Shown in pieces: positions 1-64,000 of a DNA stretch of 64,000 nucleotides. Position 1 is the stretch's first letter. Every line of letters starts with the position of its first letter. The notes under the pieces are model-generated. The model was not told the DNA's origin and did no database searches. It saw only the letters and a program-made list of their open reading frames with translations. The stretch comes from Paracoccus sp. (in: a-proteobacteria) (GTDB lineage Bacteria > Pseudomonadota > Alphaproteobacteria > Rhodobacterales > Rhodobacteraceae), in NCBI RefSeq assembly GCF_030604785.1, contig NZ_JAUVVF010000004.1, positions 62,001 through 126,000 on the forward strand. Direction: 5' to 3'. Both the position numbers and the translations under genes were made by a program.

Positions 1-723
1 GCGCAGCCGGTCCAGCGAGGTGATCTCGCCCGTCAGGCCCAGCACCAGATCGGCCCGCTCGCCCCGCAGCCGGCCCGCCTGCACCTTGGCATCGGCCGCA
101 CGGATCGCGGCCGAGACGGCGTCGGCCGTCAGCCCGAGGGCGGCGGTGCGGTCGGCGTCCAGCGTGACCAGCACCTCTTCCTCGGGCAGGCCATGCAGAT
201 CGACAAGGCTGGTCCCCGGCACCCGGCGCAGCCGGTCCGCCAGGGCCTCGGCCTCGCGCGCCGCGCGGGCCAGGGCAAATCCCTCGGGCATCGTCAGCGC
301 GAAGATCGCGGCATAGCCCCCGGCGCTGTCGCTGTCGAATTCGGGCTCCAGTGCGCCGGCCGGGAAATCCCGGCGCGCATCGGCCACAGCGTCGCGCACC
401 AGGCTCCAGACCTGTTCGATCGTGGCGGGGGGAACGGTCTCCTCAAGTTCGACGGCGACGACCGAGATGCCGGTGGCCGAGGTCGATTCGATCGTGGCGA
501 TCTCGGGAATGGTGCGCAGTTCGGTTTCGATCTTGGCGGTGACGAGCGCCTCGACCCGCGCGGGATCGGCACCGGGAAAAACCGTGGTGATCGTGGCGAA
601 GATGTTGGTGATGGTGGGGTCTTCCTGCCGCCCGATGGACCACAAGGCCGAGGCCCCGGCGGACAGGATGACCAGAAGCGCCAGCATGACGAGGCGCGGC
701 TGACGGAAGAACAGCGTGTCCAT
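1..723 (-). CDS. RND efflux pump inner-membrane subunit (partial, N-terminal part)
   Basis: The gene runs off the left edge; 241 codons of the N-terminus are present. The start MDTLFFRQPRLVML leads into one hydrophobic segment (about residues 10-27), then the RND signature region GRQEDPTITN and the periplasmic porter-like domain. This is the layout of AcrB/MexF-type proton-driven drug or solvent exporters, which work with a periplasmic adaptor and an outer-membrane channel. The adaptor gene lies immediately upstream. The ATG at 723 is preferred because an AGAGGA Shine-Dalgarno sequence sits 9 bases before it; an in-frame ATG at 732 would overlap the adaptor stop codon. The substrate cannot be told from this part. 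Confidence 0.9.
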   Translation of the reverse strand, partial: MDTLFFRQPRLVMLALLVILSAGASALWSIGRQEDPTITNIFATITTVFPGADPARVEALVTAKIETELRTIPEIATIESTSATGISVVAVELEETVPPATIEQVWSLVRDAVADARRDFPAGALEPEFDSDSAGGYAAIFALTMPEGFALARAAREAEALADRLRRVPGTSLVDLHGLPEEEVLVTLDADRTAALGLTADAVSAAIRAADAKVQAGRLRGERADLVLGLTGEITSLDRLR

Positions 724-728
724 CGGGG

Positions 729-1880
729 TCATTCCTCTGCGCGGGCAAGCTGGTCCAGGACAAGCTGTCCCGGCGCGACGCGGTCCGGCGCCTCGGCGAC
801 GATGCGTGCACCCGGCGGCAGGTCGCCGCGGAGAAAGACGCGCGCGCCCTCGCCGTGGATCACCTCGACCGCAGCGGGCTGAACCCGATCACCCTCGGGC
901 GCGGGCCTCAGCGCCATGACGGACCAACTGCCCTGCGCGCCGTCGCGCAAGGCGGCAAGGGGCGCCCAGAAGCCCGGCGTCTGGATCCTCTGCTCAAGGA
1001 TCACCGAGACGGTTTCGCCCAGAACGGGGGCCGCCTCTTGCAGGGTCAGCACGACAGGGCGGCTCCGGGTCAGCGGGTCGAGATCGGGCCGCAGATGCAG
1101 GACCGTGGCAGCCCGGACGACGCCGCCAAGCTCGAGCGCCACGGGATCGCCCGGTTGCAGCGTCGCGGCCAGATCCGGGGGCAGGCCCACCCGCGCGCGC
1201 GCCGGGCCCGCCTCGAAGAGGACCAGCACCGGCTGTCCGGCCGCCACGGTCTGCCCGGCATCAATCTGGCGCGCACCGATCCGGGCCGCGAAGGGCGCCC
1301 GCAGGATCGATTTTTCCAGCCGCACATCGACACCGGCGATCCGCGCGGCCGTGGCGGCCATGCCGGCTTCGATCCGGGCCAGACCAAGGCGCGCCTCGTC
1401 CTGCGCCGCGACCGCGCGGAACCCGCGCTCGGTCAGCGCGTCCTGGCGCGCCAGCGTCAGCCGGGCAAGTTCGGCATCGGCCTGCAACGCGGCCAGCTCG
1501 GCCTCCAGCGCAGCGCGTTCCGGGATCAGCGCGCTGGTATCCAGCCGCGCCAGAACCGCCCCCTGGGCGACGACATCGCCCTCGGCGACCAGCAATTCGG
1601 CAAGCCGCCCGCCCAGTTCGAAGCCCAGATCGACCCGCGCGGCGGCCTCGATCTGGCCCGTGAAGCGGCGCGTGACAGCGTGGTCGTGCGTCGGGCGCAC
1701 CTCGATCACGCGCACGCTGGTCAGCGGCGCGGCGGGTCCGGGCTCGGTGGCGCTTGCGGAAAGCAGGGCGTGTCCCGCCAGAACCGCCGCGCCAGCTGCC
1801 GCGGCGACCGCAAGCGTCAGGATCAGGGTCGCGGTGCGACGCAGGACCTTGGGGATGAAGCCGTCTGCACGCTTGATCAT
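729..1880 (-). CDS. RND efflux membrane fusion protein (HlyD/AcrA family)
   Basis: Periplasmic adaptor linking the RND pump to an outer-membrane channel. About 383 residues: an N-terminal membrane anchor or signal segment (Ala/Leu rich, residues about 15-40), a biotinyl-lipoyl half-motif (GFELGGRLAELLVAEGDVV), an Ala/Leu-rich alpha-helical hairpin (about 105-165), the second lipoyl half, and beta-barrel and membrane-proximal domains. A GTG at 1886 is possible, but GGAGG lies only 1 base from it and 7 bases from the ATG at 1880, so the ATG is chosen. It is the first gene of an operon with the pump gene (5-base gap) and is divergent from a TetR gene, which probably represses it. Confidence 0.92.
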   Translation of the reverse strand: MIKRADGFIPKVLRRTATLILTLAVAAAAGAAVLAGHALLSASATEPGPAAPLTSVRVIEVRPTHDHAVTRRFTGQIEAAARVDLGFELGGRLAELLVAEGDVVAQGAVLARLDTSALIPERAALEAELAALQADAELARLTLARQDALTERGFRAVAAQDEARLGLARIEAGMAATAARIAGVDVRLEKSILRAPFAARIGARQIDAGQTVAAGQPVLVLFEAGPARARVGLPPDLAATLQPGDPVALELGGVVRAATVLHLRPDLDPLTRSRPVVLTLQEAAPVLGETVSVILEQRIQTPGFWAPLAALRDGAQGSWSVMALRPAPEGDRVQPAAVEVIHGEGARVFLRGDLPPGARIVAEAPDRVAPGQLVLDQLARAEE

Positions 1881-1895
1881 GGGCACGCCTCCGTG

Positions 1896-2009
1896 AAGTA
1901 AGCGTTACTTACATAAGTTAGAATCACTCACTTTGGCAAGCTGGAATGTAAGACACGTTTACATTTCACCGCCCGACCTGCCTTGTCGTCCGATGTAAGC
2001 GATGCTAAC
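1896..2009. promoter_or_regulatory. Three inverted repeats between efflux operon and tetR
   Basis: The divergent promoter region holds three related dyads: AAGTAA-GCG-TTACTT at 1896-1910, AATGTAA-N7-TTACATT at 1945-1965, and GTAAGC-GAT-GCTAAC at 1995-2009 (one mismatch). All share a GTAAG/GTAA left half-site. TetR-family regulators bind such dyads, so these are the likely operators for the adjacent TetR protein, repressing both the pump and itself. The binding role is inferred from position and symmetry. Confidence 0.65.
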
Positions 2010-2050
2010 TTTTCGGAAAGCAGAAGAAGCGGCCGGAAAGGGCCAGCATC

Positions 2051-2683
2051 ATGTCAGATCAAGCAGCCGAGGCGCCGGTGACGCCGAAAGCCGCCTATCA
2101 CCATGGCGATCTTCGCGCCCAGCTGATCGAGGCGGTGCGCGATCTGGTCGAGACGCACGGGCCCGACGGCTTTTCCGTGGCCGAGGCCGCGCGTCGCGCG
2201 GGCGTCAGTTCGGCCGCGCCCTACAAGCACTTCAAGGATCGCCCCGACATTCTGCGCGCCGTGGCGGGCGAGGGGATGGACCGTCTGCGCGTGGCGATGG
2301 AACAGGCCGCCGCCGCGCATCCGGTCGGCTCGCTCGAGGCCGTGGCGGCGATCGGTCTGGCCTATGTCGATTTCGCGCGCACCGAACCGGGGGTGTTCCG
2401 GCTGGTCTTTGGCCTGACGGAAGGGCACGAGAACGCGCCGGATCTGCAGGAAAAGGGAGAATGCTGCTTCGGGGTGGTCGTGAAGGCGGTGGCCGACCGT
2501 CTGAAGCGGCCGACGAACGATCCGCTGGTGCAGCGCCGTGCCTATATGCTGTGGTCCTTCGTTCACGGCCATTCCTTCCTGCATATCGATGGCAAGACAC
2601 GGGTCAGCGCCGCGCGGATCGACGACTGGCTCTATCTGACGGAAATCAGCAAGGGGGTTCTGGCCACCCTGCCCGGCGCGTGA
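2051..2683 (+). CDS. TetR/AcrR family transcriptional regulator
   Basis: 210 residues. The N-terminal helix-turn-helix is clear (residues about 18-65: AYHHGDLRAQLIEAVRDLV, then GFSVAEAARRAGVSSAAPYKH, the typical TetR recognition helix ending Y-KHF). The remaining helical domain would bind ligand and dimerise. Divergent transcription from the RND pump genes and the dyads between them indicate control of that pump. The start ATG follows GGAAAGG at good spacing. The inducer is unknown. Confidence 0.92.
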   Translation: MSDQAAEAPVTPKAAYHHGDLRAQLIEAVRDLVETHGPDGFSVAEAARRAGVSSAAPYKHFKDRPDILRAVAGEGMDRLRVAMEQAAAAHPVGSLEAVAAIGLAYVDFARTEPGVFRLVFGLTEGHENAPDLQEKGECCFGVVVKAVADRLKRPTNDPLVQRRAYMLWSFVHGHSFLHIDGKTRVSAARIDDWLYLTEISKGVLATLPGA

Positions 2684-2692
2684 CGCACGGCC

Positions 2693-5125
2693 TCAGGTCT
2701 TGGGGCCGTCGGCGTTCAGCAGGCGCTCAAGCGCATCGACACGGGCCTTCGTCAGGGCCTGCGCATCGGGCGGGGTCACGCCCGCCCATCCCCGCTCAAG
2801 CGCGGCGTCGGTCGAAAATGCACCGGCCCGTCTGATCGCGGGCAATTCGTCCCACCCCACCGGGCAGGCCACCGGCGCGCCGGGGCGGGCGCGGACCGAA
2901 AAGGGGGCGATGGCCGTCGCGCCACGTTCGTTTCGCAGCCAGTCGATGAAGATGCGCCCCTCGCGCCGGGCCTTGGCCATCTGCGCGGTGAACCGGCGCG
3001 GCCAGCGCGTCTCGGCCAGATGCGCGACCCCGCGTGAAAAGAGCTTGAGCGTTTCCCATCCCGTCTGGCGCCTCAGCGGCACGATCAGATGAATGCCCTT
3101 GCCGCCCGACAGCATCGCCCAGCAGGCAAGGTCCAGTTCCGCCAGAAGATCGCGAAGGTCCAGCGCCGCCCGGCGGGTCGCGGCAAAGCCCAGCCCCTCG
3201 TCCGGGTCCAGGTCCAGAACCAGCCGGTCTGGGCGGTCCAGACGGTCGCGCCGCGCACCCCATAGATGGAACTCGACGCTGCCCATCTGCACGGCTCCGA
3301 CCAGACCCGCCGCATCGGTGACATACGCATAGGGCGCGCTTTCGCCATCGGATTGCGGGATCTGCACCACCTTGACGGCAGAGGGAAAGCCCTTGCCCGG
3401 ATGCTTCTGAAAGAACCGCTCGCCCTCCAGCCCCTCGGGCAGGCGCAGCAGGGACAGGGGGCGGTCGGCGATCTCCGGCAGCATCAGCGCCGCGGCGGCC
3501 TCGTAATAACGGGCCAGATCGGCCTTGGTCAGCCGGGGCTTGGGAAAGATCGCCCTCTCGCCGCTGCTCAGCGCGATCCCGGCAATCGTCTCGCGGTCGT
3601 TCATCGGCGCGGGCTCCTCATGCTGGATGGTCTCGGCGGGCTTGTCCTCGCGCAGGCCCAGAAACACCGCATGGCGCAGGCGCCCCGAGGCGGTGATCTC
3701 GGCATAATCGACCTCGACCGCAAAGGTGGGGCTGATCCAGCGCGCGCCCGACGTTTCGGATGACGGCGCGTCCAGCGGCGCCGTCTTGCGGGCCAGAGGC
3801 CGCATCCGTCGGGCCAGATCCGCCATGGCCTGCGAGTCGAACCCGCTGCCGACCTTGCCCATGTAGCGCCAGCCCTTCCCCTCCCGCGCCGCCAGCAGCA
3901 GCGAGGCGAAGGGGCGCGCGCGGCTGTCCGAGGGCTGCCAGCCCACGACCACATATTCGCCCCGACGCCTGCACTTGATCTTGAGCCAGTCCCGCCCCCG
4001 GCCGCTGCGATAGGGCGCGTCATGGCGCTTGGCGATCAGCCCCTCGCCGCCCTGCCCGCAGATCAGCGTCAGAGCCTCGTCCGCTGGACCCTCGATCACC
4101 GGAGAGAGGGTCAGCGGACCCATCGGCGGCAGCGGCTCGAACAGCGCCTCGAGTGCTGCGCGGCGCTTGCTCAGGCGCTGCGTCCTCAGGTCACGGCCGT
4201 CAAGCCGCAGAAGGTCGAAGCCCACGAAGCGGAACGGCCCCCCTGCCCCGATCGCGTCCTGCAGCGCGCCGAAACCGGACAGTCCCGCCCCGGCCACGAT
4301 CTCTCCGTCGATCAGCGCGGATTTGCAGGGCAGATCGTCAAAGGCGGGCAGCAGATCGGCGAAGCGATCCGACCAGTCATGGCCCGACCGGGTGAAGATG
4401 CGCGTGCCCCCCGCGCCGATAGCGACCTGCGCACGATATCCGTCAAGCTTGAGCTCGTGCCAGACATCGTCCCCGGCGGCCGCCTCGTCGGTCAGCGTGG
4501 CAAGCTGCGGCGCGACCGGGCGCGGCGTCTGCCCCGCGCGCGCCGGCGCGACCGGCCCGTGACCCGAGGCGATCTGCGCCATTCTGCGCCCGGTCGCAAC
4601 GCTGGTCCGGTGCCGCGCCACCGGGTCGGGACCACCCGCCGCCTCGTCCTGCTGCTTGATCAGCAGCCAGTTCTCGCGCCCCTGGTCCGAGGCGCGCCCC
4701 TTGATCCGCACGAGGTTCCAGTCGCCCGTCAACCTCCGCCCGTGCAGCCGCATCCGCAGATGGCCCTTGGCAAGCCCCCCTGCGGCCGGTTCCAGCGGCT
4801 GCCACCAGCCCAGATCCCACAGCATCACGCTGCCCGCGCCGTAATGACCCTGCGGGATCACGCCCTCGAAGCGCAGATATGAGATCGGGTGATCCTCGGT
4901 CCGCACGGCCAGGCGTTTCTCGGACGGGTCCAGCGAGGGGCCGCGCGTGACTGCCCAGCTCAGCAGCACGCCCTGCCATTCCAGCCGCAGATCCCAGTGC
5001 AGGCGCGTCGCGTCGTGGTTCTGCATGCTGTAGCGCAAGGCCAGCGCCGAGGGCTGGCCGGGATCCGAGGGCTCGGGCGTCGCCGCAAAGTCGCGCCGCG
5101 CGCGATATCGCTGAAGCCCGGCCAT
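2693..5125 (-). CDS. ligD: Multifunctional ATP-dependent DNA ligase LigD
   Basis: End-joining ligase acting with Ku on double-strand breaks. Three modules are visible in the order phosphoesterase, ligase, polymerase. The 3'-phosphoesterase has NHDATRLHWDLRLEW and GVIPQGHYGAG. The adenylyl-transferase has the active-site Lys in HELKLDGYR (about residue 226) and GEGLIAKR, with an OB fold after it. The primase-like polymerase has LVLDLDPDEG, LSGGKGIHLIVPL and FIDWLRNERG. About 810 residues, normal for the family. The ATG at 5125 is chosen because MAGLQRYRARRDF matches the usual N-terminus and lies 1 base after the ku stop; an upstream ATG at 5170 would overlap ku by over 40 bases. Confidence 0.97.
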   Translation of the reverse strand: MAGLQRYRARRDFAATPEPSDPGQPSALALRYSMQNHDATRLHWDLRLEWQGVLLSWAVTRGPSLDPSEKRLAVRTEDHPISYLRFEGVIPQGHYGAGSVMLWDLGWWQPLEPAAGGLAKGHLRMRLHGRRLTGDWNLVRIKGRASDQGRENWLLIKQQDEAAGGPDPVARHRTSVATGRRMAQIASGHGPVAPARAGQTPRPVAPQLATLTDEAAAGDDVWHELKLDGYRAQVAIGAGGTRIFTRSGHDWSDRFADLLPAFDDLPCKSALIDGEIVAGAGLSGFGALQDAIGAGGPFRFVGFDLLRLDGRDLRTQRLSKRRAALEALFEPLPPMGPLTLSPVIEGPADEALTLICGQGGEGLIAKRHDAPYRSGRGRDWLKIKCRRRGEYVVVGWQPSDSRARPFASLLLAAREGKGWRYMGKVGSGFDSQAMADLARRMRPLARKTAPLDAPSSETSGARWISPTFAVEVDYAEITASGRLRHAVFLGLREDKPAETIQHEEPAPMNDRETIAGIALSSGERAIFPKPRLTKADLARYYEAAAALMLPEIADRPLSLLRLPEGLEGERFFQKHPGKGFPSAVKVVQIPQSDGESAPYAYVTDAAGLVGAVQMGSVEFHLWGARRDRLDRPDRLVLDLDPDEGLGFAATRRAALDLRDLLAELDLACWAMLSGGKGIHLIVPLRRQTGWETLKLFSRGVAHLAETRWPRRFTAQMAKARREGRIFIDWLRNERGATAIAPFSVRARPGAPVACPVGWDELPAIRRAGAFSTDAALERGWAGVTPPDAQALTKARVDALERLLNADGPKT

Positions 5126-5126
5126 C

Positions 5127-5963
5127 TCAGGCCGACTTCTTGCCGCGACCGCGCGGTTTGGCGCCGCCATCCTTCTTGAGGCTCTCCTTCAGCGCCGACA
5201 TCAGATCGACCACATTCGTCGCGCCTCCGCCGCGCGGCTCGTCGCCATCCCCCAGTTTGGCGCGCGGGGTCTTGCGGCTCTTGCGCTTGGCCTCGATCAG
5301 GGCGCGCAGGGCCTCGTCGTAATGGTCGCGGAACACGCCCGCGTCGAAGGGCGACGACTTGCGGCGGATCAGCTGGGTGGCGACATCCAGCAGGTCCTCG
5401 TCGCTGGTCTGGTCCTCGATCCCCGAGAACAGGGGCGCGGCCTCGCGGATCTCGTCCTCGTAGCGCAGGGTCTCCAGCAGCAGCCCATCGCCGCAGGGGC
5501 GGATCGCACACAAATATTCCCGCCCCCGCATCGTCAACTGGCCAAGCGCGGTTTTGCCCTCGGCCCGCAACGCATCGCGCACCACGCGATAGGCATCCTG
5601 CGCCAGATCGTCCGAGGGGATGACGTAATAGGGCCGGTCGAAATAGAGCGGCGAGATCTCGCCCTGATCGACGAACTGGACCAGTTCCAGCGTCTTGCGC
5701 GTTTCCAGCTTGATGGCGTCGATATCCTCGGGCTGCAACAGCAGGTAATCGCCCTTGCCCAGCTCGTAGCCCTTGAGGATCTCGTCCGACTTGACCGGTC
5801 CGACGCCGGCCACCGTCTTTTCGTAGCGCACCGGCTTGCCCGAAGGGCCGTGGATCTGCCGAAAGGACAGCCGTGCCCCGGATCGCGTGGCCGGGTGCAG
5901 TTCGACGGGAATGGCGACAAGGGACAGGCGAAGCTGACCTTTCCAGACGGCGCGTGAAGCCAT
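5127..5963 (-). CDS. ku: Non-homologous end-joining protein Ku
   Basis: Homodimeric ring that binds DNA ends and recruits LigD. 278 residues starting MASRAVWKGQLRLSLVAIPV, the classic bacterial Ku N-terminus, with the beta-barrel/bridge core (LLLQPEDIDAIKLETRKTLEL, YFDRPYYVIP) and a Lys/Arg-rich C-terminal tail that in the family aids DNA threading and LigD contact. The ATG at 5963 follows GGAGG by 5 bases; an in-frame 41-residue upstream extension is not conserved in type and was dropped. Co-transcribed with ligD with a 1-base gap. Confidence 0.97.
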   Translation of the reverse strand: MASRAVWKGQLRLSLVAIPVELHPATRSGARLSFRQIHGPSGKPVRYEKTVAGVGPVKSDEILKGYELGKGDYLLLQPEDIDAIKLETRKTLELVQFVDQGEISPLYFDRPYYVIPSDDLAQDAYRVVRDALRAEGKTALGQLTMRGREYLCAIRPCGDGLLLETLRYEDEIREAAPLFSGIEDQTSDEDLLDVATQLIRRKSSPFDAGVFRDHYDEALRALIEAKRKSRKTPRAKLGDGDEPRGGGATNVVDLMSALKESLKKDGGAKPRGRGKKSA

Positions 5964-6160
5964 GAGAACCTCCGTGGCGGTGTCAGGGCAACGCGGATCG
6001 GGGCGAACGGGTTCACGGGCCGGATGCGGATGGGCGTGGTCCGTCGCAGGGACGCACCGGCAACTGTCGGTGGCTTGCCGCGTCAACCACGATCACCGCC
6101 TGATGCTCCGGTCGGGCCCATGGCTGACTGAGTCGCCTTGCGCCCCAGCAGAACCTCCGA

Positions 6161-6916
6161 TCAAGCCGGCTGCGGGCGCGGCAGGGTGAAGACCGAACCA
6201 AACTGCGCCAGCGGCCCGGTCGGGATGCCCAAGCGGGTCAGGCAACCCCACAGCGTCACCGCCACGCTGTCCAGAACCGGCACGCCCGTCTGGGCCTCGA
6301 CCGCCGAAGCAACCATCGCGCCGCGCATGTTCGTGCAGACGATGGCCAACGCCTCGACACCGGCCGCCACGTCCCGGCACATCCGGGCGATCTGTTCCTC
6401 GGGCAGGGTGGAAAAGGCGAAATTGTCGGTCAGTCCGGCATGGGTCTCGGTCACGATCTCGATCCCGATCCGGGCGTAATTGGCGATGATGCGGGCCTGG
6501 ACGTCAGCGGTGTAGGGTGTCACCAGCCCCAGCCGCCGGATGCCGCGCTGTTTCAGCCAGAGGTTCAGTTCAAGGATCGCGCTGGTCGCGGGCAATCCGG
6601 TGCGGCCGGTGATCTCGGCGCAGAGCGCCTCGTCGCGATCGAAACCCAGCCAGCTTGCGGATGTGCCGTTCCAGGCGATCACGGCGGGACGCGCATCGGC
6701 CAGCAGCTCGGCGGCGGCGAGGATCGGCTCTTGCCGGAATTGCAGGTCGGATGCGTCGCCAAGCGCGATCTGCGTGACCCGGAAGCGCGCGAAATGCGCG
6801 CTGACACGGTCCGCGACCGGCGTCAGCAGGGCTTGGGTCAGCGGTTCAAGGGCGCTGTTCGAGGATGGCGTGAGCATCCCCAGCCGGATGTCGGGAACCG
6901 AACCCGACAGCGTCAT
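6161..6916 (-). CDS. Asp/Glu racemase superfamily; arylmalonate decarboxylase / maleate isomerase-like
   Basis: 251 residues. LGMLTPSSNSALEP at the N-terminus and the PY and CTNMRG segments place it in the maleate cis-trans isomerase / arylmalonate decarboxylase branch of the Asp/Glu racemase fold. Family members use two opposed cysteines for racemisation or isomerisation. Here the second is present (Cys194 in AIVCTNMRG) but the first position is Gly84 (AWNGTSAS), the Gly-plus-single-Cys arrangement known for arylmalonate decarboxylase. A decarboxylase acting on a substituted malonate is therefore a better guess than a racemase, but this is inference. The start at 6916 has AAGGA 4 bases upstream; ATG 6928 is an alternative. 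Last gene of the leftward arm of the heterocycle island. Confidence 0.75.
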   Translation of the reverse strand: MTLSGSVPDIRLGMLTPSSNSALEPLTQALLTPVADRVSAHFARFRVTQIALGDASDLQFRQEPILAAAELLADARPAVIAWNGTSASWLGFDRDEALCAEITGRTGLPATSAILELNLWLKQRGIRRLGLVTPYTADVQARIIANYARIGIEIVTETHAGLTDNFAFSTLPEEQIARMCRDVAAGVEALAIVCTNMRGAMVASAVEAQTGVPVLDSVAVTLWGCLTRLGIPTGPLAQFGSVFTLPRPQPA

Positions 6917-6956
6917 GTGGTCCTTCATGCGGTGATCCCGAAGAATGGCGTCAGGC

Positions 6957-7679
6957 CTAATGCGCCGCAAGGGCGGCGACGACCGAACGGCCGGTGGACA
7001 GAAGATGGTCGCGCCAGATCGCGGCCGCGGCATCCGGCGCGCCGGCGCGGATCGCGGCCATCAGCGCCTCGTGTTCGCGCATGGCCTGATCCCAACGCGC
7101 CTCGTCCATGATCGCCATGTAGCGGCCGCGCCGGGCGCGCAGCATCAGGCGGCGGTGGCTTTCGACAAGGACCGGATTGCCCGAACCCTCGACGATCAGG
7201 TCGTGGATGGTGCTGTTCGCGTCGAAATAGGCGTCCAGCTGGCGATCGTGATATAGCTGCGTCATGCGCTGGTGCAGCTGCTCCAGCCGGGAAACGGCGC
7301 CGGGATCGGCGCGCCTGACGAAGCATTCGGCGGCCATCGCCTCGAGCCTTGCGATCACGTCGAAGAGGCATTCGGCCTCGGCCGCTCCATAGGCGGCGAC
7401 CCGCGCGCCCCGATTGCGGCTGATCTCGATCAGCCCGTCCTGGCGCAGGAGCTTCAGCGCCTCGCGCATGGGCGTCCGCGACACGCCCAGAGACAGGCAA
7501 AGCCGCCTTTCCACGATGCGTTCGCCCGGCTGCAGCTGGCCCCGGATCACCATGTCGCGGATCCGGGCTGCGACCTGTTCGGCCAGCGCATCGCCGCCGT
7601 CCGGGGCGTCCTCGGGCAGGTCATCGATCGGGGCGGCGGCAGGGGCGCCGAGGCTGTCGTCACTGTCATCGGCGCTCAT
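6957..7679 (-). CDS. GntR family regulator, FCD (FadR-like) subfamily
   Basis: About 240 residues. Winged helix-turn-helix near the N-terminus (MVIRGQLQPGERIVERRL, SLGVSRTPMREALKLL: the GntR signature), followed by an all-helical FCD ligand domain whose metal-binding His/Asp residues are suggested by D-x-N-STIHDLI and the REHEALMAAI segment. FCD regulators respond to small organic acids, often the substrate of the neighbouring pathway. It probably controls the divergent catabolic island. A GTG at 7739 would give a GTGA overlap with the preceding gene and 20 more residues; the ATG at 7679 is chosen with moderate certainty. Confidence 0.9.
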   Translation of the reverse strand: MSADDSDDSLGAPAAAPIDDLPEDAPDGGDALAEQVAARIRDMVIRGQLQPGERIVERRLCLSLGVSRTPMREALKLLRQDGLIEISRNRGARVAAYGAAEAECLFDVIARLEAMAAECFVRRADPGAVSRLEQLHQRMTQLYHDRQLDAYFDANSTIHDLIVEGSGNPVLVESHRRLMLRARRGRYMAIMDEARWDQAMREHEALMAAIRAGAPDAAAAIWRDHLLSTGRSVVAALAAH

Positions 7680-7735
7680 GCCGCGCAGTATCGCAGCCCC
7701 CTGCGATGCAGGCAACAGCGTCAGACGGGGCCGCC

Positions 7736-9277
7736 TCACAGCCGCGAACTCTGGCGATAGAAGGGTTCATGCCGCGCGGGATCGATGTAATCGGCGTAGA
7801 AACGGCGCGCATGGGGCAGAAGCAGGCGCGACAGGTTGCGCCGTTCGGCCTCGTCATCAGAGAGCGCACGCGCCATGTCGTCATGCAGCGCCTTCAGCGT
7901 CCCGGCCTGATCGATGCGGGTGAAGCGGCCGTCCTGATACAGCGTCTCGCCGTCGCAGATGACGCGGGTGACGCCATGCGTCTTGGCGCGCTGGATCACC
8001 GCGTCCAGAACCGGTGTCAGCGGGTCCAGATAGGGATAGCTGACATGGCGCCAGTCGATCATCACCAGATCGGCCGCGCGCCCGACCTCGAGCCGGCCGA
8101 TGCTGTCGCCAAAGGATGTGGTGCGCGCCCCGCCCTCGGTCGCCATGCGCAGAACTTGGGGCATGGTCGGCACGTCCTCGTCGATCATGCCGGGCACGCG
8201 GTGGACGCGGGCGACCAGCCGCATCTCGTTCAGCATGTCGCGGTCGTCGTTCACCCCGGCCTCGTCCAGCCCGATCGCGGTGTTGATGCCGCGCGCCTCG
8301 AGATGGTTCAGGGCCGCGATCCCCGAGCGAAGGCGGAAGTTCGACGAGCAATTGTGGCAGACGCAGGCACCCGCGGCCGCCAGCTTGTCCATGTCGCCTT
8401 CGTTCAGCCAGACGCCGTGGCCAAGCGTCAGGCGCGGCGACAGAAGGTCGAAGCGCTCGATGTAATCGACCGCCGTGCAATTGCCGCGCCGCCAAGCATA
8501 TTCCTTCTGATAGGCCGTCTCCAGCAGGTGCATGTGCAGGGGCGCATCGTATTTGCGCGACGTGTCCGACAGCGCGCCGAGCGCCTCGTCCGAACACCAG
8601 TGCAGGTTCGCGGGCGCCAGCTGGATGCGGACGCGGGGCTTGTGGTTATGGGCCTCGTGCAGGTCGCGAAACAGCGACAGGCTGTCCTGAAGCCCGACCT
8701 GGAAGCGGCCGAACCAGCGCTTCATCGGCTCGCGCAGTTCCGGGGGCAGGCTGGCCACGAATTCGTCGTCATCCTGATAGACCAGCCGGTTCTGGTCGCG
8801 CACCGCATAGCAATACGACACGCGCATCCCGATATCCTCGTAGGCGCGGATCACCTGTTCCGAGAGCGCCTTGACCTCCTCCAGCGGGCCGGGCAGCCAG
8901 CCGTGAATATGCTGGACCGTGGTCGTCCCCGAGCCGATCATCTCGAAGGCGGAATAGAGCGTGTCCAGATAGAGGTTCACATTCCGCGTCACCATGCGGG
9001 TGATGAACCAGAGTTCCAGCGGCATGTCGGGCGAGCCAAGCTGAAGCGGCGTCAGCCCGACATGATGATGGCCGTTGACGAAGCCGGGCAGCACCACCTC
9101 TCCGCCCGTGCCGATCACCTCGGCGCCGGGATTGCGGTCCTTCAGGCGGTCGAAATCGTCGATGGCAGTGATGATGCCGTCCTCGACCAGCAGGGCGCCG
9201 CCCTCGATCTGGCCGATCTCGTGGCGACCCTGCGCGCCCGTGATCAGGGTATGGCTGCGGATGATGCTTGCGGTCAC
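7736..9277 (-). CDS. AtzA/TrzA/SsnA-type metal-dependent amidohydrolase
   Basis: 513 residues. A mononuclear-metal TIM-barrel hydrolase of the chlorohydrolase/aminohydrolase branch: NGHHHVG (ligands His70, His72), HMHLLET (His250, Glu253), GHGVWL (His287) and GLDEAGVND (Asp338) give the full ligand set. Such enzymes remove amino or halide groups from ring carbons of purines, pyrimidines, triazines or hydantoin-like rings. GTG start supported by AGGA 8 bases upstream; an ATG close by is out of frame. It lies between the ABC ATPase and the GntR gene, consistent with the first intracellular step on an imported N-heterocycle. The exact substrate is not deducible. Confidence 0.9.
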   Translation of the reverse strand: MTASIIRSHTLITGAQGRHEIGQIEGGALLVEDGIITAIDDFDRLKDRNPGAEVIGTGGEVVLPGFVNGHHHVGLTPLQLGSPDMPLELWFITRMVTRNVNLYLDTLYSAFEMIGSGTTTVQHIHGWLPGPLEEVKALSEQVIRAYEDIGMRVSYCYAVRDQNRLVYQDDDEFVASLPPELREPMKRWFGRFQVGLQDSLSLFRDLHEAHNHKPRVRIQLAPANLHWCSDEALGALSDTSRKYDAPLHMHLLETAYQKEYAWRRGNCTAVDYIERFDLLSPRLTLGHGVWLNEGDMDKLAAAGACVCHNCSSNFRLRSGIAALNHLEARGINTAIGLDEAGVNDDRDMLNEMRLVARVHRVPGMIDEDVPTMPQVLRMATEGGARTTSFGDSIGRLEVGRAADLVMIDWRHVSYPYLDPLTPVLDAVIQRAKTHGVTRVICDGETLYQDGRFTRIDQAGTLKALHDDMARALSDDEAERRNLSRLLLPHARRFYADYIDPARHEPFYRQSSRL

Positions 9278-9321
9278 GTCATGTTTCCTGGCTGGAGATT
9301 GCGGGGTCGTCGGACGGGCGG

Positions 9322-10137
9322 TCAGTCGCCCATCCCCTCCTGTTCGGCGAAGGCGCGGTCCACCTCGTCGCGCAGAAGCGCGGTCAGCTGGCGGCGCAGC
9401 GCCTCGGCCTCGGGCGAGAACGGGTCGCGCGGGCGGGGCAGCGGGTTCTCGACGATGGTCTTGATGCGGCCGGGCCGAGAGGTGAAGACCACGACCCGAT
9501 CCGAAAGGGCCACGGCCTCGTCAATGTGGTGCGTCACGAACAGGACCGAGGCGCCGCTTTCGCGCCAGACATCCTGCAGGAAATCCTGCATCTTCTGCCG
9601 CGTCTGCACGTCCAGCGCGGCGAAGGGTTCGTCCATCAGCAGCACCTTGGGCCGCATGGCCAGCGCCCGCGCCACGGCCACGCGCTGGCGCATGCCGCCC
9701 GACAATTCGTCGGGCCGCTTGTCCATCGCGCTGACCAGCCCGACCTCGCGCAGGGCCTCGAGCGCGGCGGCGCGGCGCTCCTCGCGGCTGGCGCCCCGGA
9801 TCGACAGGCCGAAGGCCACGTTCTCCCAGACCGTCAGCCACGGATAGAGCGAGGATTCCTGAAAGATCAGGCTGCGGTCCGATGACGGCCCCTCGACCGG
9901 GTCGCCGAAGAAGTTGATCACCCCCTCGGTCGCGTCCTCTAGCCCCGCGATCAGGTAAAGCAGCGTGCTTTTCCCGCAGCCCGACGGCCCCAGCAGCACC
10001 ACGAACTCGCCCGGCCGGATGTCGAGGTCGATCCCGGTCAGGGCCAGATGCGCGCGCGGCGTGTCCGGCGCCCAGGTCTTGCCCACACCTCGGCAGACCA
10101 CCGCATCGCGGCTGGAGAAGCGGTAGTCAGAGGGCAT
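9322..10137 (-). CDS. ABC importer ATPase (nitrate/sulfonate/taurine type)
   Basis: 271 residues. Walker A GPSGCGKST, signature LSGGMRQR, Walker B VLLMDEPFAALD and the H-loop THHIDEA are all intact. The sequence style (RSLIFQESSLYPWLTVWENV) is that of SsuB/TauB/NrtD ATPases. Its start overlaps the permease stop by 11 bases, so the two are translated together. It powers uptake for the importer encoded with the two following genes. Confidence 0.93.
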   Translation of the reverse strand: MPSDYRFSSRDAVVCRGVGKTWAPDTPRAHLALTGIDLDIRPGEFVVLLGPSGCGKSTLLYLIAGLEDATEGVINFFGDPVEGPSSDRSLIFQESSLYPWLTVWENVAFGLSIRGASREERRAAALEALREVGLVSAMDKRPDELSGGMRQRVAVARALAMRPKVLLMDEPFAALDVQTRQKMQDFLQDVWRESGASVLFVTHHIDEAVALSDRVVVFTSRPGRIKTIVENPLPRPRDPFSPEAEALRRQLTALLRDEVDRAFAEQEGMGD

Positions 10138-11053
10138 GGCGGGTTCCTTTCTCGGGCAGCCAGTAAAGCAGCCGGCGTTGCAGGATGCGCAGGGCGTAAT
10201 CGGTCAGGAAACCAAGCGCCCCGATCAAGGCGATGGTGAAGAAGACCAGCGAGGGGTTGAACGTGTTGCGCGCCAGCATGATGATCTGGCCAAGTCCGTG
10301 GCCCACGCCCGTCGTCTCGGCGACCAGCACGACCATCCACGCGCCGAACAGGTTCAGCCGCAGCACCATCAGCATCGCAGGCAGGATCGCCGGAATGATC
10401 ACGCGCAGATAGACCTGCCGCTTGGTCGCGCCCATCGTGCGCGCGACATGGATCAGGTTCACCGGCACGTTGTCGATATGGGTGACGGTCGCCAGCACCA
10501 TGTGGAAGAACAGCGCGATCACCACCATGAAGACCGCCGGGCCGTTGCCGATGCCGAACAGGAACACCGCAACCGGCAGCCATGCGATGGGCGAGACCGA
10601 CGACAGCAGCATGATCGTCGGCATGGTCAGCCGGTCGAACAGCCGGAAATAGCGCGCCAGCACCCCCACCGACACGGCAAGGACGGAGGCAATGACAAGG
10701 CCCGCGATGACGCGCGCCATGGTGGACAGGACGGTCGTGACCAGCGATTGCAGGCCCGACGGGGCCTCGGCCTGCGAGACGCCGACCGCCCAACGGGTCG
10801 CCGTGTTGAAGAACTGGATCTGGTTGGGAATATCACCCAGAAAGATGTGCGGCGGCGGCAGCAGCTTGGGATCGGACCAGCCCATCAGCCAGCAGAATTC
10901 CCAGATCAGCGCGAAAAGGCCAAGCGAGGCGATGGTCCAGCCGACCGAGCGCAGTCCCGCGCGCAGCCGGTCCGGGGCGATGAAGGTCGGGCGCAGCCGG
11001 GCGCGCAGGGAAGCCCCGCGCGCACGGCCCTGATCGGGTGCGATCTCTGCCAT
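10127..11053 (-). CDS. ABC importer permease (SsuC/TauC-like)
   Basis: 308 residues with about six membrane segments and the EAA-type cytoplasmic loop (RTMGATKRQVYLRVIIPAIL) that docks the ATPase. The C-terminal region GVGHGLGQIIMLARNTFN is typical of the BPD transport family for sulfonates, nitrate and N-heterocycles. The ATG at 11053 overlaps the stop of the binding-protein gene (TGATG), which fixes the start; the longer open frame upstream is a shadow. Relatives of this importer type also carry pyrimidine precursors and hydantoins. Confidence 0.9.
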   Translation of the reverse strand: MAEIAPDQGRARGASLRARLRPTFIAPDRLRAGLRSVGWTIASLGLFALIWEFCWLMGWSDPKLLPPPHIFLGDIPNQIQFFNTATRWAVGVSQAEAPSGLQSLVTTVLSTMARVIAGLVIASVLAVSVGVLARYFRLFDRLTMPTIMLLSSVSPIAWLPVAVFLFGIGNGPAVFMVVIALFFHMVLATVTHIDNVPVNLIHVARTMGATKRQVYLRVIIPAILPAMLMVLRLNLFGAWMVVLVAETTGVGHGLGQIIMLARNTFNPSLVFFTIALIGALGFLTDYALRILQRRLLYWLPEKGTRHAL

Positions 11054-12132
11054 CAGGCCGACTTGAACTTGAGCGAGCCGTATAGCTCGGGGTTTTCGGC
11101 GATGACCTCTTCCAGGAGGGACCAGTCGATCGCGTCGCGGCCGGGCTTGTTCTTGATGTAGCCCATCTCGGCCACGCTCTCGACGCGTTCCAGGATGAAA
11201 TCGGTCTGGCTGCGGGCATCGACGACGGCGGGCTGCTTCTGCATCGCCACCCGCGCGTTTTCCATCGAGGTCTTGTAATAGGTGCCCACGACCTTGCCCA
11301 GAACCGTCTCGGGATCGGCCTCGGCGATCTGCTGTGCGCGCATCATGCCCTTGATCAGCGCCTTCAGCGCGTCGGGACGTTCGGTGATCAGATCGGTCCG
11401 CGCAGCCAGCACGCAATCGGTGTAACCCGGGCCATACATGTCCGTGCCGTCGGTCAGAAGATGCGAACCCGGCACGTCGTTCAGCAGGGCCGAGGCATAG
11501 GGCTCGATCGTGCAGAAGATGTCGATGGCACCTGCCTTGAAGGTCTCGGCCGCCTCGGCCATGCCGCCCAGATAGCGGATGTTGACGTCGTTGAACGAGA
11601 TGCCGTGCTGCTTGAGGTAATCGTAGGGCATCACCTCCAGCGTATCCATCTGGAACGTGCCCAGCACCTTGCCCTTCAGCTTTTCGGGCGTATCGAGGCC
11701 CGGCTGCGAGACCAGCGCGCAGCCCTCGATTCCGCCGCCCGCGATGATCGTGACCGGCACGCCTGCGTCATAAAGCGCCATGAAGCTGGTATAGGGCGTC
11801 AGGCCGATATCGACCGCACCGGTCCCCAAGAACGTCACCTGATCGGCGAAGGTCGGCGTGTTGATGAATTCCAGATGCAGCCCGTCCTCGGCGGCCAGCT
11901 GCTCGGCATGGGTCAGGAACAGGTTGAGGTTGCAGAAACCCGCGCCATGGGTCGATTTCAGCTGCTCGCCCGCGGCCAGGGCCTTGCCTGCCAGCCCGCC
12001 CGCCACAGCCATGCTCAGCGTCATGGCGCCCGAGGTCTTCAGAAAGCCGCGCCGGTTCAGACGCGGTGCGCAGAGCCGGGCCGAGGCCAGTCCGTCGCGC
12101 GTGATCAAGCCGTGATGGTCGCACATTGGCAT
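11053..12132 (-). CDS. ABC substrate-binding protein (NMT1/SsuA-like), Tat-exported
   Basis: 359 residues. A twin-arginine signal (LNRRGFLKTSGAM, residues about 24-36, then a hydrophobic stretch ending GKALA) indicates export of a folded protein. The mature part has the NMT1/SsuA fold pattern (VDIGLTPYTSFMALYDAGVPV, GKVLGTFQMDTLEVM). A start at 12132 has GGGAG 3-4 bases upstream; ATG 12126 is equally possible. It is the first gene of the leftward arm, divergent from the racemase-like gene. The substrate is probably the same cyclic nitrogen compound handled by the surrounding enzymes (inference). Confidence 0.9.
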   Translation of the reverse strand: MPMCDHHGLITRDGLASARLCAPRLNRRGFLKTSGAMTLSMAVAGGLAGKALAAGEQLKSTHGAGFCNLNLFLTHAEQLAAEDGLHLEFINTPTFADQVTFLGTGAVDIGLTPYTSFMALYDAGVPVTIIAGGGIEGCALVSQPGLDTPEKLKGKVLGTFQMDTLEVMPYDYLKQHGISFNDVNIRYLGGMAEAAETFKAGAIDIFCTIEPYASALLNDVPGSHLLTDGTDMYGPGYTDCVLAARTDLITERPDALKALIKGMMRAQQIAEADPETVLGKVVGTYYKTSMENARVAMQKQPAVVDARSQTDFILERVESVAEMGYIKNKPGRDAIDWSLLEEVIAENPELYGSLKFKSA

Positions 12133-12494
12133 TGTCTCCCTGTCCGCGCCCGTTCTGTGCCAGGGCGCCTGTTGCGCTGTCGCGGGCGGTTCCCGCGACC
12201 GGTCGCCTCGGGGGGCGACAGGGACAGGCTTGCGACAGGATGGAATGCAATCCAAGCATAATTTGGCATTCCATCGGCAATTCCCGCCCCACCGGCCCGA
12301 CATGCCGCCGATGCGGGCAGAGGGCGCGATGCGCTGGCTTTCTTGGCTAATTCTCGGGCAGACCAACGCTGCAACCGGACAATCGAGCGCCTTCCCGGCC
12401 TCGGCGCCGGATTGCAGCAACGCAGAATCAGCTTTGAGATTCAGATTTGGCATGCCAAAGTGACCGACAAGATCGAGCCCCTTTTCAGGTCATC
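12133..12494. promoter_or_regulatory. Divergent control region of the heterocycle island
   Basis: 362 bases without a gene between the two arms. It holds a perfect 14-base palindrome TTTGGCATGCCAAA at 12446-12459, and a near copy TTTGGCATTCCATC at 12262-12275. The latter forms the right half of a larger dyad ATGGAATGC-N17-GCATTCCAT (12240-12274). Two matching sites near the two transcription starts suggest a common regulator for both arms, most likely the GntR protein of the island. No other structure was recognised. Confidence 0.6.
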
Positions 12495-13271
12495 ATGCAT
12501 ATTCTGATCGTGAACCCGAATACATCCACCAGCCTGACCGAACGGATGGAGCGCGCCGCGCGCTGTCAGATCCCCGCCGATGTGACCCTGTCCAGCCGGA
12601 CCGCGCCGCGCGGTTTTCCCTATATCTCTAACCGCGCCGAGGCGCAGGTGGCGGGTTCCGTCACGCTGGAGATGCTGGCCCGGCAGGGGACGGGCACCGA
12701 TGCGGCCATCGTCGCGGCCTTCGGCGATCCGGGCGCCCGCGCGGCCCGGGACCTGAGGCCCTTTCCGGTCATCGGCGTGGCCGAGGCGGCGATGCACAGC
12801 GCCGCCATGCTGGGCGAGCGGTTCGGCATCCTGGCCTTCTCGCGCCAGATGCAGGGCTGGTATCGCGACTGCGTGCACCAGGTCGGGCTGGAGCGGCGCT
12901 TCGCCGGCTTCCGCGCCCCGGCCGTCGCGCCGCGCAGCCCCGACACCGCGCAGGAGGATCTGCACGACGCGCTGCTGGACTGCCTGCGCGATTGTCAGGA
13001 TCGCGACGGGGCGGATGTCGTGATCGTCGCGGGCGCGCCGCTGGCCGGCTTTGCGACGCTGGCCGCCGGCGAGACGCGGCTGCCTCTGGTCGATCCCGTG
13101 ATCGCGGCGCTGCATCAGGCGGTCGCCCTGTCCCGCCTGGCCGCGCGGCGGGGCAGGCATGAACGGGACGATCCCAAACCCTCGACGGGGCTCGATCCCG
13201 AGCTCGCGGCGCTGTTCCTGGCGGGCAGCCCGCATCCGCGCGCCAATGGCCGCGCAGGGGGCAATCCGTGA
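12495..13271 (+). CDS. Asp/Glu/hydantoin racemase-fold protein lacking both catalytic cysteines
   Basis: 258 residues. MHILIVNPNTSTSLTERM and AAFGDPGARAARDL are hallmarks of the hydantoin/allantoin racemase family. Known racemases use two cysteines, in ACFGDPG and LGCAGM. Here both positions read Ala: Ala75 in VAAFGDPG and Ala181 in VAGAPLAG. The codons (GCG at both) were read directly. It is therefore unlikely to racemise by the two-base cysteine mechanism; it may bind a ligand, catalyse a different step or belong to a separate subfamily. The start at 12495 fits the conserved N-terminus. First gene of the rightward arm, with a GTGA overlap to the next gene. Confidence 0.85.
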   Translation: MHILIVNPNTSTSLTERMERAARCQIPADVTLSSRTAPRGFPYISNRAEAQVAGSVTLEMLARQGTGTDAAIVAAFGDPGARAARDLRPFPVIGVAEAAMHSAAMLGERFGILAFSRQMQGWYRDCVHQVGLERRFAGFRAPAVAPRSPDTAQEDLHDALLDCLRDCQDRDGADVVIVAGAPLAGFATLAAGETRLPLVDPVIAALHQAVALSRLAARRGRHERDDPKPSTGLDPELAALFLAGSPHPRANGRAGGNP

Positions 13272-14320
13272 GCGCCCTCTTCGACCGGGCGCGCGACGAA
13301 GCCTGCGCGGCCGAATGCGCCTGGCCCCGGGACCTGCGCGCGGTGATCGAAAGCTGCAGCTTCGATCCGCCGCCCTGGAATGTCGTGCTGGGCCCGGTCT
13401 CGGATCGCGGGGCGGCATCGGGCACGGTGATGCAGGATGGCAGGAGCATGTCGGCCTGGGGGCCCTGCGACCGCGCGGACATGGCCTTCAGCGTGACGAA
13501 AAGCTATATCGGGCTGCTGGCCGCGTTGGCACTGGATCGCGGCCTGATCGCGGATTTCGACGAGCCCGTCTCGGCCCGGATCGGGGATGAGGCCTTTGCC
13601 GATGCCCGCAACCGGCGCGTGACATGGCGGCACTTGCTGGACCAGACCAGCGAATGGGGCGGCACGCTGTTCGGTATCCCCCATAGCGTCGACCGCGATC
13701 GCCAGCTTGCACCGACCGAGGATGGCAGCAGGATGAACCGCGCCACCCCCCTGCAGCAGCCGGGCAGCTACTGGGATTACAACGACACCCGGGTGAACGC
13801 GCTCTGCCTGGCGCTGACGCTGCTGTTCGGTCAGCCCCTGCCCGCGATCCTGGCGGGACTGCATCCAGCCTTTGCGGATCGGTCGCGCTGGCATTGGGAC
13901 GGATACGGCTCCCGCAGCACGATCCCGCTGAACGGCGCGGCGGTCGAGATCGTGGTCGGCGGGGGACATTGGGGCGGAGGCATGGTCGCGGCGGTCGATC
14001 ATCATCTGGCGCTTGGCGGCATCTTCCTGGGCGGCGGGCAGCATGACGGCCACCGCGCCGTGACGCCCGAGGCGCTGGAGGCGCTGCTGCGGCCCTGCCC
14101 GTTGCAGCCTGTCTATGGCGGGCTCTGGTGGCTGAACGACAGGCGGCGGCTTTATCCGGACCTGCCCGGCGACAGCGTTCTGGCGATGGGCGTCGGAGCC
14201 AACGTCATCTGGGTCTGCCCGTCGCTCGGGCTGGTCGCCTGCCTGCGCTGGCTGCGCCCGGACGCGGTGGCGCCGGTGCTGGGGCAGCTGGCCGAGGCCG
14301 CCGAACGAGGCAGCGCATGA
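13268..14320 (+). CDS. Serine hydrolase, beta-lactamase / penicillin-binding-protein fold
   Basis: 350 residues, no signal peptide, so cytoplasmic. The nucleophile motif S-x-x-K is Ser75-Val-Thr-Lys78 (FSVTKSY), a Tyr-containing second motif lies at YWDYNDTRVN (Tyr171), and a glycine-rich GGGHWGGG strand takes the place of the KTG motif. This matches class-C-like hydrolases such as esterase EstB and 6-aminohexanoate-dimer hydrolase, which cleave esters or non-peptide amides. GTG start in a GTGA overlap with the racemase-fold gene; its stop overlaps the amidase start (ATGA). Inside this operon an amide- or lactam-cleaving role is likely, but this is inference. Confidence 0.85.
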   Translation: MSALFDRARDEACAAECAWPRDLRAVIESCSFDPPPWNVVLGPVSDRGAASGTVMQDGRSMSAWGPCDRADMAFSVTKSYIGLLAALALDRGLIADFDEPVSARIGDEAFADARNRRVTWRHLLDQTSEWGGTLFGIPHSVDRDRQLAPTEDGSRMNRATPLQQPGSYWDYNDTRVNALCLALTLLFGQPLPAILAGLHPAFADRSRWHWDGYGSRSTIPLNGAAVEIVVGGGHWGGGMVAAVDHHLALGGIFLGGGQHDGHRAVTPEALEALLRPCPLQPVYGGLWWLNDRRRLYPDLPGDSVLAMGVGANVIWVCPSLGLVACLRWLRPDAVAPVLGQLAEAAERGSA

Positions 14321-15690
14321 ACGCGATCCCGGATCTGGTGGCGCGCATCCATGCCGGCGACGCCGCGCCCGACGAGGCCGTCCGGGCCGCGCAGCAGCGG
14401 ATCGCAAGCCTGAACCCGACCCTGAACGCCATCGTCGATCACGACCCCGACGTGGTAGAATCTCAGGTCGCCGCGCTGTCCCTGCGGCTCAAGGCCGGCG
14501 AAAGACCAAGGCTGGCCGGGGTTCCGGTCACGGTCAAGGATCAGTTCCATGTGGCGGGCTGGCGCGTCACCGAGGGCTCGGCGCTGCTGGCCGATCGTGT
14601 CGCGCGGAGGGACGAGCCGATCATCGCCAGGCTGCGCCGGGCCGGGGCCATCATCCTTGGCCGCAGCAACATGTCGGAATTCGGCTGCAAGGGCGTCACC
14701 GACAACCGGGTGCACGGCGCGACGCGGCATCCGCTGGATCATCGCCTGACGCCCGGCGGATCGTCAGGCGGGGCAGCGGTCGCCGTGGCGACAGGGATGG
14801 GTCTGCTGGCACTGGCGGCGGATGGCGGCGGGTCGATCCGACGGCCCGCGGCGCATGTGGGCGTGGTCGGCTTCAAGCCCTCGACGGGGGCGCTGCCACT
14901 GGGGACGGGGCTGTCCCATACCGCCGTTCCCGGGCTGATGGCCAGCGACGTGGCCGGAATCGTCACGGCCTTCGACGCCCTGCGCGGCGCCGAGGCGCTG
15001 GACCCGGTCTCGGTCGATCTGCCGGCACGGGGCGGAGGTCCGATCGCGCTGACCTTTGGCTGGGCGCCCGACCTGGGGCTTGGCATCCGCCTAGACGACG
15101 CCGCGCGCCAGGCCGCCGAACGGGCGCGCGACAGGATCGCGGCAGCGGGCTACCGGCTGCGCGCCATTCCGCCCCGCTGGCCCGAGGGCGCCTGCGAGGC
15201 CGCACTGATGCCGCTGCAACATGCCGCGCTGGCCGCGCGGTGGGGCCGCCAGTGGCAGAATACGCCGGACCTGTTCGATCCCCATATCGCCGAGCAGATC
15301 GAGGCGGGGCTTGCCCTGAGCGGCTGCGATCTGGCCCGTGCCGACATGCTGAGCCGCGACATCGCCCGCGCGGCGGCAGGCTATTTCGCGCAGGGGCCGG
15401 GCCTGCTGCTGGCGCTGACCGCGCCCTGCGCGGCATGGCCGCTGGACCGGCTTGGCCCGGCGCGGATCGGCGGCGCGCCTGCGGGACCGCGCGATCATGC
15501 GGCGCTGACGCCTCTGGTCAACCATGCCTTCCTGCCTGCCATCTCGATCCCGTGCGGGCGCGATGCGGCGGGACTGCCCTTCGGGCTGCAGATCATCGGG
15601 CCGCGCCTTTCGGACCTGACGGTCCTGCGGGCCGCGATGGCACTGGCGCCACTGGTCGATGATAGGGAAAGGACACGCGATGAAGCATGA
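14317..15690 (+). CDS. Amidase signature family enzyme (GatA-like)
   Basis: 457 residues. The Ser-cisSer-Lys triad is complete: Lys74 (VTVKDQF), Ser149 in GGSSGG, Ser173 in [10 protein letters not shown], with the 24-residue spacing found in characterised amidases. The rest follows the amidase signature fold ([33 protein letters not shown]). It would hydrolyse a linear amide, carbamoyl or ureido group to acid plus ammonia. ATG overlaps the preceding stop (ATGA) and its end overlaps the hydantoinase start by 11 bases. Likely acts after ring opening. Confidence 0.92.
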
Positions 15691-17068
15691 CCTGCTTGTT
15701 CGGGGCGGCACGGTCGTCACCGCCTCGGACATTCAAGAGGCCGACATCGCGATCCGCGACGGCGTGATCGTCCAGATCGGCCGCGATCTGGGCCCGGCGG
15801 CGCGGATCGTCGATGCCCAAGGTTGCCACGTCCTGCCCGGCGCCATCGACAGCCACGTCCATCTGGCCCAACCTTCGGGCGACGGGATCGTGATGGCGGA
15901 CGGCTTTGCCAGCGGCACCCTGTCGGCCCTGTGCGGCGGGACGACGACGGTCATGCCCTTCTGCCTGCCCGCGCCGGGCCAGTCGCTGCGGGCGGCGCTG
16001 GCGGATTATCACGCTCTGGCGGACGGCAACCTGCACACGGATGCCAGCTTTCACCTGATCCTGAACGATCCGACCGAGGCTCAGCTGGGTCAGGAGCTTC
16101 CCGCCTTGATCGCCGAGGGATACCGCTCGATCAAGGTGTTCATGACCTATGAGGGGCTGCGCCTGCGCGATGACCAGATCCTGGCCACGATGGATGCCGC
16201 CCGCGCCGCCGGGGCGGTGGTCATGGTCCATGCCGAGAACGAGGACGTGATCCGCCATCTGGCCGACCGGGCCGAGCGGATGGGCGATCTGGTGCCTGCC
16301 GCCCATGCCCGCACCCGCCCTGTCGCCGCCGAACGCGAGGCCACGCATCGCGCGCTGACCCTGGCCGAGGTGACGGATGCGCCGGTGGTGATCGTGCATG
16401 TCTCGAACGGCGAGGCCATCGAGGAAATCGCACGTGCCCGCGCGCGCGGCGTCAACGTGACCGCCGAGACCTGTCCGCAATATCTTGTCCTGACCGCCCG
16501 GGATCTGGAGTCGATGGACTGGTCGGGCGCGAAATATGTCTGCTCGCCTCCGCCGCGGGACGAGGCGCACCAGCAGGCGGTCTGGCGCGCGATCGAGACG
16601 GGCGTCTTCGACCTCTTTTCGTCGGACCATTGCCCATTTCTCTATGACAGCCCGACCGGCAAGCTGAACCGCCGCGGGCGGCAATCCTTTCGCCACGTGC
16701 CGAACGGCATTCCCGGGATCGAGACGCGTCTGCCCATCCTTTGGACGCTCGGCGTCATGGGCGGGCGGATCGACATGATGCGCTTTGTGGCGCTGACCGC
16801 GACCAACCATGCGCGGACCTACGGCCTTTACCCGCGCAAGGGCAGCATCGCGATCGGCGCGGATGCCGATCTGGCGATCTGGGACAGCCGCATCCGGCGC
16901 ACGATCCGTCATGCCGATCTGCACGACGCCTGCGATTACAGCCCCTATGAGGGATTTCGGGCGCAGGGCTGGCCGATGACGGTGATCCTGCGCGGTGCGG
17001 TCGTGGTCGAGGACGGACAGCCCGTCGGGGGACCCCGAGGCCGTTATCTGGGCGATCGCGGGGCCTGA
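15680..17068 (+). CDS. Dihydropyrimidinase/hydantoinase/allantoinase family cyclic amidohydrolase
   Basis: 462 residues. All binuclear-zinc ligands match the hydantoinase pattern: His59 and His61 (DSHVHLAQ), carboxylated Lys152 (SIKVFMTYEG), His184 (MVHAEN), His240 (IVHVSN) and Asp316 (SSDHCPF). The enzyme opens a cyclic amide ring (hydantoin, dihydropyrimidine or allantoin type). The ATG at 15680 follows AAAGGA by 7 bases and overlaps the amidase end. Last gene of the rightward arm. The substrate-loop region (TYEGLRLRDDQ) does not let me choose between hydantoin and pyrimidine. Confidence 0.93.
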   Translation: MKHDLLVRGGTVVTASDIQEADIAIRDGVIVQIGRDLGPAARIVDAQGCHVLPGAIDSHVHLAQPSGDGIVMADGFASGTLSALCGGTTTVMPFCLPAPGQSLRAALADYHALADGNLHTDASFHLILNDPTEAQLGQELPALIAEGYRSIKVFMTYEGLRLRDDQILATMDAARAAGAVVMVHAENEDVIRHLADRAERMGDLVPAAHARTRPVAAEREATHRALTLAEVTDAPVVIVHVSNGEAIEEIARARARGVNVTAETCPQYLVLTARDLESMDWSGAKYVCSPPPRDEAHQQAVWRAIETGVFDLFSSDHCPFLYDSPTGKLNRRGRQSFRHVPNGIPGIETRLPILWTLGVMGGRIDMMRFVALTATNHARTYGLYPRKGSIAIGADADLAIWDSRIRRTIRHADLHDACDYSPYEGFRAQGWPMTVILRGAVVVEDGQPVGGPRGRYLGDRGA

Positions 17069-17244
17069 TCGGCGGATGCGCCGCACCGATGACGGACAAG
17101 AGACTGGCCATCCGGGCCGCGATCGACCATGCTTGACGCCCATCCGACGCGCATTCCGCGCCTTCCGACCACGAGACAGCGAAACCCGAGCATTTGACCT
17201 ATAACCGAGACCCGCGCCCGCCCGCCCGCACCAGACCGCCCGCC

Positions 17245-18318
17245 ATGCCGTTGCGCCCGTCTCCGGGTCCGACCTATCCGGTGTTCAAGCGCTGCATCCC
17301 GGAACGGGTGTTCTATATCCTTCCCGCGCTGATGTGGCTGGCGCTGGCCCTGCGCCATGGCAGCCTGACCCTGCCAAGCGCGGCCAATCCCTCGCTGGAT
17401 GCCGGGGGTCTGTGGGGCGAAAGCAAGTCGCAGGGTCTGGACCTTTTCGGCGCGACGGGGCAGCGTTTCCTGCCCGGCTTCGCCACGGTCGATTGCGATG
17501 ATGCGAGGGATCGGGCCGAGGATGCGGCGCGGGCCATGCGGGCCGCCGAACTGCGATTTCCGGTCGTCGCCAAGCCGGACCGCGGCTATCAGGGTTGGGG
17601 CGTGCGGCTGCTGGCCTCGCAGCCCGAACTGGCCGAATACATGGCGCGCCAGCCGCATGGCGCGCGGGTTCTGCTGCAGGCCCTGATCGACATGCCGGGC
17701 GAGGCGGGGATCTTCTACATCCGCGACCCCGACCAGGAACGCGGCAGGATCGTTTCGATGGCCTTCGTGCATCCGCCCCATGTCATCGGCGACGGCACCC
17801 ACAGCGTGGCGGAACTGGTCGCGGCCGACCCGATCCTTGCGGCCAATGCCGCGATCTATCAGGAACGCAATCCCGAGGCCTGGAACAGCATCCCGGAACC
17901 GGACGCATTCCACATGCTGACGAATGCCCGCAGCGCGCGGCTGGGGGCGGTCTATCGCGACGCGCTGGACCAGGTCACGCCCGAACTGGACGCCGTGATC
18001 GACCGCATCTCGCGCGAGATCCCCGATTTTCATTTCGGCCGCTTCGACATCCGCTTCCGCAGCCTGTCCGAACTGCGCGAGGGCCGCGCCTTCTGCATCG
18101 TCGAACTGAACGGCGCCGGGGCCGAGATGCTGCATATCTGGGCCGGGAACGGCACGCTCGGGAACGCGTGGGCGACGTTGTGGCGACAATATCGCAGGCT
18201 TTTCCGGATCGGCGCGCAGATGCGCCGGCAAGGGCATCAGCCTGTCGGGCTGCGCGGCATGATCCGTCTGCAGCGCCAGCAGGAACGGCTGAGGCGCGGC
18301 TATCCGCCCAGTTCGTGA
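17245..18318 (+). CDS. ATP-grasp domain protein of unknown function
   Basis: About 357 residues. ATP-grasp features: Lys110 in VVAKPDRGYQG, a second region DMPGEAGIFY, and Mg ligands Asp268 and Glu287/Asn289 in FGRFDIRF and IVELNGAGAE. Enzymes of this fold join a carboxylate to an amine or thiol through an acyl phosphate. A hydrophobic segment (RVFYILPALMWLALALRH) near the N-terminus suggests membrane association. A TTG at 17194 would add 17 residues; neither start has a clear Shine-Dalgarno sequence. It stands apart from its neighbours, so the partner substrate is unknown. Confidence 0.75.
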   Translation: MPLRPSPGPTYPVFKRCIPERVFYILPALMWLALALRHGSLTLPSAANPSLDAGGLWGESKSQGLDLFGATGQRFLPGFATVDCDDARDRAEDAARAMRAAELRFPVVAKPDRGYQGWGVRLLASQPELAEYMARQPHGARVLLQALIDMPGEAGIFYIRDPDQERGRIVSMAFVHPPHVIGDGTHSVAELVAADPILAANAAIYQERNPEAWNSIPEPDAFHMLTNARSARLGAVYRDALDQVTPELDAVIDRISREIPDFHFGRFDIRFRSLSELREGRAFCIVELNGAGAEMLHIWAGNGTLGNAWATLWRQYRRLFRIGAQMRRQGHQPVGLRGMIRLQRQQERLRRGYPPSS

Positions 18319-18381
18319 ATGTGACTTGCCGCAGAGCGGGCGCCGGTCGATCATGGCGCGGCACAAGGCCCGGACTCCGTC

Positions 18382-19311
18382 ATGATCGCTGACCTACCCT
18401 CTTGCCCGGCACCGGGCGCGATCATCGAGATCGCCGCGCCGGAACAATCGCTTGCGGGCGGGGCGCTGACCTTCATCCTGGAGCCACTGCGCCCGCTGCG
18501 CGAGCCGTTGATCGCAATGACGGGGATCGGACTGGATGCCGAGATCGAGGGCGATGCCTCGACCATCCGCCGCTACAACCTTCCGCAGGCCGGCGCGGAT
18601 CACGGCCTGTCCGTTCTGGCCGCGGGCCAACCGATGGGACGCCGGGTCGTCTTCATCCATGGCAGCCCCGGCCTGGGCGAGGAATGGATGCCCTTTCTTG
18701 CCGATGTGCCGCAGGGGCGCGTGCATCTGGCGCCCGACCGGCCCGGTTTCGGCGAAAGCGGGACCGAGCCCGTGACAGAGCTTCAGCAGCAGGCCGATGC
18801 GCTGGTGCCGCTGCTGGGATCGCCGCTACAGGCGCCGGTGGTTCTGGTCGGCTATTCCTATGGCGGTCCTGTCGCCCTGCGCCTTGCGGCGGATCACCCC
18901 GAACGTGTTGCAGGATTGCTGCTGATCGGCGCGGCCGCCGATCCGGGGCTGGAAGAGATCCACCCCCTGCAAGAGGTCGCGGCGGTCGAATTCTTCCAGG
19001 CGCTTCTGCCGACCGAACTGGCCAATTCCAATGCCGAACTGATGGCCCTGCGCGACGGGCTCGAGGATCTGGCAGATGATCTGTCGCGGGTGCGGATGCC
19101 CGTCACCGTAGTTCAGGGCACGGCGGACACGCTTGTGCCGCCCTCGAACGCGGATTTCCTGCGCGAGCGCCTGCCCGTTCCCCCCGCCACGATCATGGTC
19201 GAGGGCGAGGGGCATTTCCTGCCCTGGACGCATGGGGCGCTGCTGACAGCCGCGCTGGATTGCCTGATGCAGGGAGCGCAGGCTCAGTTGTCGGCGCCGC
19301 CCGAAAGATAG
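18382..19311 (+). CDS. Alpha/beta hydrolase
   Basis: 309 residues. Catalytic triad visible: Ser159 in the nucleophile elbow GYSYGG, Asp249 in QGTADTLVP, His278 in EGEGHFLPW; the oxyanion strand is FIHGSPG. The fold starts near residue 75; the first ~70 residues are of uncertain nature and the true start could be later (for example ATG at 18517). No substrate can be assigned. Its last 28 bases overlap the convergent DedA gene. Confidence 0.85.
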   Translation: MIADLPSCPAPGAIIEIAAPEQSLAGGALTFILEPLRPLREPLIAMTGIGLDAEIEGDASTIRRYNLPQAGADHGLSVLAAGQPMGRRVVFIHGSPGLGEEWMPFLADVPQGRVHLAPDRPGFGESGTEPVTELQQQADALVPLLGSPLQAPVVLVGYSYGGPVALRLAADHPERVAGLLLIGAAADPGLEEIHPLQEVAAVEFFQALLPTELANSNAELMALRDGLEDLADDLSRVRMPVTVVQGTADTLVPPSNADFLRERLPVPPATIMVEGEGHFLPWTHGALLTAALDCLMQGAQAQLSAPPER

Positions 19312-19856
19312 CGGCGCGTGATCCGGCGCCCCGCCCAGAGGATGGCCAAGAGCAGCACCGCCCCGACCAGCCATGCCCAATGGCCCATCCGCGCCAGCAG
19401 GATCTCGTAAAGGCCGAAGGCGCCGTAGAAGACCGCCATCACATAGACGAGTGCGATGCCCAGATTGATCAGCGCAAAGCGGCGAAAGCCGACGCGCAGG
19501 AAGCCGCTGGCGGTGAAGATCGGAAACAGCAGCCAGGGCACCAGCCGGGCCAGCAGTCCGGCCGCAAAGGTGCTGCGATGAAGCAGCTGCCGCCCCTGTT
19601 CAAGCCGCTCCTCCGAGACCCAGGCCGCGATCCCGCGATGCCGGATCGCCAGTGCGCCAAGGGCATAGAGACACCAGTCGCTGACCACCATGCCCGCGGC
19701 GACCGAGGCCAGCGCGAGGGCCGGGCTCATCTCGCCCGCAGCGGCCAGCCCCGCCGCCATCAGGATTGCCGCTTCCTCCAGCACGAAGGTCGCGCCGAAC
19801 AGGATGACGGCCAGCAGCAGCGGATTGCCAAGATAGTGTTCGACAAGCGTTTCCAT
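19284..19856 (-). CDS. DedA/SNARE-associated family membrane protein
   Basis: 190 residues with four to five hydrophobic segments. The central motif ARLVPWLLFPIFTASGFLRV with GFRRF corresponds to the DedA signature (R-x-x-P and G-x-x-R-M-P-like segment). Family members are inner-membrane lipid scramblases or flippases needed for envelope homeostasis. Glu27-Glu28 in FVLEEAAI matches the acidic pair conserved in the first membrane helix. It overlaps tail-to-tail with the alpha/beta hydrolase gene. Confidence 0.82.
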   Translation of the reverse strand: METLVEHYLGNPLLLAVILFGATFVLEEAAILMAAGLAAAGEMSPALALASVAAGMVVSDWCLYALGALAIRHRGIAAWVSEERLEQGRQLLHRSTFAAGLLARLVPWLLFPIFTASGFLRVGFRRFALINLGIALVYVMAVFYGAFGLYEILLARMGHWAWLVGAVLLLAILWAGRRITRRYLSGGADN

Positions 19857-19932
19857 GACGATCCGGGTCTGTCAGCAAGCGCCCCGCCGCGCAAGGGATC
19901 ACCGCGCGGGACCACATAAACTGTTCGGCAGG

Positions 19933-20277
19933 TCACTTGGGCGGGCGGCCGTCGCGGGGGCGCAGGGCGTCGCGGCGGGCGCGGTCGGACGGCGGCAGCG
20001 AGGCGACGGAATCGAAATCGTTGATGTCGCGCCGCGCCAGGCGCCGCATCCGGTTCCAGCGAGACAGGACCAGCCAGACCCCCAGCCCCGCCGCCGCCCA
20101 GATCAGCGCCTGCAGAAAGACATGCAGCCCCGGAAACACCATCACGACCAGCGCCACGACTGCCGCGCCGATGGCAAATCCAAGCGCGACATAGGCCGTG
20201 GTGATCATTTCCAGCGCCAGAAGGACGGCCCCGATCAGGCCCCAGATGATCCAGTCCGGCAGCGCCAGAAGGTCCAT
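19933..20277 (-). CDS. NfeD-like membrane protein
   Basis: 114 residues: two to three hydrophobic segments (IIWGLIGAVLLALEM; GFAIGAAVVALVVMVF; LIWAAAGLGVWLVL) then a basic tail that is shorter than the usual OB-fold domain of NfeD proteins. Located 3 bases after the SPFH gene, the standard pairing in which NfeD-type proteins partner a stomatin-like protein. Confidence 0.8.
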   Translation of the reverse strand: MDLLALPDWIIWGLIGAVLLALEMITTAYVALGFAIGAAVVALVVMVFPGLHVFLQALIWAAAGLGVWLVLSRWNRMRRLARRDINDFDSVASLPPSDRARRDALRPRDGRPPK

Positions 20278-20280
20278 GCC

Positions 20281-21135
20281 TCAGATCTCCTTGAGGATCG
20301 CGGCGGCCTCGCGGAACGCGTTCGAGGGACCGCCGGGCAGCATGATCAGCTTGGCATTGGGCGATTTCGACAGGCCTTCCAGCGCCTCGACCTGCATCCG
20401 GGCGGTCTGGAAGGTCAGCGCCTCGCGCGTGTTCTCGCCCGCGAGCGAGGCGGCGATCATGCGGTTGGCCTCGGCATTGGCCTCGGCGATGGCGCGGATC
20501 GCGTCGGCGCGGCGCTGCGCCTCGTAAAGCTCGGCATCGGCGTTCAGCTCGGCGGCGCGGCGCTGGCCCTCGGCGCGGGTGATGGCGGCGCGCCGTTCGC
20601 GTTCGGCCGCCAGAACCTCGGCCATGGCGGTCTGGGTGGTGGCGTTCAGGCGCACATCGGTAATCTCTGACCGCGAGATGCGGATGCCGTAGGTCTTGCC
20701 CGCATCCTCGAGCGCCTCGAGCAGCGCGACGTTCAGCGAACCGCGATCGGATTGCACGGCGTCCAGTTCGACCTTGCCCAGTTCAGAGCGAACCAGCGAC
20801 TGGACCAGCCCGATGACCAGCGCGTTGATCGAATTGACGCGGAACACGGCGGCCTCGGGGTTCTCGATTCGGTAGACGACAAGAAGCTGCGCGCCGAAGA
20901 CGACGTTGTCGGCCGACACGACCTCCAGCTCGATGTCGCTGAGCACCTGATCGTTGACCGGCACCTTGGAATGCACGCGGTCCAGGAATGGCACGATGAC
21001 GTTCACCCCCGCATCCAGCGTGCGGTGATAGGCACCCAGCCGCGTGACCACGAAATTCTGCGACTGCGGCACGATCTTCAGCCCCAGCAGCACGATGAGG
21101 ACCAGGACGCCCACAAGCGCGAGAACAAGTTCCAT
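20281..21135 (-). CDS. SPFH/Band 7 (stomatin/paraslipin) family protein
   Basis: 284 residues: one N-terminal membrane anchor (LALVGVLVLIVLLGL), the SPFH core (VPQSQNFVVTRLGAYHRTL, PFLDRV, DNVVFGAQLLVVYRI) and a long Ala/Glu/Arg coiled region (AEVLAAERERRAAITRAEGQ) that drives oligomer formation. These proteins form membrane rings that organise microdomains and control proteases such as FtsH. The ATG at 21135 is chosen because AGGAAA precedes it by about 8 bases; a 70-residue upstream extension is a shadow. Confidence 0.92.
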   Translation of the reverse strand: MELVLALVGVLVLIVLLGLKIVPQSQNFVVTRLGAYHRTLDAGVNVIVPFLDRVHSKVPVNDQVLSDIELEVVSADNVVFGAQLLVVYRIENPEAAVFRVNSINALVIGLVQSLVRSELGKVELDAVQSDRGSLNVALLEALEDAGKTYGIRISRSEITDVRLNATTQTAMAEVLAAERERRAAITRAEGQRRAAELNADAELYEAQRRADAIRAIAEANAEANRMIAASLAGENTREALTFQTARMQVEALEGLSKSPNAKLIMLPGGPSNAFREAAAILKEI

Positions 21136-21262
21136 CTGTGTCTTTCCTCGAAACGGGTCGTTGAAAAAGGCCCCGGCCGCCGGGACGCGCCGACCAAGGA
21201 TTGCCGCGTGCGGCCCCGTGATCAACCCCCTTCGCCGCCCGTTCGTTCCCCGCCACCCGGGC

Positions 21263-21282
21263 GGGGCGGGATCAGCCGCCCC
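21263..21282 (-). terminator. GC-rich hairpin at the end of the kinase gene
   Basis: GGGGCGG-GATCAG-CCGCCCC is a perfect 7-bp stem with a 6-base loop that includes the stop codon of the leftward kinase gene. It is placed to end or protect the long sugar-operon transcript. There is no T run, so it may be only an RNA 3'-end structure. Confidence 0.45.
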
Positions 21283-21937
21283 CCTGCACCACCAGATCGG
21301 CCATGCGCGAGGTTGACACGACCAGCCGGGCATTGGGCAGGTCATTCGCCTCGACCTTTTGCCGGGCCTCGGCCTCGGGCAGGTCGCGCCAGCGGCGTAG
21401 CAGCCGCCGTTCCAGTTCCGACAGGGGCACGTCCAGTGCGACCGTCAGGTCGAAATGGGCGGCCAAGGGGCGCCATTCGGGATCGTCCAGCAGCAGGTAA
21501 TTCCCCTCGACCAGAACCAGCCGGATGGCGGGGTCGATGATCCGGGCGCCGGCGCGGGCGATCTCGATCGAGCGGTCGAAGACCGGCACGGCGACCGGCC
21601 CGTCATCGGCGCGCAGGCGCGCCAGCGTCGCCGCGAAGCCCCGCACGTCAAAGGTGAAGGGCGCGCCCTTGCGCGGCCGCAGGCCCTGCGGCTCGAGCCA
21701 GAGATCATCGTAATGAAACCCGTCCATCGGCAGGATCGCCACCCGGCCGGGATAGAGGCGCGACAGATCGGCCAGCAGCGCCTCGGCCAGCGTGCTCTTG
21801 CCCGCGCCGGGCGGTCCCGCCAGCGCCACGAAGCGTCGGGCGGGGCCTGCGGCCAGGGGTGCAAGTCGATCGGTCAGCGCCGCACGGGTGATGGCGGCGC
21901 ATCCGGTCATGGTGGCATCGGCGGATGGTTCGGTCAT
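21272..21937 (-). CDS. P-loop kinase of the uridine kinase/phosphoribulokinase class (FrcK-like)
   Basis: 221 residues. Walker A GPPGAGKST at about residue 42, MDGFHYDD after strand 2, and LVLVEGNYLLLDD (Walker B-like with the E-G-N-Y-L-L motif) are the marks of nucleoside/sugar kinases such as the fructose-transport kinase FrcK. It is the last gene of a ribose-type sugar ABC operon, after a ketose 3-epimerase, so phosphorylation of the imported or epimerised sugar is likely. Whether it truly acts on sugar or on a cofactor is not shown. Confidence 0.85.
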   Translation of the reverse strand: MTEPSADATMTGCAAITRAALTDRLAPLAAGPARRFVALAGPPGAGKSTLAEALLADLSRLYPGRVAILPMDGFHYDDLWLEPQGLRPRKGAPFTFDVRGFAATLARLRADDGPVAVPVFDRSIEIARAGARIIDPAIRLVLVEGNYLLLDDPEWRPLAAHFDLTVALDVPLSELERRLLRRWRDLPEAEARQKVEANDLPNARLVVSTSRMADLVVQGGG

Positions 21938-21951
21938 GGCGGGCCTTTCCT

Positions 21952-22806
21952 TCAGATCAGCCCATATTGCCGCGCTTTCATCTTGAGGAAAGACAGGCCG
22001 TCGGTCAGCACCTCATCGCGCGAGGGGGCGACATCGCGCCAGACCGACAGCGCGTCGGCGATCTGCGGCGGCACGGTGATGAAGCTCTCCATCGCCATGC
22101 CCCCCTTGAAGCCGATGGCGGCCAGCGCGCCGAACACCTCGTCCCACTGAATCGTGTCCATGCCGGGCGTGCCCCGGTCGGACGCGGACAGGTGGATGTA
22201 TTTCAGATGCTCGCGCGCGCGCAGGATGCCGTTGGCCAGGCCCTTTTCCTCGATGTTCATGTGGTAGGTGTCCAGATGGACAAAGACGTTCTCGGCGCCC
22301 ACACGCTCGCACAGGCGGACCGCCTGATCGGCCGAGTTCAGCAGGTGGTTCTCGTAGCGGTTCACGGCCTCCAGCCCGAAGCCCAGCCCCTTGGTGCGAG
22401 CATAGGCGGCGGCCTTTTCGACCACGCGGGCGGTGGCGTCGTATTCGGCCTCGGTCGGGCGCTTGCCGGTGCGCTGGCCGATGCCGCCGTAAAGGACGCC
22501 GCTCATCGCCTCGGCCCCGATCGAGGCGGTCACGTCCAGCGCCATCTTCAGGAAGTCCAGCGCGCCCTCGGGGTTGTTCGTCGGCAGCCGGTCCAGCGGC
22601 AGCCCAAGCGAGGCCACGCAGGCGACCTGATGGCGTTCCAGCAGCGCACGGGTATGGGCCGCATCGACGCCTTCGGGGTCCAGCATGGTGATTTCCAGGA
22701 ACGAGATGTCGTGGCGCACCGCCTCGGGGATGGCATATTCCGCAGCCTCGCGGTTCCATTCCATCGCCCACATCGCGGTATGCACGCCAAAGCCGCTGAT
22801 CGTCAT
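21952..22806 (-). CDS. D-tagatose/D-psicose (ketose) 3-epimerase family TIM-barrel
   Basis: 284 residues. The four metal and catalytic residues of D-tagatose 3-epimerase line up with constant spacing: Glu146 (GLEAVNRYE), Asp179 (HLDTYHMN), His205 (YIHLSASD) and Glu240 (AMESF). Such enzymes invert C3 of ketoses using Mn or Co. Located between the permease and kinase genes, it fits conversion of an imported rare ketose into a form that the kinase can use. Ribulose- or psicose-type substrates are equally possible. Confidence 0.9.
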   Translation of the reverse strand: MTISGFGVHTAMWAMEWNREAAEYAIPEAVRHDISFLEITMLDPEGVDAAHTRALLERHQVACVASLGLPLDRLPTNNPEGALDFLKMALDVTASIGAEAMSGVLYGGIGQRTGKRPTEAEYDATARVVEKAAAYARTKGLGFGLEAVNRYENHLLNSADQAVRLCERVGAENVFVHLDTYHMNIEEKGLANGILRAREHLKYIHLSASDRGTPGMDTIQWDEVFGALAAIGFKGGMAMESFITVPPQIADALSVWRDVAPSRDEVLTDGLSFLKMKARQYGLI

Positions 22807-22848
22807 GTCACTGTCCTTGCAAGGTCATTCTGTTTTCGGAAAAGGATT

Positions 22849-23853
22849 TCATCGGGCCGCCCAACGGCCCCAGAGATGGCGCGCGACCATCACCGCGATC
22901 AGGATCGCCCCCCACAGCGCGGTGGCCAGATGCTGGTTCGTGCCGATCAGGTTCAGCCCCGAGCCGATCACCTGCAGGATCACCAGCGCCAGGACGACCG
23001 GCATGACCCGGCCAAAGCCGCCGAACGGATCGACGCGGCCCAGAAAGCAGGCCAGCACGGTGATCAGCAGATAGGCCTCGCCATGACCGACCCGGACCGA
23101 ATTGAAGCGCGCCGCCATGATGATGCCCGCCACCGCGCACATCAGGCCCGACAGCACATAGACCATCGTCAGTGCGCGGCGGGTGTTCACGCCGGAATAG
23201 CGCGTCGCTTCCAGGTTCGAGCCGAGCTGATAGATCGAGAAGCCCAGCCGCGTCCGGTTCAGGATCACCGCCCAGAGGATCGCGCAGAGGCCGAAGACGA
23301 TCAGCGGCACCGGAACGCCCGCCACCTGCCCCTGCCCCAGCCACAACAGCGCGGGCGGGAAGCCCGAGACGCTGCCGCCCCGCGTCAGGAATTCGCCCAA
23401 GCCCCGCAGGAAGATCATCATCGCCAGCGAGGCAAGGATCGGATGCGCGCCCGTCCGCGCGACGACCACACCCAGAACCCAGCCGATCAGCGCCCCGCCC
23501 GCCAGCGCGGCGACGATCGCGGCGACCAGCACGACCGGCCCCGCCGCCGCGCCCCCGCCCCAGATCAGGACCGATGCCAGAAGAAGCCCCGCGATATTGG
23601 CCGAAAAGGTCGCGGCCAGGTTGAAGCCGCCGGACAGGATCGGGATCAGCATGGCCAGCGTCAGCAGGCCCAGTTCCGGCAGCTGATAGCCGATCGACGA
23701 AAAGGTCGCCCTGGTCAGGAACCGGTCGCTGAGCGACGCGAACAGCAGGACCAGCACCACCAGCACCGCGACAAGCGCCATGTTCTCGCGCAGGGCCGGG
23801 GTCGTCTGACGGCCGGCGGGTGACAGAAAACGCGTCATCACGGCGCCTTTCAT
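22849..23853 (-). CDS. Ribose-type sugar ABC permease (RbsC family), second copy
   Basis: 334 residues with about 8-10 membrane segments. Signature regions GLLTLAMLIPILSGGFNL and ATRYSGVNTRRALTMVYVLS are typical of BPD_transp_2 permeases of carbohydrate uptake class 2. The ATG at 23853 overlaps the stop of the upstream permease (ATGA) and has GAGG 8 bases upstream; ATG 23838 is an alternative with AAGG. The two permeases form a heterodimeric channel. Confidence 0.92.
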   Translation of the reverse strand: MKGAVMTRFLSPAGRQTTPALRENMALVAVLVVLVLLFASLSDRFLTRATFSSIGYQLPELGLLTLAMLIPILSGGFNLAATFSANIAGLLLASVLIWGGGAAAGPVVLVAAIVAALAGGALIGWVLGVVVARTGAHPILASLAMMIFLRGLGEFLTRGGSVSGFPPALLWLGQGQVAGVPVPLIVFGLCAILWAVILNRTRLGFSIYQLGSNLEATRYSGVNTRRALTMVYVLSGLMCAVAGIIMAARFNSVRVGHGEAYLLITVLACFLGRVDPFGGFGRVMPVVLALVILQVIGSGLNLIGTNQHLATALWGAILIAVMVARHLWGRWAAR

Positions 23854-24860
23854 GACTGTGCCTCGCGGATGCGGCGGCGGCGCAGGCCCTCGGTCAGGCC
23901 GCGCAGGGTTTCCGACGACATGCTGATGGCGATCAGGATGATCAGCCCCACGATCATGCGGAAGGCAAAGGGCGACACGCCCAGAAGGTTCAGCCCGTTC
24001 TGCGTGATCGAGACCAGCGCAAGGCCCAGCACCGCACCCAGCAGCGTGCCGCGCCCGCCCCCCAGCCGCGCCCCGCCCAGAACGACGGCGGCCAGAACCT
24101 CCAGCTCTCGGCCATAGAGGGCGTTGGGCACCACCTCGCGCGCATAATGGACCTGCATCAGCCCCGCGATGCCGGCGCAAAGACCCAGCCAGCCATAGGC
24201 CAGATAATGCATGGCGCCCAGATTGATGCCCAGCCGCCGCGCGCCTTCCGGATTGTCGCCCATCGCGAAAAGCTGGCGCCCGAGGTTCAGGCGGCGCAGC
24301 ATGAACCACGTCGCGGCCAGCATCACGACCATGACCAGAACGGGCAGCGTGATCTCGGCCCAGCCCGAGGCGGTCTCGTGTTCGAACAGGATGATGCGGC
24401 GGCTCAGCCAGCCCGGCAGCGCATAGATCGAGACGCCGCCCGTGAAGAACATCAGCAGGCCGAAGAACAGGTTGAAGGTAGCGATGGTCACGACGATCGA
24501 GACCAGGCGGAAATGATAGATCAGCGCCGCGTTGATCGCGCCCAGGCTGAAGCCGATCAGACCGGCCAGCAGCAGCCCGATGGCCCAGTTGCCTCCGCCG
24601 ATCTGCATCAGGATCGTCACGACCAGATATTGCACGACCGAGGCCGCCACCGCGAACGAGATGTCGATCCCGCCCGCGATCAGAACGACAAGAAGCCCCG
24701 CCGCAAAGATCAGGTTCACCGCCGAATAGTTCAGCAGATCGAACAGGTTGACCAGCGTCAGGAACGTGTCCGTGGCCAGCGACAGGCCAAGGCAGATGAC
24801 CACGATCACCACCATCAGCCACCGTTCGGTCGCGCCGACAGAGCGCAGGATCTCAGGCAT
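23850..24860 (-). CDS. Ribose-type sugar ABC permease (RbsC family), first copy
   Basis: 336 residues, multiple membrane helices, with AAGLLVVLIAGGIDISFAVA (the G-G-I-D-x-S motif of the RbsC family) and GGARLGGGRGTLLGAVLG. It starts 8 bases inside the end of the ATPase gene (ATGCCTGA). It pairs with the following permease and the double-domain ATPase. Confidence 0.93.
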   Translation of the reverse strand: MPEILRSVGATERWLMVVIVVICLGLSLATDTFLTLVNLFDLLNYSAVNLIFAAGLLVVLIAGGIDISFAVAASVVQYLVVTILMQIGGGNWAIGLLLAGLIGFSLGAINAALIYHFRLVSIVVTIATFNLFFGLLMFFTGGVSIYALPGWLSRRIILFEHETASGWAEITLPVLVMVVMLAATWFMLRRLNLGRQLFAMGDNPEGARRLGINLGAMHYLAYGWLGLCAGIAGLMQVHYAREVVPNALYGRELEVLAAVVLGGARLGGGRGTLLGAVLGLALVSITQNGLNLLGVSPFAFRMIVGLIILIAISMSSETLRGLTEGLRRRRIREAQS

Positions 24861-26358
24861 GGACGGCCTCTTCCAGTTCGGCCAGCGTGCTGCGGGCGGG
24901 GGTGAATTCCTCGATCAGCCGACCCTCGCGCATGTGCAGGATGCGGTCGGCGTTGAAAAAGACCTCGGGCGCCTCGTCCGAGATCAGCAGGATCGCCAGA
25001 CCCTGACGCGCCAGCTCGTCCACGATGGCGAAGATGCCCGCCCGGGCGCCGACATCGACGCCGACTGTGGGGCTGTCCAGGATCAGGAGCTTCGGCGCGG
25101 TCGCCAGCCACTTGGCCAAAACCACGCGCTGCTGGTTGCCCCCGGACAGGGTCGAGACCGCATCCGTGGGCTGGCCGATCTTGACGCGCAGCTGCGTCAG
25201 CCAGTCGCGCACCAGCCCGGATTTGCGGGCGGGCGAGATCAGGCCCAGACGGCCCAGCACGCGGTCCAGCACCGTCACCACGGTGTTGTCCGCAATGGAT
25301 TGCGGCTGCACGAGGCCAAGCGACAGCCGGTCCTCGGACACATAGGCGATGCCCATGCGGATCGCGTCGCGGTTATGGCGCATCCGCAGGGGCTGGCCCT
25401 GCCACATGATCGTGCCGGCATCGGGGCGGGTCATGCCGAAGAGGCTCAGAGCCAGTTCGGTGCGCCCCGAGCCGAGGCGCCCGGTCAGGCCGACGATCTC
25501 GCCCGGGGCGATGGTCAGGTCGATGTCGTGATATTCGCCATGCCGCGTAAGGCCGCGCAGTTCCAGCAGGGGTGCTGCGGGCCGCGTTTCGGGGCGGGGC
25601 GCGTAGTCGAAGCTGGCCCCGGTCATCAATTCGGTCAGCCGCGCCTGCGTCATGCCCGCCGTCGGATAGGTGCCGACCAGGCGGCCGTCGCGCAGCACGG
25701 TGACGCGGGTGCAGATCTCCAGCACCTCCTTCAGACGGTGCGAGACGAAGACGACCGCGATCCCCTGCGCGCTGAGGCGGTGGACGATGGCGATCAGCGC
25801 ATCCGTCTCGCGCTGCGACAGGGATGCGGTCGGCTCGTCCATGAAGACCAGCCGCGCCTCGGCCACTAGGGCGCGGGCGATGGCGACAAGCTGGCGGTTG
25901 GCGATGGACAGGCGCCCGACGGGCATCGACAGCGGAATGTCCACGCCCAGCCGCGCCAGCACCGCGGCTGCCTCGGCCCGCATGGACTTGCGGTCCACCA
26001 GACGCGGCCGCGCGCCGAGATTTCGTTCAAAGGCGATGTTTTCGGCCACGCTCATCTCGGGGAAAAGCGCCTGATCCTGCCAGATGACCTGGATGCCAAG
26101 CGCGCGCGCCTCGGAGGGGGTCAGGCCGCTGATGTCGCGCCCGTCCCACTCCATCACGGCGCCGGGTTCGGGGCGATGGACGCCGCTGATCACCTTGATC
26201 AGCGTGGACTTGCCGCAGCCATTCTCGCCGGCAAGGCACAGGACCTCGCCGGGGCGGACGTCAAAGGCGATGTCGTCCAGCGCCTGCACGCCACCGAAGC
26301 GTTTCGAGACATGGGCCAGCCGCAACAGGCTTACACCCTGCGGATCGGGTTCGGGCAT
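24853..26358 (-). CDS. Sugar ABC importer ATPase, two-domain (RbsA/MglA family)
   Basis: 501 residues with two nucleotide-binding domains. Domain 1: Walker A GENGCGKST, Walker B LVFMDEPTASLS, HxxK region VSHRLKEV. Domain 2: degenerate Walker A GRLGSGRTE as usual in this family, signature LSGGNQQR, and Walker-B-like LLILDSPTVGVD, where the catalytic Glu position is Ser, also common in domain 2. The start at 26358 follows GGAGGG by about 4 bases; an upstream frame start at 26397 overlaps a hairpin and is not used. Confidence 0.93.
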   Translation of the reverse strand: MPEPDPQGVSLLRLAHVSKRFGGVQALDDIAFDVRPGEVLCLAGENGCGKSTLIKVISGVHRPEPGAVMEWDGRDISGLTPSEARALGIQVIWQDQALFPEMSVAENIAFERNLGARPRLVDRKSMRAEAAAVLARLGVDIPLSMPVGRLSIANRQLVAIARALVAEARLVFMDEPTASLSQRETDALIAIVHRLSAQGIAVVFVSHRLKEVLEICTRVTVLRDGRLVGTYPTAGMTQARLTELMTGASFDYAPRPETRPAAPLLELRGLTRHGEYHDIDLTIAPGEIVGLTGRLGSGRTELALSLFGMTRPDAGTIMWQGQPLRMRHNRDAIRMGIAYVSEDRLSLGLVQPQSIADNTVVTVLDRVLGRLGLISPARKSGLVRDWLTQLRVKIGQPTDAVSTLSGGNQQRVVLAKWLATAPKLLILDSPTVGVDVGARAGIFAIVDELARQGLAILLISDEAPEVFFNADRILHMREGRLIEEFTPARSTLAELEEAVHA

Positions 26359-26382
26359 CAGACCCTCCGTCGGACAAGGGAA

Positions 26383-26407
26383 GGGCGGGACCGGCACGGC
26401 CCCGCCC
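26383..26407 (-). promoter_or_regulatory. Intercistronic hairpin after the binding-protein gene
   Basis: GGGCGGG-A-CCG-GCA-CGG-C-CCCGCCC folds into a 10-bp GC stem with one internal mismatch. It lies in the 57-base gap between the binding-protein stop and the ATPase start. Such hairpins shield the upstream mRNA from 3' decay and partly stop transcription, giving more binding protein than membrane subunits. The function is inferred. Confidence 0.6.
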
Positions 26408-26415
26408 GATGCGGA

Positions 26416-27411
26416 TCACAGACCCATCGCGGCCAGATCGTCGACCGTGTCGGTGTTGATCTCGACAAGCTGGTCCACGATGATGTTGCGGCCCTCCGGC
26501 TCGATCACGCCTAGCCCCTCGATCTCCATGCCTGCCTCGATCGGCTCGTCATTGGCCAGCATCGTGCCAAGCGTCACGAAGACCTCGCCCGCCTGTTTGG
26601 GGTTCCACATGTAGCCGCCCGACAGGATGCCGTCATGCATCAGCGTGCGGCCCTGTCCGGGCGAGAACGGCCCCAGAACGACGACCTCGCCGCCCCGGCG
26701 GCGTTCCTCGACGGCGCGGGCCGCGCCGATCGGGCCTTGGCTGCCGAAGGCCAGGAAGCCGCGCAGGCCCTCATGCGCGCGCATCAGGTCCAGCGCCGTG
26801 CGGCGCGAGGCATCCACATCCTCGGCCACGCCGAACCGGTCGCCGACCAGTTCCATGTCGGGATGGTTCGCCTCGATCCAGGCAATGGCGGCGTCGGCCC
26901 AGGCGTTGTGCAGCGGCACGGTAAGCCCGCCGACAAAGACGGCATATTGCCCCTCGCCGCCCAGCATCTCGGCCAGCTGCTGGCCGTAAGCCTCGCCGAA
27001 GCCCACCGCCGAGGCCAGTTCGAAGTTCCAGTCCACGTTCTGCTGGCCGGGCGATTCATGGGTGACGACCTTGATCCCCGCCGCCTGCGCGCGGGCCAGC
27101 ACCGGCTCCAGCACGTCAGCATCGTTCGGGACCACGCCGATCACATCGACGCCCTGAGCGATTAGGTCCTCGATGGCCCGGACCTGAAGCGCGGGGTCGG
27201 CGCTGGTCGGCCCGATCATGAAGGCGTTGACGCCCAGTTCCTCGGCGCGTTCGCGGATGCCCGCCTCCATCGCGTTGAACCAGGGAATCCCGCCGATCTT
27301 GACCACCACGCCGATGGTTGTCTGGTCGTCGGCCAGCGCGCTCTGCGCCAGCAATCCGCTTGCCGCAACAGCGCCCAGAAGGGCGCGCCTCGTCAGAGTC
27401 CAAGACGACAT
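26416..27411 (-). CDS. Sugar ABC substrate-binding protein (RbsB/LsrB-like)
   Basis: 331 residues with an N-terminal signal carrying RR (LTRRALLGAVAASGLLAQSALA, a possible Tat signal), then the periplasmic-binding-protein-like fold of ribose/AI-2 receptors (TIGVVVKIGGIPWFNAMEAG, GVDVIGVVPNDADVLEPVL, GYMWNPKQAG). GGAGGAAAGAATG gives a strong start. First gene of the operon that continues leftward to the kinase. The ligand is probably a pentose or ketose given the 3-epimerase. Confidence 0.92.
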   Translation of the reverse strand: MSSWTLTRRALLGAVAASGLLAQSALADDQTTIGVVVKIGGIPWFNAMEAGIRERAEELGVNAFMIGPTSADPALQVRAIEDLIAQGVDVIGVVPNDADVLEPVLARAQAAGIKVVTHESPGQQNVDWNFELASAVGFGEAYGQQLAEMLGGEGQYAVFVGGLTVPLHNAWADAAIAWIEANHPDMELVGDRFGVAEDVDASRRTALDLMRAHEGLRGFLAFGSQGPIGAARAVEERRRGGEVVVLGPFSPGQGRTLMHDGILSGGYMWNPKQAGEVFVTLGTMLANDEPIEAGMEIEGLGVIEPEGRNIIVDQLVEINTDTVDDLAAMGL

Positions 27412-27464
27412 TCTTTCCTCCCATGATGTGACGCCGACCTGTCCTCCCCGGCCGGTCAGGGATT

Positions 27465-27482
27465 TGCTAAATCCTTTTAGCA
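27465..27482. promoter_or_regulatory. LacI-type operator upstream of sugar operon 1
   Basis: A perfect dyad TGCTAAA-TCCT-TTTAGCA lies in the 127-base gap between the divergent binding-protein and LacI genes, in a locally AT-rich stretch suited to promoters. Size and symmetry fit a LacI/GalR-family operator acting on both directions. Confidence 0.65.
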
Positions 27483-27538
27483 GGTGACGTCAACAGGGAA
27501 TGCGTCTATTTCTTCTCGGGGCGACATCAGGGGGACGA

Positions 27539-28567
27539 ATGGCCAGAACGGGACGGAAGCCCACGATCAAGGATCTGGCGCAGGCGGCGGGAACCTCGCC
27601 CGCGACGGCAAGCCTGGTGCTGAATGGCGGCTGGAGGAACCATCGCATCAACCCCGATACCGCCGAACGCGTGCTGCAACTGGCCCAGAGCCTGGGCTAT
27701 CGGCCCAATCAGCGGGCGCGGGCGCTGCGGCTCAACCGGTCCTCGCTGGCGGGGCTGATCGTGCCGCATCACCGCAACCGGTTCTTCGCCGGACTGACCG
27801 AGCATTTCGAGGCCGAATCGCATGCGCGCGGCCTGATCCCGCTGGTCGCCAGCACCCAAAGGGATGCGCGGATCGAACAGAAGCTGGCCGATACCATGAT
27901 CGCGCAAGAGGTCGAGTTTCTGGTCCTGGCCGGAACCGAGGAACCGGCCCGCATCAACGCGCTCTGCCGCGAGGCGGGAATCCGCTGCGTGAACGTGGAC
28001 CTGCCCGGCGGCACGGGCTTTTCGGTGGTGACGGACAACCATGGCGGCGCGCGCGACCTGACGCGGCGGCTGATGGCGGGGCTGCCGCCCGAGACCGGGG
28101 CGCTGTTCCTGGGCGGCCGGCGCAACGAATACGCGACCGAGGCGCGGATCGACGGCTTTCGCACAGCCTTGGCCGAATCAGGGCGCGATCCCGATGTGGC
28201 GGCGATCCATTGCTGCGGCTACAGCCCCCAGGCCGCCTGCGAGGCGATGGGCGCCATCCTCGACGGCGGCGCCACGCTGCCCAAGGCGATCCTGGTGAAC
28301 TCGATCACCGCCTTCGAGGGCTTCGCGCGCTTCTGGCAGGGCCATGCGGCGGACCTGCCCGATCTGCGGGTCGCCTGTTTCGACTGGGACCCGTTCGCCG
28401 CCTGCCTGCCCATCGAGACGATCATGCTGCGCCAGGATGTCGAGACGCTGATCGCCCGCTGCTTTGCATGGTTCGACGGCACGGCCCTGCGCGACGGCGA
28501 GATCGAGGTCGTCCCGGCCAAGGTCGTGGTGGACGATACCCGGCCGGGCGCGACAGGGGCGCTCTAG
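27539..28567 (+). CDS. LacI family transcriptional regulator of sugar operon 1
   Basis: 342 residues. LacI helix-turn-helix KPTIKDLAQAAGTSPATAS (residues about 7-25) with hinge region SLGYRPNQRARALR, then a periplasmic-binding-protein-like effector domain. Divergent from the sugar operon with one clear dyad between them. Start at 27539 with AGGGGG a few bases upstream. Its stop codon overlaps that of the convergent dehydrogenase gene (CTAG at 28564-28567). Confidence 0.93.
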   Translation: MARTGRKPTIKDLAQAAGTSPATASLVLNGGWRNHRINPDTAERVLQLAQSLGYRPNQRARALRLNRSSLAGLIVPHHRNRFFAGLTEHFEAESHARGLIPLVASTQRDARIEQKLADTMIAQEVEFLVLAGTEEPARINALCREAGIRCVNVDLPGGTGFSVVTDNHGGARDLTRRLMAGLPPETGALFLGGRRNEYATEARIDGFRTALAESGRDPDVAAIHCCGYSPQAACEAMGAILDGGATLPKAILVNSITAFEGFARFWQGHAADLPDLRVACFDWDPFAACLPIETIMLRQDVETLIARCFAWFDGTALRDGEIEVVPAKVVVDDTRPGATGAL

Positions 28568-29664
28568 GCACCCAGATCCTGCCAGATGCCGCCCTGCCGG
28601 CTGGATCGGATGCAGGCGTGAATGAAGCGCATCCCTTCCAGCCCGCTCTGCAGGCCCGGCAGCCCGTCGGGCATCCGGCCCGCGATGATCGCGTCGGCGG
28701 CGTCGGTGTAGATCGAGGCGAAAGCCTCCAGATAGCCTTCGGGATGCCCCGAGGGGACGCGCGCGCTGCCCTGAAAGCCCGGCCCGCCGCGCGACAGGAT
28801 CTGCGACGGCTCGCCCAGACGGGTCAGGCGCAGGCGGTTCGGATCGGCATGGGACCAGTCCAGCCCGGCCTCGTCGCCCATTACGCGCAGCCTGACCTCG
28901 TTTTCCGAGCCCGAGGCGACCTGGCTGGCCCACAGCATCCCGCGCGCGTGTTCGCCAAGGCGCATCATCACATGGGCGTTGTCGTCAACCGCGCGACCTT
29001 CGACAAAGGTGGTCAGTTCGGCGGCGACCGACCGGATCGGCAGCCCCGAGACGTAATGCGCCAGATGCGCGGCATGCGTCCCGATATCGGCGATCGCGCC
29101 GCCCTCGCCCGACTGCGCGGGATCAGCGCGCCAGTCGGCCTGCTTGCTGCGGCCGGGACGGGCCAGCCAGTCCTGCGCATATTCGACCTGAACCAGCCGA
29201 ATGCGGCCCAAGGCGCCCTCGGCCACCATCCGGCGCGCCTCGCGGACCATCGGATAGCCCGCATAAGTATGCGTCAGGATCAGCAGCGCCTGCGAGGCGG
29301 CGGCGATGCGGGCCAGTTCCTCGGCCTCGGGCAGGGTCGCGGTCAGCGGCTTGTCGCAGATCACATGGACGCCCGCGCGCAGAAAGGCCCGCGCGATGGG
29401 CATGTGCAGGTGGTTCGGCGTCACGATGGACACGGCACGGATGCCGTCGGGGCGGGCGGCCTCGGCTTCGGCCATGCGCTCGTAATCGTCGTAGCTGCGC
29501 GGCAGGCCGATCGCCTCGGCCGAGGCCTGGGCGCGATCGGGGTTCGAGGACAGCGCCCCGGCCACCAGCGTGAAGCGGTCGTCCATGCGCGCGGCGATGC
29601 GATGGACCGCGCCGATAAAGGCACCCTGCCCGCCGCCCACCATGCCAAGGGGAATGCGTTCCAT
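28564..29664 (-). CDS. Gfo/Idh/MocA family oxidoreductase
   Basis: 366 residues. N-terminal Rossmann fold with GGGQGAFIG, the family Lys-Pro motif CDKPLTA for catalysis, and the C-terminal alpha/beta domain with GEGGAIADIGTHAAHLAHY. NAD(P)-dependent sugar or inositol dehydrogenases belong here. It is the last gene of sugar operon 2, 3 bases after an isomerase, and meets the LacI gene of operon 1 stop to stop. Confidence 0.9.
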   Translation of the reverse strand: MERIPLGMVGGGQGAFIGAVHRIAARMDDRFTLVAGALSSNPDRAQASAEAIGLPRSYDDYERMAEAEAARPDGIRAVSIVTPNHLHMPIARAFLRAGVHVICDKPLTATLPEAEELARIAAASQALLILTHTYAGYPMVREARRMVAEGALGRIRLVQVEYAQDWLARPGRSKQADWRADPAQSGEGGAIADIGTHAAHLAHYVSGLPIRSVAAELTTFVEGRAVDDNAHVMMRLGEHARGMLWASQVASGSENEVRLRVMGDEAGLDWSHADPNRLRLTRLGEPSQILSRGGPGFQGSARVPSGHPEGYLEAFASIYTDAADAIIAGRMPDGLPGLQSGLEGMRFIHACIRSSRQGGIWQDLGA

Positions 29665-29667
29665 GAT

Positions 29668-30738
29668 CTACTCCAATCCCAGCATATGCCGCAGCGCGCA
29701 TCGGTCGGGGGCCGATCCTGCGGCGAAATCGTCAAAGGCGGTCGCGGTCGGCTCGATCAGATGCGCCTCGATGAAGGGCGCGCCCTCGGCCGCGCCTTGC
29801 GCCGCCGACTTGATGCAGCATTCCCATTCCAGCACCGCCCAGCCCCGATAGCCGGCCAGCGTCAGGCGCGAGAAGACGCCCGCGAAATCGACCTGCCCGT
29901 CGCCGAGGCTGCGGAAGCGCCCCGCCCGATCCGTCCAGCCCGAGAAGCCGGAATAGACCCCCTGCCGGGCCGAGGGCAGGAACTCGGCATCCTTGACGTG
30001 GAAGGCACGGATGCGGCTGGCGTAGTGGTCGATGAAGCCAAGATAATCAAGCTGTTGCAGAAGGAAGTGCGAAGGATCGTAATTGATCGCCACGCGGGCG
30101 TGGTCGCCCGTCGCCGACAGAAAGCGCTCGAAGCTGGCGCCGTCCATCAGGTCCTCGCCGGGATGCAGCTCATAGGCGTAATCGACGCCTTGGTCCTCAT
30201 GCGCGTCGAGGATCGGCTTCCAGCGGCGGGCCAGCTCAGCGAAGGCCTCGTCGATCAGCCCCGCCGGCCGCTGCGGCCAGGGGTAGAGGTAGGGCCAGGC
30301 CAGCGCGCCGGAAAAGCCGACCTGCACGTCGAGGCCGAGATGGCGCGAGGCGCGGGCGGCCTTGATGACCTGCCCCGCCGCCCATTCCGACTGCTCGCGC
30401 GGCTTGCCCCGCAGGGCGGCCGGCGCGAAGCCGTCGAACTGCGCGGCATAGGCCGGATGCACGGCAACCAGCTGGCCCTGCATGTGGGTGGACAGCTCGG
30501 TGATCTCGACGCCTGCCTCGCGGCAGGTGCCGGCGATCTCATCGCAATAGTCCTTGGACTCGGCGGCACGGTCCAAGTCGATGAACCGCGCGTCCACCGG
30601 CAGCTGGATGCCGCGATAGCCGAGACCCGCCGCCCACCGGGCGATGTTCGGCAGCGTGTCGAAGGGCGCCGCGTCCCCTGCGAACTGCGCGAGGAAGATG
30701 GCGGGGCCCTTGATGCCCCGCTGGTGCTCGGTTGCCAT
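29668..30738 (-). CDS. Sugar phosphate isomerase/epimerase (TIM barrel, AP-endonuclease-2-like)
   Basis: 356 residues. Xylose-isomerase-like TIM barrel: metal ligand candidates Glu in YAYELHPGEDLMD, Asp/His in NYDPSHFLLQ, His in RAFHVKDAE and Glu in AVLEWECCI. These match the IolE/IolH-like and 3-keto-sugar epimerase families. Paired with a Gfo/Idh dehydrogenase on each side, it would act on an oxidised sugar. The exact reaction is unknown. Confidence 0.87.
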   Translation of the reverse strand: MATEHQRGIKGPAIFLAQFAGDAAPFDTLPNIARWAAGLGYRGIQLPVDARFIDLDRAAESKDYCDEIAGTCREAGVEITELSTHMQGQLVAVHPAYAAQFDGFAPAALRGKPREQSEWAAGQVIKAARASRHLGLDVQVGFSGALAWPYLYPWPQRPAGLIDEAFAELARRWKPILDAHEDQGVDYAYELHPGEDLMDGASFERFLSATGDHARVAINYDPSHFLLQQLDYLGFIDHYASRIRAFHVKDAEFLPSARQGVYSGFSGWTDRAGRFRSLGDGQVDFAGVFSRLTLAGYRGWAVLEWECCIKSAAQGAAEGAPFIEAHLIEPTATAFDDFAAGSAPDRCALRHMLGLE

Positions 30739-30751
30739 GATGGCTCCTTTC

Positions 30752-31900
30752 TCAGGCCGGGACGGACTGGCTCGCCAGAAGATGGGCCGCCGCCTTGGGG
30801 TCCAGCGCCTCGGGGCGGGCGCAGGTGGTGGTCATGGGAACAAAGCGCCCCTCCTCGCCCGATTGCAGGATCGCGGTCATCACCTCGACCACGTGCAGCG
30901 CCAGCTCGTCATTGCAGCGGTGCGGCCGCCCCTCGGCGATTGCCATCGCCATGTCGGCAAGGCCCGAGGCGCGGTAGTCGGCCACGCTCTTGCCGTTGTT
31001 CAGCTCGCGGTTCGGAGGCCCGAGCGGGTGATCCCAGTCCGGCAGCGCGGCGGGCTCGGCGCGCTTGGTCATGCGGACCTCGCCGTCGAAGAAGTTCGGG
31101 TCCGGGATGTGCAGCGTGCCTTCGGTGCCGTAAAGCGCCATCGGCTGCAGGTCGTGCTGATGGACGTCCCAGCTGGACTGGAAGCTGATGACGGCGCCGT
31201 TCTGGAACTCGAGCAGGGCGTGGATGGTGGTCGGCGTCTCGACCGGCACCTGCTCGCCCTTGCGGGCGCCCGAGCCGATGGTGCGCGTCAGGCCAGGCAT
31301 CGATGCCAGCGCGGCGACGCGCGCGACCGGCCCCAGCAGCTGCACGAGGTTCGAGATGTAGTAGGGCCCGAGGTCCAGCACCGGCCCGCCGCCCTTCAGG
31401 AAGAAGAAGTCCGGGTTGGGGTGCCAGCTTTCCATGCCGCTAGACATGACCGCGCAGGTGCCCGAGGTCACGCGGCCGATGGCGCCGCTGTCCACGATGT
31501 GCCGCGCCAACTGGTGGCTGGTGCCAAGGAACGTGTCGGGGGCCGAGCCGACGCGCAGGCCGCGTTCGGCCGCGATGCGCGCCAGCTCGCGCCCTTCGTC
31601 CAGCGTCAGGACATAGGGCTTTTCGGAGTATACGTGCTTGCCGGCCTCCAGCGCGCGTTTCGAGATGTCGAAATGCGCCGCCGGGATCGTCAGGTTCACG
31701 ATCAGGTCGATGTCCGGGCTGGCCAGCAGCGCATCCACGCTGCGCGCCTCGATCCCGTATTCCGCGGCCCGCGCCTCGGCGGCGGCATGGTTCATGTCGG
31801 CGACGGCGACAAAGCGGATGCCCGCGAAATGCGGCGCCCGGCCGAGATAGGAGGCCGAGATGTTGCCGGCCCCGATGAGGCCCAGTTTCAGATCGCTCAT
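30752..31900 (-). CDS. Gfo/Idh/MocA family oxidoreductase (second copy)
   Basis: 382 residues. Rossmann motif GLIGAGNISASYLG, catalytic SEKPYVLT, and C-terminal GGPVLDLGPYYISNLVQLLG, the D-x-G-x-Y/H pattern of sugar dehydrogenases. It differs clearly from the first copy, so it probably has another substrate or direction. Gap of 3 bases to the upstream isomerase. Confidence 0.9.
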   Translation of the reverse strand: MSDLKLGLIGAGNISASYLGRAPHFAGIRFVAVADMNHAAAEARAAEYGIEARSVDALLASPDIDLIVNLTIPAAHFDISKRALEAGKHVYSEKPYVLTLDEGRELARIAAERGLRVGSAPDTFLGTSHQLARHIVDSGAIGRVTSGTCAVMSSGMESWHPNPDFFFLKGGGPVLDLGPYYISNLVQLLGPVARVAALASMPGLTRTIGSGARKGEQVPVETPTTIHALLEFQNGAVISFQSSWDVHQHDLQPMALYGTEGTLHIPDPNFFDGEVRMTKRAEPAALPDWDHPLGPPNRELNNGKSVADYRASGLADMAMAIAEGRPHRCNDELALHVVEVMTAILQSGEEGRFVPMTTTCARPEALDPKAAAHLLASQSVPA

Positions 31901-31903
31901 GGT

Positions 31904-32656
31904 TCAGCCTTTCAGGTTCTGCCAAGCCGCATGGGCCTGGGTCGCGAAGCGCTCGAAGTCGGAGGGCTTGTCATGCTCGGCCACCAGCACCTCGACGCGG
32001 GCATGGCTGCGCAGTGCTTTGATGATTGCCGGCCAGTCCATCGTTCCGGTCGCAGGATCGGCCCAGCCATCTTCATCCGCTTTCTCACCTTCCGGCGCGA
32101 TGTCTTTGAAATGGGAGGCCGAAATACGCTGGCCGTATTTCTCGATCCAGGCCAGTGGGTCGCCGCCGCCGCGCACGATCCAGGCGATGTCGGCCTCCCA
32201 ATCGATCATGGGCGCCTCGTCGAGGATGATGCCCATTGGGGTCTCGCCGCCGGGCAGGGCGTGGAATTCGAAGTCGTGGTTGTGCCAGCCGAAGGTCAGG
32301 CCGCGTTCGGCCATCGCCTCATGCGCGGCGGCCAACCGGGCGGCGAAGGCGCGCCAGCCATCCGCATCCACCGGGCGCTGGTCCGCGGCGATATGGGGGG
32401 CGAAGATCATGGTCGCGCCGACCTGCTCCGCGATCTCGGCCACGCGGTCCGGGTTCTCCTCGACGATGTCCAGCGAGACATGCAGCGAGGGCATGGTCAT
32501 GCCCGTCTCGGACAGCGCCTCGGCGATGGCGGGCAGCTCGTCGAAGACGCCGCCGAAGCCCTCAGCCGCGTCATAGCCCGTCGCGCCCAGACGGCGGATC
32601 ACATCGGCATAGGGGGTTGCGAAGCGGGCCGAGTAGAGTTGCAGGGACAGTTTCAT
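31904..32656 (-). CDS. Sugar phosphate isomerase/epimerase (TIM barrel), small form
   Basis: 250 residues. TIM-barrel metal site suggested by GWHNHDFEF (His, Glu), IDWEADIAW (Asp), SASHFKDI (His) and VLVAEHD (Glu). Related proteins act in inositol or 3-keto-glycoside breakdown. Two ATG codons stand together; the second (32656) has GGAG at 6 bases. Follows the ATPase gene in sugar operon 2. Confidence 0.87.
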   Translation of the reverse strand: MKLSLQLYSARFATPYADVIRRLGATGYDAAEGFGGVFDELPAIAEALSETGMTMPSLHVSLDIVEENPDRVAEIAEQVGATMIFAPHIAADQRPVDADGWRAFAARLAAAHEAMAERGLTFGWHNHDFEFHALPGGETPMGIILDEAPMIDWEADIAWIVRGGGDPLAWIEKYGQRISASHFKDIAPEGEKADEDGWADPATGTMDWPAIIKALRSHARVEVLVAEHDKPSDFERFATQAHAAWQNLKG

Positions 32657-32677
32657 CATCTTCTCCGTGGGAAAGTC

Positions 32678-33790
32678 TTACAGCCGCGTCTCGGAGGCGG
32701 CGTCGAAGAGCGACAGGCTGGCGGGGTCGAAGCCGATGGACAGCCGGTCGCCGGTGCGCACGCGGGACTCGCCGTCCATGCGGACGCGGAAGGGGGTCTG
32801 CCCCAGCTGCGCCCAGACCAGGGTGTCGGCGCCCATCGGCTCGACCACCTCGACCAGCGCCTCGGCGCGGATCGGCAGGGCTTCGGCGGCGGCGCCGGTG
32901 CGGACATGCTCGGGGCGGATGCCGAGGACCACCTCGGGGCCGCGCGGGCGGGTGGTGAAGTCGTAGCCGGTGACATCGGCGACAAGGGGGCCGGTGAAGC
33001 GGTTTCCTTCCAGCCGGCCGGGCAACAGGTTCATGGGCGGCGAGCCGATGAAGCCGGCGACATAGAGGTTCGCGGGCTTGCGATAGATGACGTCGGGGCT
33101 GGCAAGCTGCTGGATCTTGCCTCCCCGCATGATGGCGATGCGGTCGGCCAGCGTCATCGCCTCGATCTGGTCATGCGTGACGTAGATCATCGTGTTGCCT
33201 AGGTTCTGGTGCAGGCGCTTCAGCTCGACCCGCAGCTCGGCGCGAAGTTTCGCGTCGAGGTTCGACAGCGGCTCGTCGAAGAGGAACACGTCCACGTCAC
33301 GCACCAGGGCCCGGCCGATGGCGACGCGCTGGCGCTGCCCGCCCGAGAGCGCGGCGGGCTTGCGCTTCAGCAGCGGCTCAAGCTGCAGCGTTTCGGCGGC
33401 GCGGGCGACGCGGCGGCGGATCTCATCCTTCGGCACGCGGGCGTTCTTGAGGCCGAAGGACAGGTTCCCCTCGACCGTCATCTGCGGGTAAAGCGCGTAG
33501 GACTGAAAGACCATGCCGATGCCGCGCTCGGAGGGCTCGGCCCAGGTGACGTTCTGGCCCGAGATGAATATCTGCCCCTCGGTCGCCGGTTGCAGCCCGG
33601 CGATGCAGTTCAGCAGCGTAGACTTGCCGCAGCCCGAGGCGCCCAGCAGCACCAGGAACTCGCCGTCCTGCACGTCGAGATTGAGATCTCCCAGCACTTC
33701 GACCGAGCCGTAGCTGAGGGAAAGGTCACGGATCGAGACCGAGATGCCGTCCAGTTCGGTGGGCGCGGCGGCGCGGAGTGCTTGTGCCAT
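32678..33790 (-). CDS. Maltose-type ABC importer ATPase (MalK/UgpC family)
   Basis: 370 residues: Walker A GASGCGKST, signature LSGGQRQR, Walker B VFLFDEPLSNLD, H-loop THDQIEAM, and a C-terminal TOBE regulatory domain (LGIRPEHV). It energises the MalF/MalG-like permeases encoded just upstream (3-base gap). The general sequence fits class-1 carbohydrate importers for di- and oligosaccharides or glycosides. Confidence 0.94.
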   Translation of the reverse strand: MAQALRAAAPTELDGISVSIRDLSLSYGSVEVLGDLNLDVQDGEFLVLLGASGCGKSTLLNCIAGLQPATEGQIFISGQNVTWAEPSERGIGMVFQSYALYPQMTVEGNLSFGLKNARVPKDEIRRRVARAAETLQLEPLLKRKPAALSGGQRQRVAIGRALVRDVDVFLFDEPLSNLDAKLRAELRVELKRLHQNLGNTMIYVTHDQIEAMTLADRIAIMRGGKIQQLASPDVIYRKPANLYVAGFIGSPPMNLLPGRLEGNRFTGPLVADVTGYDFTTRPRGPEVVLGIRPEHVRTGAAAEALPIRAEALVEVVEPMGADTLVWAQLGQTPFRVRMDGESRVRTGDRLSIGFDPASLSLFDAASETRL

Positions 33791-33793
33791 GGG

Positions 33794-34744
33794 TCAGCCT
33801 TTCACGGCGCCTGCGGCGATGCCGCGGACGAAAAGTTTGCCAGAGAGGAAGTAGATCGTCAGCGGGACCAGCCCGGTCAGCAGGGTCGCGGCCATGTTGA
33901 CGTTGTATTCGCGCACGCCCTGGACCGAGTTGACGATGTTGTTCAGCTGCACGGTCATCGGGTAGCTGTCGGGCCGGGTATAGATCACGCCGAACAGGAA
34001 GTCGTTCCAGATGCCCGTCACCTGCAGGATCACCGCGACGGTGAAGATGGGCAGCGACATCGGGACCAGCACGCGCAGGAAGATGCCCCAGAAGCCGGCG
34101 CCGTCGACGCGAGCGGCCTTGAACAGCTCGGGCGGCAGCGAGGAGAAGTAGTTGCGGAAGAGCAGCGTGATGATCGGCATGCCGAAGACGACATGGACCA
34201 GCACCAGCCCCCAGACCGAGCCCATCAGCCCCATCTCGCGCAGAATGATGACGATCGGGTAGATCATCACCTGATAGGGGATGAAGGCGCCGAAGATCAG
34301 GATGGTGAAGAACACCTCGGAGCCCTTGAAGCGCCAGTTGACCAGCGCGTAGCCGTTCACCGCCGCCACGGCGATGGAGAGGATCGTCGCCGGCACGGTG
34401 ATGGCGACCGAGTTGAAGAACCCGCGCGAAAGCCCGTCGCAGTTCAGGCCGGTGCAGGCCTGCGACCAGGCCTTGACCCAAGGCTCGAAGGTGATCTCCA
34501 TCGGCGGGGCGAAGATGTTGCCCATGCGGATCTCGGGCATTCCCTTCAGCGAGGTCATCACCATGACCCAGAGCGGCAGGAGGTAATAGAGCGAGAAGAC
34601 GATCAGCCCGCCATAGACCATGATCCGCTTGGGGTTCATGCGCCGGGTCGGTGCCACGCCGGCGGGACCGTCCAGAAGTCGGCCGCGTGGCGCGGCGGTG
34701 CGGGCGGGGGTTGCGGCGCGCGCGGGAAAGGCGGCGTCAGACAT
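33794..34744 (-). CDS. Maltose-type ABC permease (MalG family)
   Basis: 316 residues, six membrane helices after a ~45-residue cytoplasmic N-terminus; EAA loop ELFKAARVDGAGFWGIFLRV present. The ATG at 34744 has AAGGA 7 bases upstream and overlaps the MalF-like gene by 8 bases (ATGTCTGA); a TTG at 34759 is less likely. Confidence 0.93.
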   Translation of the reverse strand: MSDAAFPARAATPARTAAPRGRLLDGPAGVAPTRRMNPKRIMVYGGLIVFSLYYLLPLWVMVMTSLKGMPEIRMGNIFAPPMEITFEPWVKAWSQACTGLNCDGLSRGFFNSVAITVPATILSIAVAAVNGYALVNWRFKGSEVFFTILIFGAFIPYQVMIYPIVIILREMGLMGSVWGLVLVHVVFGMPIITLLFRNYFSSLPPELFKAARVDGAGFWGIFLRVLVPMSLPIFTVAVILQVTGIWNDFLFGVIYTRPDSYPMTVQLNNIVNSVQGVREYNVNMAATLLTGLVPLTIYFLSGKLFVRGIAAGAVKG

Positions 34745-35630
34745 GGCGTTTCCTTCCAAGCCGGAACAGCGCGAAGGGGATGATGATTGCCAGCACCGCG
34801 GCCAGCATCATCGTCGAGGCCGCGAAGCCCTGGCCCAGGTTCTGGTTGCCGAACATGTAGTCGTAGACGTATTTCGCAGGCACTTCCGAGGCGATGCCCG
34901 GCCCGCCGCGCGTCAGGGCGACGACAAGGTCGTAAAGCTTGATGATCCCGGCCGAGATCAGGACGATGCAGGTGGCGAAGACGGGCTTCATCATCGGCAG
35001 GATGATGAAGATATAGGTCTTCCACGTCGCGATGCCGTCCACACGCGCGGCCTTCCAGACATCCTCGTCGATGCCGCGCAGGCCGGCCAGCATGATGACG
35101 GTGGTCAGGCCTGCGCCCTGCCAGATGCCGGCGGCCAGAAGTGCCAGGATCACCAGGTTCGGATCGTTCAGCGGATCGAAAGTGAAACCCGAAAAGCCCA
35201 TGCTGCGGACGATGTGCTGCAGGCCGAAATCCGGGTTCAGGATCCACTGCCAGACCACGCCCGTCACGATGAAGCTGAGCGCATAGGGAAACAGGATGAT
35301 GGTCCGGAACCCGTCCTCGAACCGGATCTTCTGATCCAGAAGGACGGCCAGCAGAAAGCCTATGGCCAGCGTCAGGACCAGCGCGCAGATGCCGTAGATC
35401 GCGAGATTCTCGATCGAGACCTGCCAGCGGGGCGTGGACCAGAGCCGCTCGTATTGCGAAAGGCCGACGAAGTCGAGCCGGGGCAGCAGGCGCGAATTGG
35501 TGAAGGAATAGACCACCGTCCAGAGCGAACAGCCAATGAAGACCACAAGGGCCGTCAGGATCATCGGCGTGGCGGCAAGCTTGGCCTGCCAGTTCTGGAA
35601 AAGGCGGAGGGGCGGGCCGGAACGGGCCAT
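34737..35630 (-). CDS. Maltose-type ABC permease (MalF/UgpA family)
   Basis: 297 residues with six membrane helices, EAA loop VWKAARVDGIATWKTYIFII, and a short N-terminal cytoplasmic tail. Partner of the MalG-like permease. The gap to the upstream binding-protein gene holds a strong hairpin. Confidence 0.93.
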   Translation of the reverse strand: MARSGPPLRLFQNWQAKLAATPMILTALVVFIGCSLWTVVYSFTNSRLLPRLDFVGLSQYERLWSTPRWQVSIENLAIYGICALVLTLAIGFLLAVLLDQKIRFEDGFRTIILFPYALSFIVTGVVWQWILNPDFGLQHIVRSMGFSGFTFDPLNDPNLVILALLAAGIWQGAGLTTVIMLAGLRGIDEDVWKAARVDGIATWKTYIFIILPMMKPVFATCIVLISAGIIKLYDLVVALTRGGPGIASEVPAKYVYDYMFGNQNLGQGFAASTMMLAAVLAIIIPFALFRLGRKRHV

Positions 35631-35656
35631 GGCAGTGCCTCCGTCGATATGCGGGT

Positions 35657-35682
35657 GCCCGGCCCCTGACGCGGGGCCGGGC
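35657..35682 (-). promoter_or_regulatory. Intercistronic hairpin after the binding-protein gene
   Basis: GCCCGGCCCC-TGACGC-GGGGCCGGGC is a perfect 10-bp stem with a 6-base loop, 7 bases past the binding-protein stop codon and before the permease genes. As in sugar operon 1, it would stabilise the binding-protein message and reduce downstream expression. The function is inferred from placement. Confidence 0.65.
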
Positions 35683-35689
35683 GGCGGGC

Positions 35690-36928
35690 TTACATCTCGG
35701 ACATCACGATCTGGACGTAGCGGTTATGCGCGTCTTCCGCGCTGAGGCTCGAGCCGAAGAACTCGGCCGTCAGGTCCTCGATCTGGCCGCGCGTATCCGA
35801 GGACAGCAGCATGTCGACCGAGGGGATCGTGTTGCCGGCGGCAAGGGTTTCGAGCCCCTGCTGCGTGCATTCGTTGACCTCGGCCAGGTCGATGTCGCCC
35901 CGGATGGGCAGCGAACCCTTGGCCGCGTTGAAGGCGACCTGCGCCTCGGGGCTGACGATGACCTGGGCCAGCGCCATCTGCGCCTCGGTCACGGCGTCGT
36001 TGTTGTTGACGGGGAAGTAGATCGCGTCGCCGCCGGTGGCGATGTAGGGCTCGCCGCCAAGGCCGATATTGCAGCCGTAATCGGTGCCCGCGGATTGACC
36101 GGCCACGGCGAATTCGCCCTGCGCCCAGTCACCCATGACCTGCGCGGCGGCGGTGCCCTCGATCAGGCGGTTGGTGGCCATGTTCCAGTCGCTGAGATTG
36201 CCGCCCTGCGACAATTCGCGTGCGATGGCCAGTTCTTCCCAGATCTGCCGCATCGTGTCGCTGGTCAGCGTCTCTTCGTCGCGCGCCTCATAGGCCGCCA
36301 GATAGAAATCCGCCCCGCCGATCCCCGAGATCATCGCGTTCAGCAGAAGCGAGGTCTGCCAGCCCTGCATCCCCTGCGCCAAGGGCAAAATGCCCGCCTC
36401 GCGCAGCGCGGGGGCGGCAGCCTTCAGTTCTTCCCAGTTGGTGGCGGGCTCGACGCCCGCGGCCTCGAAGGCGGCATGCGAAGTCCACATCCATTGCGGC
36501 GAGTGGATGTTGATCGGCGCGCAATAGATGCGGCCGTCCAGCGTGCAGGCTTCCAGCAGCGAGGACGGGTTGATGAAATCGGCCCAGCCATTCGCCTCGG
36601 CCACCTCGGTCAGGTCCTGCATCAGCCCCGCCTCGACCAGTTCCTGCGCCTGACGGCCGTGGTTGAACTGCGTGGCGCCCATCGGATCGCCGCCGATGAT
36701 ACGCGAGACCATGATCGGCCGCGCCGTCGAACCCGAGCCAGCGATCGCGCCGTCAACCCAGGTGTGGTCGGTCTGTTCCTCGAAGATGCGTGCCAGTTCC
36801 TGCACCGCAGCGGCCTCGCCGCCCGAGGTCCACCAATGCGTGACCTCCAGATCGGCGGCCAGCGAAGCGGCAGGCAGCAGCGTCAGCGCAGCGCCCGCCC
36901 GCAGGCGGCGCATCAGGATCTTGCTCAT
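35690..36928 (-). CDS. Sugar ABC substrate-binding protein (family 1)
   Basis: 412 residues. Sec signal peptide (RRLRAGAALTLLPAASLAAD), then an extracellular solute-binding family 1 fold (LEVTHWWTSGGEAAAVQELA, DGRIYCAPINIHSPQWMW). The second of two ATG codons (36928) has GGAGGA 6 bases upstream and is preferred over 36934. Several Trp/Tyr residues in the binding region suit a sugar or glycoside ligand. First gene of operon 2. Confidence 0.93.
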   Translation of the reverse strand: MSKILMRRLRAGAALTLLPAASLAADLEVTHWWTSGGEAAAVQELARIFEEQTDHTWVDGAIAGSGSTARPIMVSRIIGGDPMGATQFNHGRQAQELVEAGLMQDLTEVAEANGWADFINPSSLLEACTLDGRIYCAPINIHSPQWMWTSHAAFEAAGVEPATNWEELKAAAPALREAGILPLAQGMQGWQTSLLLNAMISGIGGADFYLAAYEARDEETLTSDTMRQIWEELAIARELSQGGNLSDWNMATNRLIEGTAAAQVMGDWAQGEFAVAGQSAGTDYGCNIGLGGEPYIATGGDAIYFPVNNNDAVTEAQMALAQVIVSPEAQVAFNAAKGSLPIRGDIDLAEVNECTQQGLETLAAGNTIPSVDMLLSSDTRGQIEDLTAEFFGSSLSAEDAHNRYVQIVMSEM

Positions 36929-37007
36929 TGTCATTCCTCCCTGAAACGGCTGCCCGTCGGTTCGCGGACAGCGGCAATCGCCTTCACCGGGGGCTCCTCC
37001 GGCCGAT

Positions 37008-37019
37008 GTAAACGATTGC
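37008..37019. promoter_or_regulatory. Operator half of a LacI-type pair (site 1)
   Basis: GTAAACGATTGC. It is nearly identical to the reverse complement of site 2 (GTAAACGATTAC), differing at one base. It lies between the divergent binding-protein and LacI genes, near the operon 2 start. Confidence 0.6.
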
Positions 37020-37061
37020 CATGAGTCATCTCACGCCGATTGCAATCCGTCAACGGTAAAT

Positions 37062-37073
37062 GTAATCGTTTAC
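37062..37073. promoter_or_regulatory. Operator of a LacI-type pair (site 2)
   Basis: GTAATCGTTTAC with perfect outer half-sites GTAA/TTAC; a wider dyad GGTAAA-N8-TTTACC spans 37055-37074. GTAAACG half-sites are commonly used by LacI-family sugar regulators. Its centre is 54 bases from that of site 1, so DNA looping between the two is possible. Confidence 0.65.
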
Positions 37074-37104
37074 CCGGGCAGGTGTGCAGAAAGGACCGGC
37101 TGTA

Positions 37105-38133
37105 ATGAAGGCCATGGGAATTAAGGACATCGCCCGCCTTGCCGGTGTCTCGACCGCGACGGTCAGCCGCGCGCTGTCCAATCCCGACCGCGTGTCCGAC
37201 GCGACGCGCGCGCAGGTCATGGCCGTTGTGCAGGCGCATGATTACAGGGCGAATTCGCAGGCGCGTTCGCTGCGCGTCCAGCGCACCGACACGGTCCTGG
37301 CGCTGGTGCCCAATCTTGGAAACCCGTTCTTTTCCGAAATCATCGCCGGCATCCAGGACAGTCTGGCCCCGGCCGGCGTCGATCTGCTGGTCGCCGATAC
37401 CCTGACGCAGCAGGCGCGCAGGCAATCTGCGGTCAGCCATCTTCAGGCCGCGCGCGCCGACGGGCTGATCTGCCTCGACGGGGCGCTTCCGGCCGATTCG
37501 CTGGCCGATCTGTCCACCCCGGCAATGCGCCACCGGGTCGTCTTTGCCTGCGAATGGCCGATCGGCCGCGATTTTCCAAGCGTCCGCAGCGACAATCGCG
37601 CGGGGATGCAGCTTGCGGTCGCGCATCTGCTGGAGCATGGCCACCGCGACTTTGCGCTGCTGGCCGGTCCGCCGGGCAATGTGCTGACCCGCGAACGGCT
37701 GGCCGGCGCGCGCGAGGCGCTGGCGCAGGCGGGCATCGATCTGCCCGAAAGCCGCATCGACGGGCACAGTTTCGAGATCGCGGACGGTTTCGCCGCCGCA
37801 GCGCGACTGATGCAGGGACCCAAGCCGCCGACCGCGATCCTGTGCCTGTCGGACCAGTTGGCCATCGGCTGCATGTCCGGGCTTGGCCGGATGGGGATCA
37901 GCGTGCCGGGCGACGTCTCGGTGATCGGCTTTGACGATATCGCGCTGGCGGCCTATTCCAGCCCGCCCCTGACCACGATCCGTCAGGACCGGCGCGGTCT
38001 GGGGCGCATCGCGGCGCAACGGTTGCTGGACGGGCTGAGCGGCCGCACAACGGACGAGGCGCCCGCCCCCCGGCCCACCGTCCTGCCCATCACGCTGGTG
38101 CAGCGCGGATCGACCGCCAGGGCGAAGCGCTAA
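37105..38133 (+). CDS. LacI family transcriptional regulator of sugar operon 2
   Basis: 342 residues. Helix-turn-helix IKDIARLAGVSTATVSRALS, hinge HDYRANSQARSLR, then effector domain (LALVPNLGNPFFSEIIAGI, VIGFDDIALAAYSSPPLTTI). Divergent from operon 2 with two matching operators. ATG at 37105 follows AAAGGA by 9 bases; GTG 37084 and ATG 37114 are alternatives. Confidence 0.94.
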   Translation: MKAMGIKDIARLAGVSTATVSRALSNPDRVSDATRAQVMAVVQAHDYRANSQARSLRVQRTDTVLALVPNLGNPFFSEIIAGIQDSLAPAGVDLLVADTLTQQARRQSAVSHLQAARADGLICLDGALPADSLADLSTPAMRHRVVFACEWPIGRDFPSVRSDNRAGMQLAVAHLLEHGHRDFALLAGPPGNVLTRERLAGAREALAQAGIDLPESRIDGHSFEIADGFAAAARLMQGPKPPTAILCLSDQLAIGCMSGLGRMGISVPGDVSVIGFDDIALAAYSSPPLTTIRQDRRGLGRIAAQRLLDGLSGRTTDEAPAPRPTVLPITLVQRGSTARAKR

Positions 38134-38168
38134 GCGCCGGCGACTATAGCAGACCTGTCTGGAACCCG

Positions 38169-38651
38169 TCAGCCCAGCCGGTTGTAGCGGATGAAGGGGG
38201 TTTTCGTGGCCACCTGATCGTAGAGCATCCGGCCCCGATAGTTGAATTCCTGCGTCAGCCACCAGACCGACGGGCAGCCTTCGGCATCGGCGGCGCAATA
38301 GACGGCCTCGATCAGGGCGCGGGCGACACCCTGACCGCGCACGACAGGATCGGTATAGAGATCCTGCAGATAGCAGACATTCTCGATCTTCCAGCAATGC
38401 CGGTGAAAGAGGTAATGCGTCAGCCCGACCGGCACGCCATCCCGCTCGGCGACAAGACCGCGGAATTCGTTCTCGGCGCCGGACAGCAATCGGGCGAACG
38501 TGGTGGCATAGACCTCGTCGGGAACGGTGGTCTGGTAGTAATCCAGATAGCCGGTCCAGAGCCTGCGCCAATGCGCCTCGTCCCGCGCTTCGAGAGGGCG
38601 GATCACGGGCTCGGTCCGCGCGTCCGCGGCGAATGCCTCAGTGTGGTTCAT
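38169..38651 (-). CDS. GNAT family N-acetyltransferase
   Basis: 160 residues. Acetyl-CoA-binding motif A VRGQGVARALIEAVY preceded by YLQDLYTDPV on strand beta4, typical of GNAT enzymes. The end of the protein (WWLTQEFNYRGRMLYDQVA) matches the amino-acid/polyamine-acetylating group. Substrate unknown; no operon partner. Confidence 0.9.
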   Translation of the reverse strand: MNHTEAFAADARTEPVIRPLEARDEAHWRRLWTGYLDYYQTTVPDEVYATTFARLLSGAENEFRGLVAERDGVPVGLTHYLFHRHCWKIENVCYLQDLYTDPVVRGQGVARALIEAVYCAADAEGCPSVWWLTQEFNYRGRMLYDQVATKTPFIRYNRLG

Positions 38652-38770
38652 GGCAAGCCTTTCCTACCGATTACGCGGCAGGAAAGCAGATGAAATGCAG
38701 GCCGGTCCAGCACTTTCTGGCAGCGTGTCGGGATCGGCACCCAATCCTGAATTTTTAACTCAGGTTATGA

Positions 38771-38799
38771 TTGACAAACCTTAGTGAAATAGTCGATCA
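38771..38799 (+). promoter_or_regulatory. Possible promoter of the siderophore uptake operon
   Basis: TTGACA at 38771-38776 is a perfect -35 hexamer in an AT-rich stretch 52 bases before the TonB-receptor start; the -10 region 17 bases on (CGATCA) is poor. An iron regulator site is expected here but I could not identify one with confidence. Confidence 0.35.
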
Positions 38800-38827
38800 C
38801 GCGCCGTCCCTCTCAAGCAGCGAAGCC

Positions 38828-40891
38828 ATGACCCTCTTGCGCAAAGCCCTTCTTGCCGCCGCCGCCCTTGCGGCCCTGACCCATCCCGCCCTGTCCCAGG
38901 ACGAACCCGTCTATGTGCTGGGCGGCATCACGCTGACGCTCGACGACGTGTCGGGCTATGTCTCGCCCGGCGCCCAGATCGGCAAGTCCTCGACCCGCCT
39001 CTCCGAGACGCAGCAATCGGTCTCGGTCGTCACGCGGCAGCAGATCGAGGATCAGGGCGCGCGCAATCTGGGGCAGGTCCTGTCCTACACGGCGGGCGTG
39101 GTTGCCCAGCCCTTCGGCACCGATCCGCGCTTTGACAGCCCCGTCATCCGGGGCTTCGACGGCAGCCGGGCGCAATATGTCAACGGCCTGCGCCAGCTGC
39201 GCGATCTCGGCGCCCCGACCTACGAGACCTACGGCTTGCAACAGGTCGAGGTGCTGCGAGGGCCGTCCTCGTCGCTCTATGGGGCGGGATCGCCGGGCGG
39301 CATCATCAACCAGGTTCAGAAACGGGCCCGTTCGGGCGATTTTTCCGAGGCCGGGTTCGGCTTTGACAGCAATGGCAGCCTCCGCGCCTTCATGGACCTG
39401 AACCGCAGCCCGTCCGAGACGCTGTCCTGGCGCCTGACCGGGCTTGGCAGCGATACCAGCCAGCAGATCGAGGAACTGACCAACCGGCGCGGTTATCTGG
39501 CGGGCGCGGTGCGCCTGACGCCGCAGGACGGGACGGTGATCGACCTCATGGCCTCGACCATTCAGGACGCACCGGTCACGCCGGCGCAAGTGCCTTATGC
39601 CCTGACGCAGATCGGCAATTCGGCATCGCTGCGTAAGCTGCATGCGGGCGAGCCATCGTTCGAGGGCAGCGACCGCAACCTGATCGATGCGGGCGCCGAG
39701 ATCAGCCACCTGATGGACAATGGCTGGACACTGTCGCAGGGCTTCCGGGTCGAACGACTGGACTGGGATTATACCGGGCTCTACGTCACCGGCCTGACCG
39801 GGGACCAGATCACGCGCGGCATCATCGCCCAGGACGAATCCAGCGACAGCATCAGCCTCGATACGCGCCTGACCGGCGAGATTGTCACCGGCGCCGTCAC
39901 GCACCGCATCCTGGCCGGTCTGGACCTGCGCCGCTACGAGGCCAGCGCCGATACCCGCTTTGGCTCGGCGCCGTCGCTGGATTGGCGCAATCCGGTCTAT
40001 GGCGTCGCCATCGACCCGTCCTACTGGTTTATCCGGGACCGCGACGTGACGCTGCGCCAAGCCGGGATCTATGTGCAGGACGAGATCGAGGCCGGCGCGT
40101 GGCGCGGCAATCTGGCGCTGCGCCATGATTGGGCCGAGCAGACCGGGCGCAGCGTCGACAATTTCGGCACCGATGCGCGCATCGACCAGCGCGACAACGC
40201 GACGACCGGGCGCGTCGGTCTGGGCTATGTCTTCGCTAATGGGGCGATGCCCTATCTGAGCTATTCGACCTCGTTCGATCCCGAGATCGGCGCCGATATC
40301 GATGGCAACGCGCTGCGCCCGACCGAGGGGCGGCAGGTCGAATTGGGCGTGAAATACAACCCTTCCGCCTGGACCGGGCTGGTCTCGGCCGCGCTTTACG
40401 ACCTGCGCCAGACGAATGTCAGCCGCACCGTGACCGAGGGCGGCATGACCGGCCAGCGCCAGTTCGGCGAGGTCGCGTCGCGCGGCCTCGAACTAGAGGC
40501 GACGGCGGAACTGGCCGAGGGCTGGGCCCTGCGCGCCAGCTATGCCTGGAACGAGACCGAGCAGAAGGGCGGCGCCACGGCGGGCCTGGCCCTTCCCAAC
40601 GCGCCGCGTCATGTCGCGGGGCTGTGGCTGGACCGCGATCTCGGCAACGGCTGGCGTCTGGGTGGTGGCCTGCGCCATGTGGGTAATCGCTTCGGCGATG
40701 CCGAAAACACCCTGCCTTTGGAGGGAGCGACACTAGCCGATCTTGGCGCAACCTATACGAGTGGCGCGTTGACCGGCTCGGTCAACATCCGCAATCTGGG
40801 TGACAAGGCGTGGTTGGCCAATTGCGGCGCCTTCGGCTGCACCTATGCCGATGGCCGGACTTTGGATGCGCAGGTGACATGGAAATGGTAG
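38828..40891 (+). CDS. TonB-dependent siderophore receptor (FhuA/FoxA-like)
   Basis: 687 residues. Signal peptide (LLRKALLAAAALAALTHPALS), plug domain with SETQQSVSVVTRQQIEDQGA and the conserved LRGPSSSLYGAGSPGGIIN, then a beta barrel ending in aromatic W-K-W at the C-terminus as outer-membrane proteins require. The family imports ferric hydroxamates. The start at 38828 fits the signal peptide; the longer frame from TTG 38771 uses the -35 element. First gene of the uptake operon. Confidence 0.94.
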   Translation: MTLLRKALLAAAALAALTHPALSQDEPVYVLGGITLTLDDVSGYVSPGAQIGKSSTRLSETQQSVSVVTRQQIEDQGARNLGQVLSYTAGVVAQPFGTDPRFDSPVIRGFDGSRAQYVNGLRQLRDLGAPTYETYGLQQVEVLRGPSSSLYGAGSPGGIINQVQKRARSGDFSEAGFGFDSNGSLRAFMDLNRSPSETLSWRLTGLGSDTSQQIEELTNRRGYLAGAVRLTPQDGTVIDLMASTIQDAPVTPAQVPYALTQIGNSASLRKLHAGEPSFEGSDRNLIDAGAEISHLMDNGWTLSQGFRVERLDWDYTGLYVTGLTGDQITRGIIAQDESSDSISLDTRLTGEIVTGAVTHRILAGLDLRRYEASADTRFGSAPSLDWRNPVYGVAIDPSYWFIRDRDVTLRQAGIYVQDEIEAGAWRGNLALRHDWAEQTGRSVDNFGTDARIDQRDNATTGRVGLGYVFANGAMPYLSYSTSFDPEIGADIDGNALRPTEGRQVELGVKYNPSAWTGLVSAALYDLRQTNVSRTVTEGGMTGQRQFGEVASRGLELEATAELAEGWALRASYAWNETEQKGGATAGLALPNAPRHVAGLWLDRDLGNGWRLGGGLRHVGNRFGDAENTLPLEGATLADLGATYTSGALTGSVNIRNLGDKAWLANCGAFGCTYADGRTLDAQVTWKW

Positions 40892-41775
40892 ATGAGGGGG
40901 GCCATGCGCAAGGCCCCGACCGCCGAATGATCCTGACCGCCGCCGGCGCCCTGCTGGCGGCGGCTTTGCCTTGGCCCGCCAGCGCGGCCCCCGCCGCGCC
41001 CCGGATCGCGGCGATCGACTGGGCGATGCTGGAAACCGCCATGGCGCTTGGCCATGCGCCCGTCGCTGCGGCCGAGCTGATCCAGTTCCGCCGCGTCAGC
41101 GGCACTGTCCTGCCGCCCGCCACGGTGGATCTGGGCCTGCGGGGTGCGCCCAATCTAGAGGTGCTGCATCTCTCGCGGCCCGATCTGATCCTGTCCTCGT
41201 CCTATTACACCGCATTCGAGCCCCAGCTTGCGCGCATCGCGCCGGTCCTGTCGCTGTCGCTGTTCCAGCCGGGCGTTCCGCCCCTGCCCCGCCTGATCGA
41301 GGCTCTGGACGTCCTTGCCCTGCGGCTGGAGGATCCCGCCGCCGCAGGCCGGGCCCGCGCGCGGGCCGAGTCGCGGCTGGATGCGGCGGCGACGCGTCTG
41401 GCGGCTCATGCGGGACGCCCGATGGCTCTGGTCGATATCGGCGATCAGCGCCATTTCCGCGCCTTCGGCGCCGACAGCCTGTTCGGATCGACGCTGGATC
41501 GGCTGGGGCTGGTCAATGCTTGGGCGGGCGACACGGCCTACAGCTTTCTGGCCCCCGTCCCGCTTGAGCGCCTTGCCGATTTCCCCGAGGCCAGTCTGGT
41601 CCTGACCGGTCCGATGCCGCCTCAGGCTGCGCGGGCGCTGTCGGAAAGCCGTCTGTGGACGGCGCTGCCACAGATCGCGGCGGGCCGCATCCATCGCCTG
41701 CCGCGGGTCAACGCCTTCGGCGGGCTGCCCTCGGCGGTGCAATTCGCGGAAGCCCTTGCCGAGGCGATGGCATGA
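40879..41775 (+). CDS. Iron-siderophore ABC binding protein (FhuD-like), probable Tat substrate
   Basis: 298 residues. A twin-arginine pair in GPDRRMILTAAGALLAAALP suggests Tat export, as in E. coli FhuD. The mature protein has the helical-backbone class III fold (APRIAAIDWAMLETAMALG, HLSRPDLILSSSYY). The start at 40879 lies inside the receptor gene end (13-base overlap); ATG 40885 or 40927 are alternatives, but 40927 would remove the arginines. Passes ferric siderophore to the FhuB-like permease. Confidence 0.88.
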   Translation: MEMVDEGGHAQGPDRRMILTAAGALLAAALPWPASAAPAAPRIAAIDWAMLETAMALGHAPVAAAELIQFRRVSGTVLPPATVDLGLRGAPNLEVLHLSRPDLILSSSYYTAFEPQLARIAPVLSLSLFQPGVPPLPRLIEALDVLALRLEDPAAAGRARARAESRLDAAATRLAAHAGRPMALVDIGDQRHFRAFGADSLFGSTLDRLGLVNAWAGDTAYSFLAPVPLERLADFPEASLVLTGPMPPQAARALSESRLWTALPQIAAGRIHRLPRVNAFGGLPSAVQFAEALAEAMA

Positions 41776-43724
41776 GCCGCTCGGTCCCCCTGGGTGCCGG
41801 CGCGGTCCTGCTGGCGCTGTGGCTGCCGGTCCTGCTGACCGCGGACTGGCCCGCCTGGCCCTGGCGGGTCGAGGCGATGAGCATCGAACAGATCATGCTT
41901 GCCCATGGCCTGCTGCCGCGCCTTGCCGTGGGCCTTCTGGCGGGGGCGATATTGGGTCTGGCCGGCGCGCTGCTGCAGATCGTCCTGCGCAATCCCGTGG
42001 CCGATCCGACGACGCTCGGCATCACCGCCGGGGCGCAGCTTGCGCTGGTCCTGGCGACGCTTCTGGCCCCCGCCATGATCGAGACCGGACGCTGGCCCGT
42101 GGCGGCCTCGGGCGCGGCGGCGGCGGCGACGCTGGTCACGGCCATCGGCGTCCTGCGCGCGTTCCACCCTGTCACGATGGTGATCGCCGGTATGCTGGTC
42201 GCGCTGACCGCCAGCGCGGTGACGGCAGCCCTGGTTCTGGCGCAGGGAGAATACCTGCTGTCGCTGGTGGTCTGGAACGGCGGCTCTCTGGTGCAGCAGG
42301 ACTGGTCCGGCGCCGAAGCCCTGACGATGGTCCTCGTGCCTTCGGCCGTTCTGGCCGCGTTTCTGCTGCGTCCGCTGGTGGTTCTGTCCTTGGGCGGCGA
42401 AGTCGCGCGCGGGCTTGGCCTCAATGTGGGCTGGATCAGGCTGGCGGCGATTGCGCTGTCGGTTCTTCTGACGGCGGCGGTCTCGGCCGAACTGGGGCTC
42501 ATTGCCTTCGTCGGGCTGGCCGCGCCGGCTGTGGTCCGTGCCTTGGGCGCGGTCGATGCGGCGCGGCTGCTGGCGCTGTCGCCTCTGGCCGGGGCGGTGA
42601 TCCTGTCGCTGGCCGATGCGCTGGTCCTTCACGGCGCGCGGCTGGCGGGCGAGATGTTCCCGACCGGGGCCCTGACCGGGCTGATCGGGGGGCCGCTGCT
42701 GCTGTGGCTGCTGCCGCGCCTGCGCGGCGCCACCCCGCCGGGGCTGGAAACCCCCGCCGCCGCCACGCGCCGTGCGCGACACCCGCGCCGCATGCTGGCG
42801 GGTCTGGCCTTGTTGCTGGTTCTGGGCGGGGCGGGGATGGTCTGGATCGGCCGGGTTCCGGGCGCCTGGGTGATCCTCGACCCGGCACAGGCGGGCCAGT
42901 TCCTGCCCCTGCGCCTGCCGCGCCTGATCGCGGCGGCGGCGGCGGGCGCGGCCCTTGCCATGGCCGGAGCGATGCTGCAACGGCTGACCGCCAACCCGCT
43001 GGCATCGCCCGAGATCCTGGGCGTATCGGGCGGCGCGGCACTTGGCTTTGCCGTCTCGGTCTTCACGCTGACCGCGCCGGGATTGCTGATCCAGACCGGG
43101 GCGGCGATGGCGGGCGCGGCCTTGGCGCTGGCGCTGCTGCTGGCCTTCGCGACCAGGCGCGACCTGCCGCCCGAGCGTGTGCTGCTGGCCGGGATCGCGG
43201 TCTCGGCGCTGGCCTCGGCGGTGCTGACGGCCATGATGGCGGTGGGTGACATGCGCGCATTTCGCGTGCTGGCCTGGCTGTCGGGCTCGTCCGCGCATCT
43301 GGGCATGGCGCCGGCGCTGGCCCTGGCCGCAGTCGCAGCGGGCGTCTGGCTGGCCGGGCAGGCGATGACGCGCTGGCTGGCGATCCTGCCATTGGGCGGA
43401 GGCGTCGCCTTGGGGCTGGGCATGCCTGCGAACCGCGCGCGTCTGTCCGTGATCGGGCTGGCAGGGCTGGCCACGGGTGCCGCCACCATGCTGGTCGGCC
43501 CGCTATCTTTCGTCGGCTTGATGGCGCCGCATCTGGCGCGGCGCGCGGGGCTGATGCGGCCCGATGACCACCTGACCGGCGCCGCCCTGATCGGTGCCTG
43601 CCTGATGCTGGCCGCCGATTTCGGCGCGCGGATGGCGGGCTTTCCCTATGAACTGCCGCTTGGCCTCTTTGCGTCGCTGATCGGCGCGCCGTGGCTGATC
43701 TGGCTGATGCTGAGGCGCGCATGA
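41772..43724 (+). CDS. fhuB: Fused double permease for ferric hydroxamate (FhuB-like)
   Basis: 650 residues formed by two FecCD-type permease halves in one chain (first half about 1-320, second about 345-650), each with multiple helices and the typical LQ(I/R)(V/L)(L/T)xNPLA motif (ALLQIVLRNPVADP; AMLQRLTANPLASP). The fused form is characteristic of FhuB, which makes a hydroxamate siderophore likely. ATGA overlap with the binding-protein gene. Confidence 0.92.
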   Translation: MSRSVPLGAGAVLLALWLPVLLTADWPAWPWRVEAMSIEQIMLAHGLLPRLAVGLLAGAILGLAGALLQIVLRNPVADPTTLGITAGAQLALVLATLLAPAMIETGRWPVAASGAAAAATLVTAIGVLRAFHPVTMVIAGMLVALTASAVTAALVLAQGEYLLSLVVWNGGSLVQQDWSGAEALTMVLVPSAVLAAFLLRPLVVLSLGGEVARGLGLNVGWIRLAAIALSVLLTAAVSAELGLIAFVGLAAPAVVRALGAVDAARLLALSPLAGAVILSLADALVLHGARLAGEMFPTGALTGLIGGPLLLWLLPRLRGATPPGLETPAAATRRARHPRRMLAGLALLLVLGGAGMVWIGRVPGAWVILDPAQAGQFLPLRLPRLIAAAAAGAALAMAGAMLQRLTANPLASPEILGVSGGAALGFAVSVFTLTAPGLLIQTGAAMAGAALALALLLAFATRRDLPPERVLLAGIAVSALASAVLTAMMAVGDMRAFRVLAWLSGSSAHLGMAPALALAAVAAGVWLAGQAMTRWLAILPLGGGVALGLGMPANRARLSVIGLAGLATGAATMLVGPLSFVGLMAPHLARRAGLMRPDDHLTGAALIGACLMLAADFGARMAGFPYELPLGLFASLIGAPWLIWLMLRRA

Positions 43725-44488
43725 CCCTGTTCTCCACCCGCCGCCTGACCGTGGACGTGCCCGGCCGCAGGCTTCTGCACAATCTTGACCTTGACCTGCC
43801 GCAGGGGCGCGTGACGGCGCTGATCGGGCATAACGGCTCGGGCAAGTCCACGTTGCTCAAGGCGCTGGCGCGCCAGATCCCCTATGGCGGGCGCATTACC
43901 TTCGAGCGTCGCGCGCTCGAGGAATGGCACGCCCGCGCGCTGGCCCGGCGGCTGGCCGTCCTGCCGCAGGCGACGCCGCCAGCCGAGGGGATGACCGTGC
44001 GCGAACTGGCAGCCCTGGGCCGGTATCCGTGGCATGGCGCCCTTGGCCGCCTGCGCGCCTCGGACCGGACCACCATTGCCGCCGCGCTGGCCGAATGCGG
44101 GCTGGAGCCGCTGGCGGACCGGCTGGTCGACACGCTGTCGGGCGGCGAGCGACAGCGCGCCTGGCTGTCCATGCTGGTCGCGCAGCAGGCCGCGACGCTG
44201 CTTCTGGACGAGCCGATCAGCGCGCTGGACATCGCCCACCAGGTCGAGGTGCTGGCGCTGGTGCGCCGGATGTGCCACAGGCAGGGCCGCAGCGCGGTCG
44301 TGGTGCTGCACGATGTCAACATGGCCGCGCGCTTCTGTGACCATATCGTGGCGCTGAAGGAGGGCCGCGTCGTTCTGGAAGGACCGCCAGCGACCCTGAT
44401 GGACCCGGCGGCGCTGCAATCCGTCTATGGCCTGCCGATGCAGGTCCTGACGGGCCCGGACGGCACCCCGGTCGCCATGCCTGCCTGA
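43721..44488 (+). CDS. fhuC: Iron-siderophore ABC ATPase (FhuC-like)
   Basis: 255 residues. Walker A GHNGSGKST, signature LSGGERQR, Walker B TLLLDEPISALD, H-loop VLHDVNMA. ATGA overlap with the fhuB-like gene. Energises ferric-siderophore import. Confidence 0.93.
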   Translation: MTLFSTRRLTVDVPGRRLLHNLDLDLPQGRVTALIGHNGSGKSTLLKALARQIPYGGRITFERRALEEWHARALARRLAVLPQATPPAEGMTVRELAALGRYPWHGALGRLRASDRTTIAAALAECGLEPLADRLVDTLSGGERQRAWLSMLVAQQAATLLLDEPISALDIAHQVEVLALVRRMCHRQGRSAVVVLHDVNMAARFCDHIVALKEGRVVLEGPPATLMDPAALQSVYGLPMQVLTGPDGTPVAMPA

Positions 44489-44496
44489 GAGGCCCG

Positions 44497-46197
44497 ATGC
44501 TGAAAGACTTCTTTTCCTATTACCGCCCTCATATGGGCCTCTTCTGGCTGGATTTCGGCTGCGCCGTCCTGTCGGGTCTGCTGGAACTGGCCTTTCCGCT
44601 GGCGGTCACGGCCTTCATCGACCATCTGCTGCCGCAGGGCGACTGGTCGTTGACGCTGGCTGCGGCGGGGGGATTGCTCGCGCTTTATGCCGTCAATACG
44701 GGGCTGCTGTCGGTGGTGATCTACTGGGGCCACAAGCTGGGCATCAATATCGAGACGGCGATGCGCGCGCGGGCCTTCGACCACCTGACGCGGCTGTCCT
44801 GGCGCTGGTATGACCGCGCCCGCACCGGCAAGCTGGTCGCCCGCGTCACCCGCGATCTGGAAGAGATCGGCGAGGTCGCCCATCACGGCCCCGAGGATGC
44901 CTTCATCGCGCTGATGACCTTTGTCGGCGCCTTCCTGCTGATGTTCTGGATCCATCCGCAACTGGCGCTGATCGTGGCCTTGATCGTGCCGGCCATGCTG
45001 GCCCTGGTCATCGTCTATGGCGGCCGCATGACCGCCACCTGGCGGGCGATCTATTCGCGGGTGGGCGACTTCAACGTGCGCCTGGAAGAGGCGCTCGGCG
45101 GGGTCCGCGTCGTGCAGGCCTTCGGCAACGAGGCTCATGAAAGCCACCTCTTTGCCGCCGACAATGCCCGTTACCGGCAGGCCAAGCTGGATGCCTACCG
45201 CGTCATGGCGGCCTCGACGGCGCTGCAATATATGGGCCTGCGGCTGGTTCAGGTCGTGGTCATGGTTCTGGGCGCGGGCTATGTGCTCAGCGGCGACCTG
45301 ACCACGGGGGGCTTTGTCGGCTTCCTGCTGCTGGTGGGCGTCTTCTACCGGCCGCTGGAAAAGATCGCCGCCGTGATCGAGACCTATCCGCGCGGCATTG
45401 CCGGGTTCCGCCGCTACCGCGAACTGCTGGCCACCGATCCCGAGATCGCGGATGCCCCGGACGCCGTCGAGGCGCCCGAGCTTCGCGGCGAGATCCGGTT
45501 CGAACGCGTGGGCTTCGCCTATCAACCCGACCGTCCGATCCTGTCGGAGATCGACCTTTCGGTCAGCGCGGGCGAGACAGTCGCCTTCGTCGGGCCCTCG
45601 GGGGCGGGCAAGACCACGCTTCTGGCGCTACTGCCCCGCTTCTACGAGCCGACCAAGGGCCGGATCACCATCGACGGGCTGGCCCTGCGGCAGATGCGCC
45701 TGCACGGCCTCCGCCGACAGATCGGGCTCGTCAGCCAGGACGTGTTCCTGTTCGGAGGCAGCCTGCGCGAGAACATCGCCTATGGCCGTCTGGGCGCCAG
45801 CGATGCAGAGATCCTCGAAGCCGCGCGCAAGGCGCAGCTGGGCCGCCTGATCGAGGATCTGCCCGAGTGGCTGGACACGATCGTGGGCGAGCGCGGCGTG
45901 ATGCTGTCGGGCGGACAGAAGCAACGGGTGGCGATCGCCCGGGCCTTCCTGAAGAACCCGCCCGTCCTGATCCTGGACGAGGCGACCAGCGCGCTGGACA
46001 GCCAGACCGAGCGCGAGATCCAGTCGGCGCTGGACGCGCTGTCGGTCGGGCGCACGACTCTGGTGATCGCGCACCGGCTGGCCACGATCCGCAATGCGGA
46101 CCGGATCGTCGTGATGGACGAGGGCCGGATCGTCGAGATCGGCACGCATGCCGAATTGATGGCGCGCGGCGGCACCTATGCCCGGCTGGCCGCCTGA
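44497..46197 (+). CDS. ABC exporter half-transporter (membrane plus ATPase domain)
   Basis: 566 residues: six membrane helices (1-300) then a nucleotide-binding domain with GPSGAGKTT, LSGGQKQR, LILDEATSALD and AHRL. This is the type-IV exporter architecture (MsbA/IrtAB-like). Position 8 bases after the fhuC-like gene with GAGAGG upstream puts it in the siderophore operon. It may move siderophores or desferri-forms across the inner membrane; IrtAB-type importers have the same architecture. No siderophore synthesis genes are nearby. Confidence 0.9.
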   Translation: MLKDFFSYYRPHMGLFWLDFGCAVLSGLLELAFPLAVTAFIDHLLPQGDWSLTLAAAGGLLALYAVNTGLLSVVIYWGHKLGINIETAMRARAFDHLTRLSWRWYDRARTGKLVARVTRDLEEIGEVAHHGPEDAFIALMTFVGAFLLMFWIHPQLALIVALIVPAMLALVIVYGGRMTATWRAIYSRVGDFNVRLEEALGGVRVVQAFGNEAHESHLFAADNARYRQAKLDAYRVMAASTALQYMGLRLVQVVVMVLGAGYVLSGDLTTGGFVGFLLLVGVFYRPLEKIAAVIETYPRGIAGFRRYRELLATDPEIADAPDAVEAPELRGEIRFERVGFAYQPDRPILSEIDLSVSAGETVAFVGPSGAGKTTLLALLPRFYEPTKGRITIDGLALRQMRLHGLRRQIGLVSQDVFLFGGSLRENIAYGRLGASDAEILEAARKAQLGRLIEDLPEWLDTIVGERGVMLSGGQKQRVAIARAFLKNPPVLILDEATSALDSQTEREIQSALDALSVGRTTLVIAHRLATIRNADRIVVMDEGRIVEIGTHAELMARGGTYARLAA

Positions 46198-46220
46198 GCC
46201 GCAACGGGCCGGAGAAGGGA

Positions 46221-46257
46221 AGCCTTCAGGCCCCCCATCGAGGGGGGCCTGAAGGCT
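46221..46257. terminator. Strong bidirectional hairpin between convergent genes
   Basis: A perfect 16-bp stem, AGCCTTCAGGCCCCCC paired with GGGGGGCCTGAAGGCT, and a 5-base loop (ATCGA). It sits between the rightward exporter stop (46197) and the leftward reductase stop (46297), so it can end both transcripts. There is no T run on either side. Confidence 0.85.
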
Positions 46258-46296
46258 GCGGGGCCCCCGAACCCCCGCCTGCGCGTGGGATCGGGG

Positions 46297-47286
46297 TCAG
46301 CTCCAATAGGCGGCAGCGGTGACGGATTTGCGGCCGAGCCCGCGCGCCGTCAGTTCATCGCGGGCCTGACGCGCGTCATCGGCGTGACCCGCGAACCAGA
46401 CATGCGCGGCCTCGGGCAGAGGCGCGGCCCGCAGGGCGCCCAGAAGGTCCGGCACGGCCGTGATGCGCGGGTCCGACGCCAGACCAACGAGATCGGCAGA
46501 ATCGACGCGAAGCCATGCCCCCAGAATACGGCTTTCGGGCGCGCAGAGCGGCTGAAGCTGCATGATCCGCCGGATCGCGGGCAGCGCCGTCTGGTCTCCG
46601 AACAGCAGGATCTGCGGGGCCTCGGGCAGCCAGCCGCCACCGGGGCCCATGATGGCGACGTCGCTACCCTCGATCCCCGACATCGCCCAGTCGCAGGTCG
46701 GGCTGCCGGGATGGCGGTAGATGTCGAAATCGAGCCAGTCGCCCTGTTGTGCGGCGACGGTGTAGACCGGGCGATGCAGGGCGTCGGCGGCCTCGGGCCA
46801 GATCGTCCGCCCCGTGGGGCCGATGCGCGGCCAGACCGGCACCCGGCCCGGCGGCGGCAGCAACAGGCGGAAATGCAGGCCCCCCTGACCGAAGCGCCCG
46901 GCTTCGGGACCGCTCAGCCGGATGCGCAGGAAACCCGGGCTGAGACGCCGGACCGAAGCCACGCGCATGACCGCGAGGCCGGGGGCGAGGGCGCCGACAT
47001 CCACATGATCCCAGGCGACGCCCAGCCCGGCCTCGGCCAAAGCTTCGCTGACCATGTCCTGCAACAGCCCGATCTGGCGCCGTTCGGGGCCGTGCAGCTC
47101 GATCCGCAGGCTGTCGCGCTCCGGGATGAGGCGAAGCTCGCCGCCCCACAGGCTCCAGACCAACCGGTCGGCGGTCTCGAGAATTGGCATCTCCCACTGC
47201 GCGGCCCGCGCGCGCAAAGCGGCCGCTGCCGCGCCAGAGGGCGATGCCACCTCGCCCGACAGGCGGCATGCGAAATTGCGTGACAT
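46297..47286 (-). CDS. Siderophore-interacting protein, FAD-dependent ferric reductase
   Basis: 329 residues. N-terminal ~90 residues match a DUF2218-like domain, followed by an SIP/ViuB reductase: FAD site around ALHRPVYTVAAQQG, DFDIYRHPGSPTCDWA, MGPGGGWLP, and a C-terminal SVTAAYW end. Reduces ferric siderophores to release iron in the cytoplasm. The usual R-P-Y-T-x-R flavin motif is altered to R-P-V-Y-T-V. GGAGGA precedes the ATG by 7 bases. Convergent with the uptake operon. Confidence 0.88.
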   Translation of the reverse strand: MSRNFACRLSGEVASPSGAAAAALRARAAQWEMPILETADRLVWSLWGGELRLIPERDSLRIELHGPERRQIGLLQDMVSEALAEAGLGVAWDHVDVGALAPGLAVMRVASVRRLSPGFLRIRLSGPEAGRFGQGGLHFRLLLPPPGRVPVWPRIGPTGRTIWPEAADALHRPVYTVAAQQGDWLDFDIYRHPGSPTCDWAMSGIEGSDVAIMGPGGGWLPEAPQILLFGDQTALPAIRRIMQLQPLCAPESRILGAWLRVDSADLVGLASDPRITAVPDLLGALRAAPLPEAAHVWFAGHADDARQARDELTARGLGRKSVTAAAYWS

Positions 47287-47312
47287 GATGCGATCCTCCG
47301 GAAGACGCCCCA

Positions 47313-47341
47313 GAAATCGGACAACCTATCAAATTTGTCAA
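47313..47341 (-). promoter_or_regulatory. Possible promoter of the siderophore reductase gene
   Basis: On the minus strand TTGACA (47341-47336) is followed after 17 bases by GATTTC, in the AT-rich centre of the divergent region between the reductase and ureohydrolase genes. The -10 match is weak. Confidence 0.35.
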
Positions 47342-47436
47342 GAATTCGCGCGGACCTGCCATCGCGCCACGACAGGGCTTGCCTCGGGCGCGGGGTCGCG
47401 GTGAAGTCGGGCCAGAGCCGACATTGAGGGAACACC

Positions 47437-48411
47437 ATGCCGACCCATCACCAGCCCGTCGACGCCGCCGAGGTGCCGCGCTTCGCCGGCCCCGCGACCT
47501 TCATGCGCCTGCCCGCCGTCGAGGATGCGACCGGCCTCGACATCGCGCTGGTCGGCATCCCTTGGGATGGCGGCACCACCAACCGCGCGGGTGCGCGGCA
47601 CGGACCGCGCGAGGTGCGCAACATGTCCAGCCTCATGCGCGGGGCCCATCACGTCTCGGGGGTGGCGCCCTACCGGATCGCCAATGTGGCCGATCTGGGC
47701 GACCTGCCGGTGAACCCGATCGACCTGCAGGACGGGATGGCGCGGATTGAGGCCGGGATGGCGCGGATCGTGGCCACCGGGGCGCTGCCGCTATCCGTCG
47801 GAGGCGACCATCTGACGACGCTGCCGGTCCTGCGCGCCGTCGCGAAAGGGCCGCGCGGGCGGGGAAAGCCGCTCGGCATGATCCAGTTCGACGCGCATTC
47901 GGACACGAATGACAGCTATTTCGGCGGCAACCGCTATACCCATGGCACACCGTTCCGCCGCGCCATCGAGGAAGGCATCCTCGATCCCCGGCGCATGGTC
48001 CAGATCGGTATCCGCGGTTCCGTCTACGATCCGGGCGAGCATGACTGGGCCAAGGCCCAGGGCATCCGCATCATCTATATCGAAGAGGTGCTGCGGCGTG
48101 GCGCGGACGATGTCATGGCCGAGGCCTGCGCGATCCTCGGCGACGAGCCGAGCTATGTCACCTTCGACATAGACGCGATCGACCCCTCGATGGCGCCGGG
48201 CACCGGCACGCCCGAAATCGGCGGCCTGTCCACGCGCGAGGCGCAGCAGATGCTGCGTCATCTCGAGGGCGTCACCATCGCGGGGGCGGACGTGGTCGAG
48301 GTCGCACCGCCCTTCGATATCGGCGGGATGACCGCGCTGGCGGGCGCGACGATGATGTTCGAACTGCTCTGCATCATGGCCGCGCAGGTCGGGCGCACGA
48401 GGCACGGCTGA
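47437..48411 (+). CDS. Ureohydrolase (agmatinase/guanidino-acid hydrolase family)
   Basis: 324 residues. All Mn ligands are present: His125 (GGDH), Asp152, His154, Asp156 (DAHSDT), Asp244, Asp246 (FDIDAIDPS). The enzyme releases urea from a guanidino compound such as agmatine, guanidinobutyrate or guanidinopropionate. GAGGG sits 6 bases before the ATG. Monocistronic in appearance, so the substrate is not fixed by context. Confidence 0.93.
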   Translation: MPTHHQPVDAAEVPRFAGPATFMRLPAVEDATGLDIALVGIPWDGGTTNRAGARHGPREVRNMSSLMRGAHHVSGVAPYRIANVADLGDLPVNPIDLQDGMARIEAGMARIVATGALPLSVGGDHLTTLPVLRAVAKGPRGRGKPLGMIQFDAHSDTNDSYFGGNRYTHGTPFRRAIEEGILDPRRMVQIGIRGSVYDPGEHDWAKAQGIRIIYIEEVLRRGADDVMAEACAILGDEPSYVTFDIDAIDPSMAPGTGTPEIGGLSTREAQQMLRHLEGVTIAGADVVEVAPPFDIGGMTALAGATMMFELLCIMAAQVGRTRHG

Positions 48412-48518
48412 CGCATCCGGGCGGCCGTGCTTGCGGGCCGAGCGGCGCTGTCGCGACGGCATGCCGGAGGCCATCGTGGCGGGCCGGGCGCAGCCGCCCG
48501 GCCCTGTTGCAGAGGTCG

Positions 48519-48827
48519 TCAGATCGTGGTCGCAGCTTCACGGTCGAAGGTGAAGACCGCGACCGAGGCCGTCTCGGTCAGCCGCAGCGGGAATGACTTC
48601 TTGAGACTTTCCAGCGTCGCGCTCTTGCGGCGGGTGAAGTTCTTCATCTCCTCCATCGTGTCGAAGCGCACCATCACGGTGATGCTGCCCTCCTTTTCCA
48701 GCAGGATGTTCGCGCTGGCGATGTCATGGTCCGCAATGGCGCTGGCGATTTCCTCGGACAGGAAGGACACGGCGACCTTGGCTTCCGTCAGCGACGGAAA
48801 CCGCAGCGTGTAGAGCTTGGTGAACAA
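48519..48827 (-). CDS. Small protein, possible ferredoxin-like (ABM-type) fold, unknown function
   Basis: 102 residues, no signal or membrane segment. Alternating strand/helix pattern (ITVMVRFDTMEEMKNFTRR, ASVAVFTFDRE) resembles dimeric alpha/beta-barrel proteins, but no family was recognised. The start codon is TTG, strongly supported by GGAGGG 4 bases upstream; the preceding gene's stop ends one base before it. Translationally linked to the GAF protein. Confidence 0.75.
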   Translation of the reverse strand: MFTKLYTLRFPSLTEAKVAVSFLSEEIASAIADHDIASANILLEKEGSITVMVRFDTMEEMKNFTRRKSATLESLKKSFPLRLTETASVAVFTFDREAATTI

Positions 48828-49643
48828 TTATCCCTCCAGCATTTCGAACATCTGGTCCAGCACCGCCTTGTCGCGCAGCGGCGAGGTGCGAACACGGAAG
48901 GACGAGGGTCCGAGACCCCTGCCCGTCTTGAGGCTGCGCCCGCTCGAGGACAGGCTGACGCCCTCGGGTCCCGTCTGGATCAGACCCGTGCCCATCAGCT
49001 GGGGATCGGGCCGGGTGACGGGATGTTCCAGACAGAGGTCCAGGAAATCGCGCGCGGCATCGACGCTTGTCACACCCGAAGCCTTCAGATCTTCGAGCAC
49101 GGCCTTGGTGCGGTCGGCCAGCGCGTCCTGCTGGTCGGTCTGCAGACGGATCGAGATCGCCATCGCCTCGGCCACGCCGCGCATCAGGTCCACCTGCGCC
49201 TCGTCCAGCTTGCGCGGCTCGAAATCCACCGCGCAGAGCGTTCCCAGAACCAGACCGTCCGGCGTCACGAGGGGGAAGCCCGCCCAGAAGACCCACCACG
49301 GATCTCCGGTCACCAGTGCGTGCCGGTGGTAGATCGGATTGACGCGCAGGTCGTCGATGATGATCGGCCGCGTGTCGCGCAGCGCATACTGGCAGATCGT
49401 GTCCTCGCGCGCGACTTCGCGCCGGCCCGTCATGCAGCCGGTGAAGTTCTCGGACAGGAAGTATTGGCGCGCCTCGTCGATCAGCCCCGTATAGGCGATC
49501 GGCGTCCGCGCGATCTCCCTGAAGAGACGGGTGTAGATGTCGAACCGCGATATGTTCTCGCTGTCCATAAGTCCGCTGCGTCGCACGGCGGCAAGTCTGG
49601 CAGCCTCGTTTGCCGGGGGCAGTGCGGGTATGAATCCGGTCAT
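48828..49643 (-). CDS. GAF domain sensor protein
   Basis: 271 residues. One GAF domain (about residues 20-165): DTICQYALRDTRPIIIDDL, DPWWVFWAGFPLVTPDGLVLGTLCAVD, then a helical linker (LMRGVAEAMAISIRLQTDQQD) and a C-terminal region with RTSPLRDKAVLDQMFEML. No output kinase or cyclase domain. Start at 49643 with AAGGAG 5 bases upstream. The short following gene may be the partner. Ligand unknown. Confidence 0.85.
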   Translation of the reverse strand: MTGFIPALPPANEAARLAAVRRSGLMDSENISRFDIYTRLFREIARTPIAYTGLIDEARQYFLSENFTGCMTGRREVAREDTICQYALRDTRPIIIDDLRVNPIYHRHALVTGDPWWVFWAGFPLVTPDGLVLGTLCAVDFEPRKLDEAQVDLMRGVAEAMAISIRLQTDQQDALADRTKAVLEDLKASGVTSVDAARDFLDLCLEHPVTRPDPQLMGTGLIQTGPEGVSLSSSGRSLKTGRGLGPSSFRVRTSPLRDKAVLDQMFEMLEG

Positions 49644-49951
49644 TGTGACTCCTTCGTGGCGTGACAAATCGCTTTGTCGACAATTCCGACGACCGGGGCG
49701 CGCGTGGTCTTACATGCCAGATTGCCGCAGCGTCAGCCTTGAACCCGAACGGGGCGCGCAGCGCGCCGCAAACGGGTTCGCGTGACGGTGCCGTGCGATC
49801 ATCCTGGCCGGTCGATGAACGGACTTTCAGCCAGCCTGCACAGGCCGCAAGGCGATTTCCCGTGGCGGCGCGCTTCAGAACGTCTGTCCCGGCGCACCAG
49901 ACGCCGGGCCAGTGACGGCAAACATTTATCAGCCGGGAAAATGCCCGTCTG
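49644..49951. other. Intergenic region with a long hairpin between cysA end and GAF gene
   Basis: 308 bases with no supported gene. A long stem is present: GAACCCG (49741-49747) pairs with CGGGTTC (49773-49779) enclosing GGCGCG (49753-49758)/CGCGCC (49762-49767). It may end the leftward cys operon. The remainder near 49640-49720 should hold the GAF promoter; I see no clear hexamers. Confidence 0.5.
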
Positions 49952-50671
49952 TCAGGCTGTTATGAAGGTTCTGACGAATTCGGTCGCGGGTTTTGCGCGG
50001 ATGTCGGCGGGTTTGCCGATCTGCTCGATGCGGCCCATGGACATGACGACGACCAGATCGGCCAGCTCCATCGCCTCGTCCTGGTCGTGGGTGACGAAGA
50101 CGGTGGTCAGGCCCGTCTCGTCATGGATGTCGCGCAGGCCCTGGCGCAGCTCCTTGCGGACCTTGGCGTCCAGCGCGCCGAAGGGCTCGTCCAGAAGCAG
50201 CATGCGCGGCTCGATGGCCAGGGCGCGCGCCAGGGCCACCCGCTGGCGCTGCCCGCCCGAGAGCTGGCTGGGATAGCGCGCACCGATATGGGGCAGCTGG
50301 ATCAGGTCCAGGAGCTTCAGGACGCGCCGCTCGATCTCGGCCTTGGTCGGACGGGTCGCGCGCGGCCGGGCGCGCAGGCCATAGGCGATGTTCTCGAAGA
50401 CCGTCATGTGCCGGAAGAGCGCGTAGGACTGGAAGACGAAGCCCGCGCGGCGGTCCTGGACGGTCAGGCCCGTCGCGTCCTGCCCGTTGAACAGCACCCG
50501 CCCCGAGCTGGGGAATTCCAGCCCGCCCAGCAGGCGCAAGAGCGTCGTCTTGCCCGAACCCGACGGCCCCAGAAGCGCCACCAGCGCGCCCGAGGGGATC
50601 GAAAGGCTGACCGGGTGCAGCGCGGTGGTGGCGCCGAATTCCTTGGCGATCTCGTCGATCTGGATATGCAT
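49952..50671 (-). CDS. cysA: Sulfate/thiosulfate ABC importer ATPase CysA (short form)
   Basis: 239 residues: Walker [10 protein letters not shown], signature LSGGQRQR, Walker [13 protein letters not shown]-loop THDQDEAM. It stops after the core ATPase, so it lacks the C-terminal regulatory (TOBE) domain of the ~350-residue CysA proteins. The ATG at 50671 is supported by GAGGGG 7 bases upstream; ATG 50677 is closer and less likely. Last gene of the sulfate importer operon. Confidence 0.92.
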
Positions 50672-50682
50672 GGACATGCCCC

Positions 50683-51576
50683 TCAATGGCGGCGGGTTGC
50701 GGCAAGCTGGTCTGCATGGCGCAGCTCCAGCACGGTTTTCAGCATCAGGGTGAAGAGGGCAAAGCCCGTCAGCAGCGCGGCCATCGAGAAGGCCGCGACC
50801 GAGAGATATTCGTTGTAGAACATCTCGATCGTGATCGGCATCGTGGCGGTCTGGCCGCGGATCTTGCCCGAGACGACGGCGACGGCCCCGAACTCGCCCA
50901 TCGCGCGGGCGGTGCACAGAAGCGTGCCGTAAAGCAGCGCCCACCGGATGTTGGGCAGCGTCACGGTCAGAAAGACCCGCCAGCCCGAGGCGCCGAGCGT
51001 CAGCGCGGCCTCCTCTTCGGAGCGGCCCTGCTCGATCATCACGGGGATCAGCTCGCGCGCGACGAAGGGGAAGGTCACGAAGACGGTGGCCAGCACGATG
51101 CCGGGCACCGCGAAGACGATGGGAAAGCCGTTGGCCACCAGCCAGGCGCCCATGGCCGAGTTCGCCCCGAAGAGCAGCACGATGCACAGGCCCGCCACGA
51201 CCGGGCTGACGCTGAAGGGCAGGTCGATCAGCGTGATCAGGAACGCCTTGCCGCGAAAGTCGAACTTGGTGATGAACCAGGCCGCGGCGATGCCGAAGAC
51301 CGCGTTCATCGGCACGGCGATGGCGGTGATCAGCAGCGTCAGGCGGATCGCGGCCATCGCGTCGCGGCTTTGCAGGCTGGCGACGGCGGCGGCCCAGCCG
51401 CGCGCCAGCGCCTCGACGAAGACGATGACCAGCGGCGCGCCGACCAGCAGCATCAGTCCCCCCACCGCCACCGCGATCAGCACGATGCGGGCCGGGGCGG
51501 CCTCTTCGGTGGGGCGGCGGAAGGGGCGCGCGGGACGGCCTGCGCTGCGATGCAGGTTCAGGGCGGCGTCAGACAT
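50683..51576 (-). CDS. cysW: Sulfate ABC permease CysW
   Basis: 297 residues with six membrane helices; motifs [19 protein letters not shown] and the EAA loop [19 protein letters not shown] match CysW. It overlaps cysT by 8 bases (ATGTCTGA). Forms the heterodimeric channel with CysT. Confidence 0.95.
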
Positions 51577-52411
51577 GACCGATCCTCCGGCGAGACCAGA
51601 TCTGGATGAGGTTGATCGCCAGCAGCATGGCGAAGCTGATGACCAGCATGGCGATGCCGATCGCGGCGGCGGCGTCGTAATTGTATTCCTCGAGCTGGAT
51701 CACGATCAGCAGGGGCGCGATCTCGGTCCGCAGCGGAATGTTGCCGGCGATGAAGATGACCGATCCGTATTCGCCCACCGCGCGGGCCAGCGCCAGGGCA
51801 AAGCCCGTCAGGGCCGCAGGCATCAGCATCGGCAGGATGACATGGCGCATCGTGTGCAGCCGCGAGGCGCCGAGCGTGGCCGAGGCTTCCTCGATCTCGG
51901 CCTCGATCTCCTCGATCACGGGCTGGACGGTGCGGGTCACGAAGGGCAGGCCCACGAAGACCAGCGCCATCCAGATCCCCCATTGCGTATAGGCGATCTG
52001 CCAGCCGATCTGGTTCGTCAGGCTGCCGAGGACACCGTTCGGGGCGTAGAGCGCGGTCAGCGCGATCCCCGCCACCGCCGTGGGCAGCGCAAAGGGCAGA
52101 TCGACGGCCGCATCGATGATGCGCTTGCCCGGAAAGCGGTAGCGCACCAGCACCCAAGCCAGGATCACCCCGAAGACCAGGTTGAAGGCGGCCGCCAGAA
52201 AGGACAGCCGGAACGAGAGCCACAGCGCCGCCCAGACACGAGGGCGGTTCACGACCTCCCAGACATTGGCGGCGCCGAAGCTCGCGCCCTTGGCCAGCAG
52301 CGCCCCGAGGGGCAGGATGACGACCAGCGACAGCATGAACAGCGTGATCCCGGCCGAAAGGCCGAGACCGGGGATCGCCGTGCGCTGGATGAGGGGGGCG
52401 CGGGTGGCCAT
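51569..52411 (-). CDS. cysT: Sulfate ABC permease CysT (CysU)
   Basis: 280 residues, six membrane helices, DLPFALPTAVAGIALTALY and the EAA loop IEEASATLGASRLHTMRHV are CysT-specific. ATG at 52411 with GAGGG a few bases upstream; an upstream open frame overlaps sbp and is a shadow. 7-base gap to sbp. Confidence 0.95.
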   Translation of the reverse strand: MATRAPLIQRTAIPGLGLSAGITLFMLSLVVILPLGALLAKGASFGAANVWEVVNRPRVWAALWLSFRLSFLAAAFNLVFGVILAWVLVRYRFPGKRIIDAAVDLPFALPTAVAGIALTALYAPNGVLGSLTNQIGWQIAYTQWGIWMALVFVGLPFVTRTVQPVIEEIEAEIEEASATLGASRLHTMRHVILPMLMPAALTGFALALARAVGEYGSVIFIAGNIPLRTEIAPLLIVIQLEEYNYDAAAAIGIAMLVISFAMLLAINLIQIWSRRRIGHV

Positions 52412-52418
52412 CACACCC

Positions 52419-53408
52419 TCACCGGACCGTGTAGATCTGGTCGAAGATCCCGCCATCGCCGAAATGCTCGGGCTGCAGCTTGGCCCAGCCGCCCAGATCG
52501 TCGATCGAGACCAGCTCCAGTTCGGGGAAGCGGGCGACGTCCTCGGGATCGGCCGCGCTGGCATCCCAGGCCCGGTAGAAATGCTTGAAGGCCAGCGCCT
52601 GCCCCTCGGGCGTGTAGAGGTAATCGAGATAGGCCTCGGCCAGGGCGCGCTGCGCGTCATTGGCCAGATTGCCGTCGACCAAGGCGACCGGAGGCTCGGC
52701 CAGGATCGACAGGCTGGGGACGACGATGTCGAAGCTGTCCTCGCCCAGCTCTTCCAGAGCCAGATAGGCCTCGTTCTCCCAGGCCAGCAGCACGTCGCCG
52801 ATGCCGCGTTGGGCAAAGGTCGTGGTCGAGCCGCGCGCGCCGGTGTCCAGCACCGGCACATTGGCGAAGAGCTGGCCGACGAACTCCTTCGGGTCGCGGC
52901 CGTTCTTCTCGGCCCAGGCCCAGGCGGCCAGATAGTTCCAGCGCGCCCCGCCCGAGGTCTTGGGGTTGGGCGTGATCACCTCGACCCCCTCGCCCGTCAG
53001 ATCGCCCCAATCCTGGATGCCCTTGGGATTGCCGTCGCGCACCAGGAAGACGATGGTCGATGTATAGGGGCTGGAATTGTGCGGCAGCCGCGACTGCCAA
53101 TCCTCGGGCAGCTTGCCGGTATCCTGCGCAATCCGGTCGATATCGCCCGCCAGAGCCAGCGTCACGACCTGCGCGTTCAGCCCGTCGATCACCGCCCGCG
53201 CCTGCGCGCCCGAGCCGCCATGGCTGGTCTCGATCACGGGGGCCGGATTGCCCTGCGCGGTCCACCAGGCTGAGAAGGCCTCGTTGAACTCGCGGTAAAG
53301 CTCGCGCGTGGGGTCGTAGCTGACATTCAGCAGGCTCTGGGCCTGGGCCGCAGGGGCGGCCAGGATCAGGGCAAGGGCGGCGGTGCGAAGCAAGGGACGC
53401 AGAACCAT
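52419..53408 (-). CDS. sbp: Periplasmic sulfate-binding protein
   Basis: 329 residues. Signal peptide ([19 protein letters not shown]), mature start [18 protein letters not shown], and [45 protein letters not shown]: the sulfate-binding signatures of Sbp/CysP, including the main-chain anion-binding loops. First of the four classical importer genes. Confidence 0.95.
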
Positions 53409-53473
53409 GTGCTACCTCTGGAAAGAAGGGGGAAAGGCCGGGGCTGCCGCCCGCAGGCCGGTCAGATGCCGGT

Positions 53474-53623
53474 TCAGATGCCGGTGGGGGTCAGCCGGCC
53501 GACGGGCCAGCCCGTCAGCGTGCCGCGACCGGTCGAGATTGTGACGCGCCCGTCAGGGGCTGTGGCGACGCGCGGACCCTGAGCCGAAGAGCGGGTGCCG
53601 GTCGAGATGGTGACGATCTGCAT
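53474..53623 (-). CDS. Small protein of 49 residues before sbp, unknown function
   Basis: Translates as a short Thr/Gly-rich peptide with an internal repeat: VTISTG occurs at about residues 4-9 and 27-32. AGGA stands 7 bases before the ATG at 53623 (a second ATG at 53626 is closer), so translation is plausible. It lies between a 71-residue ORF and sbp, all on the minus strand. No family recognised. A duplicated TCAGATGCCGG at 53462-53484 gives two nearby in-phase or near stop regions. Confidence 0.6.
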   Translation of the reverse strand: MQIVTISTGTRSSAQGPRVATAPDGRVTISTGRGTLTGWPVGRLTPTGI

Positions 53624-53626
53624 CAT

Positions 53627-53659
53627 GTGATCCTATCGGGTTCGGGTTGGGGTTGGGGT
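53627..53659. repeat. Short GGGGTT-like tandem repeat
   Basis: About four imperfect copies of a GGTTGGG/GGTTCGG hexamer stand between the two small genes. Read on the minus strand it is an A/C-rich spacer just before the Shine-Dalgarno sequence of the 49-residue ORF, and may keep that site unstructured. Confidence 0.55.
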
Positions 53660-53875
53660 TCACGGCCGGGTCGAGGTCGGGACGGGCTGGATGCGGGCCG
53701 TCCAGACGCGGGGATCGCGTCCGGCCAGAAGCTCGGCCGCGGCGGTGTCGGGATCGCGGCTCAGCGCCACCAGCGCGGCGCCGTTCACCCGGTGCGGGCG
53801 CCCGGTGCGCCGGTCGATCAGCGTGATCGCGCAGAGCGTGGCGCGGGCCTGTGCAGGAAGTCGGGTCGAGGTCAT
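53660..53875 (-). CDS. Small protein of 71 residues upstream of the sulfate operon, unknown function
   Basis: MTSTRLPAQARATLCAITL followed by RRTGRPHRVNGAALVALS; soluble, basic, no signal peptide or membrane helix. AAGGAA is 8 bases before the ATG. It is the first ORF downstream of the Rrf2 gene and precedes the 49-residue ORF and sbp, so it is probably the first gene of the sulfate operon. No family recognised. Confidence 0.65.
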   Translation of the reverse strand: MTSTRLPAQARATLCAITLIDRRTGRPHRVNGAALVALSRDPDTAAAELLAGRDPRVWTARIQPVPTSTRP

Positions 53876-53927
53876 CGGGTCTTCCTTTCGTCTCGGGCCG
53901 GATGCGGCGTTTTCCATACCCGTAATA

Positions 53928-54001
53928 ACGACAGAGAAAGTCGTCTTTGGCAACGGAAGAAACACGCCTATTTTGGTCGTCATTGTAGATGATTATTCTA
54001 C
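53928..54001. promoter_or_regulatory. AT-rich control region of the sulfate operon with two dyads
   Basis: Two dyads: ACGAC-N7-GTCGT at 53928-53944 and GTAGA-N7-TCTAC at 53985-54001. The stretch is the most AT-rich part nearby and lies between the Rrf2 gene and the first small gene of the sulfate operon. One may be the Rrf2 operator; this is inferred. Confidence 0.5.
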
Positions 54002-54090
54002 GACAGCCCGCCGCCCCGCCGGGCAAGGCAAGCCGGTGCAATGCGGGTGGACAGGCCGAGGCGCCGGATCCGCCCGTCAGGGATGCAGGC

Positions 54091-54555
54091 TCAGAGGCTG
54101 CCGCTGTCCTGAAGCAGGCTGCCCGCCACCTCGTCCGAGCCCAGCATGTCGGCGAGGCTCAGCGATTCGATCAGGATCAGGTAGGACCAGAACACTTCGG
54201 AAAAGACCCGCCGCAGCCGGCAGCTGGCCTCGTCGGTGCAATCCTCGCAGCGCTGATAGGCGCGTCGCGACAGACAGGGCAGCGGCGCGATCGGCCCGTC
54301 GATCAGCCGCAGCAATTCCGAGATCGAGACCTCTTCGGGCCGCTTGATCAGCGTGTAGCCCCCTGCCCGGCCCCGGATCGAGGCCACGATCCCGGCATTG
54401 CGGATCTCGAGCAGGATCTGTTCCAGAAACCGCTTGGGTGTTCCCGAGCGGCGGGCGATCTCTTCGATGGTCAGTGCCTCGGGCTTCTCGCGACGCGCCT
54501 CGTCGCCCAGGACCAGCAGCGATTTCAGCGCGTATTTCATCTTCTGCGTGATCAT
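54091..54555 (-). CDS. Rrf2 family transcriptional regulator with four cysteines
   Basis: 154 residues. Winged helix-turn-helix KYALKSLLVLGDEA, EEIARRSGTPKRFLEQILLE, and the wing RGRAGGYTL are Rrf2-typical. Cys94, Cys103, Cys106 and Cys112 lie in the region where IscR and NsrR bind an iron-sulfur cluster, so redox, iron or sulfur sensing is likely. The ATG at 54555 has AGGGGG 9 bases upstream. Upstream of the sulfate operon, it may control it as cysteine regulators of this family do. Confidence 0.88.
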   Translation of the reverse strand: MITQKMKYALKSLLVLGDEARREKPEALTIEEIARRSGTPKRFLEQILLEIRNAGIVASIRGRAGGYTLIKRPEEVSISELLRLIDGPIAPLPCLSRRAYQRCEDCTDEASCRLRRVFSEVFWSYLILIESLSLADMLGSDEVAGSLLQDSGSL

Positions 54556-54623
54556 GACCGGGCCCCCTGCGCTATCGTCCTGCGGGTATAACGCAGTGCG
54601 CAGGAACCGAAAAGAAAAGACGA

Positions 54624-54637
54624 CCCGCAAATGCGGG
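54624..54637. promoter_or_regulatory. Dyad between rrf2 and lrp genes
   Basis: CCCGCA-AA-TGCGGG, a perfect 6-bp dyad in the 151-base divergent region. Close to the Rrf2 gene and a candidate operator for either regulator. Confidence 0.5.
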
Positions 54638-54660
54638 ATTATTAACACGATAAAGCCGCT

Positions 54661-54673
54661 AGACTTTAAGTCT
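54661..54673. promoter_or_regulatory. Dyad upstream of the Lrp-family gene
   Basis: AGACTT-T-AAGTCT is a perfect 13-base palindrome 33 bases before the Lrp-family start. Lrp proteins commonly control their own gene through such sites. Confidence 0.5.
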
Positions 54674-54706
54674 CTTCCTGTCATCCTGTGCGGGAAAGGA
54701 ATCGCC

Positions 54707-55186
54707 ATGACCTATCCGACGCTGGACCTGATCGACCGCAAGATCGTCGCCGCCCTGATGGACGACGCCACCACGCCGATTGCCCAGATCGCCGACAAGG
54801 TGGGCCTGTCGCAGACGCCTTGCTGGAAGCGCATCCAGAAGCTGGAAGCCTCGGGCGTGATCCGGAAGCGCGTGGCGCTGGCCGATCCGGCGATGCTTGG
54901 CCTTGCCCTGACTGTCTTCGTGGGCATCGAGGCCCCCGACCACACCGCCGAATGGCGCGAGGCCTTTGCACGGGCGCTGGACCGCCTGCCGCAGGTCATG
55001 GAGGCCTGGCGGATGGCCGGCGACGTCGATTACCTGCTGCGCGTCGCCGTGGCCGACATGGCGGACTACGACGCCTTTTACCGCGCCCTGACCGATGCCG
55101 TTCCCATCAAGAACGTCACCTCGCAATTCGCCATGGAACGGCTCCGGCATACGACGGCCTATCCGATCAACACGAGAGACAGGTAG
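54707..55186 (+). CDS. Lrp/AsnC family transcriptional regulator
   Basis: 159 residues. N-terminal helix-turn-helix LDLIDRKIVAALMDDATTP, VGLSQTPCWKRIQKLEASG and C-terminal RAM ligand domain (VMEAWRMAGDVDYLLRVAVADM). AAAGGA is 6 bases before the ATG. Divergent from rrf2. Proteins of this class respond to amino acids; in a sulfur-assimilation context a cysteine or methionine link is possible. Confidence 0.92.
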   Translation: MTYPTLDLIDRKIVAALMDDATTPIAQIADKVGLSQTPCWKRIQKLEASGVIRKRVALADPAMLGLALTVFVGIEAPDHTAEWREAFARALDRLPQVMEAWRMAGDVDYLLRVAVADMADYDAFYRALTDAVPIKNVTSQFAMERLRHTTAYPINTRDR

Positions 55187-55472
55187 CCGCCCGGGCCGCG
55201 ACCGGCGTGCCGCCATGTCCCCGCAGGGGCGGCATTTGCGGTTGACCTTGCGCCGGATCGTCCCTAACTGCCAGATCGCAGCCCTCGTGCTGCGCTTCGT
55301 CAACCACAGAGAGTCCGATGGACCATTGCTCTAGTAGCGGTCCGGCCTCTGCCCTTGCAGACCGGCCGGGCCAGATCACAACCCGCTGCCCTCGGGGTCT
55401 GCCGGTTGGCGTGCTGACGCGTTCCTGACGCGCCCCGCCTCCGTCCAGCCCTGTGGGCCGATGGAGGCAAAC
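55187..55472. other. Intergenic region before the mgtE leader ORF
   Basis: 286 bases. A GC-rich imperfect stem starts soon after the Lrp stop (TGCCGCC ... GGCGGCA, about 55207-55233), which may end that transcript. The rest should contain the mgtE promoter; no clear hexamers, Mg-sensing riboswitch or other RNA gene could be recognised by eye. Confidence 0.4.
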
Positions 55473-55649
55473 ATGACCCTTCTTCGCATCCTCTCGCCGC
55501 GGGCGCGCGGCGTCCTGCTGAACTGGCATCCTCATCCCGTCACCCGAAGGCTGGCGGCCGCATGGTCGCGCCCGGCGCCGCCTGACCCGCTGGAGGTCCG
55601 CATCGCGCAGGCCATCCGGCAGCATCGGGCGCTGCGACGCGCGGCCTGA
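55473..55649 (+). CDS. Proline- and arginine-rich small ORF upstream of mgtE
   Basis: 58 residues (starts MTLLRILSPRARGV). GGAGG 5 bases before the ATG at 55473 strongly supports translation; the in-frame ATG at 55461 lies before that site. It has HPHP and a cluster RPAPPDPLE. Proline-rich leader peptides upstream of Mg transport genes are known from enteric bacteria, where stalled translation changes downstream RNA folding. Here a hairpin follows the ORF, then mgtE. Whether it is a leader or an independent small protein is open. Confidence 0.6.
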   Translation: MTLLRILSPRARGVLLNWHPHPVTRRLAAAWSRPAPPDPLEVRIAQAIRQHRALRRAA

Positions 55650-55664
55650 TCGCGCCCGACCGCT

Positions 55665-55682
55665 CGGCCCCGCGCGGGGCCG
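55665..55682 (+). promoter_or_regulatory. GC hairpin between leader ORF and mgtE
   Basis: CGGCCCCGC-GCGGGGCCG is a perfect 18-base palindrome 16 bases after the small ORF stop. A second weaker stem GTCCC/GGGAC lies just before the mgtE Shine-Dalgarno sequence. Possible attenuation site linked to translation of the small ORF. Confidence 0.5.
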
Positions 55683-55743
55683 CCATTCCAGGTGACAGAA
55701 CCCCCGCGTCCCCATGACGGGACCGGGACGAGAGGAGATCGCC

Positions 55744-57111
55744 ATGACGATCACGAACCAAGCTCTGCGGAGCTGGCTGGCCGCCGATGACCAGGGCTCG
55801 CTGCGTGCCGCCCTGCGGCCCATGCACCCCGCCGACATCGCCAACGAGATCGGCGACATGTCCCCCGCCGAGGCCGCGCGGCTGCTGCGGCTGCTGCCCG
55901 CCGACCGGCAGGGCATCGTCTTCGGCTATTTCGACGCGCCCTTCCAGATCGCGCTGGCCCGGACGATGCCGCGCCCCGATCTGGCGCAGGTCGTCGCCGC
56001 CATGAGCCATGACGAGCGCGCCGACCTGTGGAAGCGCCTTGATCCTGCGGCGCGCGATGCGCTGATGCCGGGCCTCGCCCAAGCCGAGCGCGAGGATATC
56101 CGCCGCCTCGCCGCCTATCCCGAAGGCACGGCGGGGGCGCTGATGACCTCGGATTACGCCACGCTTGCCCCGGGCGAGACGGTTCGCGAGGCGATCGCCC
56201 ATCTGCGCGCCGAGGCGCCTGATGCCGAGACGATCTACACCGCCTATGTCGTCGATGACGAGCGGCGCCTGCTGGGCGTCGTCACCCTGCGCGACCTGAT
56301 CCTCGCCGAGGAATCAGCGCTGATCGCGGATCTGATGCAGGCCGATCCGGCCCGCGCCAGTGTCGAGGAACGCAAGGAGATCGTCGCCGAGAAGATCGCC
56401 ACATATGACGTGCTGGCCCTGCCCGTCGTCACGGCAGGCAACCGGCTGGTCGGGATCGTCACCGTCGACGACGCCTTCGACGTGGCGCGCGAGGAACGGG
56501 GCCGCCGCCTGACCCAGTTCGGCGCGGCGGCGCCCATCGGGGGGCCCGACCTGGACCTGAGGGAATCGGGCTTCGGGCAGATGCTGCGGGTGCGCGGCTT
56601 CTGGCTGGCGCTGCTGGTCGTGTTCGGGGTCGTCGCCTCGACCTTCGTGGCCGCGCAGGAGGAGCTATTGTCCGAGGTCATCATCCTGGCGGCCTTCATC
56701 GCGCCCATCGTGGATATGGGCGGCAATACCGGCAGCCAATCCGCCACGCTGGTGATCCGCGGCATGGCGCTTGGCCAGGTGCGTCCGCGCTGGAAGGACA
56801 TCGCGTTTGTCCTGCGTCGCGAATTGCCCGTGGCGCTGTCCCTCGGCATCTTCATCGCGCTGCTCGAGGCGGTGCTGGCGTGGTTCTCCAAGGGGGTGGG
56901 GGGCGACGTGCTGATGGTGGTGGGGCTGTCGATGCTGGCCTGCACGGTGCTGGGGGCGATGATCGGGGCGCTTCTGCCCTTTGTCGCGCGCCGGATGGGG
57001 ACCGACCCGGCGACGCTGTCCTCGCCCATGATCACCTCGATCATGGATCTGCTGGGCGTGTTCATCTATTTCGGCCTCGCCTATGCCTTCCTCGGCCACC
57101 TGCTGACCTGA
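55744..57111 (+). CDS. mgtE: Magnesium transporter MgtE
   Basis: 455 residues. N-terminal Mg-sensing superhelix (MHPADIANEIGDMSPAEAARL), two CBS domains (about residues 135-260: YVVDDERRLLGVVTLRDLI, VVTAGNRLVGIVTVDDAFD), a plug helix and five membrane helices with the ion-pore signature GGNTGSQSATLVIRG and PMITSIMDLLGVFIYFG. Homodimeric Mg channel closed by cytoplasmic Mg. GAGGAG lies 6 bases before the ATG. Confidence 0.96.
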   Translation: MTITNQALRSWLAADDQGSLRAALRPMHPADIANEIGDMSPAEAARLLRLLPADRQGIVFGYFDAPFQIALARTMPRPDLAQVVAAMSHDERADLWKRLDPAARDALMPGLAQAEREDIRRLAAYPEGTAGALMTSDYATLAPGETVREAIAHLRAEAPDAETIYTAYVVDDERRLLGVVTLRDLILAEESALIADLMQADPARASVEERKEIVAEKIATYDVLALPVVTAGNRLVGIVTVDDAFDVAREERGRRLTQFGAAAPIGGPDLDLRESGFGQMLRVRGFWLALLVVFGVVASTFVAAQEELLSEVIILAAFIAPIVDMGGNTGSQSATLVIRGMALGQVRPRWKDIAFVLRRELPVALSLGIFIALLEAVLAWFSKGVGGDVLMVVGLSMLACTVLGAMIGALLPFVARRMGTDPATLSSPMITSIMDLLGVFIYFGLAYAFLGHLLT

Positions 57112-57181
57112 CCCGACGCAGGCGGACGGCCCGTCACCGGGCCGTCACATCCCTGCCCTATGCGGACGGAAAGGAGGCGCC

Positions 57182-57883
57182 ATGCCCATCGCAGCCGAGA
57201 TCGCGATCCTGAACCTTGCCACGGCACTGGCGCTTGGCGCCGCCATCGGATTCGAGCGGCAATGGCGCCAGCGCCTTGCCGGCCTGCGCACGAACACGCT
57301 GGTCGCGCTTGGCGCGGCCAGTTTCACCGTCTTTGCCGCCAGCTTTCCCGGAGAGGTCAGCCCGACCCGCGTCGCAGCGCAGGTCGTGTCCGGCATCGGA
57401 TTTCTGGGCGCTGGCATCATCTTCCGCGAGGGCTTCAACGTCCGCGGCCTGAACACCGCCGCCACCCTTTGGTGCGCGGCGGCGATCGGGCTGCTGGCCG
57501 GGGCGGGCCAGCATCTGCTGGCGGCGGCGGTCACCGGCATGGTGATCTTCGTCAATCTGGCGCTGCGCCCCCTGTCGCGGCTGCTGGACCGCCAGCCGAT
57601 CCGCACCACCGAATTGTCGCATCACTTCGTGGTCGAGATCGTGTGCCGCGCCTCGGCCGAGGCCCATGTCCGCGCGCTGATGCTGCAGGGTTTTGCAGGC
57701 GCCGGGCTGCACCTGTCGTCGCTGGAAAGCACCAATATCGAGGACAGCGACCGGGTCGAGATCGCCTCGGAGGTTCATGCCGAGGGCGTGAAACCCACTG
57801 TTCTGGAACAGATCGTCGGCCGCCTGAGCCTCGAGCCCATGGTGACGGCCGCGCGGTGGCGCAGCGAGGATCGGGCGGACTGA
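57182..57883 (+). CDS. MgtC/SapB family membrane protein
   Basis: 233 residues. N-terminal membrane part with GAAIGFERQWRQRLAGLRTNTLV, SGIGFLGAGIIFREG, and C-terminal soluble ACT-like domain. Family members help adaptation to low Mg and, in pathogens, inhibit the F-type ATPase. AAGGAGG 4 bases before the ATG. 70 bases after mgtE, probably in the same transcript. Confidence 0.93.
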   Translation: MPIAAEIAILNLATALALGAAIGFERQWRQRLAGLRTNTLVALGAASFTVFAASFPGEVSPTRVAAQVVSGIGFLGAGIIFREGFNVRGLNTAATLWCAAAIGLLAGAGQHLLAAAVTGMVIFVNLALRPLSRLLDRQPIRTTELSHHFVVEIVCRASAEAHVRALMLQGFAGAGLHLSSLESTNIEDSDRVEIASEVHAEGVKPTVLEQIVGRLSLEPMVTAARWRSEDRAD

Positions 57884-58000
57884 CCGCAGCGATTCCTCCC
57901 AAGGGCATGGGCTGATGGAATGCGACCTATCCGAAGAATGGACCCGGCACGGCGAATGCGTTAGCCAGTCCCAACAGAAGCAGACAGCCGGAAATTCAAC

Positions 58001-58981
58001 ATGACGGATCGCAGCCACGCCATACAGACATTCTCGCCCGGCTATGTCTGGCCGAACCCGGCATTCCCGTTCAGGCTCTATCTCGATGACCCGCGCTGCC
58101 GGATTTTTCTTCTCGAGAACCTGACCCATAACTGGGACTGGATGGCGAAGTGGCATCAGGGCATCCGAAAGACCGATTTCTTCCTTGTCCAACCCGGCTG
58201 GGCGGCAGATGCCTATCTCGTCCGAAAGGGGCGCGAGATGATCGATGCGCTCGGCCTCGACATCGGGAACTTCTACATCCTGTGCAATGAGGAGCAGGAA
58301 GTCGAGTTGTTCACCCAGCACGGTTTCGCCTGCGACGTCATCAATCAAAATGCCTGGCTTGAAGAAAACGGGGTCATGAAGATCCTTCCCGAGACCAAGC
58401 GCTATGACGCGGTCTATGTCGGACGCCTCGCCCCGTTCAAGCGTCACGAACTGGCGGCTAAGGTCGCAAACCTTGCGCTGGTGGCCGGTCATGATGATTG
58501 GTCAAAGGCCAAGAACGAGGCGCCCCCGCACGCCTACCTGAACGAGGCGCCGCTGACGCGCGACAAGGTCGCCGAAGTGATCAACCGCAGCTGCGCAGGG
58601 CTGATCCTGTCGGCCAAAGAGGGCGCCTGCTACGCGTCCAGCGAGTATCTCCTCTGTGGTGTGCCAGTCGTCTCGACGCGTTCCGTCGGCGGGCGCCACG
58701 TCTGGTACAATGACATCAATTCCCTGATCGTCGATGACCATCCCGACGCCGTTGCCGAGGGCGTCCGGCATTTCGTCGACAACCCGCCTGACCCGCAGGT
58801 CATCCGTCAGATGCATATCGATCAGGCCGAGGTCTACCGGCAGAAATTCATCGCGGTTCTGCAGGACGTCCTGAACAGGTTCGATGCGGGCGATATCGAC
58901 GCGGCGTCCTATTTCCGCACCCATTTCTTCGAGAAGATGCGCAAGAGCCAGCGGCCCGATTTCCCCGCGATCTTCGGCTGA
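58001..58981 (+). CDS. Glycosyltransferase, GT-B fold (GT4-like)
   Basis: 326 residues. C-terminal nucleotide-sugar domain with DAVYVGRLAPFKRHE and an E-x7-E motif (KEGACYASSEYLLCGVPVV), followed by TRSVGGRHVWYNDINSLIV. Retaining GT4-type transferases have this arrangement. Likely adds sugar in a surface glycan or modified protein together with the following cluster. Shine-Dalgarno sequence is weak (GGAA about 8 bases upstream). Confidence 0.82.
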   Translation: MTDRSHAIQTFSPGYVWPNPAFPFRLYLDDPRCRIFLLENLTHNWDWMAKWHQGIRKTDFFLVQPGWAADAYLVRKGREMIDALGLDIGNFYILCNEEQEVELFTQHGFACDVINQNAWLEENGVMKILPETKRYDAVYVGRLAPFKRHELAAKVANLALVAGHDDWSKAKNEAPPHAYLNEAPLTRDKVAEVINRSCAGLILSAKEGACYASSEYLLCGVPVVSTRSVGGRHVWYNDINSLIVDDHPDAVAEGVRHFVDNPPDPQVIRQMHIDQAEVYRQKFIAVLQDVLNRFDAGDIDAASYFRTHFFEKMRKSQRPDFPAIFG

Positions 58982-59023
58982 TCCGAAGCGACGGCGGGCG
59001 GTCGCGACGCAGCGGGGCGGGAC

Positions 59024-59809
59024 CTATTCCGCCTCCAACGAGGCCCCACCCCGCAAGAGACGCGTCTTGACCCTCCGCATTGGCCGCGTGATCCGCCACG
59101 AGGTCGAACGCAGGACGTCGTCCAGCTTGCGCTCGGTCTCGGCAAGCCGCGCCGCCAGGATGTCGCGTTCGACCTCCAAAGCATCGACTCTCCGACACTG
59201 ATCGAGGTGGAGCGAAACTTGCTTGAGCAGCAGCGCGATCTGGGCGTCCGCAGAAGCATTCTGTCCATCCCCCTCCGTCTCACCAAATGGAAGGATGGCG
59301 CCTGCATCGTGGCACGGCGTGATGCTGGCAGACAGCAACTCGACCAACGGCGCCGTGACGTCGCGCATCTGGCGCAAGAGCATCTGCGCCAGAACGGTCG
59401 TCAGCTGCGCCGGAACAGGCGCGAGACCGGTTCTGGCCACCGGACGCGGCAGATCCAGCCGCAACCGCAGCGGCTCGAGAAGGGCATCGGGTGTTTCCGC
59501 GCCTAGCAGGCGCGCGTCCACCAGGACGAGGCGGCGACGGTTCGCGCGGTGCAGCGCGAGGATCGCGCGCGCATTTCCGGCCCAGGCTCGGGCGACGGGT
59601 CGGGGATCACGCCCGTCCTGCAGCGCCCGCGCGACCAGCTGCACCGGGTCCGCCCAGAGGATGCCGATCGTGCCAGACGTCTTTTCGGCAAGAGCTTTGG
59701 TCACAGCTTCGGGGCGGAACTGCTCGATTACCGCACCTGCCGTGACAAGGGCGGCATTCGCGGCGGCGTCAACCTTCGGCAGCGAGAAGACCGTGACGTA
59801 GCTGCTCAT
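59024..59809 (-). CDS. Coiled-coil protein with C-terminal STSWRITRP motif, unknown function
   Basis: 261 residues. N-terminal globular part (SYVTVFSLPKVDAAANAAL, GTIGILWADPVQLV), then a coiled coil (about 205-240, EVERDILAARLAETERKLDD) ending in RSTSWRITRPMRRVKTR. That ending is common in proteins of surface-polysaccharide clusters. ATGA overlap with the upstream sulfotransferase gene fixes the start at 59809. No catalytic motif seen. Confidence 0.75.
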   Translation of the reverse strand: MSSYVTVFSLPKVDAAANAALVTAGAVIEQFRPEAVTKALAEKTSGTIGILWADPVQLVARALQDGRDPRPVARAWAGNARAILALHRANRRRLVLVDARLLGAETPDALLEPLRLRLDLPRPVARTGLAPVPAQLTTVLAQMLLRQMRDVTAPLVELLSASITPCHDAGAILPFGETEGDGQNASADAQIALLLKQVSLHLDQCRRVDALEVERDILAARLAETERKLDDVLRSTSWRITRPMRRVKTRLLRGGASLEAE

Positions 59810-61425
59810 GCTTGGGAACCTTGCGTGGTGGGATATGGTGGCAACGACTGTCGGCGCGTGGCAGATGCGCGGGCAAATGTGCCGGTGACATCCTCCACGC
59901 ACAACCTTTCGGCCGCTGCCTCGAAAGCCGGACGCGCGACCTCGAGCGCGGCAGAAATCTGTTGAGTCGGGCCGACAAACGCATCCTGCCTGGGGCGGAA
60001 TGGGGCGGATCGCGCAGCGCCGTAAGCTTCCAGCCTCTGGCGCTGGCCCTTGCCCAGACGTGCCTCGAAGCCGCCAATCAGCGACGCCACGCGGTCCGGC
60101 ACCTCATCATAGGCGACGACCTCCTGAAAGGGTCCGATGCGTCGGTTGGTGTCCGTGACCCACTTGCGCGCAAATCCTGCCAGATATCGCGCCTTGGGTG
60201 CGATCCAGCGCTCGACGGACTGAGGTGCGCAATCCAGCGCGACCTGATCGAGCCTTTGATAGGCGGCCTTCAGCAATGACCTGTTGTGCCGGTAGAACAA
60301 CGAAACCGGGTTTATGCCGACTTCTTCCAGGACCTTCCGATGCCGCGCCAACAGGTCAAGCGTCCACCAGGATGTCAGGATGAAGAGCGGGTCGCGCACA
60401 AGGATGAGCCGCCTCAGCGACGGCCCCGGCGCGTGACACGGATCGGCAAGGTCGAAATCATGCGACTTGGTCAAGCGCAGATGCAAACGACCCTCGGTCG
60501 GCGCAGGCATGAAGCAGCCGTGCGCGCAAGGCATGAACCGACAGCAGCCTGGCTCCTGATACCATTCACAAAAGCTCGAATCCTCGCCCATCACGGTGGC
60601 AACGGCGCGTTCAGCATAATGCAGCCCGGCCCTGGGCATGGATTTCAACTCGACGACGACAACGTCGCTCTGCGCCTTCAGCCACCTGTCCGCATCGGCA
60701 GAATAACGCGGGTTGCGATCCGGATGGAGTGCGATGGCGGGGGCGGCGCCGGCCATCGATCCAGTATTGCCGCGCCGTGCTTCGCCGCCCTCGGACGGAG
60801 GCAGGCTCAACGACACCGTCTGGCTTCGTGCAGATTCCTCGACGCGTTCGCGCAACCAAGCCAGTTCGCGGGAGAGATCCTCGATCGTGACGGTGGTCGC
60901 GGTATCCTTCATTTGGGCCTGCAAGCTTTCGTCAAAGGCCGCCACCGCCTCGGCAATCAGCCCCAGATTGCCCATTTCATGCAGCTGCCTCGTCTGCGCC
61001 AGGCGCCTGACGTCTGCCCGCGGCTCGACAAGCTCGATGGCGGATTCGAAATGCTCGCGCGCCCGTTCACCCTCCGCCAGGCAAAGCGACATTCGCCCGA
61101 GGGAATTGGTGACAGCCGACAGAAGGAGCCGCGCCGCCTGACGAGGATCGGCGCCCCAAGAGACAGCTTTCTGCGCCAGGTCGCGCGCCATGTCCTCGCG
61201 ACCCAGATGCTGATGCGCGACGGAGACCAGCAGCGCGATGACCGCACGATCACGGTCTTGCTCCAGACGCTTCGTATCCAGCGCAGCCAGTTCATGCCAA
61301 GCCCCCTGCTGCCAGCGGGTGCGGCATCGTTCGACGAGGCTTTCGTCCGACATCGGCAGCAGATCAACCTCGACCGGGATCACGTCGCGCACACTTTGGT
61401 GCGTCTTGTCACGCTTCTTCTTCAC
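59806..61425 (-). CDS. TPR-like N-terminus fused to a sulfotransferase domain
   Basis: 539 residues. Residues 25-200 are helical repeats of TPR type (VAHQHLGREDMARDLAQKA, GERAREHFESAIEL). The C-terminal part has PAPS-sulfotransferase marks: the phosphosulfate-binding-like loop KSMPRAGLHY (264-270), LTKSHDF (about 318), and the 3'-phosphate motif LILVRDPLFILTSWW (RDP 344-346). It may sulfate a glycan or protein at the cell surface. GTG start overlapping the preceding stop (GTGA). The PSB loop departs from the usual P-K-S-G-T. Confidence 0.8.
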   Translation of the reverse strand: MKKKRDKTHQSVRDVIPVEVDLLPMSDESLVERCRTRWQQGAWHELAALDTKRLEQDRDRAVIALLVSVAHQHLGREDMARDLAQKAVSWGADPRQAARLLLSAVTNSLGRMSLCLAEGERAREHFESAIELVEPRADVRRLAQTRQLHEMGNLGLIAEAVAAFDESLQAQMKDTATTVTIEDLSRELAWLRERVEESARSQTVSLSLPPSEGGEARRGNTGSMAGAAPAIALHPDRNPRYSADADRWLKAQSDVVVVELKSMPRAGLHYAERAVATVMGEDSSFCEWYQEPGCCRFMPCAHGCFMPAPTEGRLHLRLTKSHDFDLADPCHAPGPSLRRLILVRDPLFILTSWWTLDLLARHRKVLEEVGINPVSLFYRHNRSLLKAAYQRLDQVALDCAPQSVERWIAPKARYLAGFARKWVTDTNRRIGPFQEVVAYDEVPDRVASLIGGFEARLGKGQRQRLEAYGAARSAPFRPRQDAFVGPTQQISAALEVARPAFEAAAERLCVEDVTGTFARASATRRQSLPPYPTTQGSQA

Positions 61426-62765
61426 CCGACTTCTCGTAGCAGCAGATCACGGATCAGCCTGACCTGTCCCTCGGCGCGGCGCAGCTCGTCGCGGGCCATT
61501 TCGAGCTGCCGGGTGAGCGTCTCGTTCTGCTCGGTCACCGCAGCCAAGCGATCCAGAGAAGCGTCTCGTTCCCCGACAAGCTGGGCATGACGCTCATCAT
61601 CTGCGCCAGTTGTCCGACCGGCGAGGCTACCCCCCTTGGCCGGAGGGGCCTCAAGCATCGCGATAAGCCGTGCCTGATCCTCGATCTTGGCGCGCAGTGC
61701 ACTAGTGTCCTCGTCGAGATCGACGATACGCGCTTCGAGAATCTGCTTTTCGCTCAGCGTCGCCTCGTGCTGGGCGGCAAGCTCTGCAATAAGCCTTGCC
61801 TGATCCTCGATCTTGGCGCGCAGCGCACTAGTGTCCTCGCCGAGATCGACGATACGCGCTTCGAGAATCTGCTTTTCGCTAAGCGTCGCCTCGTGTTGGG
61901 CGGCAAGCTGTTCAGCCTCGGCCCGAAGCGCTTCCAGAGCCGAACCAGCCTCGTTCGCATTCGCAACACTCTTCGCCAGCACAGCCTCCAGAGAGACGAT
62001 CATCTTTGCCTGATCGTCAGCCTTGGCACGAAGGGCGTTGTTGTCCTCGCCAAGATCCACGATCCGGGCCTCCAGGATCGCGATCTTTTCAAGCCGCGCC
62101 TGTGCAGACAGGTGAATGTCGGAGGTCGAACCTTCTGGCGAAGAGCGGCCCGGCGCGCTGAACAGAAGCTCGGGGAAATCCGGATCGGAAAGGTCGCGTC
62201 CGCCAAGCGTCAGGCGGCCTTCCGCCGCGACCCTCTCAAGCGAAGCGACATCCAGCGCGCCCTCGAACCATCGTTCGGTCCCGCCACGCAGCCAGATATT
62301 GGCCAGCCGCTCTGTCGCTCCTGAGGACAGAAGCTGCGAGAGGATCTCGGCCTCGGAGCCCGGCATGTCGATCCACAGCGACAAAGGATCAGGCAGTGGC
62401 GCAAGTTCGGCCAGAAGCTCGTCCATCCTCCAAAGCCGCGTTGGCCGCTTGCCGAGGACGAGAAGGTTGGGGAAAAGCTGAAGAAGTGCGGCGCTCGGCT
62501 TGTGCGCACTCTGCAAATCAGCTGCGCCCCAGCACGTAACCTCACCTTGGCCGGATTGTTTTGCGATCCAGCCATCCAGCAGCGTCGTCGCCTCGCTGCC
62601 CGTGATCAACCAGCCCGGCGGAGGGCAGTCTGATGAACCGAGCCCGGGGCTCAGGATGACGGCGTGTTCCGGGCGGCGGCCGAGGCGACGCAGGCGCGCC
62701 TCGTGCAGGGTCCTCGAGCCTGCGCCCAACACGATGATCGTGCCTTGCTCCGTCAAGATCGTCAT
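61422..62765 (-). CDS. Coiled-coil protein with tandem 42-residue repeats
   Basis: 447 residues. N-terminal ~200 residues form a globular domain (GTIIVLGAGSRTLHEARLRR, LWIDMPGSEAEILSQLLSS) resembling FkbM-type methyltransferase parts but without a clear SAM motif. Residues about 225-440 are coiled coil, including tandem repeats of 42 residues built on SEKQILEARIVDLGEDTSAL. Likely a scaffold for the glycan/sulfation enzymes encoded beside it; inference. Confidence 0.75.
   Translation of the reverse strand: MTILTEQGTIIVLGAGSRTLHEARLRRLGRRPEHAVILSPGLGSSDCPPPGWLITGSEATTLLDGWIAKQSGQGEVTCWGAADLQSAHKPSAALLQLFPNLLVLGKRPTRLWRMDELLAELAPLPDPLSLWIDMPGSEAEILSQLLSSGATERLANIWLRGGTERWFEGALDVASLERVAAEGRLTLGGRDLSDPDFPELLFSAPGRSSPEGSTSDIHLSAQARLEKIAILEARIVDLGEDNNALRAKADDQAKMIVSLEAVLAKSVANANEAGSALEALRAEAEQLAAQHEATLSEKQILEARIVDLGEDTSALRAKIEDQARLIAELAAQHEATLSEKQILEARIVDLDEDTSALRAKIEDQARLIAMLEAPPAKGGSLAGRTTGADDERHAQLVGERDASLDRLAAVTEQNETLTRQLEMARDELRRAEGQVRLIRDLLLREVG
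61663..61914. repeat. 126-bp in-frame tandem repeat inside the coiled-coil gene
   Basis: Two nearly identical copies, 61663-61788 and 61789-61914, differing at few bases; a more diverged third copy is visible upstream in the coding direction near 61990-62090. The unit encodes 42 residues, which keeps the heptad phase. Recent duplication is indicated by the high identity, including synonymous positions. Confidence 0.88.
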
Positions 62766-63015
62766 GCCGTCCCTTCCGATGGACCGGGCCGTGTTGGCTG
62801 CTCGGCGCCGTCGAACAGCCTTTAGCAGAACACATCAGCGCGGCGCAACAAGCCGTCCTTTGGCGCAGCGCCATGCGGCATCTACCGCATCAGGTCTGGA
62901 CATTTTCCAGCTCCGCCCCGACAATAACGTACATATTTGAGTTCGTGGCGCCGCGCACAATGTGGTGCCGCGGCAAGACTGCTTTCTCGGATCGGGCATA
63001 ACGAGATACAGAACA
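62766..63015. promoter_or_regulatory. Divergent intergenic region of the glycan cluster
   Basis: 250 bases between the divergent coiled-coil gene and the TPR/glycosyltransferase-like gene. The middle part (about 62890-62945) is much more AT-rich than its surroundings and should hold both promoters. No clear operator or hexamers recognised. Confidence 0.4.
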
Positions 63016-64000
63016 ATGGCGAATGAAGATTATCGGCATCACGAGAAGCTTGGCGATGCCTACCGGTCCGAAGGCGCATTCGACCAAGCCGACGCAGCCT
63101 ATGCGCGGGCTTTGGAACTGCGGCCGGATGCCAGCTGGATCGCGCATAAGCGGGCTAGGCTGGGACCGTTGCCGGATCTGGGCGATCCGCTGGCGCGCAT
63201 AACGCTCTTCGTTCCCTACTACACTCCGCGCGATCCCGAACGCGCCGAGGAGTTGCGCCGCTGCCTGGACATGAACCTCGACAGCGGGTTGTTCAGCCGC
63301 GTCGTTTTGCTGGTCGATGACGAAACGGTGCCTCATCGCGATGACGGCGTGCTGCAATTGATCCGGCTCGGCAAGCGGCCCGGATATCTGGACTGGGTGC
63401 TGGCGGCCGAGCGGCTCTGCCCCGGCCAGATCGCGCTTCTGGCCAACAGCGACATCTATTTCGACAGCACCATCACCGGGCTCTGCACGATCTTTCGCCA
63501 AGACCTCAACGCCTTCGTGGCGCTCAGCCGGTTTGACCGACAGGGCGAGGAGGAAGTTCCTCATCCGAACCCGCACTGGTCGCAGGACAGCTGGGCTTTC
63601 GTGCCATCTGCGGATACGGCTGACCGCCTGTCGCGTCGCGTGGATATCCCCCTCGGGGTTCCGCGTTGCGACAACCGCATCGCCTATGTCTTTGCAACCG
63701 AAGGTTACACCGTCTACAACCCATTCCCCTTTATCCGCTCCGTTCATCTGCACGAAACCGGCTTGCGGTATTACAGCAAGAAGGGCGACCGTAATCTCAT
63801 CGGTGGCATGGCGATGGTGAAGCCCGGCGCGGACCTGACTATGCCAGCACGTCTTTCGATCGAGTTGTGGTCTGAGCGCAGCGACCAGATCGACGAGTTC
63901 AAGGTGAACCGAACGCTGGAGAAATGGTCCAAGGAAGAGGTTCTCCGCCGCAAACCCCGACCGGCCTGGCTGGCCCATGATGCGGACTGGCAGTATCCCG
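63016..64000 (+). CDS. TPR-like plus glycosyltransferase-like protein (partial, C-terminus missing)
   Basis: 328 codons are open to the right edge without a stop. The first ~40 residues make one TPR-like unit (KLGDAYRSEGAFDQADAAYA, ALELRPDASW), followed by a domain with ITLFVPYYT, VVLLVDDET, LLANSDIYFDSTI (a D-x-D-like acidic site), FVALSRFDR and CDNRIAYVFATEGY. This resembles nucleotide-sugar glycosyltransferases seen in exopolysaccharide and tetratricopeptide-linked transferases. ATG at 63016 has no strong Shine-Dalgarno sequence. Confidence 0.8.
   Translation, partial: MANEDYRHHEKLGDAYRSEGAFDQADAAYARALELRPDASWIAHKRARLGPLPDLGDPLARITLFVPYYTPRDPERAEELRRCLDMNLDSGLFSRVVLLVDDETVPHRDDGVLQLIRLGKRPGYLDWVLAAERLCPGQIALLANSDIYFDSTITGLCTIFRQDLNAFVALSRFDRQGEEEVPHPNPHWSQDSWAFVPSADTADRLSRRVDIPLGVPRCDNRIAYVFATEGYTVYNPFPFIRSVHLHETGLRYYSKKGDRNLIGGMAMVKPGADLTMPARLSIELWSERSDQIDEFKVNRTLEKWSKEEVLRRKPRPAWLAHDADWQYP

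Follow-up and report, generated by a model that had tools for sequence, protein, structure and literature searches.

A conserved lineage of Asp/Glu/hydantoin-racemase homologues that lacks both catalytic cysteines and often lies beside hydantoinase genes

Hydantoin and allantoin racemases of the HyuE/HpxA kind (3qvj, NozR, OpaE) share the PF01177 profile and the NPN and FGDPG motifs, use a Cys/Cys dyad, and can adjoin a hydantoinase. Hydantoin-utilisation (hyu) clusters combine a hydantoinase, a Cys/Cys racemase and an amide-hydrolysing enzyme, the carbamoylase, and the related maleate isomerase NicE likewise has two active-site cysteines. Mutational results bear on both thiols: in the available passages of the NozR study, C75A, C179A and the double mutant gave no detectable interconversion (PMC10156859), and the accessible text on OpaE gives 4.8% left in C90S and 0.3% or less in C199S and the double mutant (PMC12661438). 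The hydantoinase is described, in the portion of the source available, as a classical partner of hydantoin racemase (PMC3546935). Altered catalytic pairs are also on record. Thr replaces one Cys in the aspartate/glutamate racemases EcL-DER and MMP0739, as excerpted (PMC8142540), leaving them one Cys, and arylmalonate decarboxylase (AMDase) has a G74/C188 arrangement, with a G74-T75-S76 motif, in the part of the source at hand (PMC4996985). Finally, the same OpaE text identifies 3qvj as the K. pneumoniae allantoin racemase and 5lg5 as that of P. fluorescens (PMC12661438).

Here we examined a 64,000-nucleotide stretch of a Paracoccus sp. contig (the window), in which the gene at 12495–13271 encodes a member of this superfamily without a cysteine at either catalytic place. 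As the initial annotation had stated, the gene heads an operon-like arrangement, being the first of a tightly packed plus-strand set; its end and the beginning of the next gene share 4 bp, the following two junctions overlap too, and a promoter scan upstream of it returned no site. The features of the locus are:

6161–6928, minus strand: AMDase/maleate-isomerase-like protein, a second superfamily member (PF17645, 70.8 bits; first catalytic Cys replaced by Gly, second kept)
6957–7679, minus strand: GntR/FCD regulator
7736–9277, minus strand: TRZ/ATZ-type amidohydrolase (PF01979), a deaminase/chlorohydrolase relative below every NCBIfam cut-off
9322–10137, minus strand: ABC transporter ATP-binding protein
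10127–11050, minus strand: ABC transporter permease
11053–12273, minus strand: ABC substrate-binding protein, NMT1/THI5-like, transcribed away from the racemase homologue (uncertain start, perhaps 12126 instead)
12495–13271, plus strand: Asp/Glu/hydantoin-racemase homologue free of catalytic cysteines, 258 aa (open reading frame, PF01177, alignment with 3qvj and 5lfd); codon of Ala75 at 12717 and of Gly180 at 13032
13268–14320, plus strand: serine hydrolase of the beta-lactamase family (PF00144, 38.4 bits), overlapping the racemase homologue by 4 bp
14317–15690, plus strand: amidase (PF01425)
15659–17068, plus strand: D-hydantoinase/dihydropyrimidinase (NF009941, 671.4 bits, cut-off 647; start probably ATG 15680)

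Elsewhere in the window, at 2693–5831 on the minus strand, LigD (ligase, phosphoesterase and primase-polymerase domains) lies beside Ku, a bacterial end-joining pair.

The 12495–13271 protein scores above the gathering threshold of PF01177 (139.7 bits, cut-off 31, residues 3–209), with no added domain by Pfam and zero matches in NCBIfam and PHROGs. Its PDB matches at E 0.001 comprise four distinct sequences, 3qvk (94.3 bits), 3qvj (93 bits), 5lfd (57.9 bits) and 2eq5 (29.4 bits), of which, in the alignment, 3qvj has Cys and 3qvk Ser at both catalytic places. Upon alignment with 3qvj, the first catalytic Cys falls on Ala75 (motif AAFGDPG) and the second (LGCGGM) on Gly180 (AGAPLAG), a gapless register because Cys/Gly relatives (LGGAGL, LGGAAL) fix the alignment there. 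The initial annotation had reported both cysteines as replaced by alanine, at 75 and 181, read from GCG codons. Their absence and Ala75 stand, whereas the second site is Gly180, and only Ala181 (13035) is encoded by GCG, the codons of Ala75 and Gly180 being GCC (12717) and GGC (13032). Residue 181 corresponds to the position after the Cys, which is Ala in 22 and Gly in 4 of the 26 Cys/Cys rows tallied, and the Ala/Ala reading was rejected. The NPNTS and FGDPG motifs are kept, as had been claimed, and further cysteines occur at positions 24, 126, 163 and 167. An AlphaFold model built from two input sequences (pLDDT 57.5, pTM 0.51) was too poor for reading the pocket, so that pocket assignments are made by alignment. 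As judged from that alignment, a two-thiol racemase mechanism is unavailable to the protein. The earlier, broader statement that any two-base racemase mechanism is impossible goes too far: 5lfd, identical in sequence to 5lg5, carries Gly in place of the first Cys and Glu three residues later, and Asp78 of the window protein occupies that Glu column. No substitute for the thiol on the second face is evident from the alignment.

Each described type resembles the protein only in part. Where HyuE/HpxA racemases use two cysteines, it has Ala75 and Gly180 together with Tyr43, Arg47, Glu49, Trp122 and Pro182. The P. fluorescens allantoin racemase is alike in having a small residue at the first Cys place and an acidic residue at +3, but it keeps the second Cys and combines Gly, Glu and Cys where the window protein has Ala, Asp and Gly; its Glu is said, in an account attributed to Cendron in 2016, to act as a base. 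AMDase, a superfamily relative, likewise has a small residue (Gly74) for the first Cys but keeps Cys188 and the GTS motif, both absent from the window protein, and a search at E 0.001 did not match the latter to PF17645. EcL-DER and MMP0739 keep one Cys (Thr/Cys), the window protein and its clade none, and the maleate isomerases compared carry PSSN near the N terminus where the window protein has NPNTS and no Cys at the catalytic places. The window genome carries a separate Cys/Cys hydantoin-racemase homologue elsewhere (G000:C27:60522-61202, L002).

To place the protein among its relatives, 295 genomes of the same family were searched, yielding ten orthologues (45–50% identity, at least 182 bits), beyond which the next matches drop to at most 36% identity and at most 94 bits. 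Profile searches covered 125 genomes of the genus, 398 of the phylum and 385 of the class, plus a plasmid collection in which 335 records matched and from which 12 records were taken from among the matches listed (30 of 335). A scan of genome_contigs gave one distant Cys/Cys relative, and a scan of viral_contigs zero relatives. After removal of 12 identical copies, 107 sequences were kept, with the states Ala/Gly in 48, Cys/Cys in 37 (3qvj included), Cys/Gly in ten, Gly/Cys in six and others in six. The Ala/Gly rows, minus four belonging to a separate group, gave a set of 44 that was chosen by state and afterwards tested on a tree of 68 of the 107 rows (44 Ala/Gly, 6 Cys/Gly, 4 odd, 11 Cys/Cys and 3 Gly/Cys), from which both motif columns were omitted and whose root was placed by choice on the Cys/Cys and Gly/Cys rows.

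In this 68-row tree, all 44 Ala/Gly rows fall on one side of a branch (support 98/97) with zero other states inside, and the branch was recovered in 98% of 200 bootstrap trees; the 11 Cys/Cys rows form another group (100/97), and the window protein lies outside it. The statement that all 44 are Ala/Gly is a result only insofar as the tree, built without those columns, admits no other state. Two comparisons free of this circularity agree: 11/11 rows picked by score rather than state are Ala/Gly, as are all 23 genomes whose best profile hit in the genus, phylum and class searches reaches at least 275 bits, the next below being L124, a class-search match at 246.6 bits that is Cys/Gly and outside the clade. 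The tree check suggested in the initial annotation thus does uncover a conserved subfamily, of Ala75/Gly180 rather than Ala/Ala state.

Six sequences (L081–L085 and L124) keep the first Cys and have Gly at the second place, a mirror image of AMDase, and are possible intermediates toward the cysteine-free clade. A second PF01177 group without catalytic cysteines was also seen (L008:2266-2880, L036:11814-12464, L057:689-1336, L075:767-1432 and L016:1486-2178). Four of its five rows are Ala/Gly, of the AAFGDPG/GGGPL kind, and one is Gly/Gly; it stood apart at 99 in a quick tree in which long branches may be falsely joined.

The clade is patchily spread, being carried, with the window genome counted, by 5/125 genus genomes and 11/295 family genomes. 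Carriers extend through Alpha-, Beta- and Gammaproteobacteria to Arthrobacter, and include Salipiger, Methylobacterium, Defluviimonas, Allorhizobium, Rhizobium tropici, Cupriavidus metallidurans, two Paraburkholderia, Diaphorobacter, Klebsiella oxytoca and two Arthrobacter. Between orthologues, dN/dS was ~0.05 to 0.29 in six of eight pairs, dS being not computable in the other two, and the window protein was in none of the pairs. The window protein itself sits on a long end branch (1.09) with a best identity of 47% within the 68-row set, and its mean identity (46.6%) is the lowest of 14 members compared. Among 14 hydantoinases compared, too, that of the window has diverged furthest (57.5%, vs a mutual mean of 62.6% among the others), and this joint divergence favours an old, distinct form of the cluster over decay of one gene. 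A literature search that reached few subscription journals found nothing on a cysteine-free clade; judged from the sequences, the Ala/Gly variant is real and conserved, and it is undescribed within the literature searched.

Loss of the thiols is accompanied by residues of the clade's own. Tyr43, Asp78, Pro79, Glu97, Arg135, Pro182 and Gly185 are invariant (44/44), and Glu49 (43/44), Trp122 (43/44) and Arg47 (42/44) nearly so; the window protein shows the full signature of Ala and Gly at the catalytic places with Tyr43, Glu49, Asp78, Trp122 and Pro182. Tyr123, present as Tyr in only 39/44, was rejected as a universal acid/base. The 11 Cys/Cys tree rows, by comparison, uniformly have Ser at 43, Asp at 49 and Gly at 182. 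The 6 Cys/Gly tree rows share Tyr43 and Arg47 and retain Cys75, and in 4 of them position 200 is Cys, not Asp. These rows fit a scenario in which the second Cys would have been lost first. The Tyr43/Arg47/Glu49 stretch corresponds roughly to lid loop A of OpaE, given as residues 49–59 in the available text (PMC12661438), and its change suggests a different, probably carboxylate-bearing ligand.

We then scanned the flanks of all 44 clade members and of hand-picked controls, 12/37 Cys/Cys and 5/10 Cys/Gly rows, to ~10 kb in either direction or to the contig end where that came sooner, with queries and thresholds picked after the clusters were seen (150 bits for hydantoinase, AMDase-like and polysaccharide-deacetylase-type proteins, 100 for amidase and transporter components, 70 for GntR). 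A hydantoinase homologue lies near 31/44 clade members, compared to 2/12 Cys/Cys and 1/5 Cys/Gly controls, and an AMDase-like gene near 25/44 (window included), compared to none of either control set; the eight AMDase-like queries come from clade neighbourhoods and match themselves, the other 17 having been found by search. Fisher tests of clade against Cys/Cys rows gave P = 0.0005 for AMDase-like genes and 0.0018 for hydantoinases, relatedness being ignored. One or other of these genes occurs near 33/44 members and both near 23/44. Furthermore, amidase homologues (22/44) and GntR regulators (30/44) were found in 0/12 Cys/Cys and 0/5 Cys/Gly neighbourhoods, and transporter components in 42/44 clade, 6/12 Cys/Cys and 1/5 Cys/Gly neighbourhoods. 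Matches below threshold in the Cys/Cys controls were a hydantoinase at 57 bits (L143), an amidase at 94 bits (L150) and GntR proteins at 57–62 bits (L146, L147, L149), and the hydantoinases of the two Arthrobacter are distant (33–34% identity).

Counting against the reading proposed below, 11/44 neighbourhoods contain neither a hydantoinase nor an AMDase-like gene (L033, L034, L037, L100, L101, L102, L109, L136, L137, L139 and L140), L101 and L139 lying on contigs of <10 kb. The L109 orthologue has as neighbours homologues of the window binding protein (51% identity), ATPase (63%) and amidohydrolase (53%). The PF00144 serine hydrolase appears at 55 bits or more in the window neighbourhood only, of the 44, and a relative of it is present in 11 other genomes of the family. 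Ten of the 44 neighbourhoods hold a polysaccharide-deacetylase-type protein (L043:6750-7649 and homologues; PF01522 in L043), a fold that includes PuuE-type allantoinases, which makes this neighbour another ring-opening candidate. At L039:8800-9561, L040:5372-6079, L088:1495-2259 and L011:432-1175, additional PF01177 relatives were noted whose first catalytic residue is Val, Ile or Ala and whose second is Gly or Ala; all but that of L088 adjoin clade members.

All 19 AMDase-like proteins aligned, of the 25 found, have Gly at the first place (WxGT[SA]) and keep Cys at the second (CTN), a layout that matches the AMDase arrangement; therefore the clusters often hold two superfamily members, one with a single thiol and one with none. 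Pfam was run on only 4 of these proteins. The solved relatives of the window's 6161–6928 protein are the maleate isomerase 4fq7 (45.4 bits) and AMDase 2vlb (33.6 bits). Present near 25/44 members only, the AMDase-like protein was rejected as an obligate partner.

Taken together, we give a probability of roughly 0.5 to the reading that the window protein is a thiol-free enzyme with chemistry other than two-cysteine racemisation, working in a catabolic cluster for cyclic amides or ureides. Because mutation of the cysteines stops NozR and cripples OpaE, while the clade has fixed Ala/Gly, kept the motifs and added residues of its own, its members are unlikely to be ordinary racemases. The cluster is similar to hyu clusters in joining a hydantoinase and a racemase homologue to an amide-hydrolysing enzyme, but in place of the carbamoylase and Cys/Cys racemase it has an amidase-signature enzyme, a one-Cys AMDase-like protein and the thiol-free homologue. 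Its gene content suggests that the ring of a cyclic amide, imide or ureide is opened and an amide bond then hydrolysed, with a carbon-acid step of the AMDase-like type. In such a catabolic pathway the ligand of the window protein would be a small acid or an intermediate with an opened ring, its carboxylate probably paired with Arg47. The reaction catalysed would be one that needs no two-face proton relay, for example decarboxylation, isomerisation on one side, or lyase or hydrolysis chemistry. Asp78, Tyr43 and/or Glu49 would supply acid/base function, and the small Ala/Gly pair may also make room for a more substituted carbon. More specifically, and tentatively, the protein could provide one step of an undescribed bacterial cyclic imide/ureide pathway in which hydantoinase, amidase, and the Gly/Cys and Ala/Gly superfamily members act in sequence. 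As substrate routes, the degradation of maleimide and of barbiturate were both weighed, and searches of the maleimide/imidase, barbiturate/AMDase and cysteine-free-member literature gave no matching pathway among the papers listed.

Among the alternatives, a ligand-binding pseudoenzyme would hold a pathway intermediate as a sensor, an allosteric subunit or a partner of the AMDase-like protein or hydantoinase. Loss of both catalytic thiols under conserved motifs is consistent with this, as is the frequent presence of a one-Cys superfamily member; nevertheless, catalysis or specific binding chemistry accounts more readily for the new, nearly invariant ionisable residues, no added domain accompanies the fold, and an obligate pair is unlikely since 19/44 neighbourhoods are without an AMDase-like gene at 150 bits. 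On balance we consider a pseudoenzyme improbable, if worth keeping in view.

A racemase or epimerase acting on an acidic-carbon substrate, for instance a 5-substituted hydantoin, with Asp78 and a second residue (Tyr43, Glu49) or water replacing the thiols, also appears unlikely. It draws on the Gly and +3 Glu of 5lfd, on the invariance of Asp78, on the Thr substitutions in EcL-DER and MMP0739, and on the classical pairing of hydantoinase with hydantoin racemase. However, 5lfd keeps its second Cys where the clade has Gly, with Leu at the matching +3 in 30/31; Asp78 is found in 11/11 Cys/Cys rows as well and is therefore not a compensating change; and the double Ala mutant of NozR shows no activity.

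Catalysis by a relocated cysteine, either Cys126 of the WYxxCV helix (present in the window protein and in 31/44, the highest of any cysteine column) or column 104 (29/44), is very improbable and was rejected, neither column being invariant over the 44 and the window protein having Ala104. A decaying or misassembled copy of an ordinary racemase, suggested by the long end branch and low mean identity, can be dismissed in agreement with the initial annotation, as the reading frame is intact, the genes overlap, the window hydantoinase is also the most diverged of its set, and the conserved clade, with Ala/Gly in 43 other rows, contradicts it.

Two-thiol proton transfer without a cofactor has its standard example in this superfamily, and a widespread, selected lineage without either thiol is a natural test of what else the fold can do. 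Thanks to the recurring neighbours, the class of candidate substrates is narrow enough to be assayed directly, and members of the Ala/Gly clade may be misdescribed by the automatic name "aspartate/glutamate racemase family protein".
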